Assembly (NCBI GenBank): GCA_018818925.1
Contig: JAHJQZ010000090.1
Coordinates: 62,001-126,000 of the forward strand
Origin: Alphaproteobacteria bacterium
GTDB lineage: Bacteria > Pseudomonadota > Alphaproteobacteria > Rhizobiales > Devosiaceae
DNA length: 64,000 nt
Reading direction: 5' to 3'
Shown: positions 1 through 64,000 of the stretch, piece after piece
Layout of the letters: each line of letters starts with the position of its first letter
How positions within the stretch are numbered: position 1 is the first letter of the stretch
Made by a program: the position numbers and the translations under genes
The notes under the pieces: generated by a model
What the model was told of the DNA's origin: nothing
The model's database searches: none
The model's input: only the letters and a program-made list of their open reading frames with translations

Positions 1-1
1 T

Positions 2-766
2 CCGCGCCCCGACCTGCCGGACGAGATCAATCTCTGGTACCGGCTTCTGGCGCTTGCGACCTCGGACGAGATGGCGGCTGTGTCCGACCGTGCCGGCCCC
101 GTTCCCGACCTGTGGTTCGAGAGCGTCGGCCTGTTCGTCGTCCGCGACGACCGCTTCGTCGTTGCCGCCAAGGCCGGCGCCAATGACGACGGGCACAACC
201 ACAACGATGTCGGCTCGGTCACCGTCTATAAGAACGGCCGCCCGCTGCTGATCGATATCGGCGTCGAGACCTATACCAAAAAGACCTTCTCGCCCGAGCG
301 CTACGACATCTGGACCATGCAGTCGGGTTTTCACAACCTGCCAAGCTTTGACGGCATCGGCCAAAGCGCCGGGGCCGAATTCGCCGCGCGCGACGTCGCG
401 GTCGACCTCGCCGCCGAGGCGCCATGGATCGATATGGACATTGCCGGCGCCTATCCGCCCGCCGCCGGCGTTAGGCGCTACCGCCGAACCGTGCGGCTTT
501 TGAAGAGCGCCCACGTCGAGATCGCCGACAGCCATGACGGCACCGGCGCCGCCGTTCTGTCGCTGATGGTCGCCGAGGCACCCGTGGTGTCGGATGGGCA
601 CATCCGGCTCGGCGATCTCGCCGAAATCGCCGTGACCGGCGCCGGCGACATCGGCGTCGAGACCATTGGAATCAAAGACCCGCGCCTTCGCCAGGCGTGG
701 CCCGACACCCTTTACCGCATTCTCGTGCCGATGGCCGGAAGCGAACTCAACCTGACCATCTCGTGA
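2..766 (+). CDS. Heparinase II/III-family polysaccharide lyase, C-terminal part
   Basis: The reading frame is open from the left edge, so the 5' end lies outside the window; about 254 C-terminal residues are seen. The sequence DDGHNHNDVGSVTVY followed by GRPLLIDIGVETY is the typical start of the heparinase II/III-like beta-sandwich domain, which carries a catalytic or metal-binding His cluster and sits behind an alpha/alpha-toroid. Members of this superfamily (PL12, PL15, PL17, PL21) cleave uronic-acid glycosidic bonds by beta-elimination, leaving a 4,5-unsaturated uronate at the new end. The downstream GH88 gene would remove exactly that sugar. The substrate cannot be read from this fragment. 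A 13-nt gap separates it from the first permease gene, so it is probably in one operon with the transporter. Confidence 0.85.
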   Translation, partial: PRPDLPDEINLWYRLLALATSDEMAAVSDRAGPVPDLWFESVGLFVVRDDRFVVAAKAGANDDGHNHNDVGSVTVYKNGRPLLIDIGVETYTKKTFSPERYDIWTMQSGFHNLPSFDGIGQSAGAEFAARDVAVDLAAEAPWIDMDIAGAYPPAAGVRRYRRTVRLLKSAHVEIADSHDGTGAAVLSLMVAEAPVVSDGHIRLGDLAEIAVTGAGDIGVETIGIKDPRLRQAWPDTLYRILVPMAGSELNLTIS

Positions 767-779
767 CGACGGTATTAAG

Positions 780-1730
780 ATGACCGAGACGACGACACAA
801 CCGGCAACGGCCCAGCCGCCCACCCGCGTGGCGGTGTCGCGGCGCTGGCGCAAGATCGGCAACCTTCTGACCGCCTATTCGTTCATCGCGCCCAATTTCA
901 TCGGTTTCGCCGTCTTCACGCTCGGCCCGATCGTTTTCGCCTTCCTGCTCGCCTTCATGCACTGGGACGGCAACAACCCGATCGAGTGGGCGGGTCTCGA
1001 CAATTTCTTCAAGCTGTTCCGCGACCGGGTGTTCATCGCCTCGTTCTGGAACACCATCATCTATACGGGCGCGACGGTGCCGCTGACCCTGGTTTGCGCC
1101 CTCGGGCTCGCCATCCTGCTCAACCAGCAGATCTTCGCGCGCAATTTCTTCCGCACCATCGCCTTTTTCCCCTATGTCGCCTCGCTTATTGCCGTCGCCG
1201 TGGTGTGGAACATGCTGTTCCATCCCGAATTCGGGCCGGTGAACATGGTGCTGTACACTCTCGGCGTCGATCCCAAGGATCTGCCGCGCTGGGCCGCCGG
1301 CAAGGACTGGGCCATGATCACCGTCATCATGTTCTCGGTGTGGAAGAACATGGGCTACTTCATGGTCATCTACCTGGCCGGCCTCCAGGGGATATCCGCC
1401 GAGCTCTACGAGGCCGCCGATATCGACGGCGCCACCGCCTGGCAGAAATTCTGGCGCATCACGCTACCGCAGCTCGGGCCGACCACCTTCTTCGTGTCGG
1501 TCATGCTGACCATCACCTCGTTCAAGGTATTCGACCAGGTCTTCATGATCACCCAGGGCGGGCCCGGCACGTCGACCATGGTGCTGGTCTACCACATCTA
1601 CAACGAGGCCTTCGTCTCCTGGGATCTCGGCTATTCGAGCATGGTGGCGCTGGTTCTGTTCTTCCTCGTGCTCGGCATCACCCTCATCCAGTTTCGCCTG
1701 ACGCGCGAGAACGAGGAGAACCTCGCATGA
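780..1730 (+). CDS. Carbohydrate ABC transporter permease (MalF/UgpA type)
   Basis: 316-residue inner-membrane permease with about six hydrophobic segments after a 35-residue polar cytoplasmic N terminus. The cytoplasmic EAA loop that docks to the ATPase is visible as EAADIDGA in the last third of the protein. It forms a heterodimer with the permease encoded immediately downstream; their genes overlap by four bases (ATGA), which suggests translational coupling and 1:1 synthesis. With the ATPase at 3808-4911 and the binding protein at 5684-6943 it makes a complete CUT1-class importer, presumably for oligosaccharides released by the lyase. The exact ligand is unknown. Confidence 0.92.
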   Translation: MTETTTQPATAQPPTRVAVSRRWRKIGNLLTAYSFIAPNFIGFAVFTLGPIVFAFLLAFMHWDGNNPIEWAGLDNFFKLFRDRVFIASFWNTIIYTGATVPLTLVCALGLAILLNQQIFARNFFRTIAFFPYVASLIAVAVVWNMLFHPEFGPVNMVLYTLGVDPKDLPRWAAGKDWAMITVIMFSVWKNMGYFMVIYLAGLQGISAELYEAADIDGATAWQKFWRITLPQLGPTTFFVSVMLTITSFKVFDQVFMITQGGPGTSTMVLVYHIYNEAFVSWDLGYSSMVALVLFFLVLGITLIQFRLTRENEENLA

Positions 1731-2596
1731 GTATCGATGCGATGCCTGCCCCCGCCGCTCTCAAGCGCCCGCGCCGCCGCGTCAACTGGGGCCTGATCAC
1801 CACCTATGTGATCGTCATCCTCGTTACCCTGACCATGCTGGCGCCGTTCATATGGATGATTTCGGCCTCGCTGAAGCTCGATCGCGACGTCTTTGCCTTC
1901 CCGATCCAGTGGATTCCGGAAAACCCGCGCTGGGAGAACTTCGTCGAGATCTGGACCAAGATCCCGCTCGGCCTGTTCGTCATGAACACCTTTCAACTGA
2001 CGATCATCGTCACCATCCTGCAGCTTCTGACATCGAGCTTTGCCGCCTATGCCTTCGCCAAGCTGCGCTTCCCCTACAGGAACGCGCTGTTCCTGGCTTA
2101 TATCGCCACCATAGCCATGCCCTGGCAGGTCTACATGGTGCCGCAATTCGTCATGATGCGCGGCTTCGGGCTGACCAACACGTTGACGGCGCTGGTCTGC
2201 CTTCAGGCCTTCACCGCCTTCGGCGTCTTCCTGATGCGCCAGTTCTACATGTCGATCCCCGACGAATTGTGCGAGGCCGCCCGCATCGACGGCATGTCCG
2301 AATACGGCATCTGGTGGCGCATCATGCTGCCGCTCTCGATGCCGGCGATCTCGACCCTGACGATCTTCACCTTCGTCACGACCTGGAACGATTTCCTCGG
2401 GCCGCTGATCTACCTGACCAAGACCGAGGTGAAGACCATCCAGATCGGCATCAGGATGTTCATCTCGCAATACACCCAGGAATACGGGCTGATCATGGCC
2501 GCCTCGGTGGTCTCGCTGATCCCGGTCCTCATTGTTTTCCTCGCGCTGCAACGCTTCTTTGTCGAGGGCATCGCCTCGACCGGGCTCAAGGGGTGA
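1727..2596 (+). CDS. Carbohydrate ABC transporter permease (MalG/UgpE type)
   Basis: 289-residue second permease of the importer. The start ATG overlaps the stop of the upstream permease (ATGA). A basic N terminus (about residues 11-18) precedes the first membrane segment, and the EAA loop appears as EAARIDGMSEY about two thirds along. The C terminus EGIASTGLKG is typical of MalG-type permeases of the CUT1 family. The GH88 gene starts two bases after the stop. Family assignment is secure; substrate is inferred only from the neighbours. Confidence 0.92.
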   Translation: MSIDAMPAPAALKRPRRRVNWGLITTYVIVILVTLTMLAPFIWMISASLKLDRDVFAFPIQWIPENPRWENFVEIWTKIPLGLFVMNTFQLTIIVTILQLLTSSFAAYAFAKLRFPYRNALFLAYIATIAMPWQVYMVPQFVMMRGFGLTNTLTALVCLQAFTAFGVFLMRQFYMSIPDELCEAARIDGMSEYGIWWRIMLPLSMPAISTLTIFTFVTTWNDFLGPLIYLTKTEVKTIQIGIRMFISQYTQEYGLIMAASVVSLIPVLIVFLALQRFFVEGIASTGLKG

Positions 2597-2598
2597 TC

Positions 2599-3774
2599 AT
2601 GCTCGAATCCGTCAACCGCTCCCAAACCGTCGCGCCGATCACGGCCACCGAAATCGCCGATGCGATGGACGCGGTCGTCGCCCAGGTGCGGCGCAACCTG
2701 CCCGAGTTCACCTATGCGGCCCAGAACCATTCGAGCGTCGGCAATTTCTACCCGCAGGTTCCCAACACGCAGTGGACCTCCGGTTTCTGGCCCGGATCGA
2801 TCTGGCTCGCCTACGAGGCGACCGGCGAACGGATTTTCCGCTACGCCGCCCAGATCCACGTCCAGAGCTTCCTCAACCGCATCAGGAACCGCATCGAGAC
2901 CGACCATCACGACATGGGTTTCCTCTACTCTCCCAGCTGCGTCGCGGCCTTCAAGCTGGTCGGCGACGAGGACGGGCGCCAGGCCGCCCTGCTCGCCGCC
3001 GATCAACTGCTCGACCGGTTCCAGCAAAAGGGCCAGTTCATCCAGGCCTGGGGACCGATGGGAGCCCCCGACAATTACCGCTACATCATCGACTGCCTGC
3101 TCAATCTGCCGCTGCTGCACTGGGCCAGCGCCGAGAGCGGCAGGGACATCTATCGGGAAAAGGCGTTGGCGCATGCCCACACCACGCTCGCCAATTCGAT
3201 CCGTCCGGACAATTCGACCCACCACACCTTCTACATGGACCCCGAGACCGGCGCCCCGGTGCGCGGCCGCACCGCGCAGGGCTATCGCGACGACAGCGCC
3301 TGGGCGCGCGGCCAGGCCTGGGCCATTGCCGGCATGGCGGCGTGTCATCGCTACGAACCCGACCAGCGCTATGTCGACACCTTCGACAGGCTGCTCGACT
3401 TCTACCTGAGGCGCCTTCCAGACGACCTCGTCCCCTATTGGGACCTGACCTTCACGGACGGAGACGAGCCGCGCGATTCCTCCTCGGCGGCAATCACCGC
3501 CTGCGGCCTGCTCGAAATGGCCGATCTGGTCGAAGGCGCCCGCGCCGAGGAGCTGCGCGCGCTCGCCGCCCGCATGGTCGGCAGTCTGTGGCGCGACTAC
3601 GCCGTGCGCGACACCAGGGTTTCCAATGGTTTCGTGCTGCACGGCACCTATTCGAAAAAGACGCCCTACAACACCTGCACGGGCGAGGGCGTCGACGAAT
3701 GCGTGGCCTGGGGTGACTACTATTATTTCGAGGCGCTGACACGCCTTACCCGCAAATGGACCTCCTATTGGTGA
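2599..3774 (+). CDS. GH88 unsaturated glucuronyl hydrolase
   Basis: 391 residues, the usual length for glycoside hydrolase family 88. These enzymes hydrate the double bond of the 4,5-unsaturated uronic acid left by polysaccharide lyases and so release it from the oligosaccharide. Family hallmarks include TSGFWPGSIWLAYE near residue 55, the Asp-containing DHHDMGFLY (about residue 105) and YRDDSAWARGQAWAI (about residue 230), which contain the two Asp residues expected at the active site. No signal peptide is visible, so it should act in the cytoplasm on imported unsaturated oligosaccharides. It sits between permease and ATPase genes of the same transporter, which supports joint function with the heparinase-type lyase at the left edge. 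Confidence 0.92.
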   Translation: MLESVNRSQTVAPITATEIADAMDAVVAQVRRNLPEFTYAAQNHSSVGNFYPQVPNTQWTSGFWPGSIWLAYEATGERIFRYAAQIHVQSFLNRIRNRIETDHHDMGFLYSPSCVAAFKLVGDEDGRQAALLAADQLLDRFQQKGQFIQAWGPMGAPDNYRYIIDCLLNLPLLHWASAESGRDIYREKALAHAHTTLANSIRPDNSTHHTFYMDPETGAPVRGRTAQGYRDDSAWARGQAWAIAGMAACHRYEPDQRYVDTFDRLLDFYLRRLPDDLVPYWDLTFTDGDEPRDSSSAAITACGLLEMADLVEGARAEELRALAARMVGSLWRDYAVRDTRVSNGFVLHGTYSKKTPYNTCTGEGVDECVAWGDYYYFEALTRLTRKWTSYW

Positions 3775-3807
3775 GCGCGGTGACAATCAAGAAGCGGAAC
3801 TGGAACA

Positions 3808-4911
<1,104 letters not shown>

Positions 4912-4929
4912 GAGGCGCGAACCAGGGAT

Positions 4930-5664
4930 ATGATGTGGCTGGCCAACCATTATTTCGGCGAAGGACCGGGCATCGACAAGAACACGCCCAAGCCCGAGGG
5001 CTTGCGCCTGTTGCTGTCCGTTCTCAGCCGCGAATGGTGGGAGCTTTTGAAGCTCAACCTCTTGTTCCTCGTCTTCGCCTTGCCGCTCGTCACCCTGCCC
5101 GCCGCCGCCTTTGCCACGGTGCTTGTCACGGTCACCATGGTCGAGGACCGCAATGTCTGGCTTTTCAAGGATTTCTGGCGCGCCTTCTTGTCCCGCTTCT
5201 GGCTGGTGACCGGGCTCGGCCTCATCTTCGCCGCCGCAGGCGGCCTGTGCGGGCTGGCGCTTGTGGCCTATGCCGAAGCCGCCCGGGAGAGCCTTATGTT
5301 CGCCGCGCCGCTCGCTGTCGCGGCGGCGGTGTCGGCGGCGCTACCGCTTTATGCCGCCAGCTTCATGGTGGCGCTGGCAAAGGCCGGCGAGGCAAAATTC
5401 GGCACGGTGCTGCGGGCCGCCGCCATCGGCGTCTTCGCCCGTCCCCTGCCGCCGATTTTCGCCCTCGCCTTCGTTCTGGCGCTGTGGCTCGTCCACATCG
5501 CTTTCTACCCGGTGTCGGTCTTCATGCCGGTACTGGTCAACTTCTCCCTTGGCGCCCTGGTCATGAGCCTGGCCACGCTTGAGGGAGTTCAACTCGGCTT
5601 CTCGCGCCTTCAGTCTCGTTCCCGATACCGAACAACGGGAAAGCCGGAAACGCAGTCGGCGTAA
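4930..5664 (+). CDS. YesL/DUF624-family membrane protein
   Basis: 244 residues with about five hydrophobic segments: two close together in the first half (KLNLLFLVFALPLVTLP, then the segment after FWRAFLSRFW) and three in the second half. The N-terminal layout (NHYFGEGPGIDKNTPKPEG, then the WELLKLN region) matches the YesL family. YesL genes accompany oligo-uronide and rhamnogalacturonan transporters, but no biochemical role is established; suggestions include an accessory role in transport. The gene lies between the ATPase and binding-protein genes, 18 bp after the former, so it belongs to this operon. It could be replaced functionally by nothing else recognisable here. Confidence 0.8.
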   Translation: MMWLANHYFGEGPGIDKNTPKPEGLRLLLSVLSREWWELLKLNLLFLVFALPLVTLPAAAFATVLVTVTMVEDRNVWLFKDFWRAFLSRFWLVTGLGLIFAAAGGLCGLALVAYAEAARESLMFAAPLAVAAAVSAALPLYAASFMVALAKAGEAKFGTVLRAAAIGVFARPLPPIFALAFVLALWLVHIAFYPVSVFMPVLVNFSLGALVMSLATLEGVQLGFSRLQSRSRYRTTGKPETQSA

Positions 5665-5683
5665 ATCTCAAATGGAGGAGAAA

Positions 5684-6943
5684 ATGCTAAGACGTACCCT
5701 GATGAAGTCGGCCCTTCTGGCCACGACCGCCCTGGCTTTCGGCCAGGCGCCGGTGCTGGCGGCCGACGTGACCCTCAATTGGGCCCTGTGGGACTGGGAT
5801 CGCACGGCCTACTACCAGCCGCTGATCGCCGCCTACGAGGCAAAGAACCCGGGCGTCAAGATCGAATATACCGATCTCGGCTCGGCCGACTACAACCAGA
5901 TGGTCATGACCCAGCTCACCGGCGGGTCCGACGACATCGACATCGTGTCGATCAAGGACGTTCCGGGCTATGCCCAGATGGTCAATACCGGCCGTCTCAT
6001 GGAACTTGGCGGCTTGGGCATCGTGCCCGAGGATACTTCGGGCTATGGCGGCCTGGTCGAGGCGCTCACGGTCGATGGCGGCCTGTTCGGCATGCCGATG
6101 CGCACCGATTTCTGGATCGTCTACTACAACAAGGCCCCGTTCGACGCGGCCGGTCTCGCCTACCCGACCAACGACATGACCTGGGCTGAATACGACGAAC
6201 TGGCCCGGGCCGTCACGCAAGGGTTCGGACCGGACAAGATCTACGGGACCCACTTCCACACCTGGCGCTCGACCGTCGAGCTTCAGGCGATCCAGAGCGG
6301 CGAACATACCCTGGTCTCCAAGGATTATTCGTTCCTCAAGCCCTGGTACGAGCGGGCCATCTCGCTGCAGGACGATGGCATCGCCATGACCTACTCGGCC
6401 CTCAAGACGTCGCAGACTCACTACTCGGCGCCATGGCTGGCCGGTCAGCTCGCCATGCTGCCCATGGGTTCGTGGTTCATCGGCACCCAGATCGCCAAGC
6501 TGGCCGCGGGCGAATCCGAAGTCAGCGACTGGGGTCTGGTGCGCTATCCGCATCCGGACGGCGTCGAATCCGGCGCCACCGCCGGCCAGGCGACCTCGCT
6601 CGGCATCAATGTCAATTCCAACAGTGTTGACGCCGCCAAGGACTTCATCGCCTGGGTCGCGGGTCCGGAAGGTGCGGCGATCGTCGCTTCGACCGGTACC
6701 ATTCCGGCGCTGCGCGAAGGCAATATCCTCGACTCGATCACCTCGAATCCGGGCTTCCCGGCCGATGAGGAAAGCGCCAAGGCCCTGACCACCACGGCCA
6801 CCTATCTCGAAATGCCGGTCGACCTGAAGGCGGCCGAATACGAGCTCGTGCTCAATCGCGTCCACGATTCCATCATGTCCGAGAACATCTCGATCGATGA
6901 CGGCCTCGCGGAAGCCAACGCAGGCGTCGCCGCTATCGAATAG
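5684..6943 (+). CDS. Extracellular sugar-binding protein of ABC importer 1
   Basis: 419 residues. The start ATG at 5684 follows GGAGGAG; an in-frame ATG at 5672 overlaps that ribosome site and is less likely. A clear Sec signal peptide ends near ALA-AD (about residue 26). The mature protein has the layout of family-1 periplasmic binding proteins (for example FDAAGLAYPTNDMTWAEYDEL near the middle and GQLAMLPMGSW later). It captures the ligand in the periplasm and delivers it to the permease pair. It is the seventh gene of the cluster and is followed 21 nt after its stop by a perfect 13-bp hairpin, a layout repeated at the other two binding-protein genes in this window. Confidence 0.93.
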   Translation: MLRRTLMKSALLATTALAFGQAPVLAADVTLNWALWDWDRTAYYQPLIAAYEAKNPGVKIEYTDLGSADYNQMVMTQLTGGSDDIDIVSIKDVPGYAQMVNTGRLMELGGLGIVPEDTSGYGGLVEALTVDGGLFGMPMRTDFWIVYYNKAPFDAAGLAYPTNDMTWAEYDELARAVTQGFGPDKIYGTHFHTWRSTVELQAIQSGEHTLVSKDYSFLKPWYERAISLQDDGIAMTYSALKTSQTHYSAPWLAGQLAMLPMGSWFIGTQIAKLAAGESEVSDWGLVRYPHPDGVESGATAGQATSLGINVNSNSVDAAKDFIAWVAGPEGAAIVASTGTIPALREGNILDSITSNPGFPADEESAKALTTTATYLEMPVDLKAAEYELVLNRVHDSIMSENISIDDGLAEANAGVAAIE

Positions 6944-6964
6944 TCCGGACGTCTCTGCCAAACT

Positions 6965-6994
6965 CATGGGGCCGGGCGCAGGCCCGGCCCCATG
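6965..6994 (+). other. Intercistronic stem-loop after binding-protein gene 1
   Basis: Perfect inverted repeat: CATGGGGCCGGGC (6965-6977), loop GCAG, complementary arm 6982-6994. It starts 21 nt after the binding-protein stop, and the DUF2264 start codon is 16 nt beyond. No U-run follows, so it is more likely a 3'-end protector or a leaky attenuator than a full terminator. This is the usual device for making the binding protein more abundant than its operon partners. Confidence 0.75.
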
Positions 6995-7010
6995 AAGCCG
7001 AGAAGCGAAA

Positions 7011-8843
7011 TTGCCCACGACGCCCCTTGCCGAAAATCCCTTCCTGTGCCGCGACGACGTCGCCCGCGCCGTTGGCGACCTGTTCGCGCCGCTCTTGTCG
7101 CATTTCTCGGCATCCGGGGCCCGCGTCCGCCTGAGCCCGACCGCCGCCCATTTCGACATGGCCGCCGCCGAGATGGAAGGCTTCGCCCGACCGCTTTGGG
7201 GCCTCGCGCCGCTCGTCGCCGGCGGCGGCGCCTTCGCCCATTGGGAGCTCTACCGGAGCGGGCTCGCCGCCGGCACCGATCCGGCTCATCCCGACTACTG
7301 GGGCGACATCGCCGGCACCGACCAGCGCCAGGTCGAACTGGCCGCCATCGCCTTCGCCATGCTTCTGGTTCCCCAGCACATCTGGGAGCCGCTCGACGCG
7401 GCGGCGAAGGGCAACGTCATCGCCTATTTCCAGATGGCCCGCGCCCATCGCTTCGTCGACAGCAATTGGCATTTTTTTCGGGTGCTGATCGATCTGGCGC
7501 TTTCCCGTTGCGGCGCCGCGCCCGATCCCGGCGATGCCAGCGCGCCGCTCGACCGGCTCGAAAGCTTTTATATCGGCGACGGCTGGTATCGCGACGGGGC
7601 GACGCGCTGCGCCGATCACTACATCCCCTTCGCCTTCCACTTCTACGGCCTCGTTTATGCCGTTCTGGCCGGCGACACGGAACGGGCCGCCCGCTACCGC
7701 GCCCGCGCCGCCGAATTCGCCCGGTCCTTCCGGCACTGGTGCGCTCCGGACGGGGCCATCCTGCCCTTCGGGCGCAGCCTCACCTACCGTTTCGCCATCG
7801 CCGGATTCTGGGGCGCTCTGGCCTATGCCGATGTCGAGGCGCTCCCCTGGGGAGAGATCAAGGGCTATTATCTCAGAAATCTCAGATGGTGGGCGCGCCA
7901 GCCGATTTTCGACCGCGACGGCGTGCTGTCGATCGGGTTCGCCTATCCCAACCTGATGCTGTCCGAGGGTTACAATTCCGCCGGCTCGCCCTATTGGGCC
8001 ATGAAGGCCTTCCTGCCGCTCGCCCTCTGCCCCGATCATCCGTTCTGGGCCGCCCATGAAACCACGCCGGAGCCGGCGACGGCACCGGTGCCCCTCGCGG
8101 CGCCCGGCATGGTCGTCCAGCATCTGCCCGGCCATGTCGTGGCCTTGAGCACGGGCCAGCAGAACCGGGAATGGCGCGGCCTCGTCGAAAAATACGGCAA
8201 GTTCGCCTATTCGAGCCGCTACGGCTTTTCGGTCGAGGCGGACGACCGCCATTTCGACAAGGCCGCCAGCGACGGCATGCTGAGCTTTTCCGAAGACGGC
8301 ATGCATGTGCGCATGCGCGAGGTCAATGGCAGCGCCGAGATCGCCGGCGACCGCCTCCGCGCCGTCTGGCACCCCTATGACGACGTCAGGGTCGAGACAT
8401 TCCTTATTCCCGCCGGCGACTGGCATATCCGCCTGCACGAGGTGACGACGCCGCGCCGCCTCGCGACGGCCGAAGGCGGCTTCGCCATCGCCAAGCCCGA
8501 CCATCGCGCCTGGACCGAGATAATTGCCGGCGCCCGGGCTGAACTCGCGACGACGAGCGATGTCAGCGTCATCGTCGGCAACGATGCCCGCGCCGGCTGC
8601 ATCGTCAGTCCGCTCAGCAACACCAACATCATGTCGCCCCGAACCCTGGTGCCGCAATTGCGCGGCACGCTCGAACCCGGCACGACCCTTCTCGGCTGTG
8701 CCGTTCTCGCCCGGCCGCGTGCCCCCGGCATCGCCCTGCCGCCGGTCCCCGCCTTTCCCGATATCGACGACCTGCGCCGCTTTTTTGCCGAAAACGGCCG
8801 GACCGTGCCGGTCTTCGCCGACCCCAGGCGCGACCCATCCTGA
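7011..8843 (+). CDS. DUF2264 domain protein
   Basis: 610 residues read from a TTG start; GAGAAG lies upstream at a suitable distance, and the next in-frame ATG is far inside the conserved domain. An upstream ATG at 6992 is in another frame. DUF2264 proteins have an alpha/alpha-toroid-like N-terminal half and are found next to heparinase-type lyases and GH88 or GH105 enzymes. Visible conserved blocks are EMEGFARPLWGLAPL (about residue 55), HFFRVLIDLAL (about 160) and YNSAGSPYWAMKAFLPLAL (about 325). The function is unproven; a role in processing uronate-containing oligosaccharides is inferred from context. No signal peptide is seen. It is the last gene before a 282-bp gap. Confidence 0.82.
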   Translation: MPTTPLAENPFLCRDDVARAVGDLFAPLLSHFSASGARVRLSPTAAHFDMAAAEMEGFARPLWGLAPLVAGGGAFAHWELYRSGLAAGTDPAHPDYWGDIAGTDQRQVELAAIAFAMLLVPQHIWEPLDAAAKGNVIAYFQMARAHRFVDSNWHFFRVLIDLALSRCGAAPDPGDASAPLDRLESFYIGDGWYRDGATRCADHYIPFAFHFYGLVYAVLAGDTERAARYRARAAEFARSFRHWCAPDGAILPFGRSLTYRFAIAGFWGALAYADVEALPWGEIKGYYLRNLRWWARQPIFDRDGVLSIGFAYPNLMLSEGYNSAGSPYWAMKAFLPLALCPDHPFWAAHETTPEPATAPVPLAAPGMVVQHLPGHVVALSTGQQNREWRGLVEKYGKFAYSSRYGFSVEADDRHFDKAASDGMLSFSEDGMHVRMREVNGSAEIAGDRLRAVWHPYDDVRVETFLIPAGDWHIRLHEVTTPRRLATAEGGFAIAKPDHRAWTEIIAGARAELATTSDVSVIVGNDARAGCIVSPLSNTNIMSPRTLVPQLRGTLEPGTTLLGCAVLARPRAPGIALPPVPAFPDIDDLRRFFAENGRTVPVFADPRRDPS

Positions 8844-8946
8844 CGCGGTATCGCGGCGGGCATCCGGCCGCCTGCGGCCAAAGACCGCTGCGAAGAAAAA
8901 CGAAGGCGGCCGGCTGTTTGCGTTGTTCCGACTCGACTATTCCATT

Positions 8947-8974
8947 TTGAGGATCGTTCCTCATCGGCTAGATT
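8947..8974 (+). promoter_or_regulatory. Candidate promoter and operator for the GH3 gene
   Basis: TTGAGG (8947-8952), 16-bp spacer, TAGATT (8969-8974), about 150 bp before the GH3 start. An inverted repeat GAGGA-N4-TCCTC (8949-8962) overlaps the -35 and spacer and could bind a repressor. The 8844-9125 gap otherwise shows nothing distinctive. Low confidence, as only loose consensus matching supports it. Confidence 0.35.
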
Positions 8975-9125
8975 CGACCCCGGCGGGCGAGGGAAAGCGC
9001 CCGGATTTCCCGGCGGGTCAGGCCTGTGGCGTCCCTTGGCGTGTCGCGCCGGTGCCGTCCGGCAAAAGACGTTCAAGAACATATGCCCGCCTGCTTTCCG
9101 GCGGCAGAGAAAAAAAGCAGGAATC

Positions 9126-11495
<2,370 letters not shown>

Positions 11496-11500
11496 TCGGA

Positions 11501-11521
11501 GGGCGCGGCCGCGCCGCGCCC
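11501..11521 (+). terminator. GC hairpin after the GH3 gene
   Basis: Perfect 9-bp stem GGGCGCGGC (11501-11509), loop CGC, arm GCCGCGCCC (11513-11521), beginning 5 nt after the GH3 stop. No T-run follows, so it would be a weak intrinsic terminator or a 3'-end protector. Confidence 0.5.
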
Positions 11522-11574
11522 CACCGCCCCCTGGATGGACTCGCTCGTCGCGCTGGTCCTCAACGGGCACACCC

Positions 11575-11751
11575 CGGAAGACGACCGGGTTTGGCGAAGA
11601 CCTCGTCGCAATTGCCCTCGATCGAGTCCGGCCCCATCGGCGAGGTGCGGGCCTGGATCGTCGTGCCCGGCCCGGCGACCGATCATGCCGCTCCGGCGAT
11701 CAGCCGCGCCATGCTTTCGGCGGTGTTGGGAGTAACGACGAGGATTTGCAT
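11575..11751 (-). pseudogene. Remnant of an Asp/Glu/hydantoin racemase, N-terminal part
   Basis: Reading the minus strand from the ATG at 11751-11749 gives MQILVVTPNTAESMARL, then a TGA, then in the same frame VAGPGTTIQA and MGPDSIEGNCDEVFAKPG. This follows the N-terminal 60 residues of the Asp/Glu (hydantoin) racemase family closely (family pattern: ILVINPNT..SM, PGTEI, GPxSIEG, YDE.FAVPG). The in-frame stop and the loss of everything after about residue 60 show the gene is dead. Its ATG overlaps the stop of the permease remnant (ATGA), so this was once a coupled permease-racemase operon. Identification is from memory of the family and needs an alignment. Confidence 0.65.
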
Positions 11752-11954
11752 CAGTGCCTGACCCGCCGCCGGTTGATGAGAAAGATGACGCCGAGCGTAC
11801 CGAGCACGATGAGGACGGAAAACACGTCGTCACCGTGCCGAGGGCATAGAGCATCAGAACGTGGCGAAAGGTCTGCCGGGGTGAGGCGCCAAGGGCGCGC
11901 GCCGCTTCCCCATAGACCGGCGCGAAGCGGTTGAACACCGCGAACATGATGCAA
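11751..11954 (-). pseudogene. Remnant of an ABC transporter permease C terminus
   Basis: From about 11946 the minus strand encodes FAVFNRFAPVYGEAARALGA, containing the EAA---G permease loop, followed by SPRQTFRHVLM. Then the frame shifts near 11830, and in another frame it ends with DVFSVLIVLGTLGVIFL and NRRRVRH, which looks like the last membrane helix and basic tail of a spermidine/putrescine-type permease. The distance from the EAA loop to the end is about half the normal length, so there is an internal deletion as well as the frameshift. The stop overlaps the racemase remnant start. Confidence 0.6.
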
Positions 11955-12101
11955 CAGCCTCGCCCCGACTAGCCGGAATTCCGGGCGTCGCGGTGCCAGG
12001 TCTTCGCCTGTTTCCTCATATATTTCAGCCTTCTGTTGGCCGCATCTCAGATATCTGACGGCCGCGCCGATTTCGCCCCTGGCCCGGCCGCGCCGGTGCC
12101 A

Positions 12102-12130
12102 TTGACACCCGGAAAGACGCTCGCTATTAC
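12102..12130 (+). promoter_or_regulatory. Promoter of the LacI-headed operon
   Basis: TTGACA (12102-12107), exactly 17 bp, then TATTAC (12125-12130). This is the best sigma-70-type promoter seen in the window. The two palindromic operators begin at the very next base, so a bound repressor would cover the transcription start. Confidence 0.75.
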
Positions 12131-12158
12131 TGACATCGATGTCATGACATCGATGTCA
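12131..12158 (+). promoter_or_regulatory. Two abutting palindromic operators
   Basis: TGACATCGATGTCA occurs twice without a gap (12131-12144 and 12145-12158). Each copy is a perfect 14-bp palindrome with a central CG, the form expected for LacI-family regulators. They lie between the -10 box and the TTG start of the LacI-type gene, implying autoregulation of the whole operon. Two sites centred 14 bp apart is unusual, because two dimers would lie on different faces of the helix. Confidence 0.8.
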
Positions 12159-12209
12159 GTGGCAATGCGTCGCATAGTCGACGCGCGCCGGCATCGGAGG
12201 AGAAGCGGC

Positions 12210-13298
12210 TTGACCACCATTTACGACGTCGCCAAGGAAGCGGGCGTTTCGCCCAAGACCGTTTCGCGCGTGCTCAACGACGACGCGCCGGTAAACGTGG
12301 CGACCCGTGCCAAGGTCGAGACCGCCATCGTCAAGCTCGGCTTCGTGCGCTCCCATGCGGCGCGCTCCATGCGCTCGCAGCGCTCGGGCCTGATCGGCAT
12401 CATCACCGGGGCGATTTCGACCTCGCCCGGCGCCGGCGAACCGGCCGGCCTGCCGGACATCCACATCGTCCAGGGCGCCCAGCGCATCTTTGCGCAGGAG
12501 AATCTCACGACCCTGATTTCCGACACCGGCGGCCATCTCGATCGCGTCCCCGAACTGGTGCGTACCCTGCTCGAACACCGGGTCGAGGGCCTGCTATACG
12601 TCGCCGACCACCACCAGCAGGTCGCCTTCCCCGCCGCCGGCGCCCGCAACCGGCTGGTTCTCGTCAACTGCTACGACGACGAGAGCACGCCCTGCGTTCT
12701 GCCCGACGACGAATCCGGGCAGTACCATCTCGCCAAGGGGCTGATCGAGCGCGGTCACACCCGCATCGGCTATCTGACCCTGGCCGAGCGGCAGCGCGCC
12801 CAGCCGCTTCGCCTTGCCGGCTACAGGCGCGCCCTCGCTGAAGCCGGCATCGCATTCGATCCGGCGCTCGTCATCCCGGCGGCGCTCATGGACCCGGCCC
12901 ACGAATACGACCTGCTCTGGGATGCGCTCGACCGGCTGCTGACCCTTTCCGAGCCGCCGACCGTCATCTGCTGCGCCAACGACAAGATGGCCATGCGCGT
13001 CTACGGCCTGTTGCGCGACCGCGGTCTGCGCGTGCCCGAGGACATCTCCGTCGCCGGCTATGACGATTATCGCATCATTGCCGATCACCTTCACCCCGGC
13101 CTTTCAACCGTGGTCCTGCCATACGAGACCATGGGCGCGCGGGCCGCGCAGCGCCTGCTGCGCATCATCAGGGGTCAACAAGAACCCGGCACGACCAGCA
13201 CCGAACTGGTTTCCGGGCCACCGGTCTGGCGAGGCTCCGTCCTCTCCCGGACCGCAAACATCCTGGATTTTCAGTCTATTGGGAGGAACAACACATGA
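12210..13298 (+). CDS. LacI-family transcriptional regulator
   Basis: 362 residues from a TTG start preceded by GGAGGAG with 7-nt spacing; the start coincides with the family N terminus (TTIYDVAKEAGVSPKTVSRVL, residues 2-22), which is the helix-turn-helix plus hinge region. The rest is a periplasmic-binding-like sugar-sensing domain ending in the typical VAGYDDYRI and PGLSTV blocks. The effector is presumably a sugar or product of the transporter encoded downstream. The gene overlaps the next start by four bases (ATGA), so regulator and transporter are one transcription unit behind the double operator at 12131-12158, a negative-feedback arrangement. Confidence 0.94.
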   Translation: MTTIYDVAKEAGVSPKTVSRVLNDDAPVNVATRAKVETAIVKLGFVRSHAARSMRSQRSGLIGIITGAISTSPGAGEPAGLPDIHIVQGAQRIFAQENLTTLISDTGGHLDRVPELVRTLLEHRVEGLLYVADHHQQVAFPAAGARNRLVLVNCYDDESTPCVLPDDESGQYHLAKGLIERGHTRIGYLTLAERQRAQPLRLAGYRRALAEAGIAFDPALVIPAALMDPAHEYDLLWDALDRLLTLSEPPTVICCANDKMAMRVYGLLRDRGLRVPEDISVAGYDDYRIIADHLHPGLSTVVLPYETMGARAAQRLLRIIRGQQEPGTTSTELVSGPPVWRGSVLSRTANILDFQSIGRNNT

Positions 13299-14554
13299 AG
13301 AAGCTTACCATAATCACCAGCGCCCTGCTCATCGGTACGGCCCTTGGCGGTCCTGCCCTGGCCCAGACCGAGCTGAGCATGTGGTATCACGGCGCCGGCA
13401 ACGAGGTCGAAGGCAAGCTCATCGGCCAGATCGTCAGCGATTTCAACGCCAGCCAGTCGGACTGGACCGTCGTCGTCGAGAGCTTCCCGCAGGAAAGCTA
13501 TAACGATTCCGTCACCGCCGCGGCTCTGGCCGGCAATCTGCCCGACATTCTCGACATGGACGGGCCGAACATGCCGAACTGGGCCTGGGCCGGCTATGTG
13601 CAGCCTCTGCCCATCGACGAGGCCAAGGTCGCCAGCTTCCTGCCCGGCACCAAGGGCATCTGGGACGGCCAGCTCTATTCGATCGGGCTTTGGGACGCCG
13701 CCGTGGCGCTTTACGCCCGCAAGTCGACGCTCGACGAGCTCGGACTCAGGGTGCCCACTCTTGACGCGCCCTGGACCGGCGAGGAATTCATGGCCGCCCT
13801 CGATGCCGCCAAGGCCTCAGGCAAGTACGAATATGCCTTCGACCTCGGCATGAACGACATGGGCGAATGGTATCCTTATGCCTTCTCGCCGTTCCTGCAG
13901 TCTTTCGGCGGCGACATTGTCGACCGCTCGACCTACAAGACGGCCGAGGGTGCCCTCAATGGCGACGCCGCCCTCGCATTCGGCGCCTGGTGGCAAAAGC
14001 TCTTCGCCGAGGGCTATGCGCCCGGCACCTCCGAGAGCCCGGCCGACCAGACCAACGGCTTCATCGACGGCTCGTTCGCCTTCCAGTGGAACGGCAACTG
14101 GCGCGCCGTGGCGACGATGGCCGAGGTCGATGATGTGATGTTCCTGCCCGCGCCCGATTTCGGCAACGGCAACAAAATCGGCGGCGGCTCCTGGCAGTTC
14201 GGCGTTTCCGCCACGTCCGACAATCCGGAAGGCGCGGCAGCCTTCATCGAGTTCGCCATTCAGGACACGTACCTGGCGGCGTTCTCCGATGCCATCGGGC
14301 TGGTCCCGTCGACCCCGTCGGCGGCGCAGCTGACCGAGAATTACAAGGAGGGCGGACCGCTTGCCGTGTTCTTCGGCCTCTCCAACGAGCAGGCGCTTCT
14401 CCGCCCGGTGACCCCGGGCTACGTGGTCCAGGCCAAGGTCTTCACCAAGGCCCTGGCCGATATCGCCAACGGCGCCGATGTCGCCGATACCCTCGATGCG
14501 GCTGTCGACGAGATCGATGCCGACATCCAGAAGAACGACGGCTACGGCCACTAG
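13295..14554 (+). CDS. Extracellular sugar-binding protein of ABC importer 2
   Basis: 419 residues with a Sec signal peptide ending near ALAQ (residue 24). The mature protein begins TELSMWYHGAGNEVE, and shows the family-1 binding-protein block PDILDMDGPNMPNWAW and a glycine-rich GGGSWQFGVS later. It delivers a carbohydrate to the permeases encoded downstream. The start overlaps the LacI-type stop, so its expression is directly coupled to that of the regulator. It is the same length as, but clearly diverged from, the binding protein at 5684-6943. A hairpin follows 14 nt after the stop. Confidence 0.93.
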   Translation: MKKLTIITSALLIGTALGGPALAQTELSMWYHGAGNEVEGKLIGQIVSDFNASQSDWTVVVESFPQESYNDSVTAAALAGNLPDILDMDGPNMPNWAWAGYVQPLPIDEAKVASFLPGTKGIWDGQLYSIGLWDAAVALYARKSTLDELGLRVPTLDAPWTGEEFMAALDAAKASGKYEYAFDLGMNDMGEWYPYAFSPFLQSFGGDIVDRSTYKTAEGALNGDAALAFGAWWQKLFAEGYAPGTSESPADQTNGFIDGSFAFQWNGNWRAVATMAEVDDVMFLPAPDFGNGNKIGGGSWQFGVSATSDNPEGAAAFIEFAIQDTYLAAFSDAIGLVPSTPSAAQLTENYKEGGPLAVFFGLSNEQALLRPVTPGYVVQAKVFTKALADIANGADVADTLDAAVDEIDADIQKNDGYGH

Positions 14555-14568
14555 TTCTCCTCCCCGAC

Positions 14569-14599
14569 GGGCCCGCATCGCTTCCGGCGGTGCGGACCC
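14569..14599 (+). other. Intercistronic stem-loop after binding-protein gene 2
   Basis: GGGCCCGCATCGC (14569-14581), loop TTCCG, arm GCGGTGCGGACCC (14587-14599): 13 positions with one mismatch and one G-U pair in RNA. It begins 14 nt after the binding-protein stop and has no U-run; the permease start is 30 nt further. Same architecture as at 6965-6994 and 27246-27269. Confidence 0.7.
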
Positions 14600-14628
14600 G
14601 GCGCTCGCAGCTCTAGCGGAGCGATCCG

Positions 14629-15705
14629 ATGGCCACGAAACTCACCCGCTCGAACGGCGCCGGATGGGCGTTCGCGTTGCCAGGCGTTTTCCTGATAGCG
14701 ATGTTCATCATCGTGCCCTTCCTGTTCGGGTTCTGGTTCTCGCTGACCAACCAGCGGCTGGTCTCGCCCAACCCGACCCAGTTCGTCGGGATCGAGAACT
14801 ACCAGAACCTGCTCGGCCTTGCAGTGATCACCATCGAGCCGGAGCGCGACGACAAAGGCCAGGTCGTGCGCGACGACAAGGGTGAAATCGCGTATCCGCG
14901 CGTTCGCACCATCACGCGCAGCGACGCGTATCCGCAATATAGCGGCATGCGTGAGTGGTTCCGCTGGCAATGGGGCGACAACGCCAATGTCGTGATCGCC
15001 AGCGATGTCGTCTTCATGAAGGCGCTCGCCAACACCTTCATCTTCGTGCTGTTCATCGTACCGCTACAGGGCGGCGGCGCCTTGCTGCTGGCGCTGCTGA
15101 TCAATCAGAAATTGCGGGGCATCAATGCCTTCCGCACCATCTACTTCATGCCGGTCGTCATCTCGATCGTCGTCATCTCCCTGCTCTGGCGCTTTATCTA
15201 CGATGGCAGCGACGGGCTCTTGAACAACATCCTCAATGTCTTGAGCTTTGGCCTGTTCCAGCCGGTCGACTGGCTCGGACGCACCGACACCGCCCTTGGC
15301 GCCATCATCGTCATGTCGGCCTGGCAGGCGGTCGGCTTTCACATGGTCATCTGGCTTTCGGGCCTGCAGACCATTCCGCCGACCCTTTACGAGGTCGCCG
15401 CCATCGAAGGCGCATCGGGCTGGCAGACCTTCCGCTACGTCACCTGGCCGGGCCTGAGAAACACCGCCATTCTCGTCCTCATCGTCATCACCATGCAGGC
15501 CTTCGCCCTGTTTTCCCAGATCGACGTGATGACCAAGGGCGGCCCGCTCGATGCGACCCAGACCCTGGTGTTCCAGGCGGTCGAGCGCGGCTACGGCAAG
15601 CAGGACATTTCCGGCGGCTCGGCCATTTCGGTGATCCTGTTCTTCATGGTTCTCGCCATCTCGCTCACGCAGCGCTTTCTGACGCGGGAGCGCAAATATG
15701 GCTGA
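14629..15705 (+). CDS. Carbohydrate ABC transporter permease (MalF type) with long periplasmic insert
   Basis: 358 residues, about 40 longer than the equivalent protein of importer 1. The extra length lies between the first two membrane helices (about residues 65-120), where a charged stretch repeats RDDKGQ and RDDKGE and is followed by a Trp-rich piece (EWFRWQWG). The EAA loop is present as EVAAIEGASGW. The protein should pair with the permease encoded next, whose start lies inside the last 8 bases of this gene. The insert probably faces the periplasm and may contact the binding protein; that is inference. Confidence 0.92.
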   Translation: MATKLTRSNGAGWAFALPGVFLIAMFIIVPFLFGFWFSLTNQRLVSPNPTQFVGIENYQNLLGLAVITIEPERDDKGQVVRDDKGEIAYPRVRTITRSDAYPQYSGMREWFRWQWGDNANVVIASDVVFMKALANTFIFVLFIVPLQGGGALLLALLINQKLRGINAFRTIYFMPVVISIVVISLLWRFIYDGSDGLLNNILNVLSFGLFQPVDWLGRTDTALGAIIVMSAWQAVGFHMVIWLSGLQTIPPTLYEVAAIEGASGWQTFRYVTWPGLRNTAILVLIVITMQAFALFSQIDVMTKGGPLDATQTLVFQAVERGYGKQDISGGSAISVILFFMVLAISLTQRFLTRERKYG

Positions 15706-16579
15706 GATCTCCTCCCGGAACCGCGGCCTAAGGCTGTTCGCCCGCTATCTGGTGCTGGCGCTCGTCGCCGTGGTCTTCATGTTTCCGCTGGTCTTCATGG
15801 TGGTGAGCTCGTTCAAGCCGGATGGCCAGCTTCTGGCCGACACCTCGAGCTTCAGGGCCTTCCTGCCGGTCGGGGATATCAGCCTCGACAATTACCGGGC
15901 CGCCTTCGAACGCGCCCCCATCGGCCAGTTCATGTTCAACTCGGTCATGATCACTATGGTGACGGTCACCCTGTCGATCGGCATCTGCTCGCTCGCCGGC
16001 TTTTCCTTCGTGTTTCTCGACTGGTCCGGGCGCGGCGTGATCCTGTCCATCGTGCTTGCGACACTGATCATCCCGTTCGAGACCATCGCCGTGCCGCTCC
16101 TGCTCGTCGTGTCGCGCCTGCCCTGGGTGGGTCTTGACGGCGTCGAGTGGGGCTGGCTCAACACCTATCGGGTGCAGATCGTTCCGTGGATCGTCGACGC
16201 GCTGACGATTTTCCTGTTCGTCCAATATTTCAAGGACCTGCCGCGCGAGTTGATCGAGGCGGCGCGCGTCGAGGGCGCGAGCTGGCTGCAGGTCTACGCC
16301 CGCATCGTCATGCCGCTGTCCGGGCCGGTGCTGGCCACGGCGGCGATCCTCAAGTCGCTCAAGATGTACAACGAACAATATCTCTGGCCGCTCATCGTCG
16401 TTCAGGACGAGGCGCACCGGCCGATCATGGTGGGCCTAGGCTATTTCTTCCAGCTCAATGTCGCCTGGGGCGAACTCATGGCCTACCTCACGCTCATTTC
16501 GGTGCCGGTTCTGGCCTTTTACCTCTTCATGCAGCGTGCCTTCATCGCCTCCATCGCCTCGACCGGCGTCAAGGGCTAG
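15698..16579 (+). CDS. Carbohydrate ABC transporter permease (MalG type)
   Basis: 293 residues, about six membrane segments, EAA loop EAARVEGASW in the second half and the family-typical end IASIASTGVKG. The gene overlaps the upstream permease by 8 bases. It completes the membrane part of importer 2 with 14629-15705; the ATPase is encoded at 17591-18673. Confidence 0.92.
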   Translation: MAEISSRNRGLRLFARYLVLALVAVVFMFPLVFMVVSSFKPDGQLLADTSSFRAFLPVGDISLDNYRAAFERAPIGQFMFNSVMITMVTVTLSIGICSLAGFSFVFLDWSGRGVILSIVLATLIIPFETIAVPLLLVVSRLPWVGLDGVEWGWLNTYRVQIVPWIVDALTIFLFVQYFKDLPRELIEAARVEGASWLQVYARIVMPLSGPVLATAAILKSLKMYNEQYLWPLIVVQDEAHRPIMVGLGYFFQLNVAWGELMAYLTLISVPVLAFYLFMQRAFIASIASTGVKG

Positions 16580-16592
16580 TTCGGACAAAATA

Positions 16593-17588
16593 ATGGTCCT
16601 CAAACTCGACAACCAATGGATCTGGGACAGCTGGTACGCCCGCAAGGGCGATCTCTGGCACGCCTTCTTTCTCAAGGCCGACAAATCGCTCGGCGACCCG
16701 GATCTCAGGCATTTCAACGTCTCGCAGGGTCACGCGACAAGCACCGATCTGACCAATTGGAGCTATCTCGGCACGACGATCAGCCCGTCCGACGGCCCGG
16801 CATTCGATGACATGACGGTGTGGACCGGCTCGGTGATCGCGGGACAGGACGGGCTCTGGCACCTGTTCTATACCGGCGGCAGCCGCGCTGAGAACGCCCT
16901 CATCCAGCGCATCGGCCATGCCGTTTCCGAGGACCTGCACCATTGGCGGCGCACCGGCCGGGACGGCCTGTGTCTCGACATGAAAGGCCCCGCCGCCCGC
17001 CACTACGAGACCGCGCACATGATCGGCCACTGGCACGACCGCGCCATGCGCGATCCCTTCGTCATCGCCGATCCGGAGGGCGAGGGTTATCTCATGTTCT
17101 TCACCGCCCGCGCCGAAGGCGTCGCCGAGGCCAATGCCGGCGGCGCCATCGGTTTGGCCACCTCGCCCGATCTCGACACCTGGACGCTCGAGCCGCCGGT
17201 CTTTGTCGGCGGCTTCGGGCAGCTGGAAGTGCCTCAAGTCTTCGAAACCGGCGGCCGCTGGTATTGCCTGTTCTGCACGTCGGCCCAGCATTGGTCCGAG
17301 GCCTATCGAGCCGCCAATCGGCAACCGCCCGTCACCGGCAGCCATTATCTCATGGCCGACAACCCGCGCGGCCCCTGGCGCATCGCCCCCGGCCCGTTCT
17401 TCGATGGCGCCCTGCCCTCGCATCGCTACGCCGCCCGCATTCTCGACACCGACAAGGGCCTGCGGATCCTCGGTTTCGCCGATGGCGGCAAGACCGATTT
17501 CGGCGGCTACATCTTCGACCCCGAACCCGTGTCGGTCGACGCGGAAGGGTTGCTGCGCATTGTCACCAATGGAAAGGCGGCAGACTGA
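16593..17588 (+). CDS. GH32/GH43-like five-bladed-propeller glycosidase
   Basis: 331 residues, ATG at 16593. The N terminus NQWIWDSWYARKGDLWHAFFL with RHFNVSQGHATSTDLTNW is the layout of the beta-fructosidase superfamily (GH32, GH43, GH62, GH68), in which an early Asp is the base or nucleophile. Further propeller-blade motifs are TVWTGSVI near residue 75, MRDPFVIADPEG near 155 (the RDP motif seen in GH32-like enzymes) and QLEVPQVFETGG near 215. No signal peptide is visible, so it likely acts on imported oligosaccharide. It is embedded in the transporter operon two bases before the ATPase gene. A precise family cannot be fixed without a profile search. Confidence 0.78.
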   Translation: MVLKLDNQWIWDSWYARKGDLWHAFFLKADKSLGDPDLRHFNVSQGHATSTDLTNWSYLGTTISPSDGPAFDDMTVWTGSVIAGQDGLWHLFYTGGSRAENALIQRIGHAVSEDLHHWRRTGRDGLCLDMKGPAARHYETAHMIGHWHDRAMRDPFVIADPEGEGYLMFFTARAEGVAEANAGGAIGLATSPDLDTWTLEPPVFVGGFGQLEVPQVFETGGRWYCLFCTSAQHWSEAYRAANRQPPVTGSHYLMADNPRGPWRIAPGPFFDGALPSHRYAARILDTDKGLRILGFADGGKTDFGGYIFDPEPVSVDAEGLLRIVTNGKAAD

Positions 17589-17590
17589 TC

Positions 17591-18673
17591 ATGGCCCATG
17601 TCAAGCTGACCAGTGTCCGCAAGAGCTTCGGGTCCGTCGAGATCATCATGGGCGTCGACATCGAGATCGACAGCGGCGAATTCGTCGTCTTCGTCGGCCC
17701 GTCCGGCTGCGGAAAATCGACGCTCTTGCGCATGATCGCCGGGCTCGAGGACATCACCTCCGGCACCATCGAGATCGGCGGGCGCGTGGTCAACGACCTG
17801 CCGCCCAAGGACCGCTCCATCGCCATGGTGTTCCAGTCCTACGCCATCTTCCCGCACATGTCGGTGAGGGAAAATGTCGGGTTCGGCCTCACCATCAAGG
17901 GCGTCGACAAGGCCGAAAAGGAGAAGAAAGTCCTCGAGGCAGCGCGCATCCTGCAGATGGAGAACCTGCTCGACCGCCGCCCGAGCCAGTTGTCCGGCGG
18001 CCAGCGCCAGCGCGTCGCCATCGGCCGCGCCATCGTGCGTGACCCGTCGGTGTTCCTGTTCGACGAGCCGTTGTCCAATCTCGACGCCGCCCTAAGGCTC
18101 GACATGCGCATGGAGATCGGCAAGCTCCACCAGTCCCTTGGCGCCTCGATGATCTACGTCACCCACGACCAGATCGAGGCCATGACGCTGGCCGACAGGA
18201 TCGTCGTGCTGAAGGACGGACAGGTCATGCAGACCGGCACGCCGATGGAATTGTTCCACAATCCCGACAACCTGTTCGTCGCCGGCTTCATCGGCGCCCC
18301 GCGCATGAACTTCTTCGAGGTCGATGCCGCCCCGGTCGGCAACGGCGCCTACCGGATCGGCGCCCCCGATGTCGCCGAGACCGTCGTGACCGCGAAAAAG
18401 CCCCTGCCCGAGGGCGAAAGAGCCATTCTCGGCATCCGTCCGCAGCACCTGTCTCTGATCGATGATGCCGGCGCCGCCAGCGCCGACCAGGGCGTTTTGA
18501 CCGGCAAGGTCGCTCTCGTCGAGCGGCTCGGCACCGAGACCATCGTCAACCTCAGCCTGCCCTCCGGCGCCGTCCTCATCGCCGCGCTCGATGGCGACAA
18601 TCCGGTGGCCATGGGCAGCGCGGTGACGCTGGCCTACGCCCGCACCGACGCTCATCTTTTTGCAAAGGAATAG
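17591..18673 (+). CDS. ABC transporter ATP-binding protein (UgpC/MsmK type)
   Basis: 360 residues. Walker A GPSGCGKST at 36-44, signature LSGGQ at 134-138, Walker B VFLFDEP near 154-160, then VTHDQIEAMTLADR containing the switch His, and a C-terminal TOBE-type domain. It is the paralogue of the 3808-4911 protein and the last gene of the LacI-headed operon. It is separated by only 38 bp from the convergent lsrK gene. Some UgpC-type ATPases serve several importers, so cross-use with importer 1 is possible. Confidence 0.95.
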   Translation: MAHVKLTSVRKSFGSVEIIMGVDIEIDSGEFVVFVGPSGCGKSTLLRMIAGLEDITSGTIEIGGRVVNDLPPKDRSIAMVFQSYAIFPHMSVRENVGFGLTIKGVDKAEKEKKVLEAARILQMENLLDRRPSQLSGGQRQRVAIGRAIVRDPSVFLFDEPLSNLDAALRLDMRMEIGKLHQSLGASMIYVTHDQIEAMTLADRIVVLKDGQVMQTGTPMELFHNPDNLFVAGFIGAPRMNFFEVDAAPVGNGAYRIGAPDVAETVVTAKKPLPEGERAILGIRPQHLSLIDDAGAASADQGVLTGKVALVERLGTETIVNLSLPSGAVLIAALDGDNPVAMGSAVTLAYARTDAHLFAKE

Positions 18674-18711
18674 GGCCGGCCGCTCGGCCAGCCCCGTGCC
18701 CCAAACCGGGA

Positions 18712-20277
18712 TCAGGTCCCCGGCGCCCGCCACATCGAATTGGTGACGCCCTCGTCGACCAGCCGCTTCTGCGCCGCATAGGCGATTTGCCAGCGTTCGC
18801 GCGCCTCGTCATAGACGGCGCGATGCGCCGTGTTCGGCGCGACCTCGCGCTCCCAGCGGACGAAAGCACTGCCCGCCTCGCCAAGACTTGCGAACTGGGC
18901 AATGCCGGTCGCGGCCGCGGCGGCGCCCCCGAGCGCCGTCGCCTCTCGCACCTTGGGGATGCGGATTCGCCGCCCGGTCACGTCGGCGACGATCTGCGGC
19001 CACAACCGTCCCTTGGAGGCGCCACCGGCCAGCGTCAGAGGCCCGGTGCTGTCGACCGAAGCAAAGGCCTCGACGCGGGCGAGATTGACCGAGGCGACAA
19101 TAGCGGCATTCTCCTGAATGGCCCGGAAGATCGAGCCCTTGTTGGCCACGGCCGGGTCGATGCTGAGATTGAGCAGCGACGGCGCCGCATGGTACCAATT
19201 GCCGAAATCCATGGCGTCTGAGAAGACCGGGATGATGCCGTTGGCCCCGACCGGCGCCTGCATGGCCAGGTCTTCGAGCAGGTCATAGGCATCGCGCCCC
19301 TCCTGCTCGGCTCGCCGCACCTCCTCGGCGCAGAACACGTCGCGGAACCAGCGCGCCGTCAGTCCGACGAAAAAGCTGATCGCCTCGGCCTGGTTGGTGC
19401 CGCCGAGCGCGGCGCTGTTGACGCGCACCCGCATGGTCGTATCGACCGAACCTTGCGGGATGTTGACGACCTGCTGCCAGAACGTGCCGCCGAGCACGGC
19501 CGCATCGCCCATTTCGGTGACCCCGAGGCCAATCGAACCCATCTGCACGTCGCCGCCGCCGGCAGCGAAGGGCGTGCCCTCGTCAAGTCCGGTTTCCGCC
19601 GCCGCCTGCCGTGTCACCGTGCCGATGACCGTGCCGGGCTCGACGACGCGCGGAAACATCGCCCGGTCGAGCCCGGCGCGGGCGATCAGCACGTCCGACC
19701 AGTCGCGGCGGGAGAGGTCCATCAGGCCATTGGTCGAGCCGTTGGTCGGCTCGACGGTGATCTCGCCGGTCAGCCTTGCGCCGATCCAGTCGTTGATCAT
19801 CGAGATCGCCCGCGCTCGAGCGAAGGTCTGGGGCGCGTGTTTTTTCAGCCAGTTGAGGCGCGGCAAGGCCCCGAGGGCGAAGGTCTCGCCGGAAATCTCG
19901 TAGAATCCGCGCTCGAAATCGGCGGACCGCGCCTTGAGTTCGGCGACCTCGGCACCGGCGCGGCTGTCGACATTGGCGACGCCCCAGATTTCCCGGCCGG
20001 CGCCGTCGTAGAGAATGATCGCCTCGCGCATCGAGGTGGCGCTGATCGCGGCGATGTCGGCGCCGGTCAAACCGCAGTTTTCAAGGGCCTTGCCGATGCA
20101 GCGCTTGAGGAGCGCCCAGCCGCCCTCGACATCGAAGGCCATGGAACCGGGCACGCCCGCCTCGGGCAGATGGCGCCACTCCTCTTGGGCGAAGCCGGCC
20201 TGGTTGCCGTCGCGATCGAATATCACGGCCCGGCCGCTGCCGGTGCCGGCGTCGATGACGAGCAGATGCGTTTTCAT
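18712..20277 (-). CDS. lsrK: Autoinducer-2 kinase LsrK
   Basis: 521 residues, FGGY-family kinase. Its N terminus (DAGTGSGRAVIFD, then EEWRHLPEAGVPGSMAFD) and C terminus (WRAPG) match LsrK of enteric bacteria throughout. Internal blocks such as GGGDVQMGSIGLGV, GGTFWQQVVN and WYHAAPSLLNLSIDP are LsrK-specific rather than xylulo- or glycerokinase-like. LsrK phosphorylates imported autoinducer-2 (DPD) to phospho-AI-2, which traps it in the cytoplasm and makes the inducer of LsrR. The start codon overlaps the lsrR stop (ATGA), so lsrR-lsrK form a coupled pair transcribed away from the transporter operon. Confidence 0.95.
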   Translation of the reverse strand: MKTHLLVIDAGTGSGRAVIFDRDGNQAGFAQEEWRHLPEAGVPGSMAFDVEGGWALLKRCIGKALENCGLTGADIAAISATSMREAIILYDGAGREIWGVANVDSRAGAEVAELKARSADFERGFYEISGETFALGALPRLNWLKKHAPQTFARARAISMINDWIGARLTGEITVEPTNGSTNGLMDLSRRDWSDVLIARAGLDRAMFPRVVEPGTVIGTVTRQAAAETGLDEGTPFAAGGGDVQMGSIGLGVTEMGDAAVLGGTFWQQVVNIPQGSVDTTMRVRVNSAALGGTNQAEAISFFVGLTARWFRDVFCAEEVRRAEQEGRDAYDLLEDLAMQAPVGANGIIPVFSDAMDFGNWYHAAPSLLNLSIDPAVANKGSIFRAIQENAAIVASVNLARVEAFASVDSTGPLTLAGGASKGRLWPQIVADVTGRRIRIPKVREATALGGAAAAATGIAQFASLGEAGSAFVRWEREVAPNTAHRAVYDEARERWQIAYAAQKRLVDEGVTNSMWRAPGT

Positions 20278-21233
20278 CTGGCCCTCCTCAGCAAGGCCTC
20301 GGCGGTGGCCTGGTCGGTGACAAGAATATTGGCGAGCCGGCCGCGCAACAGCCCCAGAATCGCGTCGACCTTGTGCGATCCGGCCGCGGCGGCTGCCAGG
20401 TTGGGGATTTTCCGCAAATCGTCCGGCGGTACCGCCACGACGTGCTTGTGCAGGTCGAGATCGAGGATTTCGCCGTCGGCGTCGTAGAAGTAGCCGAGAA
20501 TGTCGCCAACCGCGCCGCGCCGGGCATAGAGGTCGATCTCGGCGCTCGTACAATAGCCGTAGCGCACCAGCGTCGCCGAGCTCGACACCGCGCCCACCCC
20601 GATCAGCGCCATGCGCGCCGTCGCCGCCATGTCGAGCACATGCCGGACATAAGGCTCGCGCCTCAGCATCTCGGCCAGCTCGATCGAGGAGACGCGCAAG
20701 GGCGTCGGGATCAGATGGGCGTTGTTCTGCGGCCCGAACAGCCCGGTCGTGCCGATATAGGCCGAGACGCCGCCGGTCAGGCTGACCAGCGCGATATTGG
20801 CCTGTGGAAAGACCGGCGCGGTATAGCGCAGCGCCATTGTCGTGGTCTCGCCCCAGCCGATGGCGAGCAGGTCGTCCTGTTCGAGCTTTTGCACCAGATA
20901 ACTGGCGGCGGCGCGGCCGACGCGCGGCACCACGGCCATATCGCTGGCGTCCGGCACGACGCGCGAATCGACCAGACCGAAGGCCGAAACCAGTTCATTC
21001 TGCAGCGTCAGGCAGCCGGCATGGGGCGAATTGATCCGCAATTCGATCAGGCCCGATTGCCGGCCCTTTTCCAGAAGCCGGGACACCTTGATACGCGAAA
21101 CGCCGAGCATGTCGGCGATCTGATTCTGCGTGAGCCCGTCATTGTAATAGTGCCATGCCGCGCGCGTGATCTGTTCCACCTCGTCGACGTCCGTGGGCAG
21201 CGCCGGATCGTGCAATGACATGTCTTGGTTCAT
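20274..21233 (-). CDS. lsrR: LsrR, SorC-family repressor of the lsr genes
   Basis: 319 residues from the ATG at 21233, which lies behind AAGGAGG; a TTG nine codons upstream would place that ribosome site inside the gene. The N-terminal helix-turn-helix (AAWHYYNDGLTQNQIADMLG, then SRIKVSRLLEKG) and the sugar-phosphate-binding domain (AIGWGETTT, VSLTGGVSAYIG, GAVGDILGYFYDADG) match LsrR. In enteric bacteria LsrR represses both lsr operons until phospho-AI-2 binds. Here the gene is divergent from lsrG, and palindromic candidate sites lie in the 233-bp space between them. Confidence 0.94.
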   Translation of the reverse strand: MNQDMSLHDPALPTDVDEVEQITRAAWHYYNDGLTQNQIADMLGVSRIKVSRLLEKGRQSGLIELRINSPHAGCLTLQNELVSAFGLVDSRVVPDASDMAVVPRVGRAAASYLVQKLEQDDLLAIGWGETTTMALRYTAPVFPQANIALVSLTGGVSAYIGTTGLFGPQNNAHLIPTPLRVSSIELAEMLRREPYVRHVLDMAATARMALIGVGAVSSSATLVRYGYCTSAEIDLYARRGAVGDILGYFYDADGEILDLDLHKHVVAVPPDDLRKIPNLAAAAAGSHKVDAILGLLRGRLANILVTDQATAEALLRRAR

Positions 21234-21262
21234 GATCGGAAGCGTCCTCCTTCTGTACAAAC

Positions 21263-21277
21263 GATCATCAGATGATC
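21263..21277. promoter_or_regulatory. Candidate LsrR operator 1
   Basis: Perfect palindrome GATCATCAGATGATC. On the minus strand it begins a few bases after a TTGACA (21287-21282), so it would sit inside the lsrR promoter, between -35 and -10, and allow autorepression. Its right half, CAGATGATC, differs by one base from the CAAATGATC at 21382-21390. Confidence 0.55.
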
Positions 21278-21348
21278 ACGGTGTCAACATGGACAGTGCA
21301 AAAACCGGGATATCGGCCGAATTTTTGCCTAATTTTTAGTCTCGGCGC

Positions 21349-21390
21349 TTGACAGTCGTGTTCATTTGGTTTTCTCTGGTGCAAATGATC
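21349..21390 (+). promoter_or_regulatory. lsrG promoter region with candidate LsrR operator 2
   Basis: TTGACA at 21349-21354 is followed by an inverted repeat TCATTTG (21362-21368), 13 bp, CAAATGA (21382-21388). The repeat covers the expected -10 area and start site of the rightward lsr operon. The -10 box itself is poor (TTCTCT region). The half-site GATCATYTG read on the minus strand is shared with operator 1, which supports a common regulator. Confidence 0.5.
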
Positions 21391-21466
21391 GCTGCCACCG
21401 CAAGCCGGACGAAACGCGTCCGGGTCGGCAATCGCGGCAAGGCTTCGACACCCCGGGAGGCATTCG

Positions 21467-21787
21467 ATGTTCGTTCAGCTCGTTCATATCCGGATCAAAC
21501 CGGGACGCCTTAAGGAGTTTTTCGAGGTCTTTCGCGTCAATTTCGACGGCACGCGGTCCGAGCCGGGCAATTACCGGTTCGATGTGTTGCAGGATGTCGA
21601 CGACGAGCACCATTTCGTTGTCTACGAGGCTTTCGAGAACGAGGCGGCGGTCAATGCCCATCGCCAGACCGAGCACTACCGCTTCACCACGGCGGGCCTT
21701 AGGGACCTGATGACAACCGAGTCGCGGGAAAAGGACTTCTTCCGCATGGTCATGCCTGATCACGCAGCGGCGCTGGCGGGGGAATGA
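21467..21787 (+). CDS. lsrG: LsrG, phospho-AI-2 isomerase
   Basis: 106 residues, ABM/antibiotic-biosynthesis-monooxygenase fold. FVQLVHIRIKPGRLKEFFEVF, NYRFDVLQD and the His of HRQTEHYR match LsrG. In enteric bacteria LsrG isomerises phospho-DPD to the 3,4,4-trihydroxy-2-pentanone-5-phosphate form, which LsrF then cleaves. The start is preceded by GGGAGG. It is the first gene of the rightward lsr operon here, whereas in Escherichia coli it is near the end, so the order has been rearranged. Confidence 0.92.
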   Translation: MFVQLVHIRIKPGRLKEFFEVFRVNFDGTRSEPGNYRFDVLQDVDDEHHFVVYEAFENEAAVNAHRQTEHYRFTTAGLRDLMTTESREKDFFRMVMPDHAAALAGE

Positions 21788-21791
21788 CGCC

Positions 21792-22514
21792 ATGCCCGCC
21801 CCGTCCGTCCAGTCCCTGAAAGAGCGCTGCCGCGGCATCAGTGCCGGCATTTTCGCCGCACCGTGTGGCGCGCTCGCGGACTCCACCCGCAGGCTGGCGG
21901 ACTGGGGCGGGCAGCTTATACATTTCGACGTCATGGACGGCGTCTTCGTGCCCCAGATCACCGCCGGCCCCGACTTCGTCAAGGCGCTCGGCGACGGCAT
22001 GGTGCGCGACGTCCACCTGATGGTCGAATGCCCCGATCGCCATGTCGCCGCTTTCGCCGAGGCCGGTGCCGACATCATCAGCGTGCATGTCGAGGCGCCG
22101 GGCGCCGCCCGGGCGCTCGCCGCCATCCGCGCCGCGTCCGCCGAACTGGGACGGCCGATCCTTGCCGGTCTCGCCATCATGCCGGACACGCCGCTGGCCG
22201 ACCTTGTTCCCCTTCTTAATCCGGCGCCGGACCTTATGCTGGTGCTGGCGCTCGATCCACGGCGCAAAGCTCCTCCGTGCGTCGGCGAAGCGGCGGCGCG
22301 GGCCAGGGCCATCAGAGAAATGGCCGCGCCCGCCCGCCCGCTCGTCGCCATCGACGGCGGCATCACCGAGCAATCGATCGCCGAAGCCATGTGCGCCTCG
22401 CCGGATTTCGCCGTCTCCGGCAGCGCCATATTCCGCGCCGCCGCACCCGAAGCGGCTTTCCGCCGCCTTGCCGGCGCGCTGCGCCGAACGGCTCCCGACG
22501 GAGTACCCGCATGA
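21792..22514 (+). CDS. lsrE: LsrE-type ribulose-phosphate-3-epimerase homologue
   Basis: 240 residues, ribulose-phosphate epimerase barrel. The metal-ligand positions of the family are all present: His and Asp in HFDVMDG, His in DVHLMVE and Asp in AIDGGIT; VSGSAIF is the phosphate-binding end. Within an lsr operon this corresponds to LsrE, found in Salmonella but absent from the E. coli K-12 operon; its step in AI-2 catabolism is not settled. Retention of all four metal ligands suggests an active epimerase. It follows lsrG by 4 bp and overlaps lsrA by 4 bp. Confidence 0.85.
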   Translation: MPAPSVQSLKERCRGISAGIFAAPCGALADSTRRLADWGGQLIHFDVMDGVFVPQITAGPDFVKALGDGMVRDVHLMVECPDRHVAAFAEAGADIISVHVEAPGAARALAAIRAASAELGRPILAGLAIMPDTPLADLVPLLNPAPDLMLVLALDPRRKAPPCVGEAAARARAIREMAAPARPLVAIDGGITEQSIAEAMCASPDFAVSGSAIFRAAAPEAAFRRLAGALRRTAPDGVPA

Positions 22515-24016
22515 CCGATCAGCCAATGTCCGACGCGCCTCTGGTCGCACTGCGCGGCATCTGGAAGGTCTTCGAGAGCGTCACCGTGTTGCGCGGCGTC
22601 GATTTCGACATCTATCCCGGCCAGGTCCACGCCCTGCTCGGCGGCAATGGCTCGGGCAAGTCGACCATGGTCAAGATCATTTCCGGCGCCTACCAGCCGA
22701 CCGCCGGAACCATAGAGATCGGCGGGGTGCCCACTGTTTTGTCGACGCCTTCGGAGGCCCATGCCCACGGCATCTACATGGTGCCGCAGGAGCCGCATAT
22801 CTTCCCCAACCTCACGGTCATGGAAAATCTGACCACGGGGCTTCAGGGCGACGCCGCAGAGATCGCCCGGCGCGCCCGCGACATCGCCCACGATATCGGC
22901 CTCAATGCCGATTTCGCCGCGCCGGGCGGTGAATTGTCGATCGCCAACCAGCAACTGGTCGAGATCGTGCGCGGATTGCTGCGCAACGCCAAGGTGCTGA
23001 TCCTTGATGAACCGACCTCGTCGCTGACCCGCCGCGAGGTCGCGAGCCTTGCCACCCAGATGCACAATCTCAAGTCGCGCGGCATCGGCCTTTTGTTCAT
23101 CTCGCACCGGCTCAACGAGGTGCTCGAACTCACCGATCACATCAAAGTCCTGCGCGACGGCGGCTTCGTGCTCACCGCGCCCGCTTCGGAGCTGACCACG
23201 GACATGCTGGTCGAGGCCATGCTGCCGGCTGGTTTCACCCCGCCGGCCGCCACCGCCGACAGGCAGATCAGGCGCGACGGCGAAGCCGCCGTCCTGAGCG
23301 TTGCCGGCCTTTGCTCGCAGGTCTTCCGCGACGTCAGCTTCGAGGTCTTCCCCGGCGAGGTCGTCGGCATTTCCGGCGTCGTCGGTTCGGGCCGCACCGA
23401 ACTGGCCGAGGCCATCTACGGCATCGATACCGACGCCACCGGCGCCGTCACGATCGCCGGCGTGGCTGCGCCGCGGCGCACCCCGCAGATTTGCCAGGAG
23501 CTCGGCCTCGCCTATGTGCCCGAGGATCGCCATGCTCACGGCATCTTCCTCGCCCTGCCCTGTGCCCAGACCATTTCCTCGAGCGTTCTGTCGCTCGGCC
23601 GCTCGCGCTTCATGAGCGAGGCCCGTGAGGTCGCGATGGCCGCCCGCTTCGTCGAGCGCCTGCGCATCAAGCTCGCCTCGCCGCTGCAGGTGGCCCGCAC
23701 CCTTTCCGGCGGCAACCAGCAGAAAATCGTGCTCGCCAAGACCCTCGCGCCCGAGCCGCGCGTCATCATCCTCGACGAGCCGACGCGCGGCATCGACGCC
23801 CGCGCCCGCCAGGACGTCTACCGCATCATCCGCGAACTGACCGCCGACGGCGTCGGTGTCGTCGTCATCTCCTCCGAGGTCGGCGAGATCGCCGAGGTTT
23901 CCGACCGCATCATGGTGATGAAACGCGGACGGCTCACCGAACTGCCCGCCGGCGTCAAGGGGATCGAGCAGATCTCCGCGGCCACTTTCGACGCGAACGG
24001 AGGCGTTTCGGCATGA
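22511..24016 (+). CDS. lsrA: LsrA, double-cassette ATPase of the AI-2 importer
   Basis: 501 residues with two fused ABC cassettes, the CUT2 (ribose-type) architecture. Cassette 1: Walker A GGNGSGKST at 44-52, degenerate signature LSIANQQ, Walker B VLILDEPTSSL. Cassette 2: degenerate Walker A VVGSGRTEL, signature LSGGNQQK, Walker B VIILDEPTRGID. As in other CUT2 ATPases the two halves are not equivalent. It energises uptake of AI-2 through LsrC and LsrD. The gene overlaps both neighbours by four bases (ATGA). Confidence 0.95.
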   Translation: MTDQPMSDAPLVALRGIWKVFESVTVLRGVDFDIYPGQVHALLGGNGSGKSTMVKIISGAYQPTAGTIEIGGVPTVLSTPSEAHAHGIYMVPQEPHIFPNLTVMENLTTGLQGDAAEIARRARDIAHDIGLNADFAAPGGELSIANQQLVEIVRGLLRNAKVLILDEPTSSLTRREVASLATQMHNLKSRGIGLLFISHRLNEVLELTDHIKVLRDGGFVLTAPASELTTDMLVEAMLPAGFTPPAATADRQIRRDGEAAVLSVAGLCSQVFRDVSFEVFPGEVVGISGVVGSGRTELAEAIYGIDTDATGAVTIAGVAAPRRTPQICQELGLAYVPEDRHAHGIFLALPCAQTISSSVLSLGRSRFMSEAREVAMAARFVERLRIKLASPLQVARTLSGGNQQKIVLAKTLAPEPRVIILDEPTRGIDARARQDVYRIIRELTADGVGVVVISSEVGEIAEVSDRIMVMKRGRLTELPAGVKGIEQISAATFDANGGVSA

Positions 24017-25065
24017 TGAAGGTTTTCAAGAGCCGCGAATTCCTGGTGCTGGTGCTGCTGGTGGTGCTGATCCTGTCGGTCGCCACGGTCAACAAGGCCG
24101 TGCTCAACCCGATCACGCTGATCAACATCGTCAATTCCGCGCTGTTCCTGATGCTGATCGCCATGGGCCAGATGTTCGTCGTCCAGACCCGCGGCATCGA
24201 CGTGTCGGTCGGCGCCATTGCCGGCATTTCCGCCGTCATCTTCGGCTTCGCGCTCAATGCCGGCCTGCCGCTGCCGGTCGCCATGCTCTTCGCGCTTTTG
24301 ACCGGCCTCGTCGCCGGTTCGATCAACGCCGTCGGCGTCGTCTTTGTCGGCATTCCGCCGATTATCATGACCCTCGGCACGCTCGGCGCCTATCGCGGCT
24401 TCATGCGTGTGCTTACGGGTGGCAGCTGGATCGAATCCATTCCGCAATCGATCAAGTCTCTGGCTGTCACCCGCTTTTTCTCCGTTCCGCTGATGGTCTG
24501 GGCCGTCGCGGCCCTGGTCGTCGTCGTCGCCGTGCTTCTGGCGCGCATCAAGGCGGCCCGCAATTTCTACGCCGTCGGCGACAATTACGACGGCGCCTAC
24601 CTGCTCGGCATCAACGTCAAGGCGACCCGGTTCGCCGCCTTCGCCCTGGCCGGCCTGTTCTCCGGCGCCGCCGCCATCGTCTTCACCGGCCAGATCGGCT
24701 TCGTGCCGATGCAGACCGGCAATGGCCTCGAATTGAAGGCCATCGCGGCCGTGGTGCTCGGCGGCGTCTCGCTGATGGGCGGCACCGGCTCGATCTGGTC
24801 AGCCGTCATCGGCGCGCTGTTCCTGACCACCGTCGATTCCATGATGATCTTTTTGAAAGTGCCCGGTTCCTGGAACAATGCCGTCGCCGGCGCCGTCCTG
24901 CTCGCCGTCGTCGTGTTCGACTACCTCATCCGCCGCTCGGTCAGGCGCCGCCAGCTCGCGGCCCGCGCCGCCGAGATGCGCCGGTCCGAGATCGAGGCCG
25001 AAGGCGCCAAATCCATGCCCAAGTCCGCCAACAAGACCCTTCAGCCCACGGAGGCCTCGTCATGA
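24013..25065 (+). CDS. lsrC: LsrC, AI-2 importer permease
   Basis: 350 residues with eight or more hydrophobic segments; the RbsC-type blocks QTRGIDVSVGAIAGISA and AVVLGGVSLMGGTGS are clear. It pairs with LsrD to form the AI-2 channel. The C-terminal tail after about residue 305 is hydrophilic and rich in Arg, Lys and Glu. The start overlaps the lsrA stop and the end overlaps lsrD, both by four bases. Confidence 0.92.
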   Translation: MMKVFKSREFLVLVLLVVLILSVATVNKAVLNPITLINIVNSALFLMLIAMGQMFVVQTRGIDVSVGAIAGISAVIFGFALNAGLPLPVAMLFALLTGLVAGSINAVGVVFVGIPPIIMTLGTLGAYRGFMRVLTGGSWIESIPQSIKSLAVTRFFSVPLMVWAVAALVVVVAVLLARIKAARNFYAVGDNYDGAYLLGINVKATRFAAFALAGLFSGAAAIVFTGQIGFVPMQTGNGLELKAIAAVVLGGVSLMGGTGSIWSAVIGALFLTTVDSMMIFLKVPGSWNNAVAGAVLLAVVVFDYLIRRSVRRRQLAARAAEMRRSEIEAEGAKSMPKSANKTLQPTEASS

Positions 25066-26120
25066 AATTCGCGAGCTGGCTCAGGAGCTGGGAGTTCATG
25101 CTGGCCATCGTGCTGGCGGTGGAACTGATCGTGCTCGGCATCATCAACCCGGCCTTCCTCAACATCGAGAACCTTTTGTTCTCGACCTCCGATTTCGTCC
25201 ACGTCATCATCGCCGCGATCGGCCTCACCCTCATCATCATGACCGGCGGCATGGACATTTCCGGCGTCTCCGTGATGGGCATGGCTTCGATCGTCTGCGG
25301 ACTGAGCTATGTCGCCGGCGCCCCGATCGAGCTGGCCGTGGCCATCGCGCTCGTGGTCGGCTTCGCCGCCGGCTCGTTCAACGGCACCGTGGTCGCCAAT
25401 ACCGACGTCAATCCGCTCGTCATCACCCTGGCCATGATGTTCCTTTATGCCGGCATCGCCACCGGCCTGCCGACGCTTCTGGACATGATGGGCTTCGCCT
25501 CCATGGGACCGGGCGGCTTCGAGGCCTATCAATACGAGGGCATTTCCGGCCTGCCCAAGCATTTCACCTGGATCGGCACCGGCGGCATCGGCTGGATTCC
25601 TAATCCGCTGATCATCACCATCGTGCTCGCCGCCGCCGCGTCCTGGCTGATGCTCGGCACCCGCTTCGGCCGCTATCTCAAGCTGATCGGCGTTTCCGCC
25701 GACGTCGCCCGCTATACCGGCGTGCCGGTCAAGCGCACCCTGATCGCCGTCTACGCCATCAACGGCTTCGGCGCCGCCGTCGCCGGCCTGGTGCTGACCG
25801 CCTATTTCACCTCGGCCCGTTCCGATCTCGGCGCCGATGCGCTGTTGAACATCATCACCGCCGTGGTCCTTGGTGGCTCGTCGATCTATGGCGGCCAGGG
25901 CTCGGTCCTCGGCACCTTCCTTGCCGGCCTCGCGCTCGGCTATCTCCGCCAAGGGCTTTTAGCCCTCGGCATCACCTCGGACGTGGTTCCGGTCATCGTC
26001 GGTTCCGTGCTCATCGGCACGGTGGCCCTCAAGATCGGCATGTCCGTTCTCAACACCAAACGCGCCAATCGCGCGGCCTATGCGGCCGAACGGATGGCGG
26101 TGAGCGGAAACGGCGGATGA
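25062..26120 (+). CDS. lsrD: LsrD, AI-2 importer permease
   Basis: 352 residues, second RbsC-type permease. Conserved blocks are [17 protein letters not shown] in the first third and [20 protein letters not shown] near the end. Position directly after lsrC, with a 4-bp overlap, and before lsrB fixes its role. A 74-bp gap with GAGGAGG leads to lsrB. Confidence 0.92.
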
Positions 26121-26194
26121 CCGTCGGTCGTCCCAACCACAGAGGCCGGGCAACGGCTCATGACAACCCACACTCTCAAAGAGGAGGAACTGCA

Positions 26195-27229
26195 ATGACT
26201 CTCGGAAAACTCGCGCTCGGTTTCGCTGTCGCATCGCTGATGCTGTCGGCTTCCGCCATTTCGGCAAGTGCCGCGGATGCCCGGATCGCCTTCATTCCCA
26301 AGCTCACCGGCGTCGGCTTCTTCGAATCCGGCGGCAAGGGCGCCATGGCGATGGGCGCCGAACTCGGCATCGACGTCAAGTATGACGGCCCGTCGGAAGC
26401 CTCCGTGTCCGGCCAGGTCGAATTCATCAACAACTTCGTCAACCAGGGCTACGACGCGATCGCCATTTCGTCGCTGTCGCCCGACGGTTTGTGCGAAGCG
26501 CTCAACCGTGCCGCCGAAAAGGGCGTCAAGGTCCTGACCTGGGACAGCGACGTCAATCCCGAATGCCGCTCCTATTACATCAACCAGGGCACGCCCGAAC
26601 AGCTCGGCCGGCTTCTGGTGACCATGGCGGCCGACCAGATGGACGATCCGACCGCGGCCAAGAAGGTGGCCTTCCACTATTCGTCGCCGACCGTGACCGA
26701 CCAGAACCAGTGGGCGGAAGTGGCCAAGAAGGTCATCGCCGAGGAATATCCGAGCTGGGAGGTCGTGGCGACCGAGTTCTCGAACCAGGACGCCCAGAAG
26801 GCCGTGCAGGTCCCGACTGCCCTGTTCCAGACCTATCCCGACCTCGACGCGATCATCTGCCCCGATGCCAACGCCCTTCCCGGTTCGGCCCAGGCCGCCG
26901 AGAATCTCGGCATCGCCGGCAACGTGATCATCACCGGCTTCTCGACGCCGAACACCATGCGCCAGTATGTGAAGTCCGGCACCGTCGACGCGTTCGGCCT
27001 GTGGGACGTGGTCGTCCAGGGCAAGCTCTCGGTCTTCGTGGCCAACGAAATGGTCCAGGGCAAGACCTTCAATGTCGGCGACAAGATCGAAGTCCCCGGC
27101 ATCGGCACCGTCGAAATCTCGCCGAATTCGGTGCAGGGCTATGACTACGAAGCCGAAGGCAACGGCATCATCCTTCTGCCCGAGCGGACCGTCTTCACCG
27201 CCGAGAACATCGACAATTTCGACTTCTAG
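26195..27229 (+). CDS. lsrB: LsrB, periplasmic AI-2-binding protein
   Basis: 344 residues from the ATG behind GAGGAGG; a Sec signal peptide ends near SASAAD (residue 27). The mature protein matches LsrB of Salmonella almost end to end (for example [55 protein letters not shown]). The AI-2 contacts known from Salmonella LsrB are kept as Lys in IPKL, Asp in TWDSD, the Asp-Gln pair in VTDQNQW and Pro in NALPG; the Ala two residues after that Pro appears to be Ser. It binds AI-2 in the periplasm for LsrACD. A 10-bp hairpin follows 16 nt after its stop. Confidence 0.95.
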
Positions 27230-27245
27230 TCGATCCATGCGCATC

Positions 27246-27269
27246 CCGCCGCGGCTCCGGCCGCGGCGG
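27246..27269 (+). other. Intercistronic stem-loop between lsrB and lsrF
   Basis: Perfect 10-bp GC stem CCGCCGCGGC (27246-27255), tetraloop TCCG (UNCG type), arm 27260-27269. It starts 16 nt after the lsrB stop and has no U-run, so lsrF can still be transcribed. It likely raises LsrB levels over the other subunits. Confidence 0.75.
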
Positions 27270-27325
27270 CAGCCTGCTTGCTCTCCACATCGAACGCGCG
27301 CCCGGCGCGCGAAAGGAAAACGACA

Positions 27326-28207
27326 ATGGCCGACCTGGACGACATCAAGGACGGGAAGGATTTCGGACTGGATCGTCCTGCAATAGCTGAAGGCTTCTTC
27401 GTCAAGGGCAGCGCCCATCTCGACTGGGGCATGCAGCATCGCCTTTCCCAGATCTTCAATCCCAAGACCGGCCGCACGGTCATGCTCGCCTTCGACCACG
27501 GCTATTTCCAGGGCCCAACCACCGGGCTCGAACGCATCGACCTCAACATCCAGCCGCTGGTTGAATATGCCGACGTCATGATGGCGACGCGCGGCTCGCT
27601 GCGCGCTTCGATCAGCCCGGCGACGCAGAAGCCGGTCGTCCTCAGGTGCTCGGGCGGCAATTCCATTCTCGGCGAGCTGTCGAACGAAGCGGTCGCCGTC
27701 AATGTCGAGGACGCCATCCGCATGAACGCCGCGGCCATGGCGGCACAGATCTATATCGGCGCCGAATTCGAGCACCAGTCGATCAAGAACGTCATCCAGC
27801 TCATCGACACCGGCATGCGCTACGGCATCCCGACCCTCGCGGTCACCGGCGTCGGCAAGGCCATGGCGCGCGACGCCCGCTATTTCGGCCTGTCGACGCG
27901 CATCGCCGCCGAAATCGGTGCCCAGTACGTCAAGTCCTACTATATCGAGGAGGGCTTTGCCCGCGTTGTCGCCGGCTGTCCGGTGCCGATCGTCATCGCC
28001 GGCGGCAAGAAGCTGCCCGAACGCGACGCGCTCGAAATGGCCTATCGCTCGATCGACGCGGGCGCCGCCGGCGTCGACATGGGCCGCAACATCTTCCAGT
28101 CCGACGATCCGGTGGCGATGATCCAGGCGGTTCGCGCCGTCGTCCACGATCTTCAAACGCCGGACAAGGCGTTCCAGCTCTACAACGATCTCAAGAAGAA
28201 GGGCTAA
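27326..28207 (+). CDS. lsrF: LsrF, phospho-AI-2 thiolase/aldolase
   Basis: 293 residues. The N terminus [13 protein letters not shown] and blocks [28 protein letters not shown] and [14 protein letters not shown] match LsrF. LsrF uses a Schiff-base-type lysine in a class-I aldolase fold; the Lys of [11 protein letters not shown] is the equivalent of the catalytic residue. It transfers an acetyl group from the LsrG product to coenzyme A, giving dihydroxyacetone phosphate and acetyl-CoA. It is the last gene of the operon and is followed by a strong terminator. Confidence 0.95.
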
Positions 28208-28236
28208 ACCCACCTCCCGAGCTATCCTCACACTCG

Positions 28237-28267
28237 CGCCCCGGTCCTGCCGGGGCGTTGTTTTTTT
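28237..28267 (+). terminator. Rho-independent terminator of the lsr operon
   Basis: 8-bp perfect stem CGCCCCGG / CCGGGGCG (28237-28244 and 28250-28257) with loop TCCTG, then TTGTTTTTTT. It lies 29 nt after the lsrF stop. Confidence 0.92.
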
Positions 28268-28281
28268 GACATGGCCGGAAT

Positions 28282-28325
28282 TGTCACCCATGTCTGGGGC
28301 GCAACCTGTTACCCATGTCTGCGGG
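28282..28325. repeat. 26-bp-spaced direct repeat beside tRNA-Asp
   Basis: TGTCACCCATGTCTGGGG (28282-28299) and TGTTACCCATGTCTGCGG (28308-28325) agree at 16 of 18 positions. Repeated ACCCATGTC motifs of this kind are found at the ends of IS481/IS3-type elements, so this may be a leftover transposon end. No transposase sequence is recognisable nearby. Confidence 0.5.
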
Positions 28326-28342
28326 TTGGAAAAAGAGGGCGG

Positions 28343-28419
<77 letters not shown>

Positions 28420-28687
28420 TTCGGCGCGGTCGGTAAACGGGACCGCGAAAGGACGCGTCGGTTTAGCGGGCGGTCCGGGTCAAGTCAAGCGGCATGCGCG
28501 GGCAAATCGGCGCGAAATTCCCGGGGGCCGCCACAGGCCCGGATTTCAGGACTTGAAGCCGGTCGTGACAATGCCGATCTTTCGTGAAAGCCTGCGCCAA
28601 ACCGTGAGTCTGCCGCGCGAAGCCACCCGCATCGCGACAGCCTCCAGAGGTTCGTCCAGCGCAGGCGGAGGCTCTCAGGGACATCAA

Positions 28688-28897
28688 ATGAAACTCGATA
28701 CCGTCGCCCTCGCCCTTGTCGTCATCTTCGCCGTTCTGTGGCTCGCAACGCTGGTCACCGGGCTATTGGCTGCCATCCCCTTCGGCGTTGTCGGCCTGAT
28801 CCCGGTTGCCATCGTGCTGGCGCTGCTGGTCGAGATCATCCGCCAGCGCCGCGCCAACAAGGAAGACGACTACTATTCCAAGAACGTCGACAAATAG
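28688..28897 (+). CDS. Small two-helix membrane protein, unknown function
   Basis: 69 residues, ATG behind CAGGGA. Two hydrophobic segments (about residues 5-27 and 29-49) are joined by a short Pro-containing turn (AAIPFGVVG), and a charged tail ends RRANKEDDYYSKNVDK. This is an inner-membrane hairpin topology. I do not recognise the family. The 5' neighbour is tRNA-Asp on the other strand and the next gene is the YbjQ homologue 92 bp downstream, possibly cotranscribed. Confidence 0.65.
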   Translation: MKLDTVALALVVIFAVLWLATLVTGLLAAIPFGVVGLIPVAIVLALLVEIIRQRRANKEDDYYSKNVDK

Positions 28898-28989
28898 CCT
28901 CGCTTGAGGCGACGTTGCGGCCGGTTCGCCGGTTCGCAAGCGCGTCGACCCGAACACCCGGCACCATGCCATACCAAAGGACCGCTCCG

Positions 28990-29304
28990 ATGCTGATCGC
29001 CACATCCGAAAAGATCGAAGGCCGCGAGATCGCCGAGACCCTCGGCCTCGTGCGCGGCAATACCATCCGCGCCCGTCATGTCGGCACCGACATCATCGCC
29101 GGATTGAGAAACCTCGTCGGCGGCGAGGTAACCGAATACACCAAGCTTTTGGGCGAAGCGCGCGAGCAGGCGCTCGACCGCATGGTCGCCGAGGCCGAAC
29201 GGCTCGGCGCCGATGCCATTGTCGGCATGCGCTTCGCCACCTCGATGGTGGCCCAGGGCGCCGCCGAAATCCTCGCCTACGGCACCGCCGTCAAGCTGGC
29301 CTGA
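28990..29304 (+). CDS. YbjQ/UPF0145 family protein
   Basis: 104 residues, the standard length of the family when started at 28990 (AAAGGA upstream); an in-frame ATG at 28966 would add 8 residues. Family features: ATSEKIEGREIAETLGLV at the N terminus, the GGEVTEYTKLL block in the middle, and GADAIVGMRFATS near the end. The family forms small pentameric heavy-metal-binding-like domains; a cellular role is not established. The protease gene begins 6 nt after its stop, so they are probably cotranscribed. Confidence 0.88.
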   Translation: MLIATSEKIEGREIAETLGLVRGNTIRARHVGTDIIAGLRNLVGGEVTEYTKLLGEAREQALDRMVAEAERLGADAIVGMRFATSMVAQGAAEILAYGTAVKLA

Positions 29305-29309
29305 GCCTT

Positions 29310-30023
29310 TTGCGCCTTGCCTGGCCGATCGCCTTGTGGCTGGCGCTGGTTCCGGCATGGCCGGCCCCGGCCGCCGAAGCTGTTGCCGTGCCGCGTGACG
29401 CCATCGGCAAGGTCAACTATGCTGGCTTCTCGACCCGCGGCCAGTGCACCGGCGTGCTCGTCGCGCCCGACCGCGTCCTGACGGCGGCGCATTGCCTGCG
29501 CCGACACGGCGACGGCGATGCGCTGCCGCCCGGCCAGATCCATTTCCTCGCCGGCTACGACCGCGGAATCTACCGCGCCCATGCCCGCGCCGTCGACATG
29601 GACTTCCTGCCAGTCGACGCGAGCGCTGTGCAGGGCGTGCGCCTTTTGAGCGACGCCGCCCTCATCACGCTCGACATGACGCTCGATCTCGTGCCTGTCG
29701 ATCTGGTTCCGCCGGGCGTCGCCATGCCGGATAGCGTCATTCATGCCGGCTATATGCTAAAGCGGCCGGAAGTGCTGACCGTCACCGAACCATGCGAGGT
29801 GCTGGCGCTCGCCTCGGGCCTGTGGGCCAGCAATTGCCACGCCGAACCGGGCAGCTCGGGCGGTCCCGTCTTCGCCCTGACCGACAACGGCCTGCAACTG
29901 GCTGGCATCGTCGCGGCAATCAACAACAGCGGCGCCAGCTTCATCGTGCCACTGGCGCTGATCCGCTCGCTTCTGCAGGCCGCACCGTCGGTGGCCGTGC
30001 CCGATCTGGAGACTGGCGGCTAG
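29310..30023 (+). CDS. Secreted trypsin-like serine protease
   Basis: 237 residues from a TTG start 6 nt after the previous stop. A signal peptide (ALWLALVPAWPAPAAEA) precedes a chymotrypsin-fold domain. The catalytic triad is visible: His in LTAAHC (about residue 64), Asp in LLSDAALITL (about 115), and Ser in PGSSGGPVF (about 187); CNCH-type cysteines flank the Ser. It should act in the periplasm or outside the cell; substrates are unknown. Its TAG stop shares the tetranucleotide CTAG with the stop of the convergent gene. Confidence 0.88.
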   Translation: MRLAWPIALWLALVPAWPAPAAEAVAVPRDAIGKVNYAGFSTRGQCTGVLVAPDRVLTAAHCLRRHGDGDALPPGQIHFLAGYDRGIYRAHARAVDMDFLPVDASAVQGVRLLSDAALITLDMTLDLVPVDLVPPGVAMPDSVIHAGYMLKRPEVLTVTEPCEVLALASGLWASNCHAEPGSSGGPVFALTDNGLQLAGIVAAINNSGASFIVPLALIRSLLQAAPSVAVPDLETGG

Positions 30024-30430
30024 TTCGGACTGGCCAGCTGCCCTGTCTCAACCGCTCCGGTATCGATCGCCTCGCCGTTGCGCACCGAATCGCTGATCGA
30101 TCCGATCAACGTCTGCTGATCGGGGTCGACGGCAAAATTGCCAAGATAGGCGATCTTGTCGGCAAGCAGCGGATTTGCCGTGCCGGGCACGTAATACGAC
30201 TGGAGCTGCGCGACGAGCGCGGCGACGGCGCTCTGCAATTCCTCACCCGTCAGGCCGGCAAGCAGCGCGTCGATCGCGTCTTCGCAGTCCGCCAGAGTCG
30301 TCGTCTGCGACGCGCAATAGGCGGAAACGGCTTCGGTCGTCGTGAGATCGGAGGGTACCTGCGCCAGCGACACCGTAGCGATCGTACCCAAAGCAAAAAT
30401 AAAGGCGACAATTAAAGGAAAGATACGCAT
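30020..30430 (-). CDS. Secreted protein of unknown function
   Basis: 136 residues from the ATG at 30430 with GGGAGG six bases upstream. A signal peptide (MRIFPLIVAFIFALGTIATVSLAQ) is followed by an acidic, Ala/Thr-rich mature part with two cysteines (AYCASQTTTLADCEDA, about residues 40-55), which could form a disulphide. The rest looks helical. No family recognised. The gene converges on the protease gene, with the two stops sharing CTAG. Confidence 0.7.
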   Translation of the reverse strand: MRIFPLIVAFIFALGTIATVSLAQVPSDLTTTEAVSAYCASQTTTLADCEDAIDALLAGLTGEELQSAVAALVAQLQSYYVPGTANPLLADKIAYLGNFAVDPDQQTLIGSISDSVRNGEAIDTGAVETGQLASPN

Positions 30431-30578
30431 CCCAAGCCTCCCGTTAAGCATTTGTTAATCTAGCATAATCGGATAGGCGCGGCAATATCGATCGCAGATT
30501 TCAAGTAAACGCGTAATATGACCGCAAGTGTTTACTTTACTGCGCGTGAAATGTGAAACGCGCGGCAGCACACGGATT

Positions 30579-30630
30579 TAGAGCATTTCCAGGTGAAGTG
30601 GACACCGGTTCGCCGTCCGGAAATGCGACA
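30579..30630. repeat. Intergenic palindromic repeat element
   Basis: Arms GCATTTCC (30583-30590) and GGAAATGC (30619-30626) enclose a core with GTGGACACCGGTT. This layout, starting from TTTAGAGCATTTCC, resembles the short mosaic palindromes scattered through Hyphomicrobiales genomes. No gene is visible in 30431-30760 apart from this and the hairpin next to it. Confidence 0.5.
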
Positions 30631-30641
30631 AACCAAGGGCT

Positions 30642-30682
30642 TGGAGCCTTTCAGTGTTTCCATGAAACACTGAAAGGCTCCA
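30642..30682. repeat. 19-bp perfect hairpin
   Basis: TGGAGCCTTTCAGTGTTTC (30642-30660), loop CAT, exact complement 30664-30682. No U-run follows on either strand. It lies 79 bp downstream of the 3' end of tRNA-Val. It may be a mobile palindromic element, an RNA processing signal or a protein site. Confidence 0.8.
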
Positions 30683-30760
30683 GTGCCCCGCGACCGCTTG
30701 AAAAAAACCATGTCGATGCGGAAAGGCACGCGAGGCAAAGGGACTGACTTGCGGGAAATC

Positions 30761-30836
30761 TGGTGGGCGGTGACGGGCTCGAACCGCCGACATCCACGGT
30801 GTAAACGTGGCGCTCTACCAACTGAGCTAACCGCCC
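30761..30836 (-). tRNA. tRNA-Val (TAC)
   Basis: 76 nt on the minus strand including CCA. Acceptor GGGCGGT/ACCGCCC, D arm AGCTCAGTTGGTAGAGC, anticodon stem CCACG/CGTGG with loop TTTACAC (anticodon TAC), T arm CGGTTCGAGCCCG. It follows the HU gene, the usual alphaproteobacterial order. Confidence 0.97.
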
Positions 30837-30997
30837 CCGGGGCCTTTCCGGAGCAAGTGGCAGCCACTTTTCCGGCGCGAATGCGCGGTCCCCCGCGACC
30901 TGCCATGCCATCATAGGCGCATGAAGGGGCTGGCGCACCAGATAGACACGCGCTTGCCGCCAGTCAAGCAGCGCCGACGACGACGGGCCGAAACGCG

Positions 30998-31033
30998 AAA
31001 AGGGTCCCGCCGCATGACCGGCAGGACCCTTTT
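30998..31033 (-). terminator. Terminator of the HU gene
   Basis: Stem AAAAGGGTCC (30998-31007) and GGACCCTTTT (31024-31033), with an inner GCCG/CGGC helix. On the minus strand it ends in TTTT. It lies 57 bp after the HU stop. Confidence 0.8.
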
Positions 31034-31089
31034 TGCGTGAAACCGGCCAGCGGGGCGAAAACCCTTGCGGCCGAAGGCGGGAACGCCGC

Positions 31090-31362
31090 CTAGTTCAGCG
31101 CGTCCTTGAGACCCTTGCCGGGCTTGAACTTGGGCTGGTTCGACGCCGGGATGTCGATCTCGGCTCCGGTGGCCGGATTGCGGCCCTTGGTGGCCTTGCG
31201 CTGGCTGACCGCGAATGTGCCGAAGCCGACAAGTCGCACCTCGTCATTCGACTTCAGAGCCGACGTGATGGCATCGAACACGGCGTCGACAGCCTCGCCA
31301 GCCTGGGTCTTGCTCAGGCCGGTCTTGTCCGCCACGACATTGGTCAGTTCGTTCTTGTTCAT
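31090..31362 (-). CDS. hupB: Nucleoid protein HU
   Basis: 90 residues, ATG at 31362 behind GAGGAA. The N terminus MNKNELTNVVADKTGLSKTQ and the DNA-binding arm VGFGTFAVSQRKATKGRNPATG are standard HU. The protein bends DNA as a homodimer in the nucleoid. The gene lies in the conserved alphaproteobacterial block clpP-clpX-lon-HU-tRNA-Val, here interrupted by the MFS pump gene. The frame stays open about 75 codons upstream, but that part has no similarity to HU. Confidence 0.97.
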   Translation of the reverse strand: MNKNELTNVVADKTGLSKTQAGEAVDAVFDAITSALKSNDEVRLVGFGTFAVSQRKATKGRNPATGAEIDIPASNQPKFKPGKGLKDALN

Positions 31363-31587
31363 CTCAGTTCCTCGAAAATGACTGGCCCGCGCAGAGCCGT
31401 GCAAAACGCCGTCACACTTTTGCGATTCTGGGCAAAAGGCAAGGATTTCCGGGCCTCTCCCGGAAATCAGTGCCGCAAATCGCTCGTTCATGTTGAAAAA
31501 TGCGTAAACACGGGGGACAAATGCCCGCCAACCGCGCCGCGACGACCCGGATCGCCGACGGGCGTGAGTTGGCGCGTCGCCGTCCAA

Positions 31588-32784
31588 TCATGCCGCTCCG
31601 GTCGGCAAAACCGGCCGTCGCCTTATTCCCAGCATCAATGGCAGCGCCAGAAGATAGATGCAGGCGCCCACCAGCCAGATCAGGCCCGGCCATTCTGCAC
31701 GCACCGCGAAATAGACACTCGAAAAGAACAGCGGTCCGAACACGGCGCTGAGGCTGACAAGACTCGCTAGGACGCCCTGAAGCTGGCCCTGCCTGTCGGC
31801 ATCGACCTGTGTCGTGGTCAGCGACTGCAGGGCCGGCATGCCGATGCCGCCGAGCGCGAACAGGGGCGCGAGGGCGAACAGCACCCAGCCCTCACCGGTG
31901 ACGCCGAGAATGGCCAGGGCCAGCAGTTCGCAGGCCATGCCGACGACAAGTGCCCAGCGCTCGCCGAGCCTTGCCACCGCCGGCCCGGTCAGGAAGGCCT
32001 GCGCCCCGGCATGGAACAGGCCGAACGCCCCGAGCGACAATCCGATCATGGTTCCGGTCCAGGCGAACCGGTCTTCGGAGAACAGCGCCCAGATCGTGCC
32101 GTACATGGTACCGACGAAATTCATGATCACGAAGATGGCGATCAGCGGAATGAGCGCCTTGAAGGTCAGCGCCCATTTGAGCGGCTTGAACGGGTTGAGC
32201 GTGTCCCAGGCGAAGGCAGCGCCCTTCTGGCCGCGCCGTGACTCGGGCAAAGCATAGAGCGCCAGCAGGAAATTGACGCCATTGAGCAGCGCCGCCGCGA
32301 TGAAGGGCGCGCGCACCCAGATGTCTCCGAGCAAGCCGCCGAGCACCGGGCCGATGATGAAGCCGATGCCGAACATGGCGTGAAACAGGCCAAAGCGCTT
32401 GGCGCGCTCCTCTTCGGTGGAAATGTCGGTGATATAGGCCGTCGCCACCGCCATGTTGGCGCTGGTCACGCCGGAAATGGCGCGGCCGAGTACCAATATC
32501 CACAAATAGGGCGCGAAGGCCATGATGAGATAGTCGACGGCCGCGCCGGCCAGCGAAATCAAGAGGATCGGCCGCCGGCCGAACCTGTCGCTCAGAACGC
32601 CGAGCACGGGCGAGAACAGGAACTGGCAGGCCGAGTAGATCGCCATCATCAGCCCGAGCAGCGTCGCGACCTCGGTGACGTGTCCCACGTCCCGGAGCAG
32701 CGCCGGCAGGATCGGAAAGATCAGGCCGATTCCGACCGCATCGAGCATGACGGCGGCGAGTATGACGACCAGCGCCTTGTTCAT
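31588..32784 (-). CDS. Tet-type MFS drug efflux pump
   Basis: 398 residues with 12 predicted membrane helices. The N terminus (LVVILAAVMLDAVGIGLIFP) and motif A (GVLSDRFGRRP, about residues 60-70) are those of the class A-type tetracycline/H+ antiporters. ATG at 32784 has AGGAG upstream, and a GGCCCC-CA-GGGGCC hairpin (32801-32814) sits just before it and could affect translation. No tetR-like regulator is adjacent, so the true substrate may be something other than tetracycline. It is inserted between lon and the HU gene, in the same direction. The 225-bp gap to the HU start shows nothing distinctive. Confidence 0.85.
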   Translation of the reverse strand: MNKALVVILAAVMLDAVGIGLIFPILPALLRDVGHVTEVATLLGLMMAIYSACQFLFSPVLGVLSDRFGRRPILLISLAGAAVDYLIMAFAPYLWILVLGRAISGVTSANMAVATAYITDISTEEERAKRFGLFHAMFGIGFIIGPVLGGLLGDIWVRAPFIAAALLNGVNFLLALYALPESRRGQKGAAFAWDTLNPFKPLKWALTFKALIPLIAIFVIMNFVGTMYGTIWALFSEDRFAWTGTMIGLSLGAFGLFHAGAQAFLTGPAVARLGERWALVVGMACELLALAILGVTGEGWVLFALAPLFALGGIGMPALQSLTTTQVDADRQGQLQGVLASLVSLSAVFGPLFFSSVYFAVRAEWPGLIWLVGACIYLLALPLMLGIRRRPVLPTGAA

Positions 32785-32814
32785 GGCAAGCTCCTGGAAT
32801 GGCCCCCAGGGGCC

Positions 32815-33047
32815 GACGACGGATAAGCGAGGCGCCGGCTCGCCGTACAGGGCGGATATGGCAGTCTTCACTGTCACAACATGGCAGCGGAAGCGACCAC
32901 GATTGCGCGGTGGCGATCGGAAGATGCGCCGACGGCGACGCGCGCGGTGCGGCGTGCACATCGCCGTCGTCCGATCTCATTTAGGCATTCCGCGCGCCGC
33001 GCGCCAGATCCGGCAATAACAGGCCGCGTTTGCGGCGGACAAGACGA
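32815..33047. other. Non-coding gap between lon and the MFS gene
   Basis: The 314-bp gap 32785-33098 holds the MFS leader hairpin at its left and the lon terminator at its right. I see no gene and no convincing promoter in between; the stretch 32930-33000 is rich in CGCGC runs. Confidence 0.5.
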
Positions 33048-33073
33048 AAACGGCGCCCCCGAGGACGCCGTTT
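33048..33073 (-). terminator. lon: Terminator of lon
   Basis: Stem AAACGGCG (33048-33055) and CGCCGTTT (33066-33073), loop 10 nt. On the minus strand it is followed by TTCGTCTTG. It starts 25 nt after the lon stop. Confidence 0.75.
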
Positions 33074-33098
33074 CGCCGTCATAGAATTGTGCCGGACG

Positions 33099-35534
<2,436 letters not shown>

Positions 35535-35627
35535 CTTGTTCCCTTTGTTGCCGCGGAAGGAGGAGGCGCGGCATCTGATGTGTCGGGTTGCCTCGGGCCG
35601 GAAACGACAAGCCGAATCCCTGACTAG

Positions 35628-35653
35628 ATAGGGTGCCCAAGCCCCGAGACAAG
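35628..35653 (-). promoter_or_regulatory. Candidate heat-shock promoter of lon
   Basis: On the minus strand CTTGTC (35653-35648), 14 bp, CCCTAT (35633-35628). This resembles the RpoH pattern CTTG-N14-CCCATnT but with mismatches. It lies about 95 bp upstream of the lon start. Confidence 0.35.
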
Positions 35654-35654
35654 A

Positions 35655-36659
35655 TCAACCGATCAGATCAATCGTGCGCGTCGCCGCACCGACATCGAGA
35701 CCGGATAGCGTATCGCCCCATCTGACCCGGCGAATCCGGCCGAATTGCGGGTTTTTGCGGGCAACGCCGCGCCAGGCTTCCTCGCCGTCCGGCTCGCACA
35801 GCTTGAAGCGGATTTCGTGCTTTTGCGCCTCGGGCGACGCCAAGACCCGCGGCAGCGCCGGAACGAGCGCCACGTCCGCCCGCGTCAGCACCAGATAGGA
35901 GACCTTCTCGTCCTCGTAGCCAAGCGCGCCGGCCTTGAGCCGCCTGTGTGTGCGGCTGCGCGGCAGCCTGACGGAGAAATGGCACCAGTCGGTGCCGGTC
36001 AGCGGGCAGTCGCGCATGTGCGGACACGGCGCCGCCACATGCGCGCCCTGTCCGATGGCCCAGGCGCGAAAATCCATCAGCCGCATGTGGTCGCGCGGCC
36101 GCCCCGGCTCGACCACCACAAGCGCCGCCGCCGCCGCGTGCCAGAGGTTTTCGGCGGCATGGGCATAGGCCGCGTCGGATAGCTCGGTCAGCGCATACGA
36201 GGAAATGACGAGGTCGCCCATCGGCAAATCAGCCCCGCCTCGTGCCAGATCCGTTTCGACGAAACGCGCCGTTTCGCCGCCCGCTTCCATCAGCCGCTGC
36301 GCCAGCGCCAGCAGGCCGGCATGGACGTCGCAAAGGCAAAGCTCGGCTTCGGGCCAGTGCTCGGAGGCGCAAAGGCCGGCAGTGCCCGGCCCGGCCCCGG
36401 CATCGACGACGGTTTTCGGAGCGAAATCCGGCGCCCGTTCGCGGAAGGCATCAAGTGCGGCCGAAACGGCGGCCGCCGTCGCCGGCATGCGCATCAATGC
36501 GTAGATGGCCGCGTCGGTATCGTCGCGGACGATCACCCGCGAGGCGAGATTGTCGCGATAGCCTGCCGAGATGCGCGCCGCCCGCGCCGCGAGCTCGTGG
36601 CTGGACAATCCCGCGAGCAGGGTTTCGGCATGAGTGATACGGTCGGCGATCCCGATCAT
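35655..36659 (-). CDS. Rsm22-family methyltransferase
   Basis: 334 residues. A Rossmann methyltransferase core is seen: SAM-binding VVDAGAGPGTAGLCA (about residue 87), acidic strand LCLCDVHAG, and SSYALTEL. The C-terminal half has four conserved cysteines in CPHMRDCPLTGTDWCHF, plausibly an Fe-S or zinc site, which is characteristic of the Rsm22 group (mitochondrial small-ribosomal-subunit assembly factors). Bacterial members are uncharacterised. It sits between clpX and lon, which are otherwise adjacent in many relatives. Confidence 0.85.
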   Translation of the reverse strand: MIGIADRITHAETLLAGLSSHELAARAARISAGYRDNLASRVIVRDDTDAAIYALMRMPATAAAVSAALDAFRERAPDFAPKTVVDAGAGPGTAGLCASEHWPEAELCLCDVHAGLLALAQRLMEAGGETARFVETDLARGGADLPMGDLVISSYALTELSDAAYAHAAENLWHAAAAALVVVEPGRPRDHMRLMDFRAWAIGQGAHVAAPCPHMRDCPLTGTDWCHFSVRLPRSRTHRRLKAGALGYEDEKVSYLVLTRADVALVPALPRVLASPEAQKHEIRFKLCEPDGEEAWRGVARKNPQFGRIRRVRWGDTLSGLDVGAATRTIDLIG

Positions 36660-36707
36660 GGAACCGCCCGTGCCGTTCGGCCGCTTGCCGCGGCGGAAGC
36701 GCCGCAG

Positions 36708-37979
36708 CTAGGCTCCGGCGCGTTCCTCTTCACGGCGCTCGGCATAGATGTACAAAGGTCTGGCATCGCCGGTCACGACCTCCTCGGAGATCACCACCTC
36801 CTCGACGCCTTCGAGGCTCGGCAGGTCGTACATGGTGTCAAGCAGGATGCCTTCCATGATCGACCTGAGGCCGCGGGCGCCTGTCTTGCGATTGATGGCG
36901 CGCTTGGCGATGGCGGTGAGGGCGTCCTCGTGGAAGGTCAGATCGACCTCTTCCATCTTGAACAACCGCTGGTACTGCCGCACAAGAGCATTCTTGGGCT
37001 CGGTCAGGATCTGGATCAGCGCGGATTCATCGAGATCGCTCAGCGTCGCGATCACCGGCAAACGGCCGATGAATTCGGGAATGAGACCGAATTTGACCAA
37101 GTCCTCCGGCTCGACTTCCGCGAAGATTTCTCCAACGCGCCGATCGAGCGGATCCTTGACCTCGGCATTGAAACCGATCGAGGAATGCTCGCCGCGCGCC
37201 GCGATGATCTTTTCAAGGCCCGAGAAGGCACCGCCGACGATGAAAAGGATATTGGTGGTGTCGACCTGGAGGAATTCCTGCTGCGGATGCTTGCGTCCGC
37301 CCTGCGGCGGCACGCTGGCGACCGTGCCTTCCATGATCTTCAGCAAGGCCTGCTGCACGCCCTCGCCCGAAACGTCGCGGGTGATCGAGGGGTTGTCGGA
37401 CTTGCGCGAGATCTTGTCGACCTCGTCGATATAGACGATGCCGCGCTGGGCCTTCTCGACATTGTAGTCGGCGGCCTGCAACAGCTTCAAAATGATGTTC
37501 TCGACGTCCTCGCCGACATAGCCGGCTTCGGTCAGCGTCGTGGCGTCGGCCATGGTGAAGGGCACGTCGATGATGCGCGCCAGCGTCTGGGCCAGAAGCG
37601 TCTTGCCGGTGCCGGTCGGGCCGATGAGGAGGATGTTGGACTTGGAGAGCTCGACATCCTGGTGCTTCTGGGCATGCGCCAGCCGCTTGTAATGGTTGTG
37701 CACGGCGACGCTCAAAACCTTCTTGGCGCGGCCCTGCCCGATCACATAGTCGTCGAGCACCTTGCAGATATCGGCCGGGGTCGGCACGCCGTCCGCCGAT
37801 TTGATGGTCGAGGACTTGTTCTCCTCGCGGATGATGTCCATGCACAACTCGACGCATTCGTCGCAGATGAACACGGTCGGTCCGGCGATCAGCTTCCTGA
37901 CCTCGTGCTGCGACTTGCCGCAGAACGAACAGTAGAGCGTGTTCTTCGAGGACTCGCCGCTGGAACTGTCTTTGGACAT
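36708..37979 (-). CDS. clpX: ClpX, ATPase subunit of ClpXP
   Basis: 423 residues. N-terminal zinc-binding domain (YCSFCGKSQ and [10 protein letters not shown], residues 15-45), Walker A GPTGTGKT (about 118), Walker [11 protein letters not shown], pore loop containing GYVGED, and an IGF-type loop for ClpP docking (SSIGFNAEV). It unfolds substrates and feeds them into ClpP. ATG at 37979 has GGGAG upstream; the frame stays open 14 codons earlier without similarity. Confidence 0.98.
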
Positions 37980-38164
37980 CTTGTTAACTCCCGGAGGGAC
38001 GCATGGTCCCTTCTGTCGCATCTGCTGACGCTATGACACCACAGATGAATAAAATGTAAGCCGTCGGCATACCTTAGTGACGCGGTCGTGCCGGCGCAAT
38101 CGGAACGGGCCGCAAGGCACGAACAAGTGTTCTTTTCCGTTAACGCAGCAGGCGTCCAGATGCG

Positions 38165-38791
38165 TCACGAAGCGCTTGCCGCGGCGCGTTTGACAAAGAT
38201 CGTGTCGATGAGGCCGAACTCCTTGGCCTGCTCGGCGGTCATGAAGTTGTCGCGCTCGAGCGCCGCATGGATCGTGTCGTAATCCTGGCCGGTATGCTTG
38301 ACGTAGACCTCGTTCAACTGCTTCTTCAGCCGCTCGGTATACTGGGCGTGGATGAGGATGTCGGTGGCCTGGCCCTGATAGCCGCCCGAGGGCTGATGCA
38401 CCATGATCGAGGCGTTGGGGAGCGCGGCGCGCATGCCCTTCTCGCCTGCCGCCAGCAAGAGCGAACCCATGGAGGCCGCCTGGCCGATGCACAGCGTCGC
38501 CACAGCCGGGCGGATGAACTGCATGGTATCGTACATGGCAAGACCCGCCGTCACCACGCCACCTGGCGAATTGATGTACATGGCGATTTCCTTTTTCGGA
38601 TTTTCCGATTCAAGGAACAGAAGCTGCGCCGCCACCAGCGAGGCCATGTTGTCCTCGACGACTCCGGTCACGAAGATGATTCGTTCCTTCAGGAGCCGCG
38701 AGAAAATGTCGTAGGCGCGTTCGCCGCGATTGGTCTGCTCGACGACCATCGGCACGAGCGTGTTCATGTAGATTTCTGCGGGGTCTCTCAT
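38165..38791 (-). CDS. clpP: ClpP protease subunit
   Basis: 208 residues. Catalytic triad Ser107 (GQAASMGS), His132 (MVHQPSGG) and Asp181 (ERDNFM), with the spacing of the E. coli enzyme. The N terminus [19 protein letters not shown] is the alphaproteobacterial form. It forms the tetradecameric proteolytic chamber for ClpX and ClpA. The 185-bp gap to clpX allows separate transcription. The gene upstream is separated by a strong minus-strand terminator at 38965-39011. Confidence 0.98.
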
Positions 38792-38964
38792 TATCCAACC
38801 TTGGGAAACGAATCGGGTTCTGCTCGGCAAGCAAGACCGGACCGACTTAATGCGGGGTAAACCGACAGATAGGCGGGATCGTGGCGCGCGACAAGGGCCG
38901 GGCGAAAACGTTGTTAAGGCCCGGCCGTTGCAGTTTTCTTGCATGGTGCCGACCGATCGCAGGC

Positions 38965-39011
38965 AAAAAAAAGGGGAGCTACGGCCCTCTCCACAAAAGC
39001 CGCAACTCCCC
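38965..39011 (-). terminator. Rho-independent terminator upstream of clpP
   Basis: On the minus strand, arm complementary to 38999-39011 (GGGGAGTTGCGGC) and arm from 38973-38985 (GCCGTAGCTCCCC) form a 13-pair stem with G-U pairs that exist only in minus-strand RNA, followed by eight Us. It must end a leftward transcript starting to its right, yet no established gene is there. See the short frame at 39038-39310. Confidence 0.85.
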
Positions 39012-39037
39012 GTAAACAATGAGTTGGAACGAATATT

Positions 39038-39310
39038 CTATGAAAATGGATTTGGCAATTGCCGATAGTCGCTGTTCTTCAAATAGGCACCGCGGAAAGC
39101 GCGCTTCGCCGGATTTCTACGCAACATCAAAAGACTCCGGCCATGCTGGACCGCTTCCAGTCTGATGATATAGTCGCGTGGCCGACCGCGCCGGAAGTTG
39201 GGGCAGCGCCTGATCGACCGGTTGGCATTGCGTCCTTCGTCTGGTGCAACGGAAAAGTACGACAAAAGATGCGAGCAATGGTTGCATGACCAAGGATGCA
39301 GATGCGACAC
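39038..39310 (-). CDS. Possible small basic protein or sRNA locus
   Basis: An open frame of 90 codons ends 27 bp before the terminator at 38965-39011. The most plausible product is its last 29 residues, from an internal ATG (MLRRNPAKRAFRGAYLKN, then SDYRQLPNPFS), which is basic and aromatic-rich. No family recognised. The DNA between 39010 and 39110 is less GC-rich than its surroundings. A non-coding RNA ending at the terminator is an equally good explanation. The 494-bp stretch 38792-39285 holds no other gene I can support. Confidence 0.3.
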   Translation of the reverse strand: MSHLHPWSCNHCSHLLSYFSVAPDEGRNANRSIRRCPNFRRGRPRDYIIRLEAVQHGRSLLMLRRNPAKRAFRGAYLKNSDYRQLPNPFS

Positions 39311-40092
39311 CGGATAAGCGTATTCCCGTAGGCATCGACGGCGCGATCCTGCGCCGCATCATCGACATCCGTTTTCCCGGCGGTATCGCCGCCTTCCTCG
39401 ACAATTGGCACTGCCGCACCGACGCTCGCGGCAAACCCTATACCAAGGCGCCCGGCAACCGCGCCACGGTCTACCGCTGGCTGAACGGCGATCTGCCCGG
39501 ATCCGCCGAAACGCTGCTCGAACTGGCCGCGGTACTCGATGTCGACCCGTTCAGCATGATCACGCTCGCCGGCAATGACGCGCCGGCCGCCACCGCCCGC
39601 ATCCTGACAGCGATGGAGACCGGCCTGTGGCAGCACAAGACCATGGCTGTGATGAAGGAATTTCTCGGCCGGCGGGCCGAATGGCCGCCGCCATCGGTCG
39701 GCATGCGCTATCCGAATGGCTGGAGCACGTTCGATTTTACCCATGACCCCGCCATGGCGGCAGGCGTCTATGGCAGCTTCCGCGTCAGCTTCGCCGAACA
39801 TCTCGAACCCGATATCCCGCGCATGCTCCACATCGCCTATCGCCACGCACCGCATTTCGGCGGGCGCTGGCTGCAATACGGCATGATCCGGCTCGATATG
39901 GGCTCGGCGCTGCTGCTCAACATCAACGGCAGCATCGAATACGGCTTCGCGCCCACGGCCCTGGGGCCCTACACGATCGAAACCGTTTTCGGCCTCGGCC
40001 CGGCCGAATTCCGCCTCGCCTCCCTGTCGCCCTTCACCGCAACTGGACAATACGCACCGAGCACCGATTCCGGCCGCGTCGGCTTCCGCTAG
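39286..40092 (+). CDS. Hypothetical protein with Cro/XRE-like N-terminal helix-turn-helix
   Basis: 268 residues from the ATG at 39286; a GTG at 39244 is an alternative and neither has a good ribosome site. Residues 15-90 look like a phage-repressor-type DNA-binding domain (NRATVYRWLNGDLPGSAETLL, ELAAVLDVDPFSMI). The C-terminal two thirds (GRRAEWPPPS, PNGWSTFDFTHDP, GRWLQYGMIRLDMG) are not a known effector domain to me. It is probably a transcription regulator; its targets are unknown. The promoter region faces the minus-strand terminator locus. Confidence 0.6.
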   Translation: MTKDADATPDKRIPVGIDGAILRRIIDIRFPGGIAAFLDNWHCRTDARGKPYTKAPGNRATVYRWLNGDLPGSAETLLELAAVLDVDPFSMITLAGNDAPAATARILTAMETGLWQHKTMAVMKEFLGRRAEWPPPSVGMRYPNGWSTFDFTHDPAMAAGVYGSFRVSFAEHLEPDIPRMLHIAYRHAPHFGGRWLQYGMIRLDMGSALLLNINGSIEYGFAPTALGPYTIETVFGLGPAEFRLASLSPFTATGQYAPSTDSGRVGFR

Positions 40093-40201
40093 GCTGCCCG
40101 ATCGTGACGCTCGTCGCCGGCCACCGAAACGACCCAAGCAACCGGCTCGTTGCCTTTCAGGTCGCGTGCTAGGCTCAGCGCCCCATCAGCAGAGGACGCC
40201 C

Positions 40202-40600
40202 ATGCTCAAGCACCGCGCCATCGCCATTCTCGCCGCCGCCGCCACGGCTCTTGCCATGCCCGGAGCGGCTCGCGCCGACTATGCCTATTACGACGGCGAG
40301 GCCAGCCTCGGCCTCAGCCGCAATGCCGGCGAGATCGGCTGCTGGGTCGAGCAGGACTGCCCCGAAGGCGAGGTCTGCCACGCCACGGTCCGCATCGGCG
40401 GCGAGGCGGCCACCCGGCTTGCCGAGCTGTTGATGATGCGGGTCGAGAAGGACCCGACTTTCGCCGACTGGGGCCTCGAAATCTATGTTTCCGCCAATGA
40501 CGGGCTTTTTTGCGACGTGACCGAGCCGGACCGCGCCCAGTGCACCTTCAGCCTCAACGCCCAGACCGCCGAGATGGAGCCGCCACTCTCCTGCGAATAG
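40202..40600 (+). CDS. Small secreted cysteine-containing protein
   Basis: 132 residues from the ATG at 40202 (AGAGGA upstream). A signal peptide ends near ARADYAYYD (residue 26). The mature part has six cysteines (GCWVEQDCPEGEVCH, LFCDV, AQCTF, LSCE), which probably form disulphides in the periplasm. No family recognised. A 7-bp GC hairpin (40634-40654) follows 33 nt after the stop. Confidence 0.65.
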   Translation: MLKHRAIAILAAAATALAMPGAARADYAYYDGEASLGLSRNAGEIGCWVEQDCPEGEVCHATVRIGGEAATRLAELLMMRVEKDPTFADWGLEIYVSANDGLFCDVTEPDRAQCTFSLNAQTAEMEPPLSCE

Positions 40601-40706
40601 ACGCCAAGCACAAAACGCCGACTTGGCACAAAAGCGCGGCCCAAATCGCCGCGCCTGGCGCCTTCGTTCGGGCTAGCTCTGCCCGGCCAACAAGCGGAGA
40701 CGCAGC

Positions 40707-41177
40707 ATGTCGATTGCCTATCGCCCCATCGGGAGCGCCCATCAGGACGGTCCGAGTTTTTTCATCGAAATCGAGCCGGCCTTCCGGCAGGGCCTTGTCG
40801 GGCTCGGCGATTTTTCCTTCATCCATGTCGTCTGGCATGCAGACAAGGCCGCGCCGCTCGCCGAGGATGGGCTCGTTTTGTCGTCGCCCTATCGCAACGC
40901 GCCGGAAAAGCTCGGCGTTTTCGCCACGCGCTCGCCCGATCGGCCCAATCCGGTCTGTTTCACCGTGGCGCCGCTTCTCGGTGTAGACGTGAAGACCGGC
41001 CGGGTCGATCTGGCCTGGCTGGATTGCGAAAACGGCACCCCCGTTCTCGACATCAAGCCCTATCACACCAGTTCCGACCGGATCGCCACTCCCAAGGTGC
41101 CGCAATGGTGCGCGAACTGGCCCAAATCGCTTGAGGAGTCGGCGAATTTCGACTGGAGCAAGGTTTTCAATTTCTGA
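40707..41177 (+). CDS. trmO: TrmO-type tRNA methyltransferase (TsaA/UPF0066 fold)
   Basis: 156 residues. The family signature ATRSPDRPNPVCFTV (about residues 72-86) and DIKPYH (about 113-118) are intact. TrmO methylates N6-threonylcarbamoyladenosine at position 37 of some tRNAs using SAM bound in an unusual beta-barrel. The protein is shorter than E. coli TrmO, as is common for alphaproteobacterial members that lack the C-terminal domain; substrate choice could differ. Confidence 0.88.
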   Translation: MSIAYRPIGSAHQDGPSFFIEIEPAFRQGLVGLGDFSFIHVVWHADKAAPLAEDGLVLSSPYRNAPEKLGVFATRSPDRPNPVCFTVAPLLGVDVKTGRVDLAWLDCENGTPVLDIKPYHTSSDRIATPKVPQWCANWPKSLEESANFDWSKVFNF

Positions 41178-41257
41178 TCCCTGCCAGCCTGCCGGCGACC
41201 ATCTCGCCGCACTGCCCGCGCCTTGGCCCTTGGCGCGGGCGGCGTATACTGGCCGGC

Positions 41258-42082
41258 ATGCGCGCCAGAACGGTCATCGTCAGACAGGTCATGCAATGGG
41301 CCGCGTCCCATCTTGACGCCGATCTGTCCGTCAACGCGTTGGCGCGGCGGGCCGGCTATTCGTTGCATCATTTTTCACGCGCGTTCTCCGCCGAAACCGG
41401 TGAAAGCCCGGCCGGCTGGGTGCGCGCGCAACGCCTTTCGCACGCGGCGCAACGCCTGCGCGACGAGCGCCACCGTGTCCTCGACATTGCCCTCGAATGC
41501 GGCTTTGGCGACGTCACCACCTTCACGCGCGCCTTCCGCCAGCGCACCGGCATGTCGCCATCGACCTTTCGGCGCGCGCATGCGGGAAAGGAGTCGCTGC
41601 CGCCCGGCGGCATCATCGTCGCCAGCCACGCGCCGCTTCTGCCCTTTCGCCTGTGCGGCCTGTCCGCCGATATGTCGGACGACGAGCCGACGGCGCCGGC
41701 CGCGCTTTGGCAGCGCCTGTTCGTGGCCTTGAAGGACCGGGGCGACACCATGGCCTGCACCGATTTCCGTCAGGTGGCGTTCTGGCGCGAGACACCCGAG
41801 AAGGTCTATACCTGCATTGCCGGTTTCGTCGTGGGCGACCGGCCGGCCCTGCCCCTGCCCTTCGTCACGCTCGATATTCCGGCCGCGACCTGCCGGCGCT
41901 TCATCGTCGATGGTCGGTCCGATTGCTACGCCGCGGCCTACGACACCGTCTTCGACGCGCTGCTGCCGGCCATGCGCGACCGCCCCGCGGGCAATTTCGT
42001 CTGCGAACGCGCGCGTCTGGACGGCGGCGATGGCATCGAGATCTGGGTGCCCATCGAGGCGAAAGGCAGCGGACAGGATTAG
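41258..42082 (+). CDS. AraC-family regulator with GyrI-like domain
   Basis: 274 residues. An N-terminal double helix-turn-helix of the AraC type (residues 5-105: LSVNALARRAGYSLHHFSRAF, then DIALECGFGDVTTFTRAFRQ) is followed by a GyrI/SOUL-like small-molecule-binding domain (about 120-270), the Rob/SoxS-like reverse arrangement seen in drug-sensing activators. The ligand is unknown. It converges on ubiV, with stops overlapping at 42079-42082. Confidence 0.9.
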   Translation: MRARTVIVRQVMQWAASHLDADLSVNALARRAGYSLHHFSRAFSAETGESPAGWVRAQRLSHAAQRLRDERHRVLDIALECGFGDVTTFTRAFRQRTGMSPSTFRRAHAGKESLPPGGIIVASHAPLLPFRLCGLSADMSDDEPTAPAALWQRLFVALKDRGDTMACTDFRQVAFWRETPEKVYTCIAGFVVGDRPALPLPFVTLDIPAATCRRFIVDGRSDCYAAAYDTVFDALLPAMRDRPAGNFVCERARLDGGDGIEIWVPIEAKGSGQD

Positions 42083-42987
42083 GCCAAGGTTCCGACGCGT
42101 TCCCTGCCCGGCATCTTGTGGAAAAAGCCGTTGGAAAAGACCGCGTCCGGCTGCGCCTCGTTGAGCGCCGCCTGCGCCTCGTCGGCAGTGACATGCCCGT
42201 CGACGAGCCTGCGGAAAGCCGCCGCCACCTTGACCATGTCGCCGGTATGGGGTGAGAGGCGCAGATGGGTGACGCCCATCTCCATGAGTTGGGTCACCTC
42301 TCCGGCCAGCGACAGGAAATGCCGCGACAGGGTCTGGATGCCGTTGATCGTCAGGAAGCGGCCGTTGTCGAGCGTGTGCAGGTCGAGCCCGTCCGGCTCC
42401 TCGTTGCAGACGAACTGGCAATTGTCCTTCTGCCGGTCGCGCGCCCGCGCCGCATAGCAGCGGATCGACAAGGCCAGTGGCGCCCGGCCGAACACCTGGA
42501 CTTCGGTACCGATGCCGTGTTCGTTTGCCCGCTTCGCCAGTGCGGCGATGCCGGCGGCGCGCATCTCGACCGGCACCGTGACATGGGTCGCCCCGAGTTT
42601 GACCAGATAGTCGAGCGTGGCGATGTTGTAGCAGTTGAACAATTGCCCGATGCGGAACGGCCGGCCTTTCAGAAGCGTCAGCGCCGAGGCGTCATTGGCC
42701 TCGATCTCGTCGTTTTCCCGCTCGCAGATCGCCTTGACATGTTTGCGGTCGAGCGTGACCGCCACTTCGGCGAGCGTCGAGAACACCACTTTCTTGCCGC
42801 CCCTGAGCAACCGTTCGCGCATGGCATCGTACTGCTTTTCGAACAGGGCGATGCGCTTGGAGCAGATGACCTCGCCGAGATAGACGGTGTCGATATCGGC
42901 CTCGTCGGCGATGCGGGCATAGAAATCGACCATCTGGTCGGACGGCCAATGAAAGAACAAAGGCCCGAGATTGATCCTGGCCGTCAT
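42079..42987 (-). CDS. ubiV: UbiV, O2-independent ubiquinone hydroxylation protein
   Basis: 302 residues of the U32-peptidase-like family. Conserved cysteines for a 4Fe-4S cluster are seen: VICSKR (about residue 42), IRCYAAR, and NCQFVCNEEPDG (about 180-200). Together with UbiU it carries out the ring hydroxylations of ubiquinone when oxygen is absent, taking oxygen from prephenate in the E. coli system. It is the third gene of the ubiT-ubiU-ubiV operon, 18 bp after ubiU. Confidence 0.94.
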   Translation of the reverse strand: MTARINLGPLFFHWPSDQMVDFYARIADEADIDTVYLGEVICSKRIALFEKQYDAMRERLLRGGKKVVFSTLAEVAVTLDRKHVKAICERENDEIEANDASALTLLKGRPFRIGQLFNCYNIATLDYLVKLGATHVTVPVEMRAAGIAALAKRANEHGIGTEVQVFGRAPLALSIRCYAARARDRQKDNCQFVCNEEPDGLDLHTLDNGRFLTINGIQTLSRHFLSLAGEVTQLMEMGVTHLRLSPHTGDMVKVAAAFRRLVDGHVTADEAQAALNEAQPDAVFSNGFFHKMPGRERVGTLA

Positions 42988-43005
42988 GCCTCGAATGTCC
43001 TCCGC

Positions 43006-44028
43006 TCAGCGCCAGCGCTTGGACGCATAGGCGCCCTTGGTCTCGCCGCGCCCCTCGGTCAGGGCAACCAGATTGGCGAGATCGGGATCGCGCCCGGCAA
43101 GGATGTTGTCGACGGCGTGCCGGTAGGCGGCCACCACTTCGCGCACATAGGCGCGGCTGCGCTGCCGCCCCTCGATCTTCAATGCCGTCACCCCGGCTTC
43201 GATCAGTTCGGGCAACAGGTTGGCGATGTTGAGCGTGTTGGGCTCGTCGAAGGCGTAATAGGGCTCGGTATGGGCACTGTTCCAGTAGCGGCCCTTGCAG
43301 ATCGTCGGATAGCCCGCCTTCTCGTTGGGCCCGACGCAGTCGATGGTGATGTCGCCGAGCACGCTCGACATCGAGCCGTCCGGCCCTTCCTCGTAGCGGA
43401 CATGGCTCGGGGGCGAGCACATGCCGTCCATATTGGTCGACACGCCGGTGACATAGCTGGTCAACGCGCAGCGCCCCTCGGCCATCATGCCGACATTGCC
43501 GAAGATGAAGCTTTCGAGCTCGCAGTCGATCTCGGACTTGAGCTTCCTGATTTCGGCGATGGTCAGGATACGCGGCAGCACCACGCGCTTGACGTTGAAA
43601 TGCTCGGTATAGAACCGGATCGCCTCGGGCGAGGCCGCCCCCGCCTGCACCGACAGGTGCAGACGCAAGTCCGGGTGTTTCTCGGCCGCATAAGCGGCAA
43701 CGCCGATATCGGCGATGATGGCGGCATCGGCCCCGGCCTCGGCGGCGATGTCGATGGTCTCGGTCCAGTCCTTGAGATCGTCGCCCGGCGGGAAGGTGTT
43801 TGTCGCCATCAGCACCTTGGCGCCGTGCGCGTGGGCGTAGTCCACGCCTTCGAGGAACTCGTCGGGCAGGAAGTTGAGGCCGGGGAAGTTCCTGACGTTC
43901 GAGCGCCGCGCCAGCCCGCAATAGACGGCGTCGGCCCCGGCATCGACCGCCGTCCTCAGCGCCGCCGGCGTGCCGGCCGGACACAGGAGCTCGGGCCGGT
44001 TCGGCCTGTCGGTCGCCGCCTTAGCCAT
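43006..44028 (-). CDS. ubiU: UbiU, O2-independent ubiquinone hydroxylation protein
   Basis: 340 residues, U32-peptidase-like. N terminus PELLCPAGTPAALRTAVDAGADAVYCG is typical. Cluster-ligand cysteines lie in AEGRCALTSY, DGMCSPPS, and TICKGRYWN. It forms a heterodimer with UbiV. The ATG at 44028 lies inside the last 8 bases of ubiT, so the two are coupled; the frame stays open further upstream within ubiT only by chance. Confidence 0.94.
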   Translation of the reverse strand: MAKAATDRPNRPELLCPAGTPAALRTAVDAGADAVYCGLARRSNVRNFPGLNFLPDEFLEGVDYAHAHGAKVLMATNTFPPGDDLKDWTETIDIAAEAGADAAIIADIGVAAYAAEKHPDLRLHLSVQAGAASPEAIRFYTEHFNVKRVVLPRILTIAEIRKLKSEIDCELESFIFGNVGMMAEGRCALTSYVTGVSTNMDGMCSPPSHVRYEEGPDGSMSSVLGDITIDCVGPNEKAGYPTICKGRYWNSAHTEPYYAFDEPNTLNIANLLPELIEAGVTALKIEGRQRSRAYVREVVAAYRHAVDNILAGRDPDLANLVALTEGRGETKGAYASKRWR

Positions 44029-44509
44029 GCGCCAGCCTCTCGCCGCGATGCCGCATGAAGCTGAGGAACACCGCGCCCGGCGGCCCGAACAGCTCCGCCA
44101 CGTCCGTGGCAATCGAGCCGTCGACATCGTCGAGCGCGTTGCGCAAGGCCACCACCACTTCGAGGTCCCCCGTCACCTTGACGTCGCGCGAAAAGAACAG
44201 CGCATCGCCGTCGAGCTGGGTGTCGAGCATCTTGAACAGCCCGGCAAACGTGCCGCGGATCTGGGCGTCGGCCGCCGGGGAATTGCCACGGCGGTAGGCC
44301 CGCATGTCCGGCGTCACGTTGTCCGGCAACATGCGCACCACGAAGGGCATGTCGACAGGATCAATGAGGATGGCCTTTTTCGAGGCTTCGCCCATTCGCG
44401 CGAACAGGCGCGGCCGCTGGCGGTGGATATTCGAAACGATCCGGTCGAGCGCCGCCTGCAGGACGAAAAGGGGCACGGTTCTGAGGACGAGTGGCAGAAA
44501 TGTGGGCAC
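44021..44509 (-). CDS. ubiT: UbiT, SCP2-domain accessory of anaerobic ubiquinone synthesis
   Basis: 162 residues from a GTG start with GGAGA upstream. It is a sterol-carrier-protein-2 domain: PDMRAYRRGNSPAADAQI and GTFAGLFKMLDTQLDGDALFFSRDVKVTGD are the recognisable parts. UbiT binds hydrophobic quinone precursors and is needed together with UbiUV for anaerobic growth. Order ubiT-U-V in one operon is typical of alphaproteobacteria. An FNR/FixK-type box lies about 72-85 bp upstream. Confidence 0.9.
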   Translation of the reverse strand: MPTFLPLVLRTVPLFVLQAALDRIVSNIHRQRPRLFARMGEASKKAILIDPVDMPFVVRMLPDNVTPDMRAYRRGNSPAADAQIRGTFAGLFKMLDTQLDGDALFFSRDVKVTGDLEVVVALRNALDDVDGSIATDVAELFGPPGAVFLSFMRHRGERLAHG

Positions 44510-44555
44510 AGCGTCTCCTCCGGGTCAGGCCCGCACGGCCTCCCGGCCTTCCCGC

Positions 44556-46109
44556 CTAGCACCCGCTGCCGCCATGCCCCTTGATCGATGTCAAATGCGC
44601 AAGGCTCTCCCCAGTCCCGGCCAGCGACCCAAGCACCTTCGGCAAGAGCCCCGGCAGGTCCTCGGCGATCAGCCCCGGGCCGCCGAATTCCGCCGCTGCC
44701 GCGCCGTGCAGCCACGCCCCGGCGGAAGCGGCGCCGAACCCGTCCATGCCCTGGGCCAGCAAGCCGCCGATGATGCCGGTCAGCACGTCGCCCGAGCCGG
44801 CCGTGGCGAGACTGGGCGGCGCATTGGTGTTGATCGCCGCCCGCCCGTCCGGCGCAGCGATCACCGTATCTGGCCCCTTGAGCAGCACCACCGCGCCGGT
44901 CGCTTTCGCCGCCACCCGCGCCCGGGCGAGCTTGTCGCCGTCAATGCCGGGAAAAAGCCGGGCGAACTCGCCCTCGTGCGGGGTCAGCACCACCCCCCGC
45001 TGCGGCTTCGCCCTGATGGCGTCGCCGATCGGGGAAGCATCGCCGGCAAAACTCGTCAGCGCATCGGCATCGAGCACCGTCGCGGCGCCCGAAGCGAGCC
45101 CGGCCAGCACCATTTGCCGCGTCACCGGCCCGATGCCCGCCGCCGGCCCGATCACCAGGGCGTTGAGCCGTTTGTCCGCCAGCAATTCGCGCAGTTTTTC
45201 GGCATCCGCCACCTCGCGCAGCATCACCGCCGTGACATGGGCCGCCTGCACCATCAGCGCCGCCCGCGTTCCGGCGAGCGATACCAGGCCCGCCCCGGCC
45301 CTCAGCGCCGCCATCGCCGCCAGCCGCGCCGCACCGCCATGCAGTTCGTCGCCCGACACCACGACGCAATGGCCGCGCCCGTATTTGTGCCCCGCCGGAA
45401 CGGTTTCGGGCAGTGTCCATCGGCCCGGAGCATTTTCATGTGTTTGTGGAGTTATTATCTCCAACACGCTGTCTGGAATTCCGATATTGGCGAGGACAAC
45501 CGCGCCGCAAAGCGTCCGCCCCGGCTCCAGCACATGTCCTGGCTTCTTGCGGAAAAACGTCACGGTCAGCTCTGCCCGCGCCGCCGCGCCGCGCACCTCG
45601 CCGGTCGCGCCGTCGAGCCCGCTCGGCGTATCGACCGAAACGATCGGCACCGCCACCGCCGCCATGGCGCCGATCAGCTCGGCCAGCGGCCCGGTGACAT
45701 CGCGGTCGAGCCCGGCGCCGAGCAGCGCGTCGACGATCAGTTCGGCCGTCTCGAGCAATGCCGGTTCGGCCGGTTCGGCAATGCCCTGCCAGCGCCCGGC
45801 ATTGGCCGCCGCGTCGCCCTTCAGCCGCGCCGTCTCGCCGAAAAGGCCAAGCCGCACCGGCCAGCCGGCTTCGTGCAGCCGCCGCGCCACGACGAAACCG
45901 TCGCCGCCATTGTTGCCCGGCCCGCACAGGACGAGCGTGCGCCGGGGCGAAAACCGTGCCTTGATCGCTTCGGCGACGGCTCGCCCGGCATTTTCCATCA
46001 GCGTCAGCGACGCCACGCCGGCTTCGACCGCCAGAGCGTCGGCGCGGCCCATTTCGGCGGGGGTCAGGAGTTCGGACAATCGGGACATGGCTTCATTCCG
46101 TTCGGGCAT
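44556..46109 (-). CDS. nnr: Bifunctional NAD(P)HX epimerase/dehydratase Nnr
   Basis: 517 residues from the ATG at 46109 (GAGG eight bases upstream); an ATG at 46088 is an alternative. N-terminal YjeF epimerase domain ([16 protein letters not shown] near residue 65) and C-terminal ADP-dependent ribokinase-like dehydratase ([22 protein letters not shown], and [19 protein letters not shown]). The enzyme repairs hydrated NADH and NADPH. The last codons contain the FNR-type box of the next operon. Confidence 0.94.
44581..44594 (-). promoter_or_regulatory. Candidate FNR/FixK box for ubiTUV
   Basis: TTGATCGATGTCAA matches TTGAT-N4-ATCAA at nine of ten defined positions. The centre is about 78 bp before the ubiT GTG, so a start site near 44546 would place it at -41.5, the class II activation position. 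It lies in the 3' end of nnr. Anaerobic induction of ubiUV by FNR is known in E. coli, which fits. Confidence 0.65.
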
Positions 46110-46127
46110 ATCCTGAACCTCGGCCCC

Positions 46128-46160
46128 GAAAAGAAAAAGGCCCCGCGCTTTGCGAGGCCT
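46128..46160 (-). terminator. Terminator of tig
   Basis: On the minus strand AGGCCTCGC, loop AAAGC, GCGGGGCCT (9 pairs, one G-U), then TTTTTCTTTT. It begins 36 nt after the tig stop and lies just upstream of nnr. Confidence 0.88.
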
Positions 46161-46195
46161 CATTCTGACTAACGTTTGGTTGCTGATGGCATCGC

Positions 46196-47584
46196 CTAGT
46201 GGTGATGCTCTTCCGGCACCTCGTGCTCGGCCTCGTCCTGTTCGATGAGCTTGGCCAGTTCGGCCCGCGTCATCTTCTTTTCGGTCTTGTCGGCCAGTTC
46301 GATGATGAAATCGACGACCTTGTTCTCGAATACCGGGGCCCTGAGGCTCGCCAGCGCTTGCGGATTCTTGCGATAATAGTCGTAGACCTGCTGTTCCTGG
46401 CCGGGGAAGCGGCGGATTTCGGCGACCAGCGCCTGCTGGTGCTCTTCCTCGCTCACCTGGATTTCGTTGCGATTGCCGATCTCGGCAATCACCAGGCCGA
46501 GCTTGACGCGCCGTTCGGCGATGCGCCGGTACTGCGCCCTCGCCTCTTCCTCGGTCGTGCCCTCGTCCTCGAACGAGCGCCCGTGATGCTCGATCTCGTG
46601 CGTCACCCGCTGCCAGATGCCGCTGAACTCGGCTTCGACCAGCCGGCCAGGCACTTCGGTCGTGTGGCCATCGTCGAGCGCGTCGAGCACCTGGCGCTTG
46701 ACGCGCTGGCGCGCCATCTGCTCGTGCGCCTGCTCCATCTGGCGGCGGACTTCGGTCTTGAGCTGCTCGAGATTTTCAAGACCCAACGCCTGCGCGAAGG
46801 CGTCGTTGAGCACGGCATCGCCCTTGGGGCCGTCGATATGCAGGACCTCGACCTCGAACACCGCGTTCTTGCCCGCCAGCTCGGCGCTGCCGTAGTCCTT
46901 GGGGAAGGTCACCTTGACCTGCCTGGGTTCGCCGACCTTCATGCCGACGAGCTGGTCCTCGAAGCCCGGAATGTATTCCCCGGCGCCTACGGTCAGGTGG
47001 GCATGGTCGGACGAACCGCCCTCGAAGGGCTCGCCGTCGATCTTGCCGACGAACTTGAGGCCGAGCTTGTCGCCCTGCGCCACCACGCCGTCCTCGCCTT
47101 TGCGCTCGAACTCGCGGTTGTTGAGGAAGACGCGGTTGACTTCCTTGTCCACCTCTTCGGCGGCGACCTCGACGACCGGCTGCTCGATTTTGATCGACTT
47201 GAAGTCCATCGGTTCGATCTTGGGCAGCACCTCGTAGACGACCTCGAAGGTCAGGTCGGCGGTGCCGTCGAGCACCTGGTTGATGACCGTCTGGTCGTCC
47301 GGCAGGTCGATTTCGGGCTGGGCAGCAGCACGTTCGGCGCGCTCGGTCAGGCTTTCCTGGATCGTCGCGTTGATCGTGTCCTGCATCGCCTCGGACATCA
47401 CCGAACGGCCATACACCTTCTTGAGGTGGGCGACCGGCACCTTGCCGGGGCGAAAGCCCTTGATATTGGCGCGGTCCTTGAGATCATTGAGGCGCTCGTC
47501 ACGCTTGGCCACCAGGTCGGCGGCGGGAATGATCACGCTCAGCTTGCGCCGCAATCCTTCATTGAGGGTTTCTGTCACCTGCAT
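46196..47584 (-). CDS. tig: Trigger factor
   Basis: 462 residues. The ribosome-docking signature GFRPGKVP (about residues 44-51) is present, followed by the FKBP-type prolyl isomerase domain ([36 protein letters not shown]-like block) and a long helical chaperone arm. The C-terminal tail ends in EVPEEHHH. It receives nascent chains at the ribosome exit. ATG at 47584 with AGGA upstream; earlier in-frame codons have no similarity. Confidence 0.96.
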
Positions 47585-47696
47585 CGGGACGTCCTGTTCT
47601 TCGTAAAGCACCGCGCGACAGCGAGAAAAACGATTCCGCAAAGCACGGTGCGATCTGTTGAGTTACTCGTAAGACCGGCCCGGGAAGCTTTAGGGC

Positions 47697-47781
47697 TGGT
47701 GCGGGTGAAGGGACTTGAACCCCCACGCCTTGCGGCACAAGAACCTAAATCTTGCGTGTCTACCAGTTTCACCACACCCGC
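47697..47781 (-). tRNA. tRNA-Leu (TAG)
   Basis: 85 nt on the minus strand including CCA. Acceptor GCGGGTG/CACCCGC, anticodon stem CAAGA/TCTTG with loop TTTAGGT, a long variable arm (GTGCCGCAAGGCGT), and T arm GGGGTTCAAGTCCC. The variable arm confirms a class II tRNA. Confidence 0.97.
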
Positions 47782-47975
47782 AAGGCGCCTGCCCGGAGCC
47801 ATGCTGGCGGGGGAAATAGCCGAGATTGGCTGGGCAGTCAAAGGGAATGCGCCCGGATTTGCCGGGCTGACACCCAGCATCCGGTCCGCGGCGTGCCCGG
47901 CGGACACAATCGGCGCTGAACGGCGCCCGTCACGCCCGGCGCCGTCGGCCCCGACCAGACCTTCTTCAAGGTCCA

Positions 47976-48057
47976 GCGCCCAATTTCGCGCCGCACGGCT
48001 CATTTCGCGCCCGTTCGGAGCAAGCAAGCGCCCATTTCTAGATCGTCGCGCCTATTT
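47976..48057 (+). promoter_or_regulatory. Three copies of a GCGCCYA(A)TTT motif upstream of glnB
   Basis: GCGCCCAATTT (47976), GCGCCCATTT (48028) and GCGCCTATTT (48048) are on the same strand, spaced 52 and 20 bp, close to whole helical turns. They lie about 95-175 bp before the sigma-54-type promoter, where enhancer-binding NtrC sites would be expected. They do not match the enteric NtrC consensus. The rest of the 431-bp gap shows no gene. Confidence 0.4.
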
Positions 48058-48150
48058 TTTCATCAACGCGGCACTTGCGGACACGAGCCGGCCCGGATAC
48101 AATGCCGCTAAACCTTTATAAGAAATACGGTTTTTGTGCAGGCCCATGCG

Positions 48151-48551
<401 letters not shown>

Positions 48552-48627
48552 TTCACCCGCCTCAGACAGTGCCTTCGCCGCTGCCCGAACCCGTTAGAAA
48601 TCCACAGCAGAACCGAGGAATGACTAA

Positions 48628-50037
48628 ATGAGCTCTGCAGACGATATCCTGAAAAAAATCAAGGACGAGAACATCCGTTTCGTCGACCTGCGCTTCACCG
48701 ATCCGCGCGGCAAGCTGCAGCATGTCACGATGACGGAAGACTCCATGGACGCCGACGCCTTCGAGGAAGGCATCATGTTCGACGGGTCCTCGATTGCCGG
48801 CTGGAAGGCCATCAACGAGTCCGACATGGTCCTGATGCCCGACCCGCAGAGCGCCTATGTCGATCCGTTCTTCGGCCAGGCGACACTCGCCATCAATTGC
48901 GACATTCTCGAGCCGCTGACCTACCAGCCCTATAACCGCGATCCGCGCACCACCGCCAAGAAGGCGGAAGGCTATGTCAAATCCTCCGGCATCGGCGACA
49001 GCGTCTATTTCGGTCCCGAGCCCGAATTCTTCATCTTCGACGACGTGAAATACGCGGCCACGCCCTACAATACCGGCTTCAAGGTCGATCACTTCGAGCT
49101 GCCGACCAACAACGACGCCGACTACGAAGCCGGAAACTCGGGCTACCATATCGGCCTCAAGAAGGGCTATTTCCCGGTTCCGCCGCTCGACAGCGCCCAG
49201 GACATCCGCGGCGAAATGCTTGCCACCATGGGCGAGATGGGCGTGCTGATCGAAAAGCACCACCACGAGGTCGCCTCGTCCCAGCACGAACTCGGCATCA
49301 AGTTCCAGCCGATCATCCAGGCCGCCGACAGCGTCCAGATCTACAAATACGTGGTTCAGCAGGTCGCCAATGCCTATGGCAAGACCGCGACCTTCATGCC
49401 GAAGCCCGTCTATGGCGACAATGGGTCGGGCATGCATTGCCACCAGTCGATCTGGAAGGACGGCAAGCCGCTCTTCGCCGGCGACGAGTATGCCGGCCTC
49501 AGCACCGATGCGCTCTACTATATCGGCGGCATCATCAAGCACGCCAAGGCCATCAACGCCTTCACCAACCCGACGACCAATTCCTACAAGCGCCTGGTTC
49601 CGGGCTTCGAGGCGCCGGTGCTCCTGGCCTATTCGGCTCGCAACCGTTCGGCTTCGTGTCGCATTCCGTTCGGCCAGTCGCCCAAGGCCAAGCGCGTCGA
49701 AATCCGTTTCCCCGACCCGCTCGCCAATCCGTATCTCGCCTTCGCGGCGATGCTGATGGCCGGCGTCGACGGCATCAAGAACAAGATCCATCCCGGCGAT
49801 CCGATGGACAAGGACCTTTACGATCTGCCGCCGGAAGAGCTCAAGGAAATCCCGACCGTCTGCGGTTCGCTGCGCGAAGCGCTTGCAAGCCTTGACGCCG
49901 ACCGCGACTTCCTCAAGGCCGGCGGCGTGTTCGACGACGACCAGATCGACAGCTACATCGATTTGAAGATGGAAGAGGTCATCAAGTTCGAGCACACCCC
50001 GCATCCGGTCGAATACGAGATGTACTATTCGGCCTGA
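48628..50037 (+). CDS. glnA: Glutamine synthetase, type I
   Basis: 469 residues, the standard GSI length. Substrate and metal signatures are FDGSSIAGW (about residue 51), [21 protein letters not shown] and the ATP loop [11 protein letters not shown]. The adenylylation site Tyr398 lies in [10 protein letters not shown], so activity should be modified by GlnE under PII control. It converts glutamate and ammonia to glutamine. A strong terminator follows. Confidence 0.98.
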
Positions 50038-50080
50038 CCACCCGGACAACCGGGCGACAATCCTCCTCCCAGCACTTCAA

Positions 50081-50108
50081 AAGGGGCCCCGCGGGGCCCC
50101 TTCTTTTG
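50081..50108 (+). terminator. Terminator of glnBA
   Basis: AAGGGGCCCC (50081-50090), GC, GGGGCCCCTT (50093-50102), then CTTTTG. It lies 43 nt after the glnA stop and could also act on the convergent PilZ-like gene. Confidence 0.85.
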
Positions 50109-50122
50109 TCCTTTCGGACCGC

Positions 50123-50758
50123 CTACGCGCGCTTGTGCGGCGGCAGCCAGCTCATCCACTGCCTGAGGCAGTCCGGATCCTGCTCGTCGTCGAACTGCAT
50201 GGCAAAGCCTGTTTCGAGCTGGCGGACGACCGTGCCGACCACGCAGCCGAGCGCCAGCCGCGTGCCGGGCTTGAGTTCGATCTCGGCGGAAATGGCGGCG
50301 CCCGTCACCGAAGCGTCGATAATGAAGCAGTTCTCGACGTGACCATTGGCGAGGATGATGACCGGCTTCATGTTCGGCATGGGCATGCGCCTGCCGCTCC
50401 TGAGATCGGGAACCTTTTCCTCGACGTGATTGCGGACCCACAGGATCCGGTTGGCGAACACCTCGCGCGCCTTGGGCGTCAGTTGCAGGCTGATGCCGAA
50501 CGAGCGGTCGCCGACGGTGCAGACGCGGCCGGCCACCAGTTCAAAATGCTCGATCCAGGCCTTGACCCGTTCGCCGACCTCGCCGCAAACGGGTGCCTCG
50601 ACGATCAGCTTGTCCGGAGAAATACGATGGGTGCGGCAGGAAAAGACGCGCGGCGAGCCGTCCTGGCGCGCAGCACGTTCGAGCGAGTAACGCCCGGGCA
50701 GATGCCCTTCGAAACATGCGTCCTCGACATCGGTCGGGCGGGCCGACGCCACATTCAT
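50123..50758 (-). CDS. PilZ-like protein, paralogue A
   Basis: 211 residues in two related halves. The C-terminal half has the PilZ-type block FIIDASVTGAAIS (about residue 155), fitting (D/N)xSxxG, with an Arg-rich stretch RSGRRMPMP before it. The N-terminal half begins CFEGHLPGRYSLERAARQDG. If the Arg motif is functional it would bind cyclic di-GMP; that is inferred. It is followed 116 bp upstream by a close paralogue on the same strand. Confidence 0.75.
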   Translation of the reverse strand: MNVASARPTDVEDACFEGHLPGRYSLERAARQDGSPRVFSCRTHRISPDKLIVEAPVCGEVGERVKAWIEHFELVAGRVCTVGDRSFGISLQLTPKAREVFANRILWVRNHVEEKVPDLRSGRRMPMPNMKPVIILANGHVENCFIIDASVTGAAISAEIELKPGTRLALGCVVGTVVRQLETGFAMQFDDEQDPDCLRQWMSWLPPHKRA

Positions 50759-50874
50759 GCCGTTCTCCTGTTTCCCGGCCGCTTTCCGGCCAAGCGGTTA
50801 GTCGTCCTTTTCCCTTCGGTGGCGAGCAGCGGCACGCCCGGCTCCGGCGTCGTCGCAGCAGGCGTCGCGGCGTT

Positions 50875-51549
50875 TCAGAGGAACGAACTCAACGATCGTT
50901 CATCGGCGCGTTCATAGGGCACCCAGCCGAGCACCTTGCGCAATGTCTCGGGCGCCTGTTCCTCGTCGAATTTCATGGCAAAGCCGGTCTCGATCTCGCG
51001 CACCACCTTGCCGACAATGCACCCGAGCGCCAGACGCGTGCCCGGCTTCACATCGAGATCGGCCGAAATCGCAGCACCCGAGGACGACGCATCGATGATG
51101 AAGCAGTCGTGAACATGGCCGTTGCCCAGAATGACGACCGGCTTGAGATTGGGCATCGGAATGCGCTTTCCGGCACGCAGGTCGGGCAGGCCTTCCTGGA
51201 TGTGCCGACGCACCCAGGTGATCTTGCTGGCAAATTTCTTGCGGGCCTTGGGCAGCATGTGAAAGCGGATTCTGAACATGCGGTCGCCGGTTTCGCAGAT
51301 CGTACCGGATAGCAGATCGAAATGCTCGATCCAGGCCTTGACCCGTTCGCCGACCATACCGCAAACCGGCCCCTCGACGATCATGTGATCTGTGGCGACC
51401 TTTCGGGCACGGCAGGAAAACACGCGCGGCGTGCCGTCGGCTCGCGCCGCCTGTTCGAGCGAGTAGCGGCCCGGCAAAATACCTTCGAAGCATGCCTCGT
51501 CGGTCTCGGGCTGGCGGTGTTCAGCCGCCTCATCAAGCGCTACGCTCAC
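50875..51549 (-). CDS. PilZ-like protein, paralogue B
   Basis: 224 residues from a GTG at 51549 behind GGGAGG; an ATG at 51609 would add 20 residues not seen in the paralogue. It matches paralogue A along its length (CFEGILPGRYSLEQAARADG, PVCGMVGERVKAWIEHF, FIIDASSSGAAISADL), so the pair arose by tandem duplication. The last 10 residues (ADERSLSSFL) are unique. It probably has the same signalling role with a different partner or affinity. Confidence 0.72.
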   Translation of the reverse strand: MSVALDEAAEHRQPETDEACFEGILPGRYSLEQAARADGTPRVFSCRARKVATDHMIVEGPVCGMVGERVKAWIEHFDLLSGTICETGDRMFRIRFHMLPKARKKFASKITWVRRHIQEGLPDLRAGKRIPMPNLKPVVILGNGHVHDCFIIDASSSGAAISADLDVKPGTRLALGCIVGKVVREIETGFAMKFDEEQAPETLRKVLGWVPYERADERSLSSFL

Positions 51550-51660
51550 CTCGCCTCCCAATCCAGAACGGCCACGCCGGTGGCGCGGCTCCGAAGCGTC
51601 CGGCCGCACCCGGAGCGACGCGCGTTCAAGCTGAACCGCTTCGCCGCCCTATCCCCTTGT

Positions 51661-51700
51661 GGTCGCATCGTTTTGCGCAAAACCGGTTGCCATTTCTGCG
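51661..51700. repeat. Intergenic palindromic repeat with AAAACCGGTT core
   Basis: GTTTTGCGCAAAAC (51669-51682) is a perfect palindrome followed by CGGTTGCCA; flanking TCGCA and TGCGA (51662 and 51696) pair. This is the form of a short repeat common between genes in Hyphomicrobiales. Confidence 0.55.
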
Positions 51701-51789
51701 AATGAGGCTCCAACCGACGATCAAACCAGATAGAAGGTTGCGGCCAACGCCGCCGCGGCCAACGGCCGGGGCACCTCCAGATGGGCAAG

Positions 51790-51913
51790 CCGGTACGCAA
51801 AACTACCAAATCCGGCTTGCAGCCACTCTGAGACACAAGCAGCCCAATGCCGTCTCCGGTACTCGAAACGTGTCCGTTGGGCGAGCTGCATACGGTACTC
51901 CAAACACTTCCGT
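51790..51913 (+). repeat. Three direct copies of CGGTAC(T/G)C-N-AAAC
   Basis: Copies start at 51791 (CGGTACGCAAAAC), 51857 (CGGTACTCGAAAC) and 51893 (CGGTACTCCAAAC). The second and third share about 20 bp at a 36-bp period. The 469-bp gap 51610-52078 holds no gene that I can support; these could be binding sites for an unknown regulator. Confidence 0.45.
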
Positions 51914-52078
51914 ATGTCCTTTTTCTACCAGTCCGACTTTAAAAAAGTGCTGATGAGAGACGAACCAAAAGTAAAGAAAACCCGGACACTTGGCCCGGGC
52001 TCCCGATTTGGCACAATCCGGCGGATCGCACGGTGTCACTCGCGCCGCCGTCCCTGCGTCCGCTTGACGCTGGCGAAG

Positions 52079-52585
52079 CTAGCGCCACCCGCCCGGGCCG
52101 GCACCGAAGCCGCCCGGGAAGCCGCCCTGGAAGCCGCCTGGGAAACCGCCCTGGAAGCTGCCGGGTCCGAATCCGTTGGCAGGCGGGTTACCAAAACCCG
52201 GGCCACCCATCGGCATGAGATTGGCGATGGCGCCGTTGCATTTGTTCATCTCGAAGCCGTAGCTGCGGCCCAAACGTCGGGCATTGACATGCACCCAGCC
52301 ATGATGCTCGCCGCCGAAAACGATCCAGCGATAGCCCTGGGCGTTGAGCGTATCGCGCATCTGCGTTTCGCTCATGCACACCGGCCTGGGCGGCGGCGCG
52401 AAATGCCGGCCGATATAGCCGCCATTGCCGAGCGAGAATGAAAAGCTGCTGTTGCCGTTGCCAACCGAAAAGCCGAAGCGAGCGCCGTCGGCGGCTTGCG
52501 CCGGCGCCGCCACGGCGAGGCTAAGGGCAAGCCCGGTGCTGATGAGGAGGATGCGGGTGGCGGCAGAGAAAGGGGCAAGTGTCAT
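52079..52585 (-). CDS. Secreted protein with Gly/Phe-rich C terminus
   Basis: 168 residues from the ATG at 52585 with GGGAG upstream. A signal peptide ends near AQAADGARF (residue 33). The middle (CMSETQMRDTLNAQGYRWIVF, HGWVHVNARRLGRSYGF) resembles a small domain found in Hyphomicrobiales secreted proteins. The last 45 residues repeat GGFPGGFQ-type units, probably disordered. The DNA repeat coding for them is in frame and not an independent element. Confidence 0.72.
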   Translation of the reverse strand: MTLAPFSAATRILLISTGLALSLAVAAPAQAADGARFGFSVGNGNSSFSFSLGNGGYIGRHFAPPPRPVCMSETQMRDTLNAQGYRWIVFGGEHHGWVHVNARRLGRSYGFEMNKCNGAIANLMPMGGPGFGNPPANGFGPGSFQGGFPGGFQGGFPGGFGAGPGGWR

Positions 52586-52853
52586 GTGGTATCTCCCGGA
52601 TGGCTGGCTCTGTTGCACGGCCTGACTTCGGTTTTGCGCCCGCCGCGTTGAACCGCGCCGGAACCTTCCGTTCATCCGGCGTTCATCATGCCCGCCCCTC
52701 GCCGCAAGACCGGCCTGCCCGCGCCGTGTCGGATCGCGCCGGCGTTTGTGGTAGAAAACGAGGAATGATTCGTGCGCCCCGCCCGGACCGGCCGTTCTTG
52801 GTACCGACCGGGATCGTGCCACACATAAAGGCCGACAACGGTCCAGGAAGACC

Positions 52854-54878
52854 ATGACCAGTGACGATCTCTTCGGCGGCGCGCCGGAACCCGAGCCGCT
52901 TCCGCCCGGCAAGCCCCAAACCGAACCGAGGGCCCGGCCAGCCCCGACCGGCACGAGCGACGACTATTCGGCCAAGGATATCGAGGTGCTCGAAGGGCTC
53001 GAGCCGGTGCGCCGGCGCCCGGGCATGTATATCGGCGGCACCGACATCAATGCCCTGCATCATCTGTTCGCCGAAGTCATCGACAATTGCATGGACGAGG
53101 CGATTGCCGGCCACGCCAACCGCATCGAGGTGCATCTTGCGGACGACGGCTACCTGACCGTCACCGACAACGGCCGCGGCATCCCGGTCGATCCGCATCC
53201 GAAATTCCCCGAAAGGTCGGCCCTCGAAATCATCATGACGACGCTGCATGCCGGCGGCAAGTTCGGCTCAAAGGTCTACGAGACCTCGGGCGGCCTGCAC
53301 GGCGTCGGCATCTCCGTGGTCAATGCCCTTTCCGATGACCTCGTTACCGAAGTGGCCCGCGACCAGACGCTCTATCGCCAGCGTTTCTCGCGCGGCAAGG
53401 CGATGGGCGGACTCGAGGAGGTGGGCAAGGTTCACAACCGCCGCGGCACTTCGCAGCGCTTCCACCCCGACCCCGAGATTTTCGGCCCGCGCATCGGTTT
53501 CGTGCCGGAGCGCGTCTTTCGCATGGCCCGGTCCAAAGCCTATTTGTTCGGCGGCGTCGAAATCCGCTGGTCCTGCGACGAGACCCTGTCGAGCGAAACG
53601 GTTCCGGTCCGCGAGATCTTCCACTATCCGGGCGGCCTGAGAGAGTTCACCGAGGCGCGCATCGCCGGCGAAAACCGCATTGTCGACGACATCTTTTCCG
53701 GCATTTCCGGCCGGCCGGGTTCGCACGGCTCGTGCGAATGGGCCATTTCCTGGCATCTGGGCGACAGCTTCGTCTCGTCTTATTGCAACACCATCCCGAC
53801 CCAGGACGGTGGCACCCACGAAGCCGGCCTGAGAACCGCCCTGCTGCGCGGTCTCAGGAACCACGCCGAACTGACGGGCAACAAACGCGCATCGATCCTC
53901 ACCGCAGAGGACGTGATGACCCAGTGCGGCGCCATGCTGTCGGTGTTCATCCGCGAGCCCGAATTCGTCGGCCAGACCAAGGATCGCCTGACCTCGCCCG
54001 AAGCGACACGCGTCGTCGACACCGCCCTGCGCGACGCCTTCGACCATTGGCTGGCGGCCTCCCCGGCCCAGGCCGGCAAGCTGCTCGACTGGACCATCGA
54101 TCGGGCCGAGGAGCGCGTCCGGCGCCGCAAGCAGAAGGAAATCGACCGCCAGAGCGCCACGCGCAGGCTGAGGCTCCCCGGCAAGCTCGCCGATTGCTCG
54201 CAGACCGCCGCCGAAGGCGCCGAGCTGTTCATCGTCGAAGGCGACAGCGCCGGCGGCAGCGCCAAGCAGGCGCGCAACCGCAAGACCCAGGCGGTGCTGC
54301 CCCTGCGCGGCAAGGTCCTGAATGTTGCCGGCGCCAGCCGCGACAAACTGGCGGCCAACCAGCTGATCGGCGACCTCGTCCAGGCGCTCGGCTGCGGCAC
54401 CCGCGACCGCTACCGCGAGGACGACCTCCGCTACGAAAAGATCATCATCATGACCGATGCCGACGTGGACGGCGCCCACATCGCCTCGCTCCTCATCACC
54501 TTCTTTTTTCAGGAAATGCCACAGGCCATTGAAAACGGCCATGTCTACCTGGCAATGCCGCCGCTCTATCGCATCAGTCAGGGCGGCAAGACGCTCTATG
54601 CCCGCGACGATGCCCACAAGGAGGAACTCGTCGCCACCGAGTTCACCGGCCGCGGCAAGATCGACATCACCCGCTTCAAGGGACTTGGCGAAATGCCCTT
54701 CGCCCATCTCAAGGAAACGACGATGGACAAAGGCTCGCGCACCCTGCTGCAGGTCAAGGTCACCGACGATCCGGCCGGCACCCGCGACGCGGTCGAACGG
54801 CTGATGGGCAACAAGCCCGAGGCCCGTTTCGATTTCATCCAGAAGAACGCCCGCTTCGTCACCGATCTCGACATCTGA
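52854..54878 (+). CDS. parE: Topoisomerase IV subunit B
   Basis: 674 residues, ParE rather than GyrB length. GHKL ATPase motifs EVIDNCMDEA, DNGRGIPVDPHPKFP and GGLHGVGISVVNALS are in order, and the TOPRIM domain has FIVEGDSAGGSAKQ and MTDADVDGAHI. It decatenates daughter chromosomes with ParC, which is not in the window. The N terminus has a 35-residue Pro-rich extension. A 7-bp hairpin (54884-54905) follows the stop by a few bases without a U-run. Confidence 0.95.
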   Translation: MTSDDLFGGAPEPEPLPPGKPQTEPRARPAPTGTSDDYSAKDIEVLEGLEPVRRRPGMYIGGTDINALHHLFAEVIDNCMDEAIAGHANRIEVHLADDGYLTVTDNGRGIPVDPHPKFPERSALEIIMTTLHAGGKFGSKVYETSGGLHGVGISVVNALSDDLVTEVARDQTLYRQRFSRGKAMGGLEEVGKVHNRRGTSQRFHPDPEIFGPRIGFVPERVFRMARSKAYLFGGVEIRWSCDETLSSETVPVREIFHYPGGLREFTEARIAGENRIVDDIFSGISGRPGSHGSCEWAISWHLGDSFVSSYCNTIPTQDGGTHEAGLRTALLRGLRNHAELTGNKRASILTAEDVMTQCGAMLSVFIREPEFVGQTKDRLTSPEATRVVDTALRDAFDHWLAASPAQAGKLLDWTIDRAEERVRRRKQKEIDRQSATRRLRLPGKLADCSQTAAEGAELFIVEGDSAGGSAKQARNRKTQAVLPLRGKVLNVAGASRDKLAANQLIGDLVQALGCGTRDRYREDDLRYEKIIIMTDADVDGAHIASLLITFFFQEMPQAIENGHVYLAMPPLYRISQGGKTLYARDDAHKEELVATEFTGRGKIDITRFKGLGEMPFAHLKETTMDKGSRTLLQVKVTDDPAGTRDAVERLMGNKPEARFDFIQKNARFVTDLDI

Positions 54879-54961
54879 CCGCATTGCCGCCGCCGTTTGC
54901 GGCAAAACGGTACCTTCGCGGCAAAAACACCCGCCAAATTAAGGCAATTCCGCTTTGCGCG

Positions 54962-54989
54962 TTGACTTGACATAACGACGGGCTATGGT
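54962..54989 (+). promoter_or_regulatory. Candidate promoter of the DEAD-box gene
   Basis: TTGACT (54962-54967), 16 bp, TATGGT (54984-54989). It would give a leader of about 240 nt before the TTG start at 55234. The 355-bp gap 54879-55233 holds this promoter, a repeat copy at 55091 and no gene. Confidence 0.45.
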
Positions 54990-55090
54990 CCCGGCGCCTC
55001 GTGGTTCCACCGGCATCGGGATGAGTCTCCCGCATGGCTGAGGCGTGCCAATCGTGGCGCAAGACAATCTGGAGCAACGCGCGACAAAGC

Positions 55091-55112
55091 GGGTTCCGCT
55101 TTTCGCCCGACG
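55091..55112. repeat. Dispersed GGGTTCCGC-type repeat, copy 1
   Basis: GGGTTCCGCTTTTCGCCC followed by GACG. A copy with one extra T is at 58886-58908. Both lie in gaps between genes. Confidence 0.5.
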
Positions 55113-55233
55113 GCGCGACAGAGAACTGCAATGCCCCCCCGCCAAGGCAGGGCGCGGCACGAACGAACACCAATCGGGAGAGGATCGGGACGCCCATCGG
55201 CCCGGAATCTATCCCCTTATCTGGACAGGACAT

Positions 55234-56655
<1,422 letters not shown>

Positions 56656-56794
56656 GCGCCGGCACCCCTGCCGATAAAATGCGCTGCAATTGTCGACATT
56701 AGCAGCAATTCCGGTCTCGCCAGCACCTCCCGGTTAATTGGACGTTAGGAGTGGATGGGCGAAAATCTGGCTGTGCAATAGGACGAGGCACAAA

Positions 56795-57844
56795 TTGAGC
56801 AGCAACGAATATCAGCGGGCAAACAAGTACGCCGGTTCCGCGATCGACATGATGCGGCAACACCACGTGCCGCCATACCCGCAGTTTTTCGAGCTGCTCT
56901 ACACCTACGCCTCCGGCGTCAATCCCCATCTCAACTCGCGCATCGACCTGCTGCTGCAGAACGATGACGGCACGACGGACGTCGCCGAACGGCTCTATCA
57001 GGAATTCCTCAAGACCAGCGACGTCGAGGAAAGGCTGAACCATCTTTCCGAAAAGGTGTTCTCCAAAATCGATTCCGTGCGCGGCGCGGTCAAGAAAGCC
57101 ATGTCTTCCGCCGAGAGCTATTCGGGCAAGCTGGTCGAGGCCAACGAGCATCTGACCGACGAGATCGACCCAAACGCCCTGCGCGCCCTGACCGCGCAGC
57201 TGCTCGAAGAAACCAAGGTGATGCAGTCCAACAACCGCGTCCTCGAGGAGCGCCTGCAATCCTCCAAGACCGATATCGCGGCCCTGCAGCGCGACCTCGA
57301 CGCCGTGCGCAGGGAATCGCAGCTCGATCCGCTGACCAAGATCTACAACCGCAAGTTTTTCGACCGCTCGATCGACAAGGCCGTGGCGGACGCGGTCGAT
57401 ACCGGCAAGCCGGTGTCGATCTTCCTTTTGGACATCGACTACTTCAAGCGCTTCAACGACACTTTCGGCCACCAGACCGGCGACCAGGTGCTCCGCCTCG
57501 TGGCTTTGACGCTGAAATCGATGATCAAGGGCCTCGACATCGCCGCCCGCTATGGCGGCGAGGAATTCGCCGCCATCCTGCCCAACACCTCGCTCAAGGG
57601 CGCCACCGCCCTGGCCGAAATGGTGCGCAAGGCCATCCAGTCCAAGGAATTGCTGCGCCGCTCGACCAACGAGAAGCTCGGCCGCGTCACCGCCTCGTTC
57701 GGCGTCGCCGAATTCAGCCCGTCCGACAACGCCGTCTCCCTGATCGAGCGCGCCGACCTCTGCCTCTACGCGGCCAAGCGCAACGGCCGCAATCAGGTGA
57801 TCGACGAAAAGAGCGACCTGGTCGCCGACACAAGGGCCGCCTGA
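56795..57844 (+). CDS. GGEEF diguanylate cyclase
   Basis: 349 residues from a TTG with GACGAGG upstream. The C-terminal GGDEF domain has the active motif YGGEEF at 253-258 and DxD-type metal residues (LLDIDYFKRFND). The product-inhibition I-site, normally RxxD, reads KGLD, so feedback by cyclic di-GMP may be weak. The N-terminal 170 residues are soluble, with a coiled-coil region (about 140-172), and are not a known sensor to me. Two PilZ-like proteins encoded 5 kb away are possible receivers. Confidence 0.9.
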   Translation: MSSNEYQRANKYAGSAIDMMRQHHVPPYPQFFELLYTYASGVNPHLNSRIDLLLQNDDGTTDVAERLYQEFLKTSDVEERLNHLSEKVFSKIDSVRGAVKKAMSSAESYSGKLVEANEHLTDEIDPNALRALTAQLLEETKVMQSNNRVLEERLQSSKTDIAALQRDLDAVRRESQLDPLTKIYNRKFFDRSIDKAVADAVDTGKPVSIFLLDIDYFKRFNDTFGHQTGDQVLRLVALTLKSMIKGLDIAARYGGEEFAAILPNTSLKGATALAEMVRKAIQSKELLRRSTNEKLGRVTASFGVAEFSPSDNAVSLIERADLCLYAAKRNGRNQVIDEKSDLVADTRAA

Positions 57845-57847
57845 CCG

Positions 57848-58336
57848 CTATCCTGCCGCCCTGCCCGCATCAATCGGATAGCCCTCGAAGGGCTTGATCT
57901 CCTTAAGCACGAAGGTCGTCTGCATCTCCTTTATGCGCGGCAGCCGCCGGATCACGTTCATGGCGAAATCGGCATAGGAATCGAGATCGGGCGCCACGAC
58001 CTGCAAGAGGAAATCGGCATCGCCCGCCACCGAATAGCAGGCGACGACCTCCCGGAGCCGCCGGACGCTGTCCGAGAACGCCTCGGCCTCCGCTTCCGAA
58101 TGGCTGTCGATCCTGACCCGCACGAAGGCGAGCACGCCGAGCCCGATGCTCTTGCGATCGAGCTCTGCCCGGTAGCCGCAAATGAAGCCGTCCTGTTCGA
58201 GCCGGTTGACGCGCCGCCAGCACGGCGACGCCGACAGCCCGACCGTCTCGGCCAGGGCCTGGTTGGTCAGCCGCCCGTCGGCCTGCAGCGCCGCGAGAAT
58301 GCGCCTATCCACCGGTTCCAGATGCTTGTCAGGCAT
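57848..58336 (-). CDS. Lrp/AsnC-family regulator
   Basis: 162 residues from the ATG at 58336. N-terminal helix-turn-helix (LEPVDRRILAALQADGRLTNQALAETVG, SASPCWRRV) and C-terminal ligand-binding RAM domain (CYSVAGDADFLLQV). It usually senses an amino acid. The divergent DUF2000 gene, 128 bp away, is a likely target. The gene ends three bases from the diguanylate cyclase stop. Confidence 0.92.
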   Translation of the reverse strand: MPDKHLEPVDRRILAALQADGRLTNQALAETVGLSASPCWRRVNRLEQDGFICGYRAELDRKSIGLGVLAFVRVRIDSHSEAEAEAFSDSVRRLREVVACYSVAGDADFLLQVVAPDLDSYADFAMNVIRRLPRIKEMQTTFVLKEIKPFEGYPIDAGRAAG

Positions 58337-58464
58337 GATTGCCCTCGATTTTCCATGTAACCGGCCAATTCTACCGAACGAGGCGCCAAGCACACAAGGA
58401 AAGAAAGAACCTGCCCGCAAGGAAGGTCTAGTCTTGCGGCGAACATCCTCGACCGGAGCCGCGC

Positions 58465-58881
58465 GTGCCCTTCGACCTGCGCATCGCCATCATCGTCAAT
58501 CCCGACCTGCCGCCCGGCCTTGTTGCCAATACCGTCGGTGCCATCGCCATCGGGCTCGGCGCCAGGCTGCCGCAGCTCGGCGCCGCGCGGCTGACCGACG
58601 CCGAAGGCAACACCATCGACATCAGCTCCAATACGCCGCTGCCGATCCTTGCCGCCGCGCCAGAGGCGATCGCCGCCATTCTCGGCAAAGTCCTGCCCAT
58701 GCCCGAAAACTGCGCCGTGGTGCCCTTTCCGGCCTTTGCGCGGGCCTTGCACGACTATGTGGACTACGAAGCGCAATTCCCCAATTGCCGTCTGGTCGAC
58801 GAGCCGATCGACGGCCTTGGCCTCGCCGGTCCGGGCAAGTGGGTCCGTTCGCTGACTGGTTCGTTGAAACTGCTGCGCTAG
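58465..58881 (+). CDS. DUF2000 family protein
   Basis: 138 residues from a GTG. RIAIIVNPDLPPGLVANTVGAIAIGLG and DISSNTPLPILAA are the conserved blocks of DUF2000, a small fold related to peptidyl-tRNA hydrolase 2-like proteins. The biochemical role is unknown. Divergent pairing with an Lrp/AsnC regulator suggests that it works in amino acid metabolism. Confidence 0.82.
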   Translation: MPFDLRIAIIVNPDLPPGLVANTVGAIAIGLGARLPQLGAARLTDAEGNTIDISSNTPLPILAAAPEAIAAILGKVLPMPENCAVVPFPAFARALHDYVDYEAQFPNCRLVDEPIDGLGLAGPGKWVRSLTGSLKLLR

Positions 58882-58885
58882 AGCC

Positions 58886-58908
58886 GGGTTCCGCTTTTTC
58901 GCCCGACG
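58886..58908. repeat. Dispersed GGGTTCCGC-type repeat, copy 2
   Basis: GGGTTCCGCTTTTTCGCCC followed by GACG, the partner of 55091-55112 with one extra T. It lies in the 102-bp space between the convergent DUF2000 and sufA genes. Confidence 0.5.
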
Positions 58909-58983
58909 CGCCTATGCGATCGGCTTTGCGGCGCCGACTTTTCTTCTTGCGCAGGAAAAACGCAGCGGGTGCCCGGTTCCGGC

Positions 58984-59370
58984 CTAGCCCGCCGCCTCGG
59001 TCCGCGCCTCGGCCAGCGCCTTGAGGTCGGCCGGTTCGAGATGAACGCTTTCGCCGCAGCCGCAAGCGCCGGTCTGGTTGGGGTTTTCGAAGGTGAAGCC
59101 CTCGGACAGCTTGTCGACCCTGAAATCCATCACCGTGCCGAGCAGGAACAGTGTCGCCTTGGGTTCGACCCAGACGTCGACGCCCCTGTCGTTGACATGG
59201 TCATCGCCCTGAGGCGCTTCGGCGACATAGTCGAGCGTGTAGGCCATGCCGGCGCAGCCGGCATTCTTGACCCCGACGCGCACGCCGATCACCGGCCGGT
59301 CGGCCTCTTCCATGATTTCGCGGATGCGCGCCGCGGCGGCATCGGTCAGGCTCATGATCTTCATCGCCAT
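58984..59370 (-). CDS. sufA: SufA, A-type Fe-S carrier
   Basis: 128 residues from the ATG at 59370 behind GAGGTGA. The three cluster-ligand cysteines are present as VKNAGCAGMAY and GACGCGES. It transfers assembled Fe-S clusters to target proteins. It is the last gene of the SUF operon and is 31 bp after sufT. Confidence 0.94.
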   Translation of the reverse strand: MAMKIMSLTDAAAARIREIMEEADRPVIGVRVGVKNAGCAGMAYTLDYVAEAPQGDDHVNDRGVDVWVEPKATLFLLGTVMDFRVDKLSEGFTFENPNQTGACGCGESVHLEPADLKALAEARTEAAG

Positions 59371-59401
59371 GTCGTCACCTCGTTTCCGGGCCGGAAGGGG
59401 T

Positions 59402-59818
59402 TTACCACCAGTTGAGCGCGACCTGCGCCTCTTCGCTCATGCGTTCCGGCGTCCAGGGCGGATCGAACACCATTCTGATTTCGACATCGGCCACGCCTTC
59501 GACGCCGCGGACGGCGTTCTCGACCCAGCCCGGCATCTCGCCGGCCACAGGACAGCCCGGCGCCGTCAGCGTCATGTCGAGCTTGATGACGCGGTCATCG
59601 TCGAGCTCGACCTTGTAGATGAGGCCGAGCTCGTAGATGTCGACCGGAATTTCCGGATCGTAGACGGTCTTGAGGGCCGAAATCAGGTCGGCTGTCATCC
59701 GCTCGATTTCCTCTTGCGGAAGCGCGCTGCCGCCGGTCTCGATCAGTGCCATGCCGTTGCCGCCAGCGGGCGTTTCGCCCTCTGTGTCGACGCGTTCCGG
59801 CTCGGTGGCTTCTCTCAT
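59402..59818 (-). CDS. sufT: SufT, MIP18/DUF59-family Fe-S assembly protein
   Basis: 138 residues. The DUF59 core is clear: TVYDPEIPVDIYELGLIY, LTAPGCPVAGEMPGWV with the conserved Cys, and VFDPPWTPERMSEEA. SufT helps in cluster maturation, although its exact step is unsettled. The first 30 residues are variable. It lies 18 bp after sufS. Confidence 0.92.
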   Translation of the reverse strand: MREATEPERVDTEGETPAGGNGMALIETGGSALPQEEIERMTADLISALKTVYDPEIPVDIYELGLIYKVELDDDRVIKLDMTLTAPGCPVAGEMPGWVENAVRGVEGVADVEIRMVFDPPWTPERMSEEAQVALNWW

Positions 59819-59836
59819 GAGGTCGTCCTTGGGTTC

Positions 59837-61057
59837 TCAGACGAAAAAGCTCTTGGCCTTTTCGAGGGCTGAAACAAGCGCGTCGACATCGTCCTTGCCA
59901 TTATATAGGCCGAACGAGGCTCGGCAGGTAGAGGTGGCGCCGAAGCGCGCGAGCAGTGGCTGGGCGCAATGGGTCCCGGCCCTGACGGCCACGCCATAGC
60001 GGTCGAGAATCGTCGAGATATCATGGGCGTGGGCGCCGCCGATTTCGAAGGCGAAAATACCACCTTTTCCCTCGGCATTGCCGATCAGTCGCAGGGAATT
60101 GATCGCGCTCAACCGTTGTTGCGCATAGTCGGCCACCGCTTTCTCATGCGCGAAAATGGCGTCGCGCCCGAGCTTTTCGAGATAGGCCAGGGCCGCGCCG
60201 AGCCCGATGGCCTCGACGATGGGCGGCGTCCCGGCTTCGAAGCGGTGCGGCGGTTCGGCATAGGTCACGCCGTCGCGCGACACCGCCTCGATCATTTCCC
60301 CACCACCCTGATAGGGCCGCATTTCGGCTAAAAGGTCATACTTGCCGTAAAGCACGCCGATTCCGGACGGTCCGTAGAGCTTGTGCCCGGTCATGACGTA
60401 GAAATCCACATCGGGCGCCCGGACGTCGACCCTTGTGTGCACCGCCCCCTGGCTACCGTCGACCAGCACCGGGATGCCGCGCGCATGCGCCAGCCGGACG
60501 ATGTCGGCGAGCGGCGTCACCGTGCCCAGGACGTTCGACATGTGGGTGATGGCAACGAGCCTGGTCTTCGGGCCGAGCGCGGCCGCGAACGCATCGAGGT
60601 CGAAGGCCCCCTCGTCGGTGACGTCCACCCATTTCAGCACCGCCCCCTGCCGTTCCCTGAGGAACTGCCAGGGCACGATATTGGAATGGTGTTCCATGAT
60701 CGTCAGGACGATCTCGTCGCCCGCCCCGATACGCGGCGCCGCGAACGAGGATGCCACCAGGTTGATCGCCTCGGTCGCTCCCTTGGTGAAGACCACCTCC
60801 TCGCTCCGCCCGGCATTGAGGAAGCGCCGCACCTCTTCGCGCGCCGCCTCGTAAGCGTCGGTCGCCCGCTGCGACAGGGTGTGCAGCCCGCGATGCACGT
60901 TGGCATAGGAATGACGGTAGGTGTCGGCGATGGTGTCAATCACCGCCAGCGGCTTTTGCGCCGAGGCGCCATTGTCGAGATAAACGAGCCTATGCCCGTG
61001 AATCTGTTCGGCAAGGATGGGGAAATCGGCACGAACCGCCTCAAGATCGAAACTCAC
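59837..61057 (-). CDS. sufS: SufS cysteine desulfurase
   Basis: 406 residues from a GTG that overlaps the sufD stop (GTGA). The PLP Lys is in MTGHKLYGPSGIGVLYG (about residue 228) and the persulphide Cys in RAGTHCAQPLLARFG (about 366). It takes sulphur from cysteine for cluster assembly on SufBCD. No SufE gene is in the visible part; alphaproteobacteria may supply it elsewhere. Confidence 0.96.
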   Translation of the reverse strand: MSFDLEAVRADFPILAEQIHGHRLVYLDNGASAQKPLAVIDTIADTYRHSYANVHRGLHTLSQRATDAYEAAREEVRRFLNAGRSEEVVFTKGATEAINLVASSFAAPRIGAGDEIVLTIMEHHSNIVPWQFLRERQGAVLKWVDVTDEGAFDLDAFAAALGPKTRLVAITHMSNVLGTVTPLADIVRLAHARGIPVLVDGSQGAVHTRVDVRAPDVDFYVMTGHKLYGPSGIGVLYGKYDLLAEMRPYQGGGEMIEAVSRDGVTYAEPPHRFEAGTPPIVEAIGLGAALAYLEKLGRDAIFAHEKAVADYAQQRLSAINSLRLIGNAEGKGGIFAFEIGGAHAHDISTILDRYGVAVRAGTHCAQPLLARFGATSTCRASFGLYNGKDDVDALVSALEKAKSFFV

Positions 61058-62268
61058 GCGAGCCCCCGCGTCAGCCAGGTTTCGGCCACTGCCGACAGTG
61101 CCTCGCGCAGTTCGCCCGTCGCGATGTCCTCAAAGCTCGCCTCGAGGAAGGCCCGCACCAGCATGGCCTGCGCCTCGGCGCGCGGAATGCCCCGGCTCAT
61201 CAGGTAGAACAGGCTCTCGCTGTCGAGCGCGCCGCAGGTCGAGCCGTGCCCGCACACCACGTCGTCGGCGAAGATCTCGAGTTCCGGCTTGGCGAGGATT
61301 TCCGTTTCGTCCGAGAGCATCAAGCCATTGGCCATCATTTTGGCATCGGTCTTTTGCGCGTCCGGCTTGACGACGATCTTGCCCTGGAAGACGCCGCGCG
61401 AGCGGCCGCGCCCGACCGTCTTGTAGGTTTCCTTCGAGGTTGTGTATGCCACCTCATGGACGAGCTGCAGCGTCACGTCGCAATGCTGGCCGTCTTCGAC
61501 CAGGCTCAGCCCACGGAAATCGCCATGCGCGCCCGCCCCGGTGACGCTGGCGAAGATCTGCGTCCGCGACAGCGCCGAACCGGAATTGACAACCAGGGAG
61601 GTAAGCCTGGAATCCTCCGCGAGCCGGTACTCGACCGAAGCGAAATGCCGGACGGCCTTGCCGCTCAGGTCGACAAGAATATGCGTCAGCTCGGCATCCC
61701 TGCCGAGCGCGACGTAAGTTGCGTGATTGCCTAAGTGTGCGGAATCGCTGCCCGAGAAGCTTTCGACCACCACCGCCTTGCCGCCATCGCCGACAAAGAT
61801 CTTGACGGCGTCGGCGACATGGCACGCCGCGCCCTCGATGCGCCGGTCGATATGGATCACCGGCATGACCTCATTGTCGAGATCGAGGCGCAGCGCCATG
61901 CCGACGAGGCCGGAATTCAGGCGTACCAGCACGTCGTCGCGCGCGCTCAGAACACCGCCCGCAACCGTGCCGGCCATAACGCCCGCCGGCGCCGTGCCCG
62001 CCTGCTGCACAACGCCGTTGGCCATTTCCAGCCGGTACGCGCCCGGCACCGCGAAGGCCGGCGGGCTGGCAGTCTCGGCGGCGGCGCTCATGTCGGGCAC
62101 GTCGCGCAACAGCGCCTTCAAATCGGTATAGTGATAATCCTCGACCCGCCGCGTCGGCAGGCCGGCGCCGGCGAGCCGTTCGGCTTCGTCCGCCGCGCCC
62201 GCCGCCCGCAACTGGGAGATGAGCTTGTGCTCGGCCGGCCCGAGCCGGATCAGCGGCGCCGTCGTCAT
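61054..62268 (-). CDS. sufD: SufD, Fe-S scaffold subunit
   Basis: 404 residues of the right-handed beta-helix SufB/SufD family. ETEILAKPELEIFADDVVCGHGSTCGALD is the signature block with conserved His and Cys (about residues 330-355), and SRGIPRAEAQAMLVRAF follows. It forms SufBC2D with SufC and SufB. SufB is not in the window. The gene is coupled to sufC and sufS by four-base overlaps. Confidence 0.94.
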   Translation of the reverse strand: MTTAPLIRLGPAEHKLISQLRAAGAADEAERLAGAGLPTRRVEDYHYTDLKALLRDVPDMSAAAETASPPAFAVPGAYRLEMANGVVQQAGTAPAGVMAGTVAGGVLSARDDVLVRLNSGLVGMALRLDLDNEVMPVIHIDRRIEGAACHVADAVKIFVGDGGKAVVVESFSGSDSAHLGNHATYVALGRDAELTHILVDLSGKAVRHFASVEYRLAEDSRLTSLVVNSGSALSRTQIFASVTGAGAHGDFRGLSLVEDGQHCDVTLQLVHEVAYTTSKETYKTVGRGRSRGVFQGKIVVKPDAQKTDAKMMANGLMLSDETEILAKPELEIFADDVVCGHGSTCGALDSESLFYLMSRGIPRAEAQAMLVRAFLEASFEDIATGELREALSAVAETWLTRGLA

Positions 62269-63032
62269 GCCGTCTCTCCGACGAAGCCGGCATAGCCCTT
62301 GGCCTCGAGCTCGAGCGCCAGTTCCGGCCCGCCGGTCTCGACCACGCGCCCGGCCGAGAAAACATGCACGACGTCCGGCAGGATGTGGTTCAGGAGGCGC
62401 TGGTAATGGGTGATGACCAGCATGGCACGATCCGGCCCGCGCAAGGCGTTGACGCCTTCGGAAACGATCCTCAGCGCGTCGATGTCGAGGCCGGAATCGG
62501 TCTCGTCAAGAATGGCGAGCTTGGGTTCGAGTAGCGCCATCTGCAGGATTTCGGCGCGCTTCTTCTCGCCTCCCGAGAACCCGACATTGACCGGACGCTT
62601 GAGCATGTCGGCATCGATCTTGAGCCGGCTCGTTGCCTCCTTCACCCGCCTCATGAAGTCGGGCATGAGCAGCTCGTCCTCGCCGCGCGCCTTGCGCTGG
62701 GCGTTCATCGCCGCCTTGAGGAACGTCATGGTGGCGACGCCCGGCACTTCGACCGGATACTGGAAGGCGAGGAACAGGCCGGCGGCGGCGCGCTCATTGG
62801 GCTCCATGCCGAGAAGGGAGACACCGTCGAGCAACACCTCGCCCTCGGTGATCCTGTAGCCCTCGCGACCGCTGAGCGCATAGGAAAGCGTCGACTTGCC
62901 CGAGCCGTTCGGCCCCATGATCGCATGCACCTCGCCGCGCGGCACAATAAGGTTCACGCCCTTGAGGATTTCCTTGTCGTCCTCCTCGATCCTGACGTGC
63001 AGGTCGCGGATTTCGAGCATGGGAGTGGTCAT
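62265..63032 (-). CDS. sufC: SufC, ATPase of the SufBCD scaffold
   Basis: 255 residues. Walker A MGPNGSGKST (about residue 38), signature GFSGGEKKR, and Walker B LAILDETDSGLDIDALR, in which the SufC-type variant Asp-Glu-Thr replaces the usual Pro. It powers the scaffold. The start overlaps the stop of the cupin gene (ATGA). Earlier in-frame codons reach back over the cupin genes and are not part of it. Confidence 0.97.
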   Translation of the reverse strand: MTTPMLEIRDLHVRIEEDDKEILKGVNLIVPRGEVHAIMGPNGSGKSTLSYALSGREGYRITEGEVLLDGVSLLGMEPNERAAAGLFLAFQYPVEVPGVATMTFLKAAMNAQRKARGEDELLMPDFMRRVKEATSRLKIDADMLKRPVNVGFSGGEKKRAEILQMALLEPKLAILDETDSGLDIDALRIVSEGVNALRGPDRAMLVITHYQRLLNHILPDVVHVFSAGRVVETGGPELALELEAKGYAGFVGETA

Positions 63033-63544
63033 ATCAGGTCTTCTCCGGTGTCTTCGCCGTCCCAGTAGTCGAGCAGCGGGCGTTCGCGCCCGACGATCTT
63101 GAAATCTGCCCCCATCATGCCGCCACCCGGCGGGATGGATGCGGCGATCATGTATTTGTTGCTGTCCGGATATTCGATGATGTCCGGATCGTTGCGGGTT
63201 GAGATCGCGAGGTATTTGAGGTCCTCGTGACCGGTATTGGCGAGCTGGTGGGCTGTTCTGGCATCGCCCGCCGGCGCGGCGATGGCATCGCCCGCCTTGA
63301 CCGGCCAGGACGTGTCGCCCCTGCGATAGGTGCCCTCGCCCTGCAGCACCACGAACAGCTCTTCGTTGTTGCGATGGTTGTGGCGCGGATAGCCAGTCTT
63401 GCCCGGCGGCACGACGATATATTGCACGCCCAACGCCTCGGCGCCGACGGCGCCGCCGACCCGCGTCGTATAGGCTTCGAACCGGCCCTTCAGATGGTGC
63501 TTGACCGGCAGTTCGAACATATTGGCGATCGGTTTTTCGGTCAT
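63029..63544 (-). CDS. Cupin protein 2 in the SUF operon
   Basis: 171 residues from the ATG at 63544 behind GGGGAAG. A double-psi beta-barrel with metal ligands PRHNHRNNEELFVVLQGEGTY (His, His, Glu) and a second motif near AHQLANTGHEDLKYL is visible, and the protein ends LLDYWDGEDTGEDLI. No known SUF role. The overlaps (ATGA at both ends) mean that it is made in coupling with sufC. It is a paralogue of the next gene. Confidence 0.82.
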   Translation of the reverse strand: MTEKPIANMFELPVKHHLKGRFEAYTTRVGGAVGAEALGVQYIVVPPGKTGYPRHNHRNNEELFVVLQGEGTYRRGDTSWPVKAGDAIAAPAGDARTAHQLANTGHEDLKYLAISTRNDPDIIEYPDSNKYMIAASIPPGGGMMGADFKIVGRERPLLDYWDGEDTGEDLI

Positions 63545-63999
63545 TCTTCCCCGTCCCAATAGTCGAGTGAACTCTCCTGGCGCCCGACATAACGCACGCC
63601 ACCAGACATGGTGGACCAGTCGAAGCGCGAGGAAACGGCGAACTTGCCGCTGTCGGGATATTCGACCACGTCGCCGCCGACAGAATTGGCCGAGATGCCG
63701 AGATATTTGAGCGGTGCCGTGCCGGTATTGACGATCTGGTGCGCGACCTCGGCGCCGCCATTCGGCGCGGCCAGTACGTCGTTGGCCCGGATCGGATATT
63801 CCTTATCGCCGAACCGATAGGTGCCCTCGCCCTCAAGTATGATGAAAAGTTCCTGCGTCATGTGATGGGCATGAAAGGGAAAAGCGCGCTTGCCCGGCGC
63901 GACGACATGCAGCATGGCGCCCATGCCCGTCATGCCGATGCGCCCGGCAAAACTGCCGATCCTGGCGGCGAAGGCCTCGCCATGAGCATTGTCGCGCAG
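63541..63999 (-). CDS. Cupin protein 1 in the SUF operon, partial
   Basis: At least 152 residues; the frame is open through the right edge. It has the same domain as the downstream gene: FPFHAHHMTQELFIILEGEGTY carries the metal-binding His and Glu, and it ends SLDYWDGEE. Its stop overlaps the start of cupin 2. The 5' end and presumably sufB lie outside the window. Confidence 0.82.
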   Translation of the reverse strand: MRDNAHGEAFAARIGSFAGRIGMTGMGAMLHVVAPGKRAFPFHAHHMTQELFIILEGEGTYRFGDKEYPIRANDVLAAPNGGAEVAHQIVNTGTAPLKYLGISANSVGGDVVEYPDSGKFAVSSRFDWSTMSGGVRYVGRQESSLDYWDGEE

Positions 64000-64000
64000 T

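Follow-up and report, generated by a model that had tools for sequence, protein, structure and literature searches.

What are two cupin genes doing between sufB and sufC? They lie at the right end of the stretch of Devosiaceae DNA analysed here, which is 64,000 nt long and is called the window below, where a minus-strand suf operon runs past the edge and continues on the same contig. The gene order is NifS/IscS-like cysteine desulfurase, sufB, cupin 1, cupin 2, sufC, sufD, sufS, a gene for a SUF-associated DUF59 protein, and sufA (Table 1). The window ends at position 64000, so 44 nt of cupin 1, including its start codon at 64044, were read from the same contig. The first-pass annotation had described two paralogous cupins upstream of sufC, with ATGA overlaps at both junctions, and had suggested looking farther right for sufB. 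All of this was borne out. Both cupin genes are intact and lie between sufB and sufC; sufB ends 91 nt before cupin 1, without overlap, and an AGGAG-type site precedes the cupin 1 ATG. ATGA overlaps join cupin 1 to cupin 2 (63544-63541), cupin 2 to sufC (63032-63029) and sufC to sufD (62268-62265), while sufD and sufS share a 4-nt overlap (61057-61054) with GTG as the sufS start. Translational coupling between cupin 2 and sufC is probable, and we infer that the cupins are co-transcribed with the SUF genes.

Table 1. Features of the suf operon at the right end of the window (window coordinates)
Feature	Coordinates	Strand	Evidence
Cupin 1 (P0002, 167 aa)	64044..63541, inside window 63541..64000	-	Pfam Cupin_2; predicted metal ligands H58, H60, E65, H102
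Cupin 2 (P0001, 171 aa)	63544..63029	-	Pfam Cupin_2, 61.1 bits; model mean pLDDT 85.9
sufC	62265..63032	-	TIGR01978, 347.6 bits (cut-off 212.8)
sufD	61054..62268	-	TIGR01981, 237.4 bits (cut-off 222)
sufS	59837..61057	-	GTG start; TIGR01979, 576.8 bits (cut-off 475.1)
SUF-associated DUF59 protein (SufT-like)	59402..59818	-	TIGR02945, 152.4 bits (cut-off 143.4)
sufA	58984..59370	-	TIGR01997, 136.6 bits (cut-off 136.2)

SufB also exceeded its NCBIfam cut-off, so that the products of sufB, sufC, sufD and sufS all pass curated cut-offs within one cluster; the NifS/IscS-like protein upstream was over no curated NCBIfam cut-off among the models listed. The gap between sufB and cupin 1 (64045-64135 in window numbering; L009:10046-10136, minus strand) is longer than in most genomes with a cupin in this position. 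A stem-loop was predicted in it (z -1.86), which barely beats shuffled sequence, as 8 of 200 shuffles folded at least as well. A simple scan of this gap gave no promoter-like or terminator-like match, and an Rfam search over a 5.5-kb stretch gave no family over its cut-off.

The two cupins are 41% identical to each other by BLASTP. Both pass the Pfam Cupin_2 (PF07883) cut-off of 27.2 bits, cupin 1 with 55.1 bits for its in-window part. Metal-binding cupins carry the motif HxHx(3,4)E ... H. Relatives linked to suf genes aligned well with the window cupins in 48 cases, and residue conservation was scored over 108 distinct sequences, of which 54 were suf-linked and 54 were not. The four ligand positions (HxHx4E...H; numbered in Table 1) were invariant in 108 of 108, suf-linked and non-suf alike, and no suf-specific residue was found at the metal site among these sequences. 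The metal site is thus intact in both window cupins, in keeping with the metal-binding type proposed for them at first pass, and we class both as mononuclear-metal cupins, with metal binding itself predicted from the conserved residues. Thiol dioxygenases of the cysteine dioxygenase type have a three-histidine metal site without the motif-1 glutamate; that assignment was ruled out, the glutamate being present in 108 of 108.

The pair also shares the ending LDYWDGE near the C-terminus, as had been noticed, but this ending is not special to suf operons and, if anything, is better kept outside them. Each tested letter of a YPDSGK motif was present in 48–52 of the 54 suf-linked and 53–54 of the 54 other sequences, and the Y-x-x-G-E end was likewise retained in most of both groups. 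The tail (YPDSGK...YWDGE type) is therefore a mark of the wider cupin family. W163 of the YWDGE tail was kept in 32 of 54 suf-linked versus 51 of 54 other sequences, with F or Y in many suf-linked copies and three suf-linked rows without the tail; frequencies differed between the two groups at several further alignment columns.

NCBIfam had no model over its cut-off for either cupin. The DMSP lyase family (PF16867, cut-off 27 bits) was rejected, since cupin 2 scored 25.7 bits and cupin 1 was unlisted at E ≤ 0.001. Auxin-binding protein (PF02041, cut-off 21) gave 27.7 and 22.0 bits, which narrowly exceed that threshold and are much lower than the Cupin_2 scores. AlphaFold2 models had a mean pLDDT of 90.7 for cupin 1 minus its first 15 residues (cupin 2 in Table 1), and the tail was the least confident part of both. 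The models were mostly beta-strand, and their nearest PDB folds were cupins, led by AFE_0303 of Acidithiobacillus ferrooxidans (3l2h) and SPO2919 (3i7d), which are the nearest relatives of solved structure, with profile E-values of 3.9e-24 and 1.4e-12 and, for cupin 1, fold-search Z scores of 19.2 and 17.4. Identity to 3l2h was 24–28%, and its HxH...E...H residues aligned with those of the window cupins. Both entries are labelled sugar phosphate isomerase, a label that bears on the window cupins through likeness of sequence and modelled fold only; we found no paper naming AFE_0303 or SPO2919. Outside suf operons, two loci (L242:1429-2490 and L248) each encode one polypeptide that carries two domains of this cupin family, each half ending in a YW.GE-type motif (Pfam was run for L242).

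We surveyed how often this slot is filled. In Devosiaceae, a slot cupin was defined as a cupin (E ≤ 1e-15) lying on the strand of sufB and no more than 3 kb downstream of it, using all 94 cupin matches and the sufB matches of the 70 cupin-bearing genomes. Of 136 genomes sampled, 131 had sufB and 70 had a cupin of this family. Slot cupins were found in 63 of the 131 and in none of the other 68, although broken contigs may hide some. Most slot genomes had one (49), with two in 12 and three in 2. In 52 of the 63, the first cupin match started no more than 26 nt after the end of the sufB match. The first-pass annotation had proposed a survey of suf operons for the cupin pair. The position proved recurrent, with 79 of the 94 Devosiaceae cupin genes in the sufB-sufC slot, but the pair is uncommon, with two or three slot cupins in 14 of 131 genomes. 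Among 61 genomes comprising the window's and 60 relatives, all with sufB and compared by hand, 17 had a slot cupin: 15 of 37 Devosiaceae versus 2 of 24 from other families of the order.

Farther out the slot cupin thins quickly. An even sample of the class (289 genomes) had a cupin at E ≤ 1e-20 in 29 and sufB in 185; comparison of all 29 by hand placed the cupin in the slot in only two of the 185, the window's genome and G130. In one more genome (G159), sufB pieces and the cupin were on separate contigs. In a sample of the phylum, 30 of 398 genomes had the cupin, and suf genes flanked it in three (G000, G130 and G496) within loci spanning about 1.5 kb on each side. Best candidates were scored per genome (up to 12 in the class sample, 26 in Devosiaceae and 9 for the phylum loci), so these counts could miss cupins. 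We also took the best 80 of 434 confirmed cupin candidates, a choice that makes the result no measure of frequency; 30 of them had sufB and/or sufC around the cupin on the same strand, 27 of them both. These 30 loci include Kaistiaceae, Rhodobiaceae, Afifellaceae, Devosiaceae, Parvularculaceae, Paracoccaceae and Roseobacteraceae. Genomes with slot cupins include Devosia riboflavina, D. geojensis, D. nitrariae, Bauldia litoralis, Rubricella aquisinus, Marinicaulis flavus and Oryzibacter oryziterrae. Slot presence is partly due to shared descent, so the genomes are not independent.

A core component would be found in nearly every genome with sufB; as a general feature of suf operons, the slot cupin fails, being missing from about half of Devosiaceae and nearly all of the class sample. 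Because it is recurrent in parts of Alphaproteobacteria and patchy elsewhere, we regard it as an accessory of suf operons. Replacement of SufE by the cupin was ruled out, since SufE was found in 134 of 136 Devosiaceae genomes; the window genome has its sufE on another contig. One genome with a slot cupin and without a SufE match (G003) has a fragmented assembly. Copies away from suf genes showed by eye no recurrent partner in 15 loci and 6 more, partly overlapping ones, except that the Rhizobium-type copies L088 and L090 have neighbours in common.

The close coupling to sufC seen in the window is not general either. Among 65 distinct loci, with the start codon picked by script as that nearest the aligned first residue, cupin and sufC overlapped by 4 nt in 15 and by 1 nt in one; in the remaining 49 the two genes were 8 to 1285 nt apart, with 26 of these gaps at 31–100 nt. 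Overlap in 16 of 65 indicates that coupling belongs to some lineages, including the window's, and not to the arrangement as a whole. The companion claim, that sufB in most relatives is directly or nearly next to sufC, holds in part. The gap was measured in 38 of 44 cupin-less relatives (40 were retrieved, two of them without a measurable gap); it was at most 100 nt in 15, but 114 to 1475 nt in 23. The gap in these relatives was either short or occupied by other genes.

The other tenants of the gap are varied, and include YbjQ_1, RidA-type and ABM-type proteins and further cupins. A YbjQ_1 protein ("putative heavy-metal-binding") sits between slot cupin and sufC in two Roseobacteraceae genomes (L118:6495-6806 and L125:7145-7453). 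In Marinicaulis (L121:6516-7769), the genes after the slot cupin encode a second cupin-like protein, which falls just short of the Pfam cut-off, and a RidA-type protein (Ribonuc_L-PSP), and sufC comes next; L103 and L145 look similar by eye. ABM-type small proteins were noted with a cupin in Afifella (L071:6486-6800, below cut-off) and without one in G048 (L180:4614-4928, above cut-off). Devosia ginsengisoli has a third cupin (L120:5884-6246; Cupin_2, 50.9 bits) between two slot cupins, missed by the family queries. In one Devosiaceae genus (g6), five genomes without a cupin in the gap (loci L151, L157, L160, L165 and L168) have a similar membrane-looking protein of about 55 aa there; that of L160, the one searched, had no Pfam match. 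Gap genes at L070:833-1688, L149:5153-5937 and L177:159-527 resemble toxin-antitoxin or nucleotidyltransferase genes by eye. As other small genes also occupy the gap, position alone need not mean function.

Relationships among the cupins suggest how the slot came to be filled. On a maximum-likelihood tree of the 108 cupins, the suf label needed 9 changes, and well-supported branches force at least 8 of these, while shuffled labels needed a mean of 36. Cupin 2 clusters with slot cupins of five other Devosiaceae genomes, and cupin 1 with those of Afifella, Bauldia, Rhodobiaceae and others. Elsewhere, the best-matching protein from another genome was 71% identical for cupin 1 and 59% for cupin 2, well above the identity of the two to each other, which rules out a recent tandem duplication for the window pair. 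In 15 of 16 adjacent pairs (14 loci; some are from closely related genomes and not independent), the partner was not the closest relative of either member, and members of mixed pairs were 38–53% identical. One pair, at locus L019, does resemble a local duplication. The window's SufD is 57–59% identical to that of Devosia, versus 36–39% to that of Bauldia. Because pair members come mostly from different branches, the slot looks like an exchangeable cassette; mixed pairs with conserved sufB and sufC on both sides suggest that the gap contents have probably been exchanged by recombination between these flanks. A possible alternative is differential loss from an ancient set of paralogues. Patchy distribution and exchange of subtypes together speak against a core role.

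Extra genes between sufB and sufC have been reported before. According to the passages cited, Rhodobacter sphaeroides has a hypothetical gene there, RSP_0439, which in an iscR mutant increases alongside sufB and sufC (log2 0.67, 0.67 and 0.68, in that order; PMC4618611), and the R. sphaeroides-type arrangement is called highly conserved in Rhodobacteraceae (PMC6956336). In Caulobacter crescentus, a small ORF annotated as ADP-ribosylglycohydrolase occupies the gap, and the isc-suf genes, including this ORF, are considered one operon by the authors of that study, with RT-PCR over some junctions; its cited sections have the operon induced by iron starvation but not by peroxide or paraquat (PMC11475020). 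Both isc-suf operons are described there as IscR-regulated and resemble the window's in having an extra gene between sufB and sufC; unlike the window's cupin pair, each extra gene is single and, in these descriptions, is not called a cupin. By analogy, the window cupins are probably made together with SUF when iron is short. Set against the canonical SUF system as given for E. coli (sufABCDSE; PMC11475020), the order sufB, sufC, sufD, sufS and their products are common to both, but here two cupins separate sufB from sufC, a NifS/IscS-like desulfurase lies upstream, sufA stands at the opposite end and sufE is elsewhere.

The first-pass annotation knew of no described role for such cupins in SUF, and our searches of the open-access literature agree: no paper describing a cupin in a suf operon was found, and mentions of "cupin" in papers matching cupin and suf searches concerned other proteins or the title of a reference. 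The consulted portion of a Devosia genome study names sufE and no cupin (PMC6981132). The suf-linked cupin is apparently an undescribed accessory of SUF operons. We regard the first-pass observation as confirmed and its interpretation as partly supported.

What might the cupins do? We tentatively favour, while holding it open to considerable doubt, a reading in which the slot tenants are mononuclear-metal cupins made with SUF, serving as accessory enzymes on a small molecule and forming no part of core assembly, in a slot refilled by exchange. The cupins would be produced together with the SUF machinery and would act on a metabolite or oxidised by-product of importance under SUF induction. The slot would be filled, and refilled, by different branches of one cupin family through recombination in the sufB and sufC flanks, and the window pair would combine the Devosiaceae branch (cupin 2) with a Bauldia/Afifella/Rhodobiaceae-like branch (cupin 1). 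A catalytic role is suggested by the modelled fold and the conserved metal residues. We counted the small-molecule-type proteins that share the slot in other genomes in favour of this reading. Counting against it are the weaker constraint on the slot cupins than on sufC and a tail that varies more than in non-suf copies. Further, 79 of 94 cupins in one slot is a higher concentration than a loosely linked enzyme would lead one to expect, and it might reflect a more direct role in SUF.

Alternatively, the cupins could be neutral or near-neutral passengers in an operon gap that tolerates insertions, with a function unrelated to Fe-S clusters. We consider this unlikely, though it deserves serious attention. 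It would account for the patchy distribution, for the other lineage-specific small genes hosted by the gap, and for the scattered non-slot copies, which among those examined have no recurrent partner. It sits poorly with the gathering of most Devosiaceae copies in one place, with the occupation of that place by different branches of a single family, and with selection. In ten comparisons among five Devosia slot cupins, a set that does not include the window's own two genes, dN was 0.075–0.164 and dS 0.43–1.36, with dN well below dS in all; for sufC, dN was 0.006–0.094 and dS 0.27–0.76. The Devosia slot cupins are under purifying selection, weaker than that on sufC.

Another alternative is that the slot cupins are direct SUF factors, holding, sensing or delivering iron or another divalent metal to SufBCD, either singly or as a bicupin-like mixed pair. 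To our knowledge, where SUF directly obtains its iron has yet to be settled. The invariant metal residues, the strong concentration in the slot within Devosiaceae, the 4-nt overlaps with sufC at 15 loci, the fusion of two domains of the family elsewhere (L242 and L248) and the induction of Caulobacter isc-suf by iron starvation, as reported in the cited part of that study (PMC11475020), would all fit. We nevertheless judge such a role rather improbable. The slot cupin was not found in 68 of 131 Devosiaceae sufB genomes or in nearly all of the class sample; branches only 38–53% identical fill one slot across genomes, which is not what a protein that docks through a fixed surface would show; and copies with no suf genes nearby carry identical metal residues. 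Our reasons for favouring an accessory small-molecule enzyme over an iron donor binding SufBCD are the patchy spread, the range of branches in one slot and metal residues that do not differ outside suf. Since fused two-domain relatives exist, a mixed pair could form a two-domain unit. A specific version, to which we give little credence, has the mixed cupin pair assembled like these fused relatives, binding ferrous iron at its 3-His-1-Glu sites and loading or protecting SufBCD under iron scarcity, with subtypes swapped via the flanks. Least probable is that the inserted genes, whatever their product, mainly set SufB:SufC:SufD dosage through translational coupling and spacing: the overlapping starts and stops in the window and the foldable 91-nt gap would suit it, but sufC overlaps are confined to a minority of loci and gaps elsewhere reach 1285 nt, the gap fold hardly exceeds shuffles, and spacing alone would not need a conserved protein sequence and metal residues.

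In the Alphaproteobacteria examined, the junction between sufB and sufC is variable, which bears on the annotation of suf operons and on the choice of extra genes to test. A cupin of the metal-binding type, found repeatedly in the sufB-sufC gap of roughly half the Devosiaceae sampled, a family that includes cultured Devosia, is a concrete and testable candidate for an accessory of SUF.
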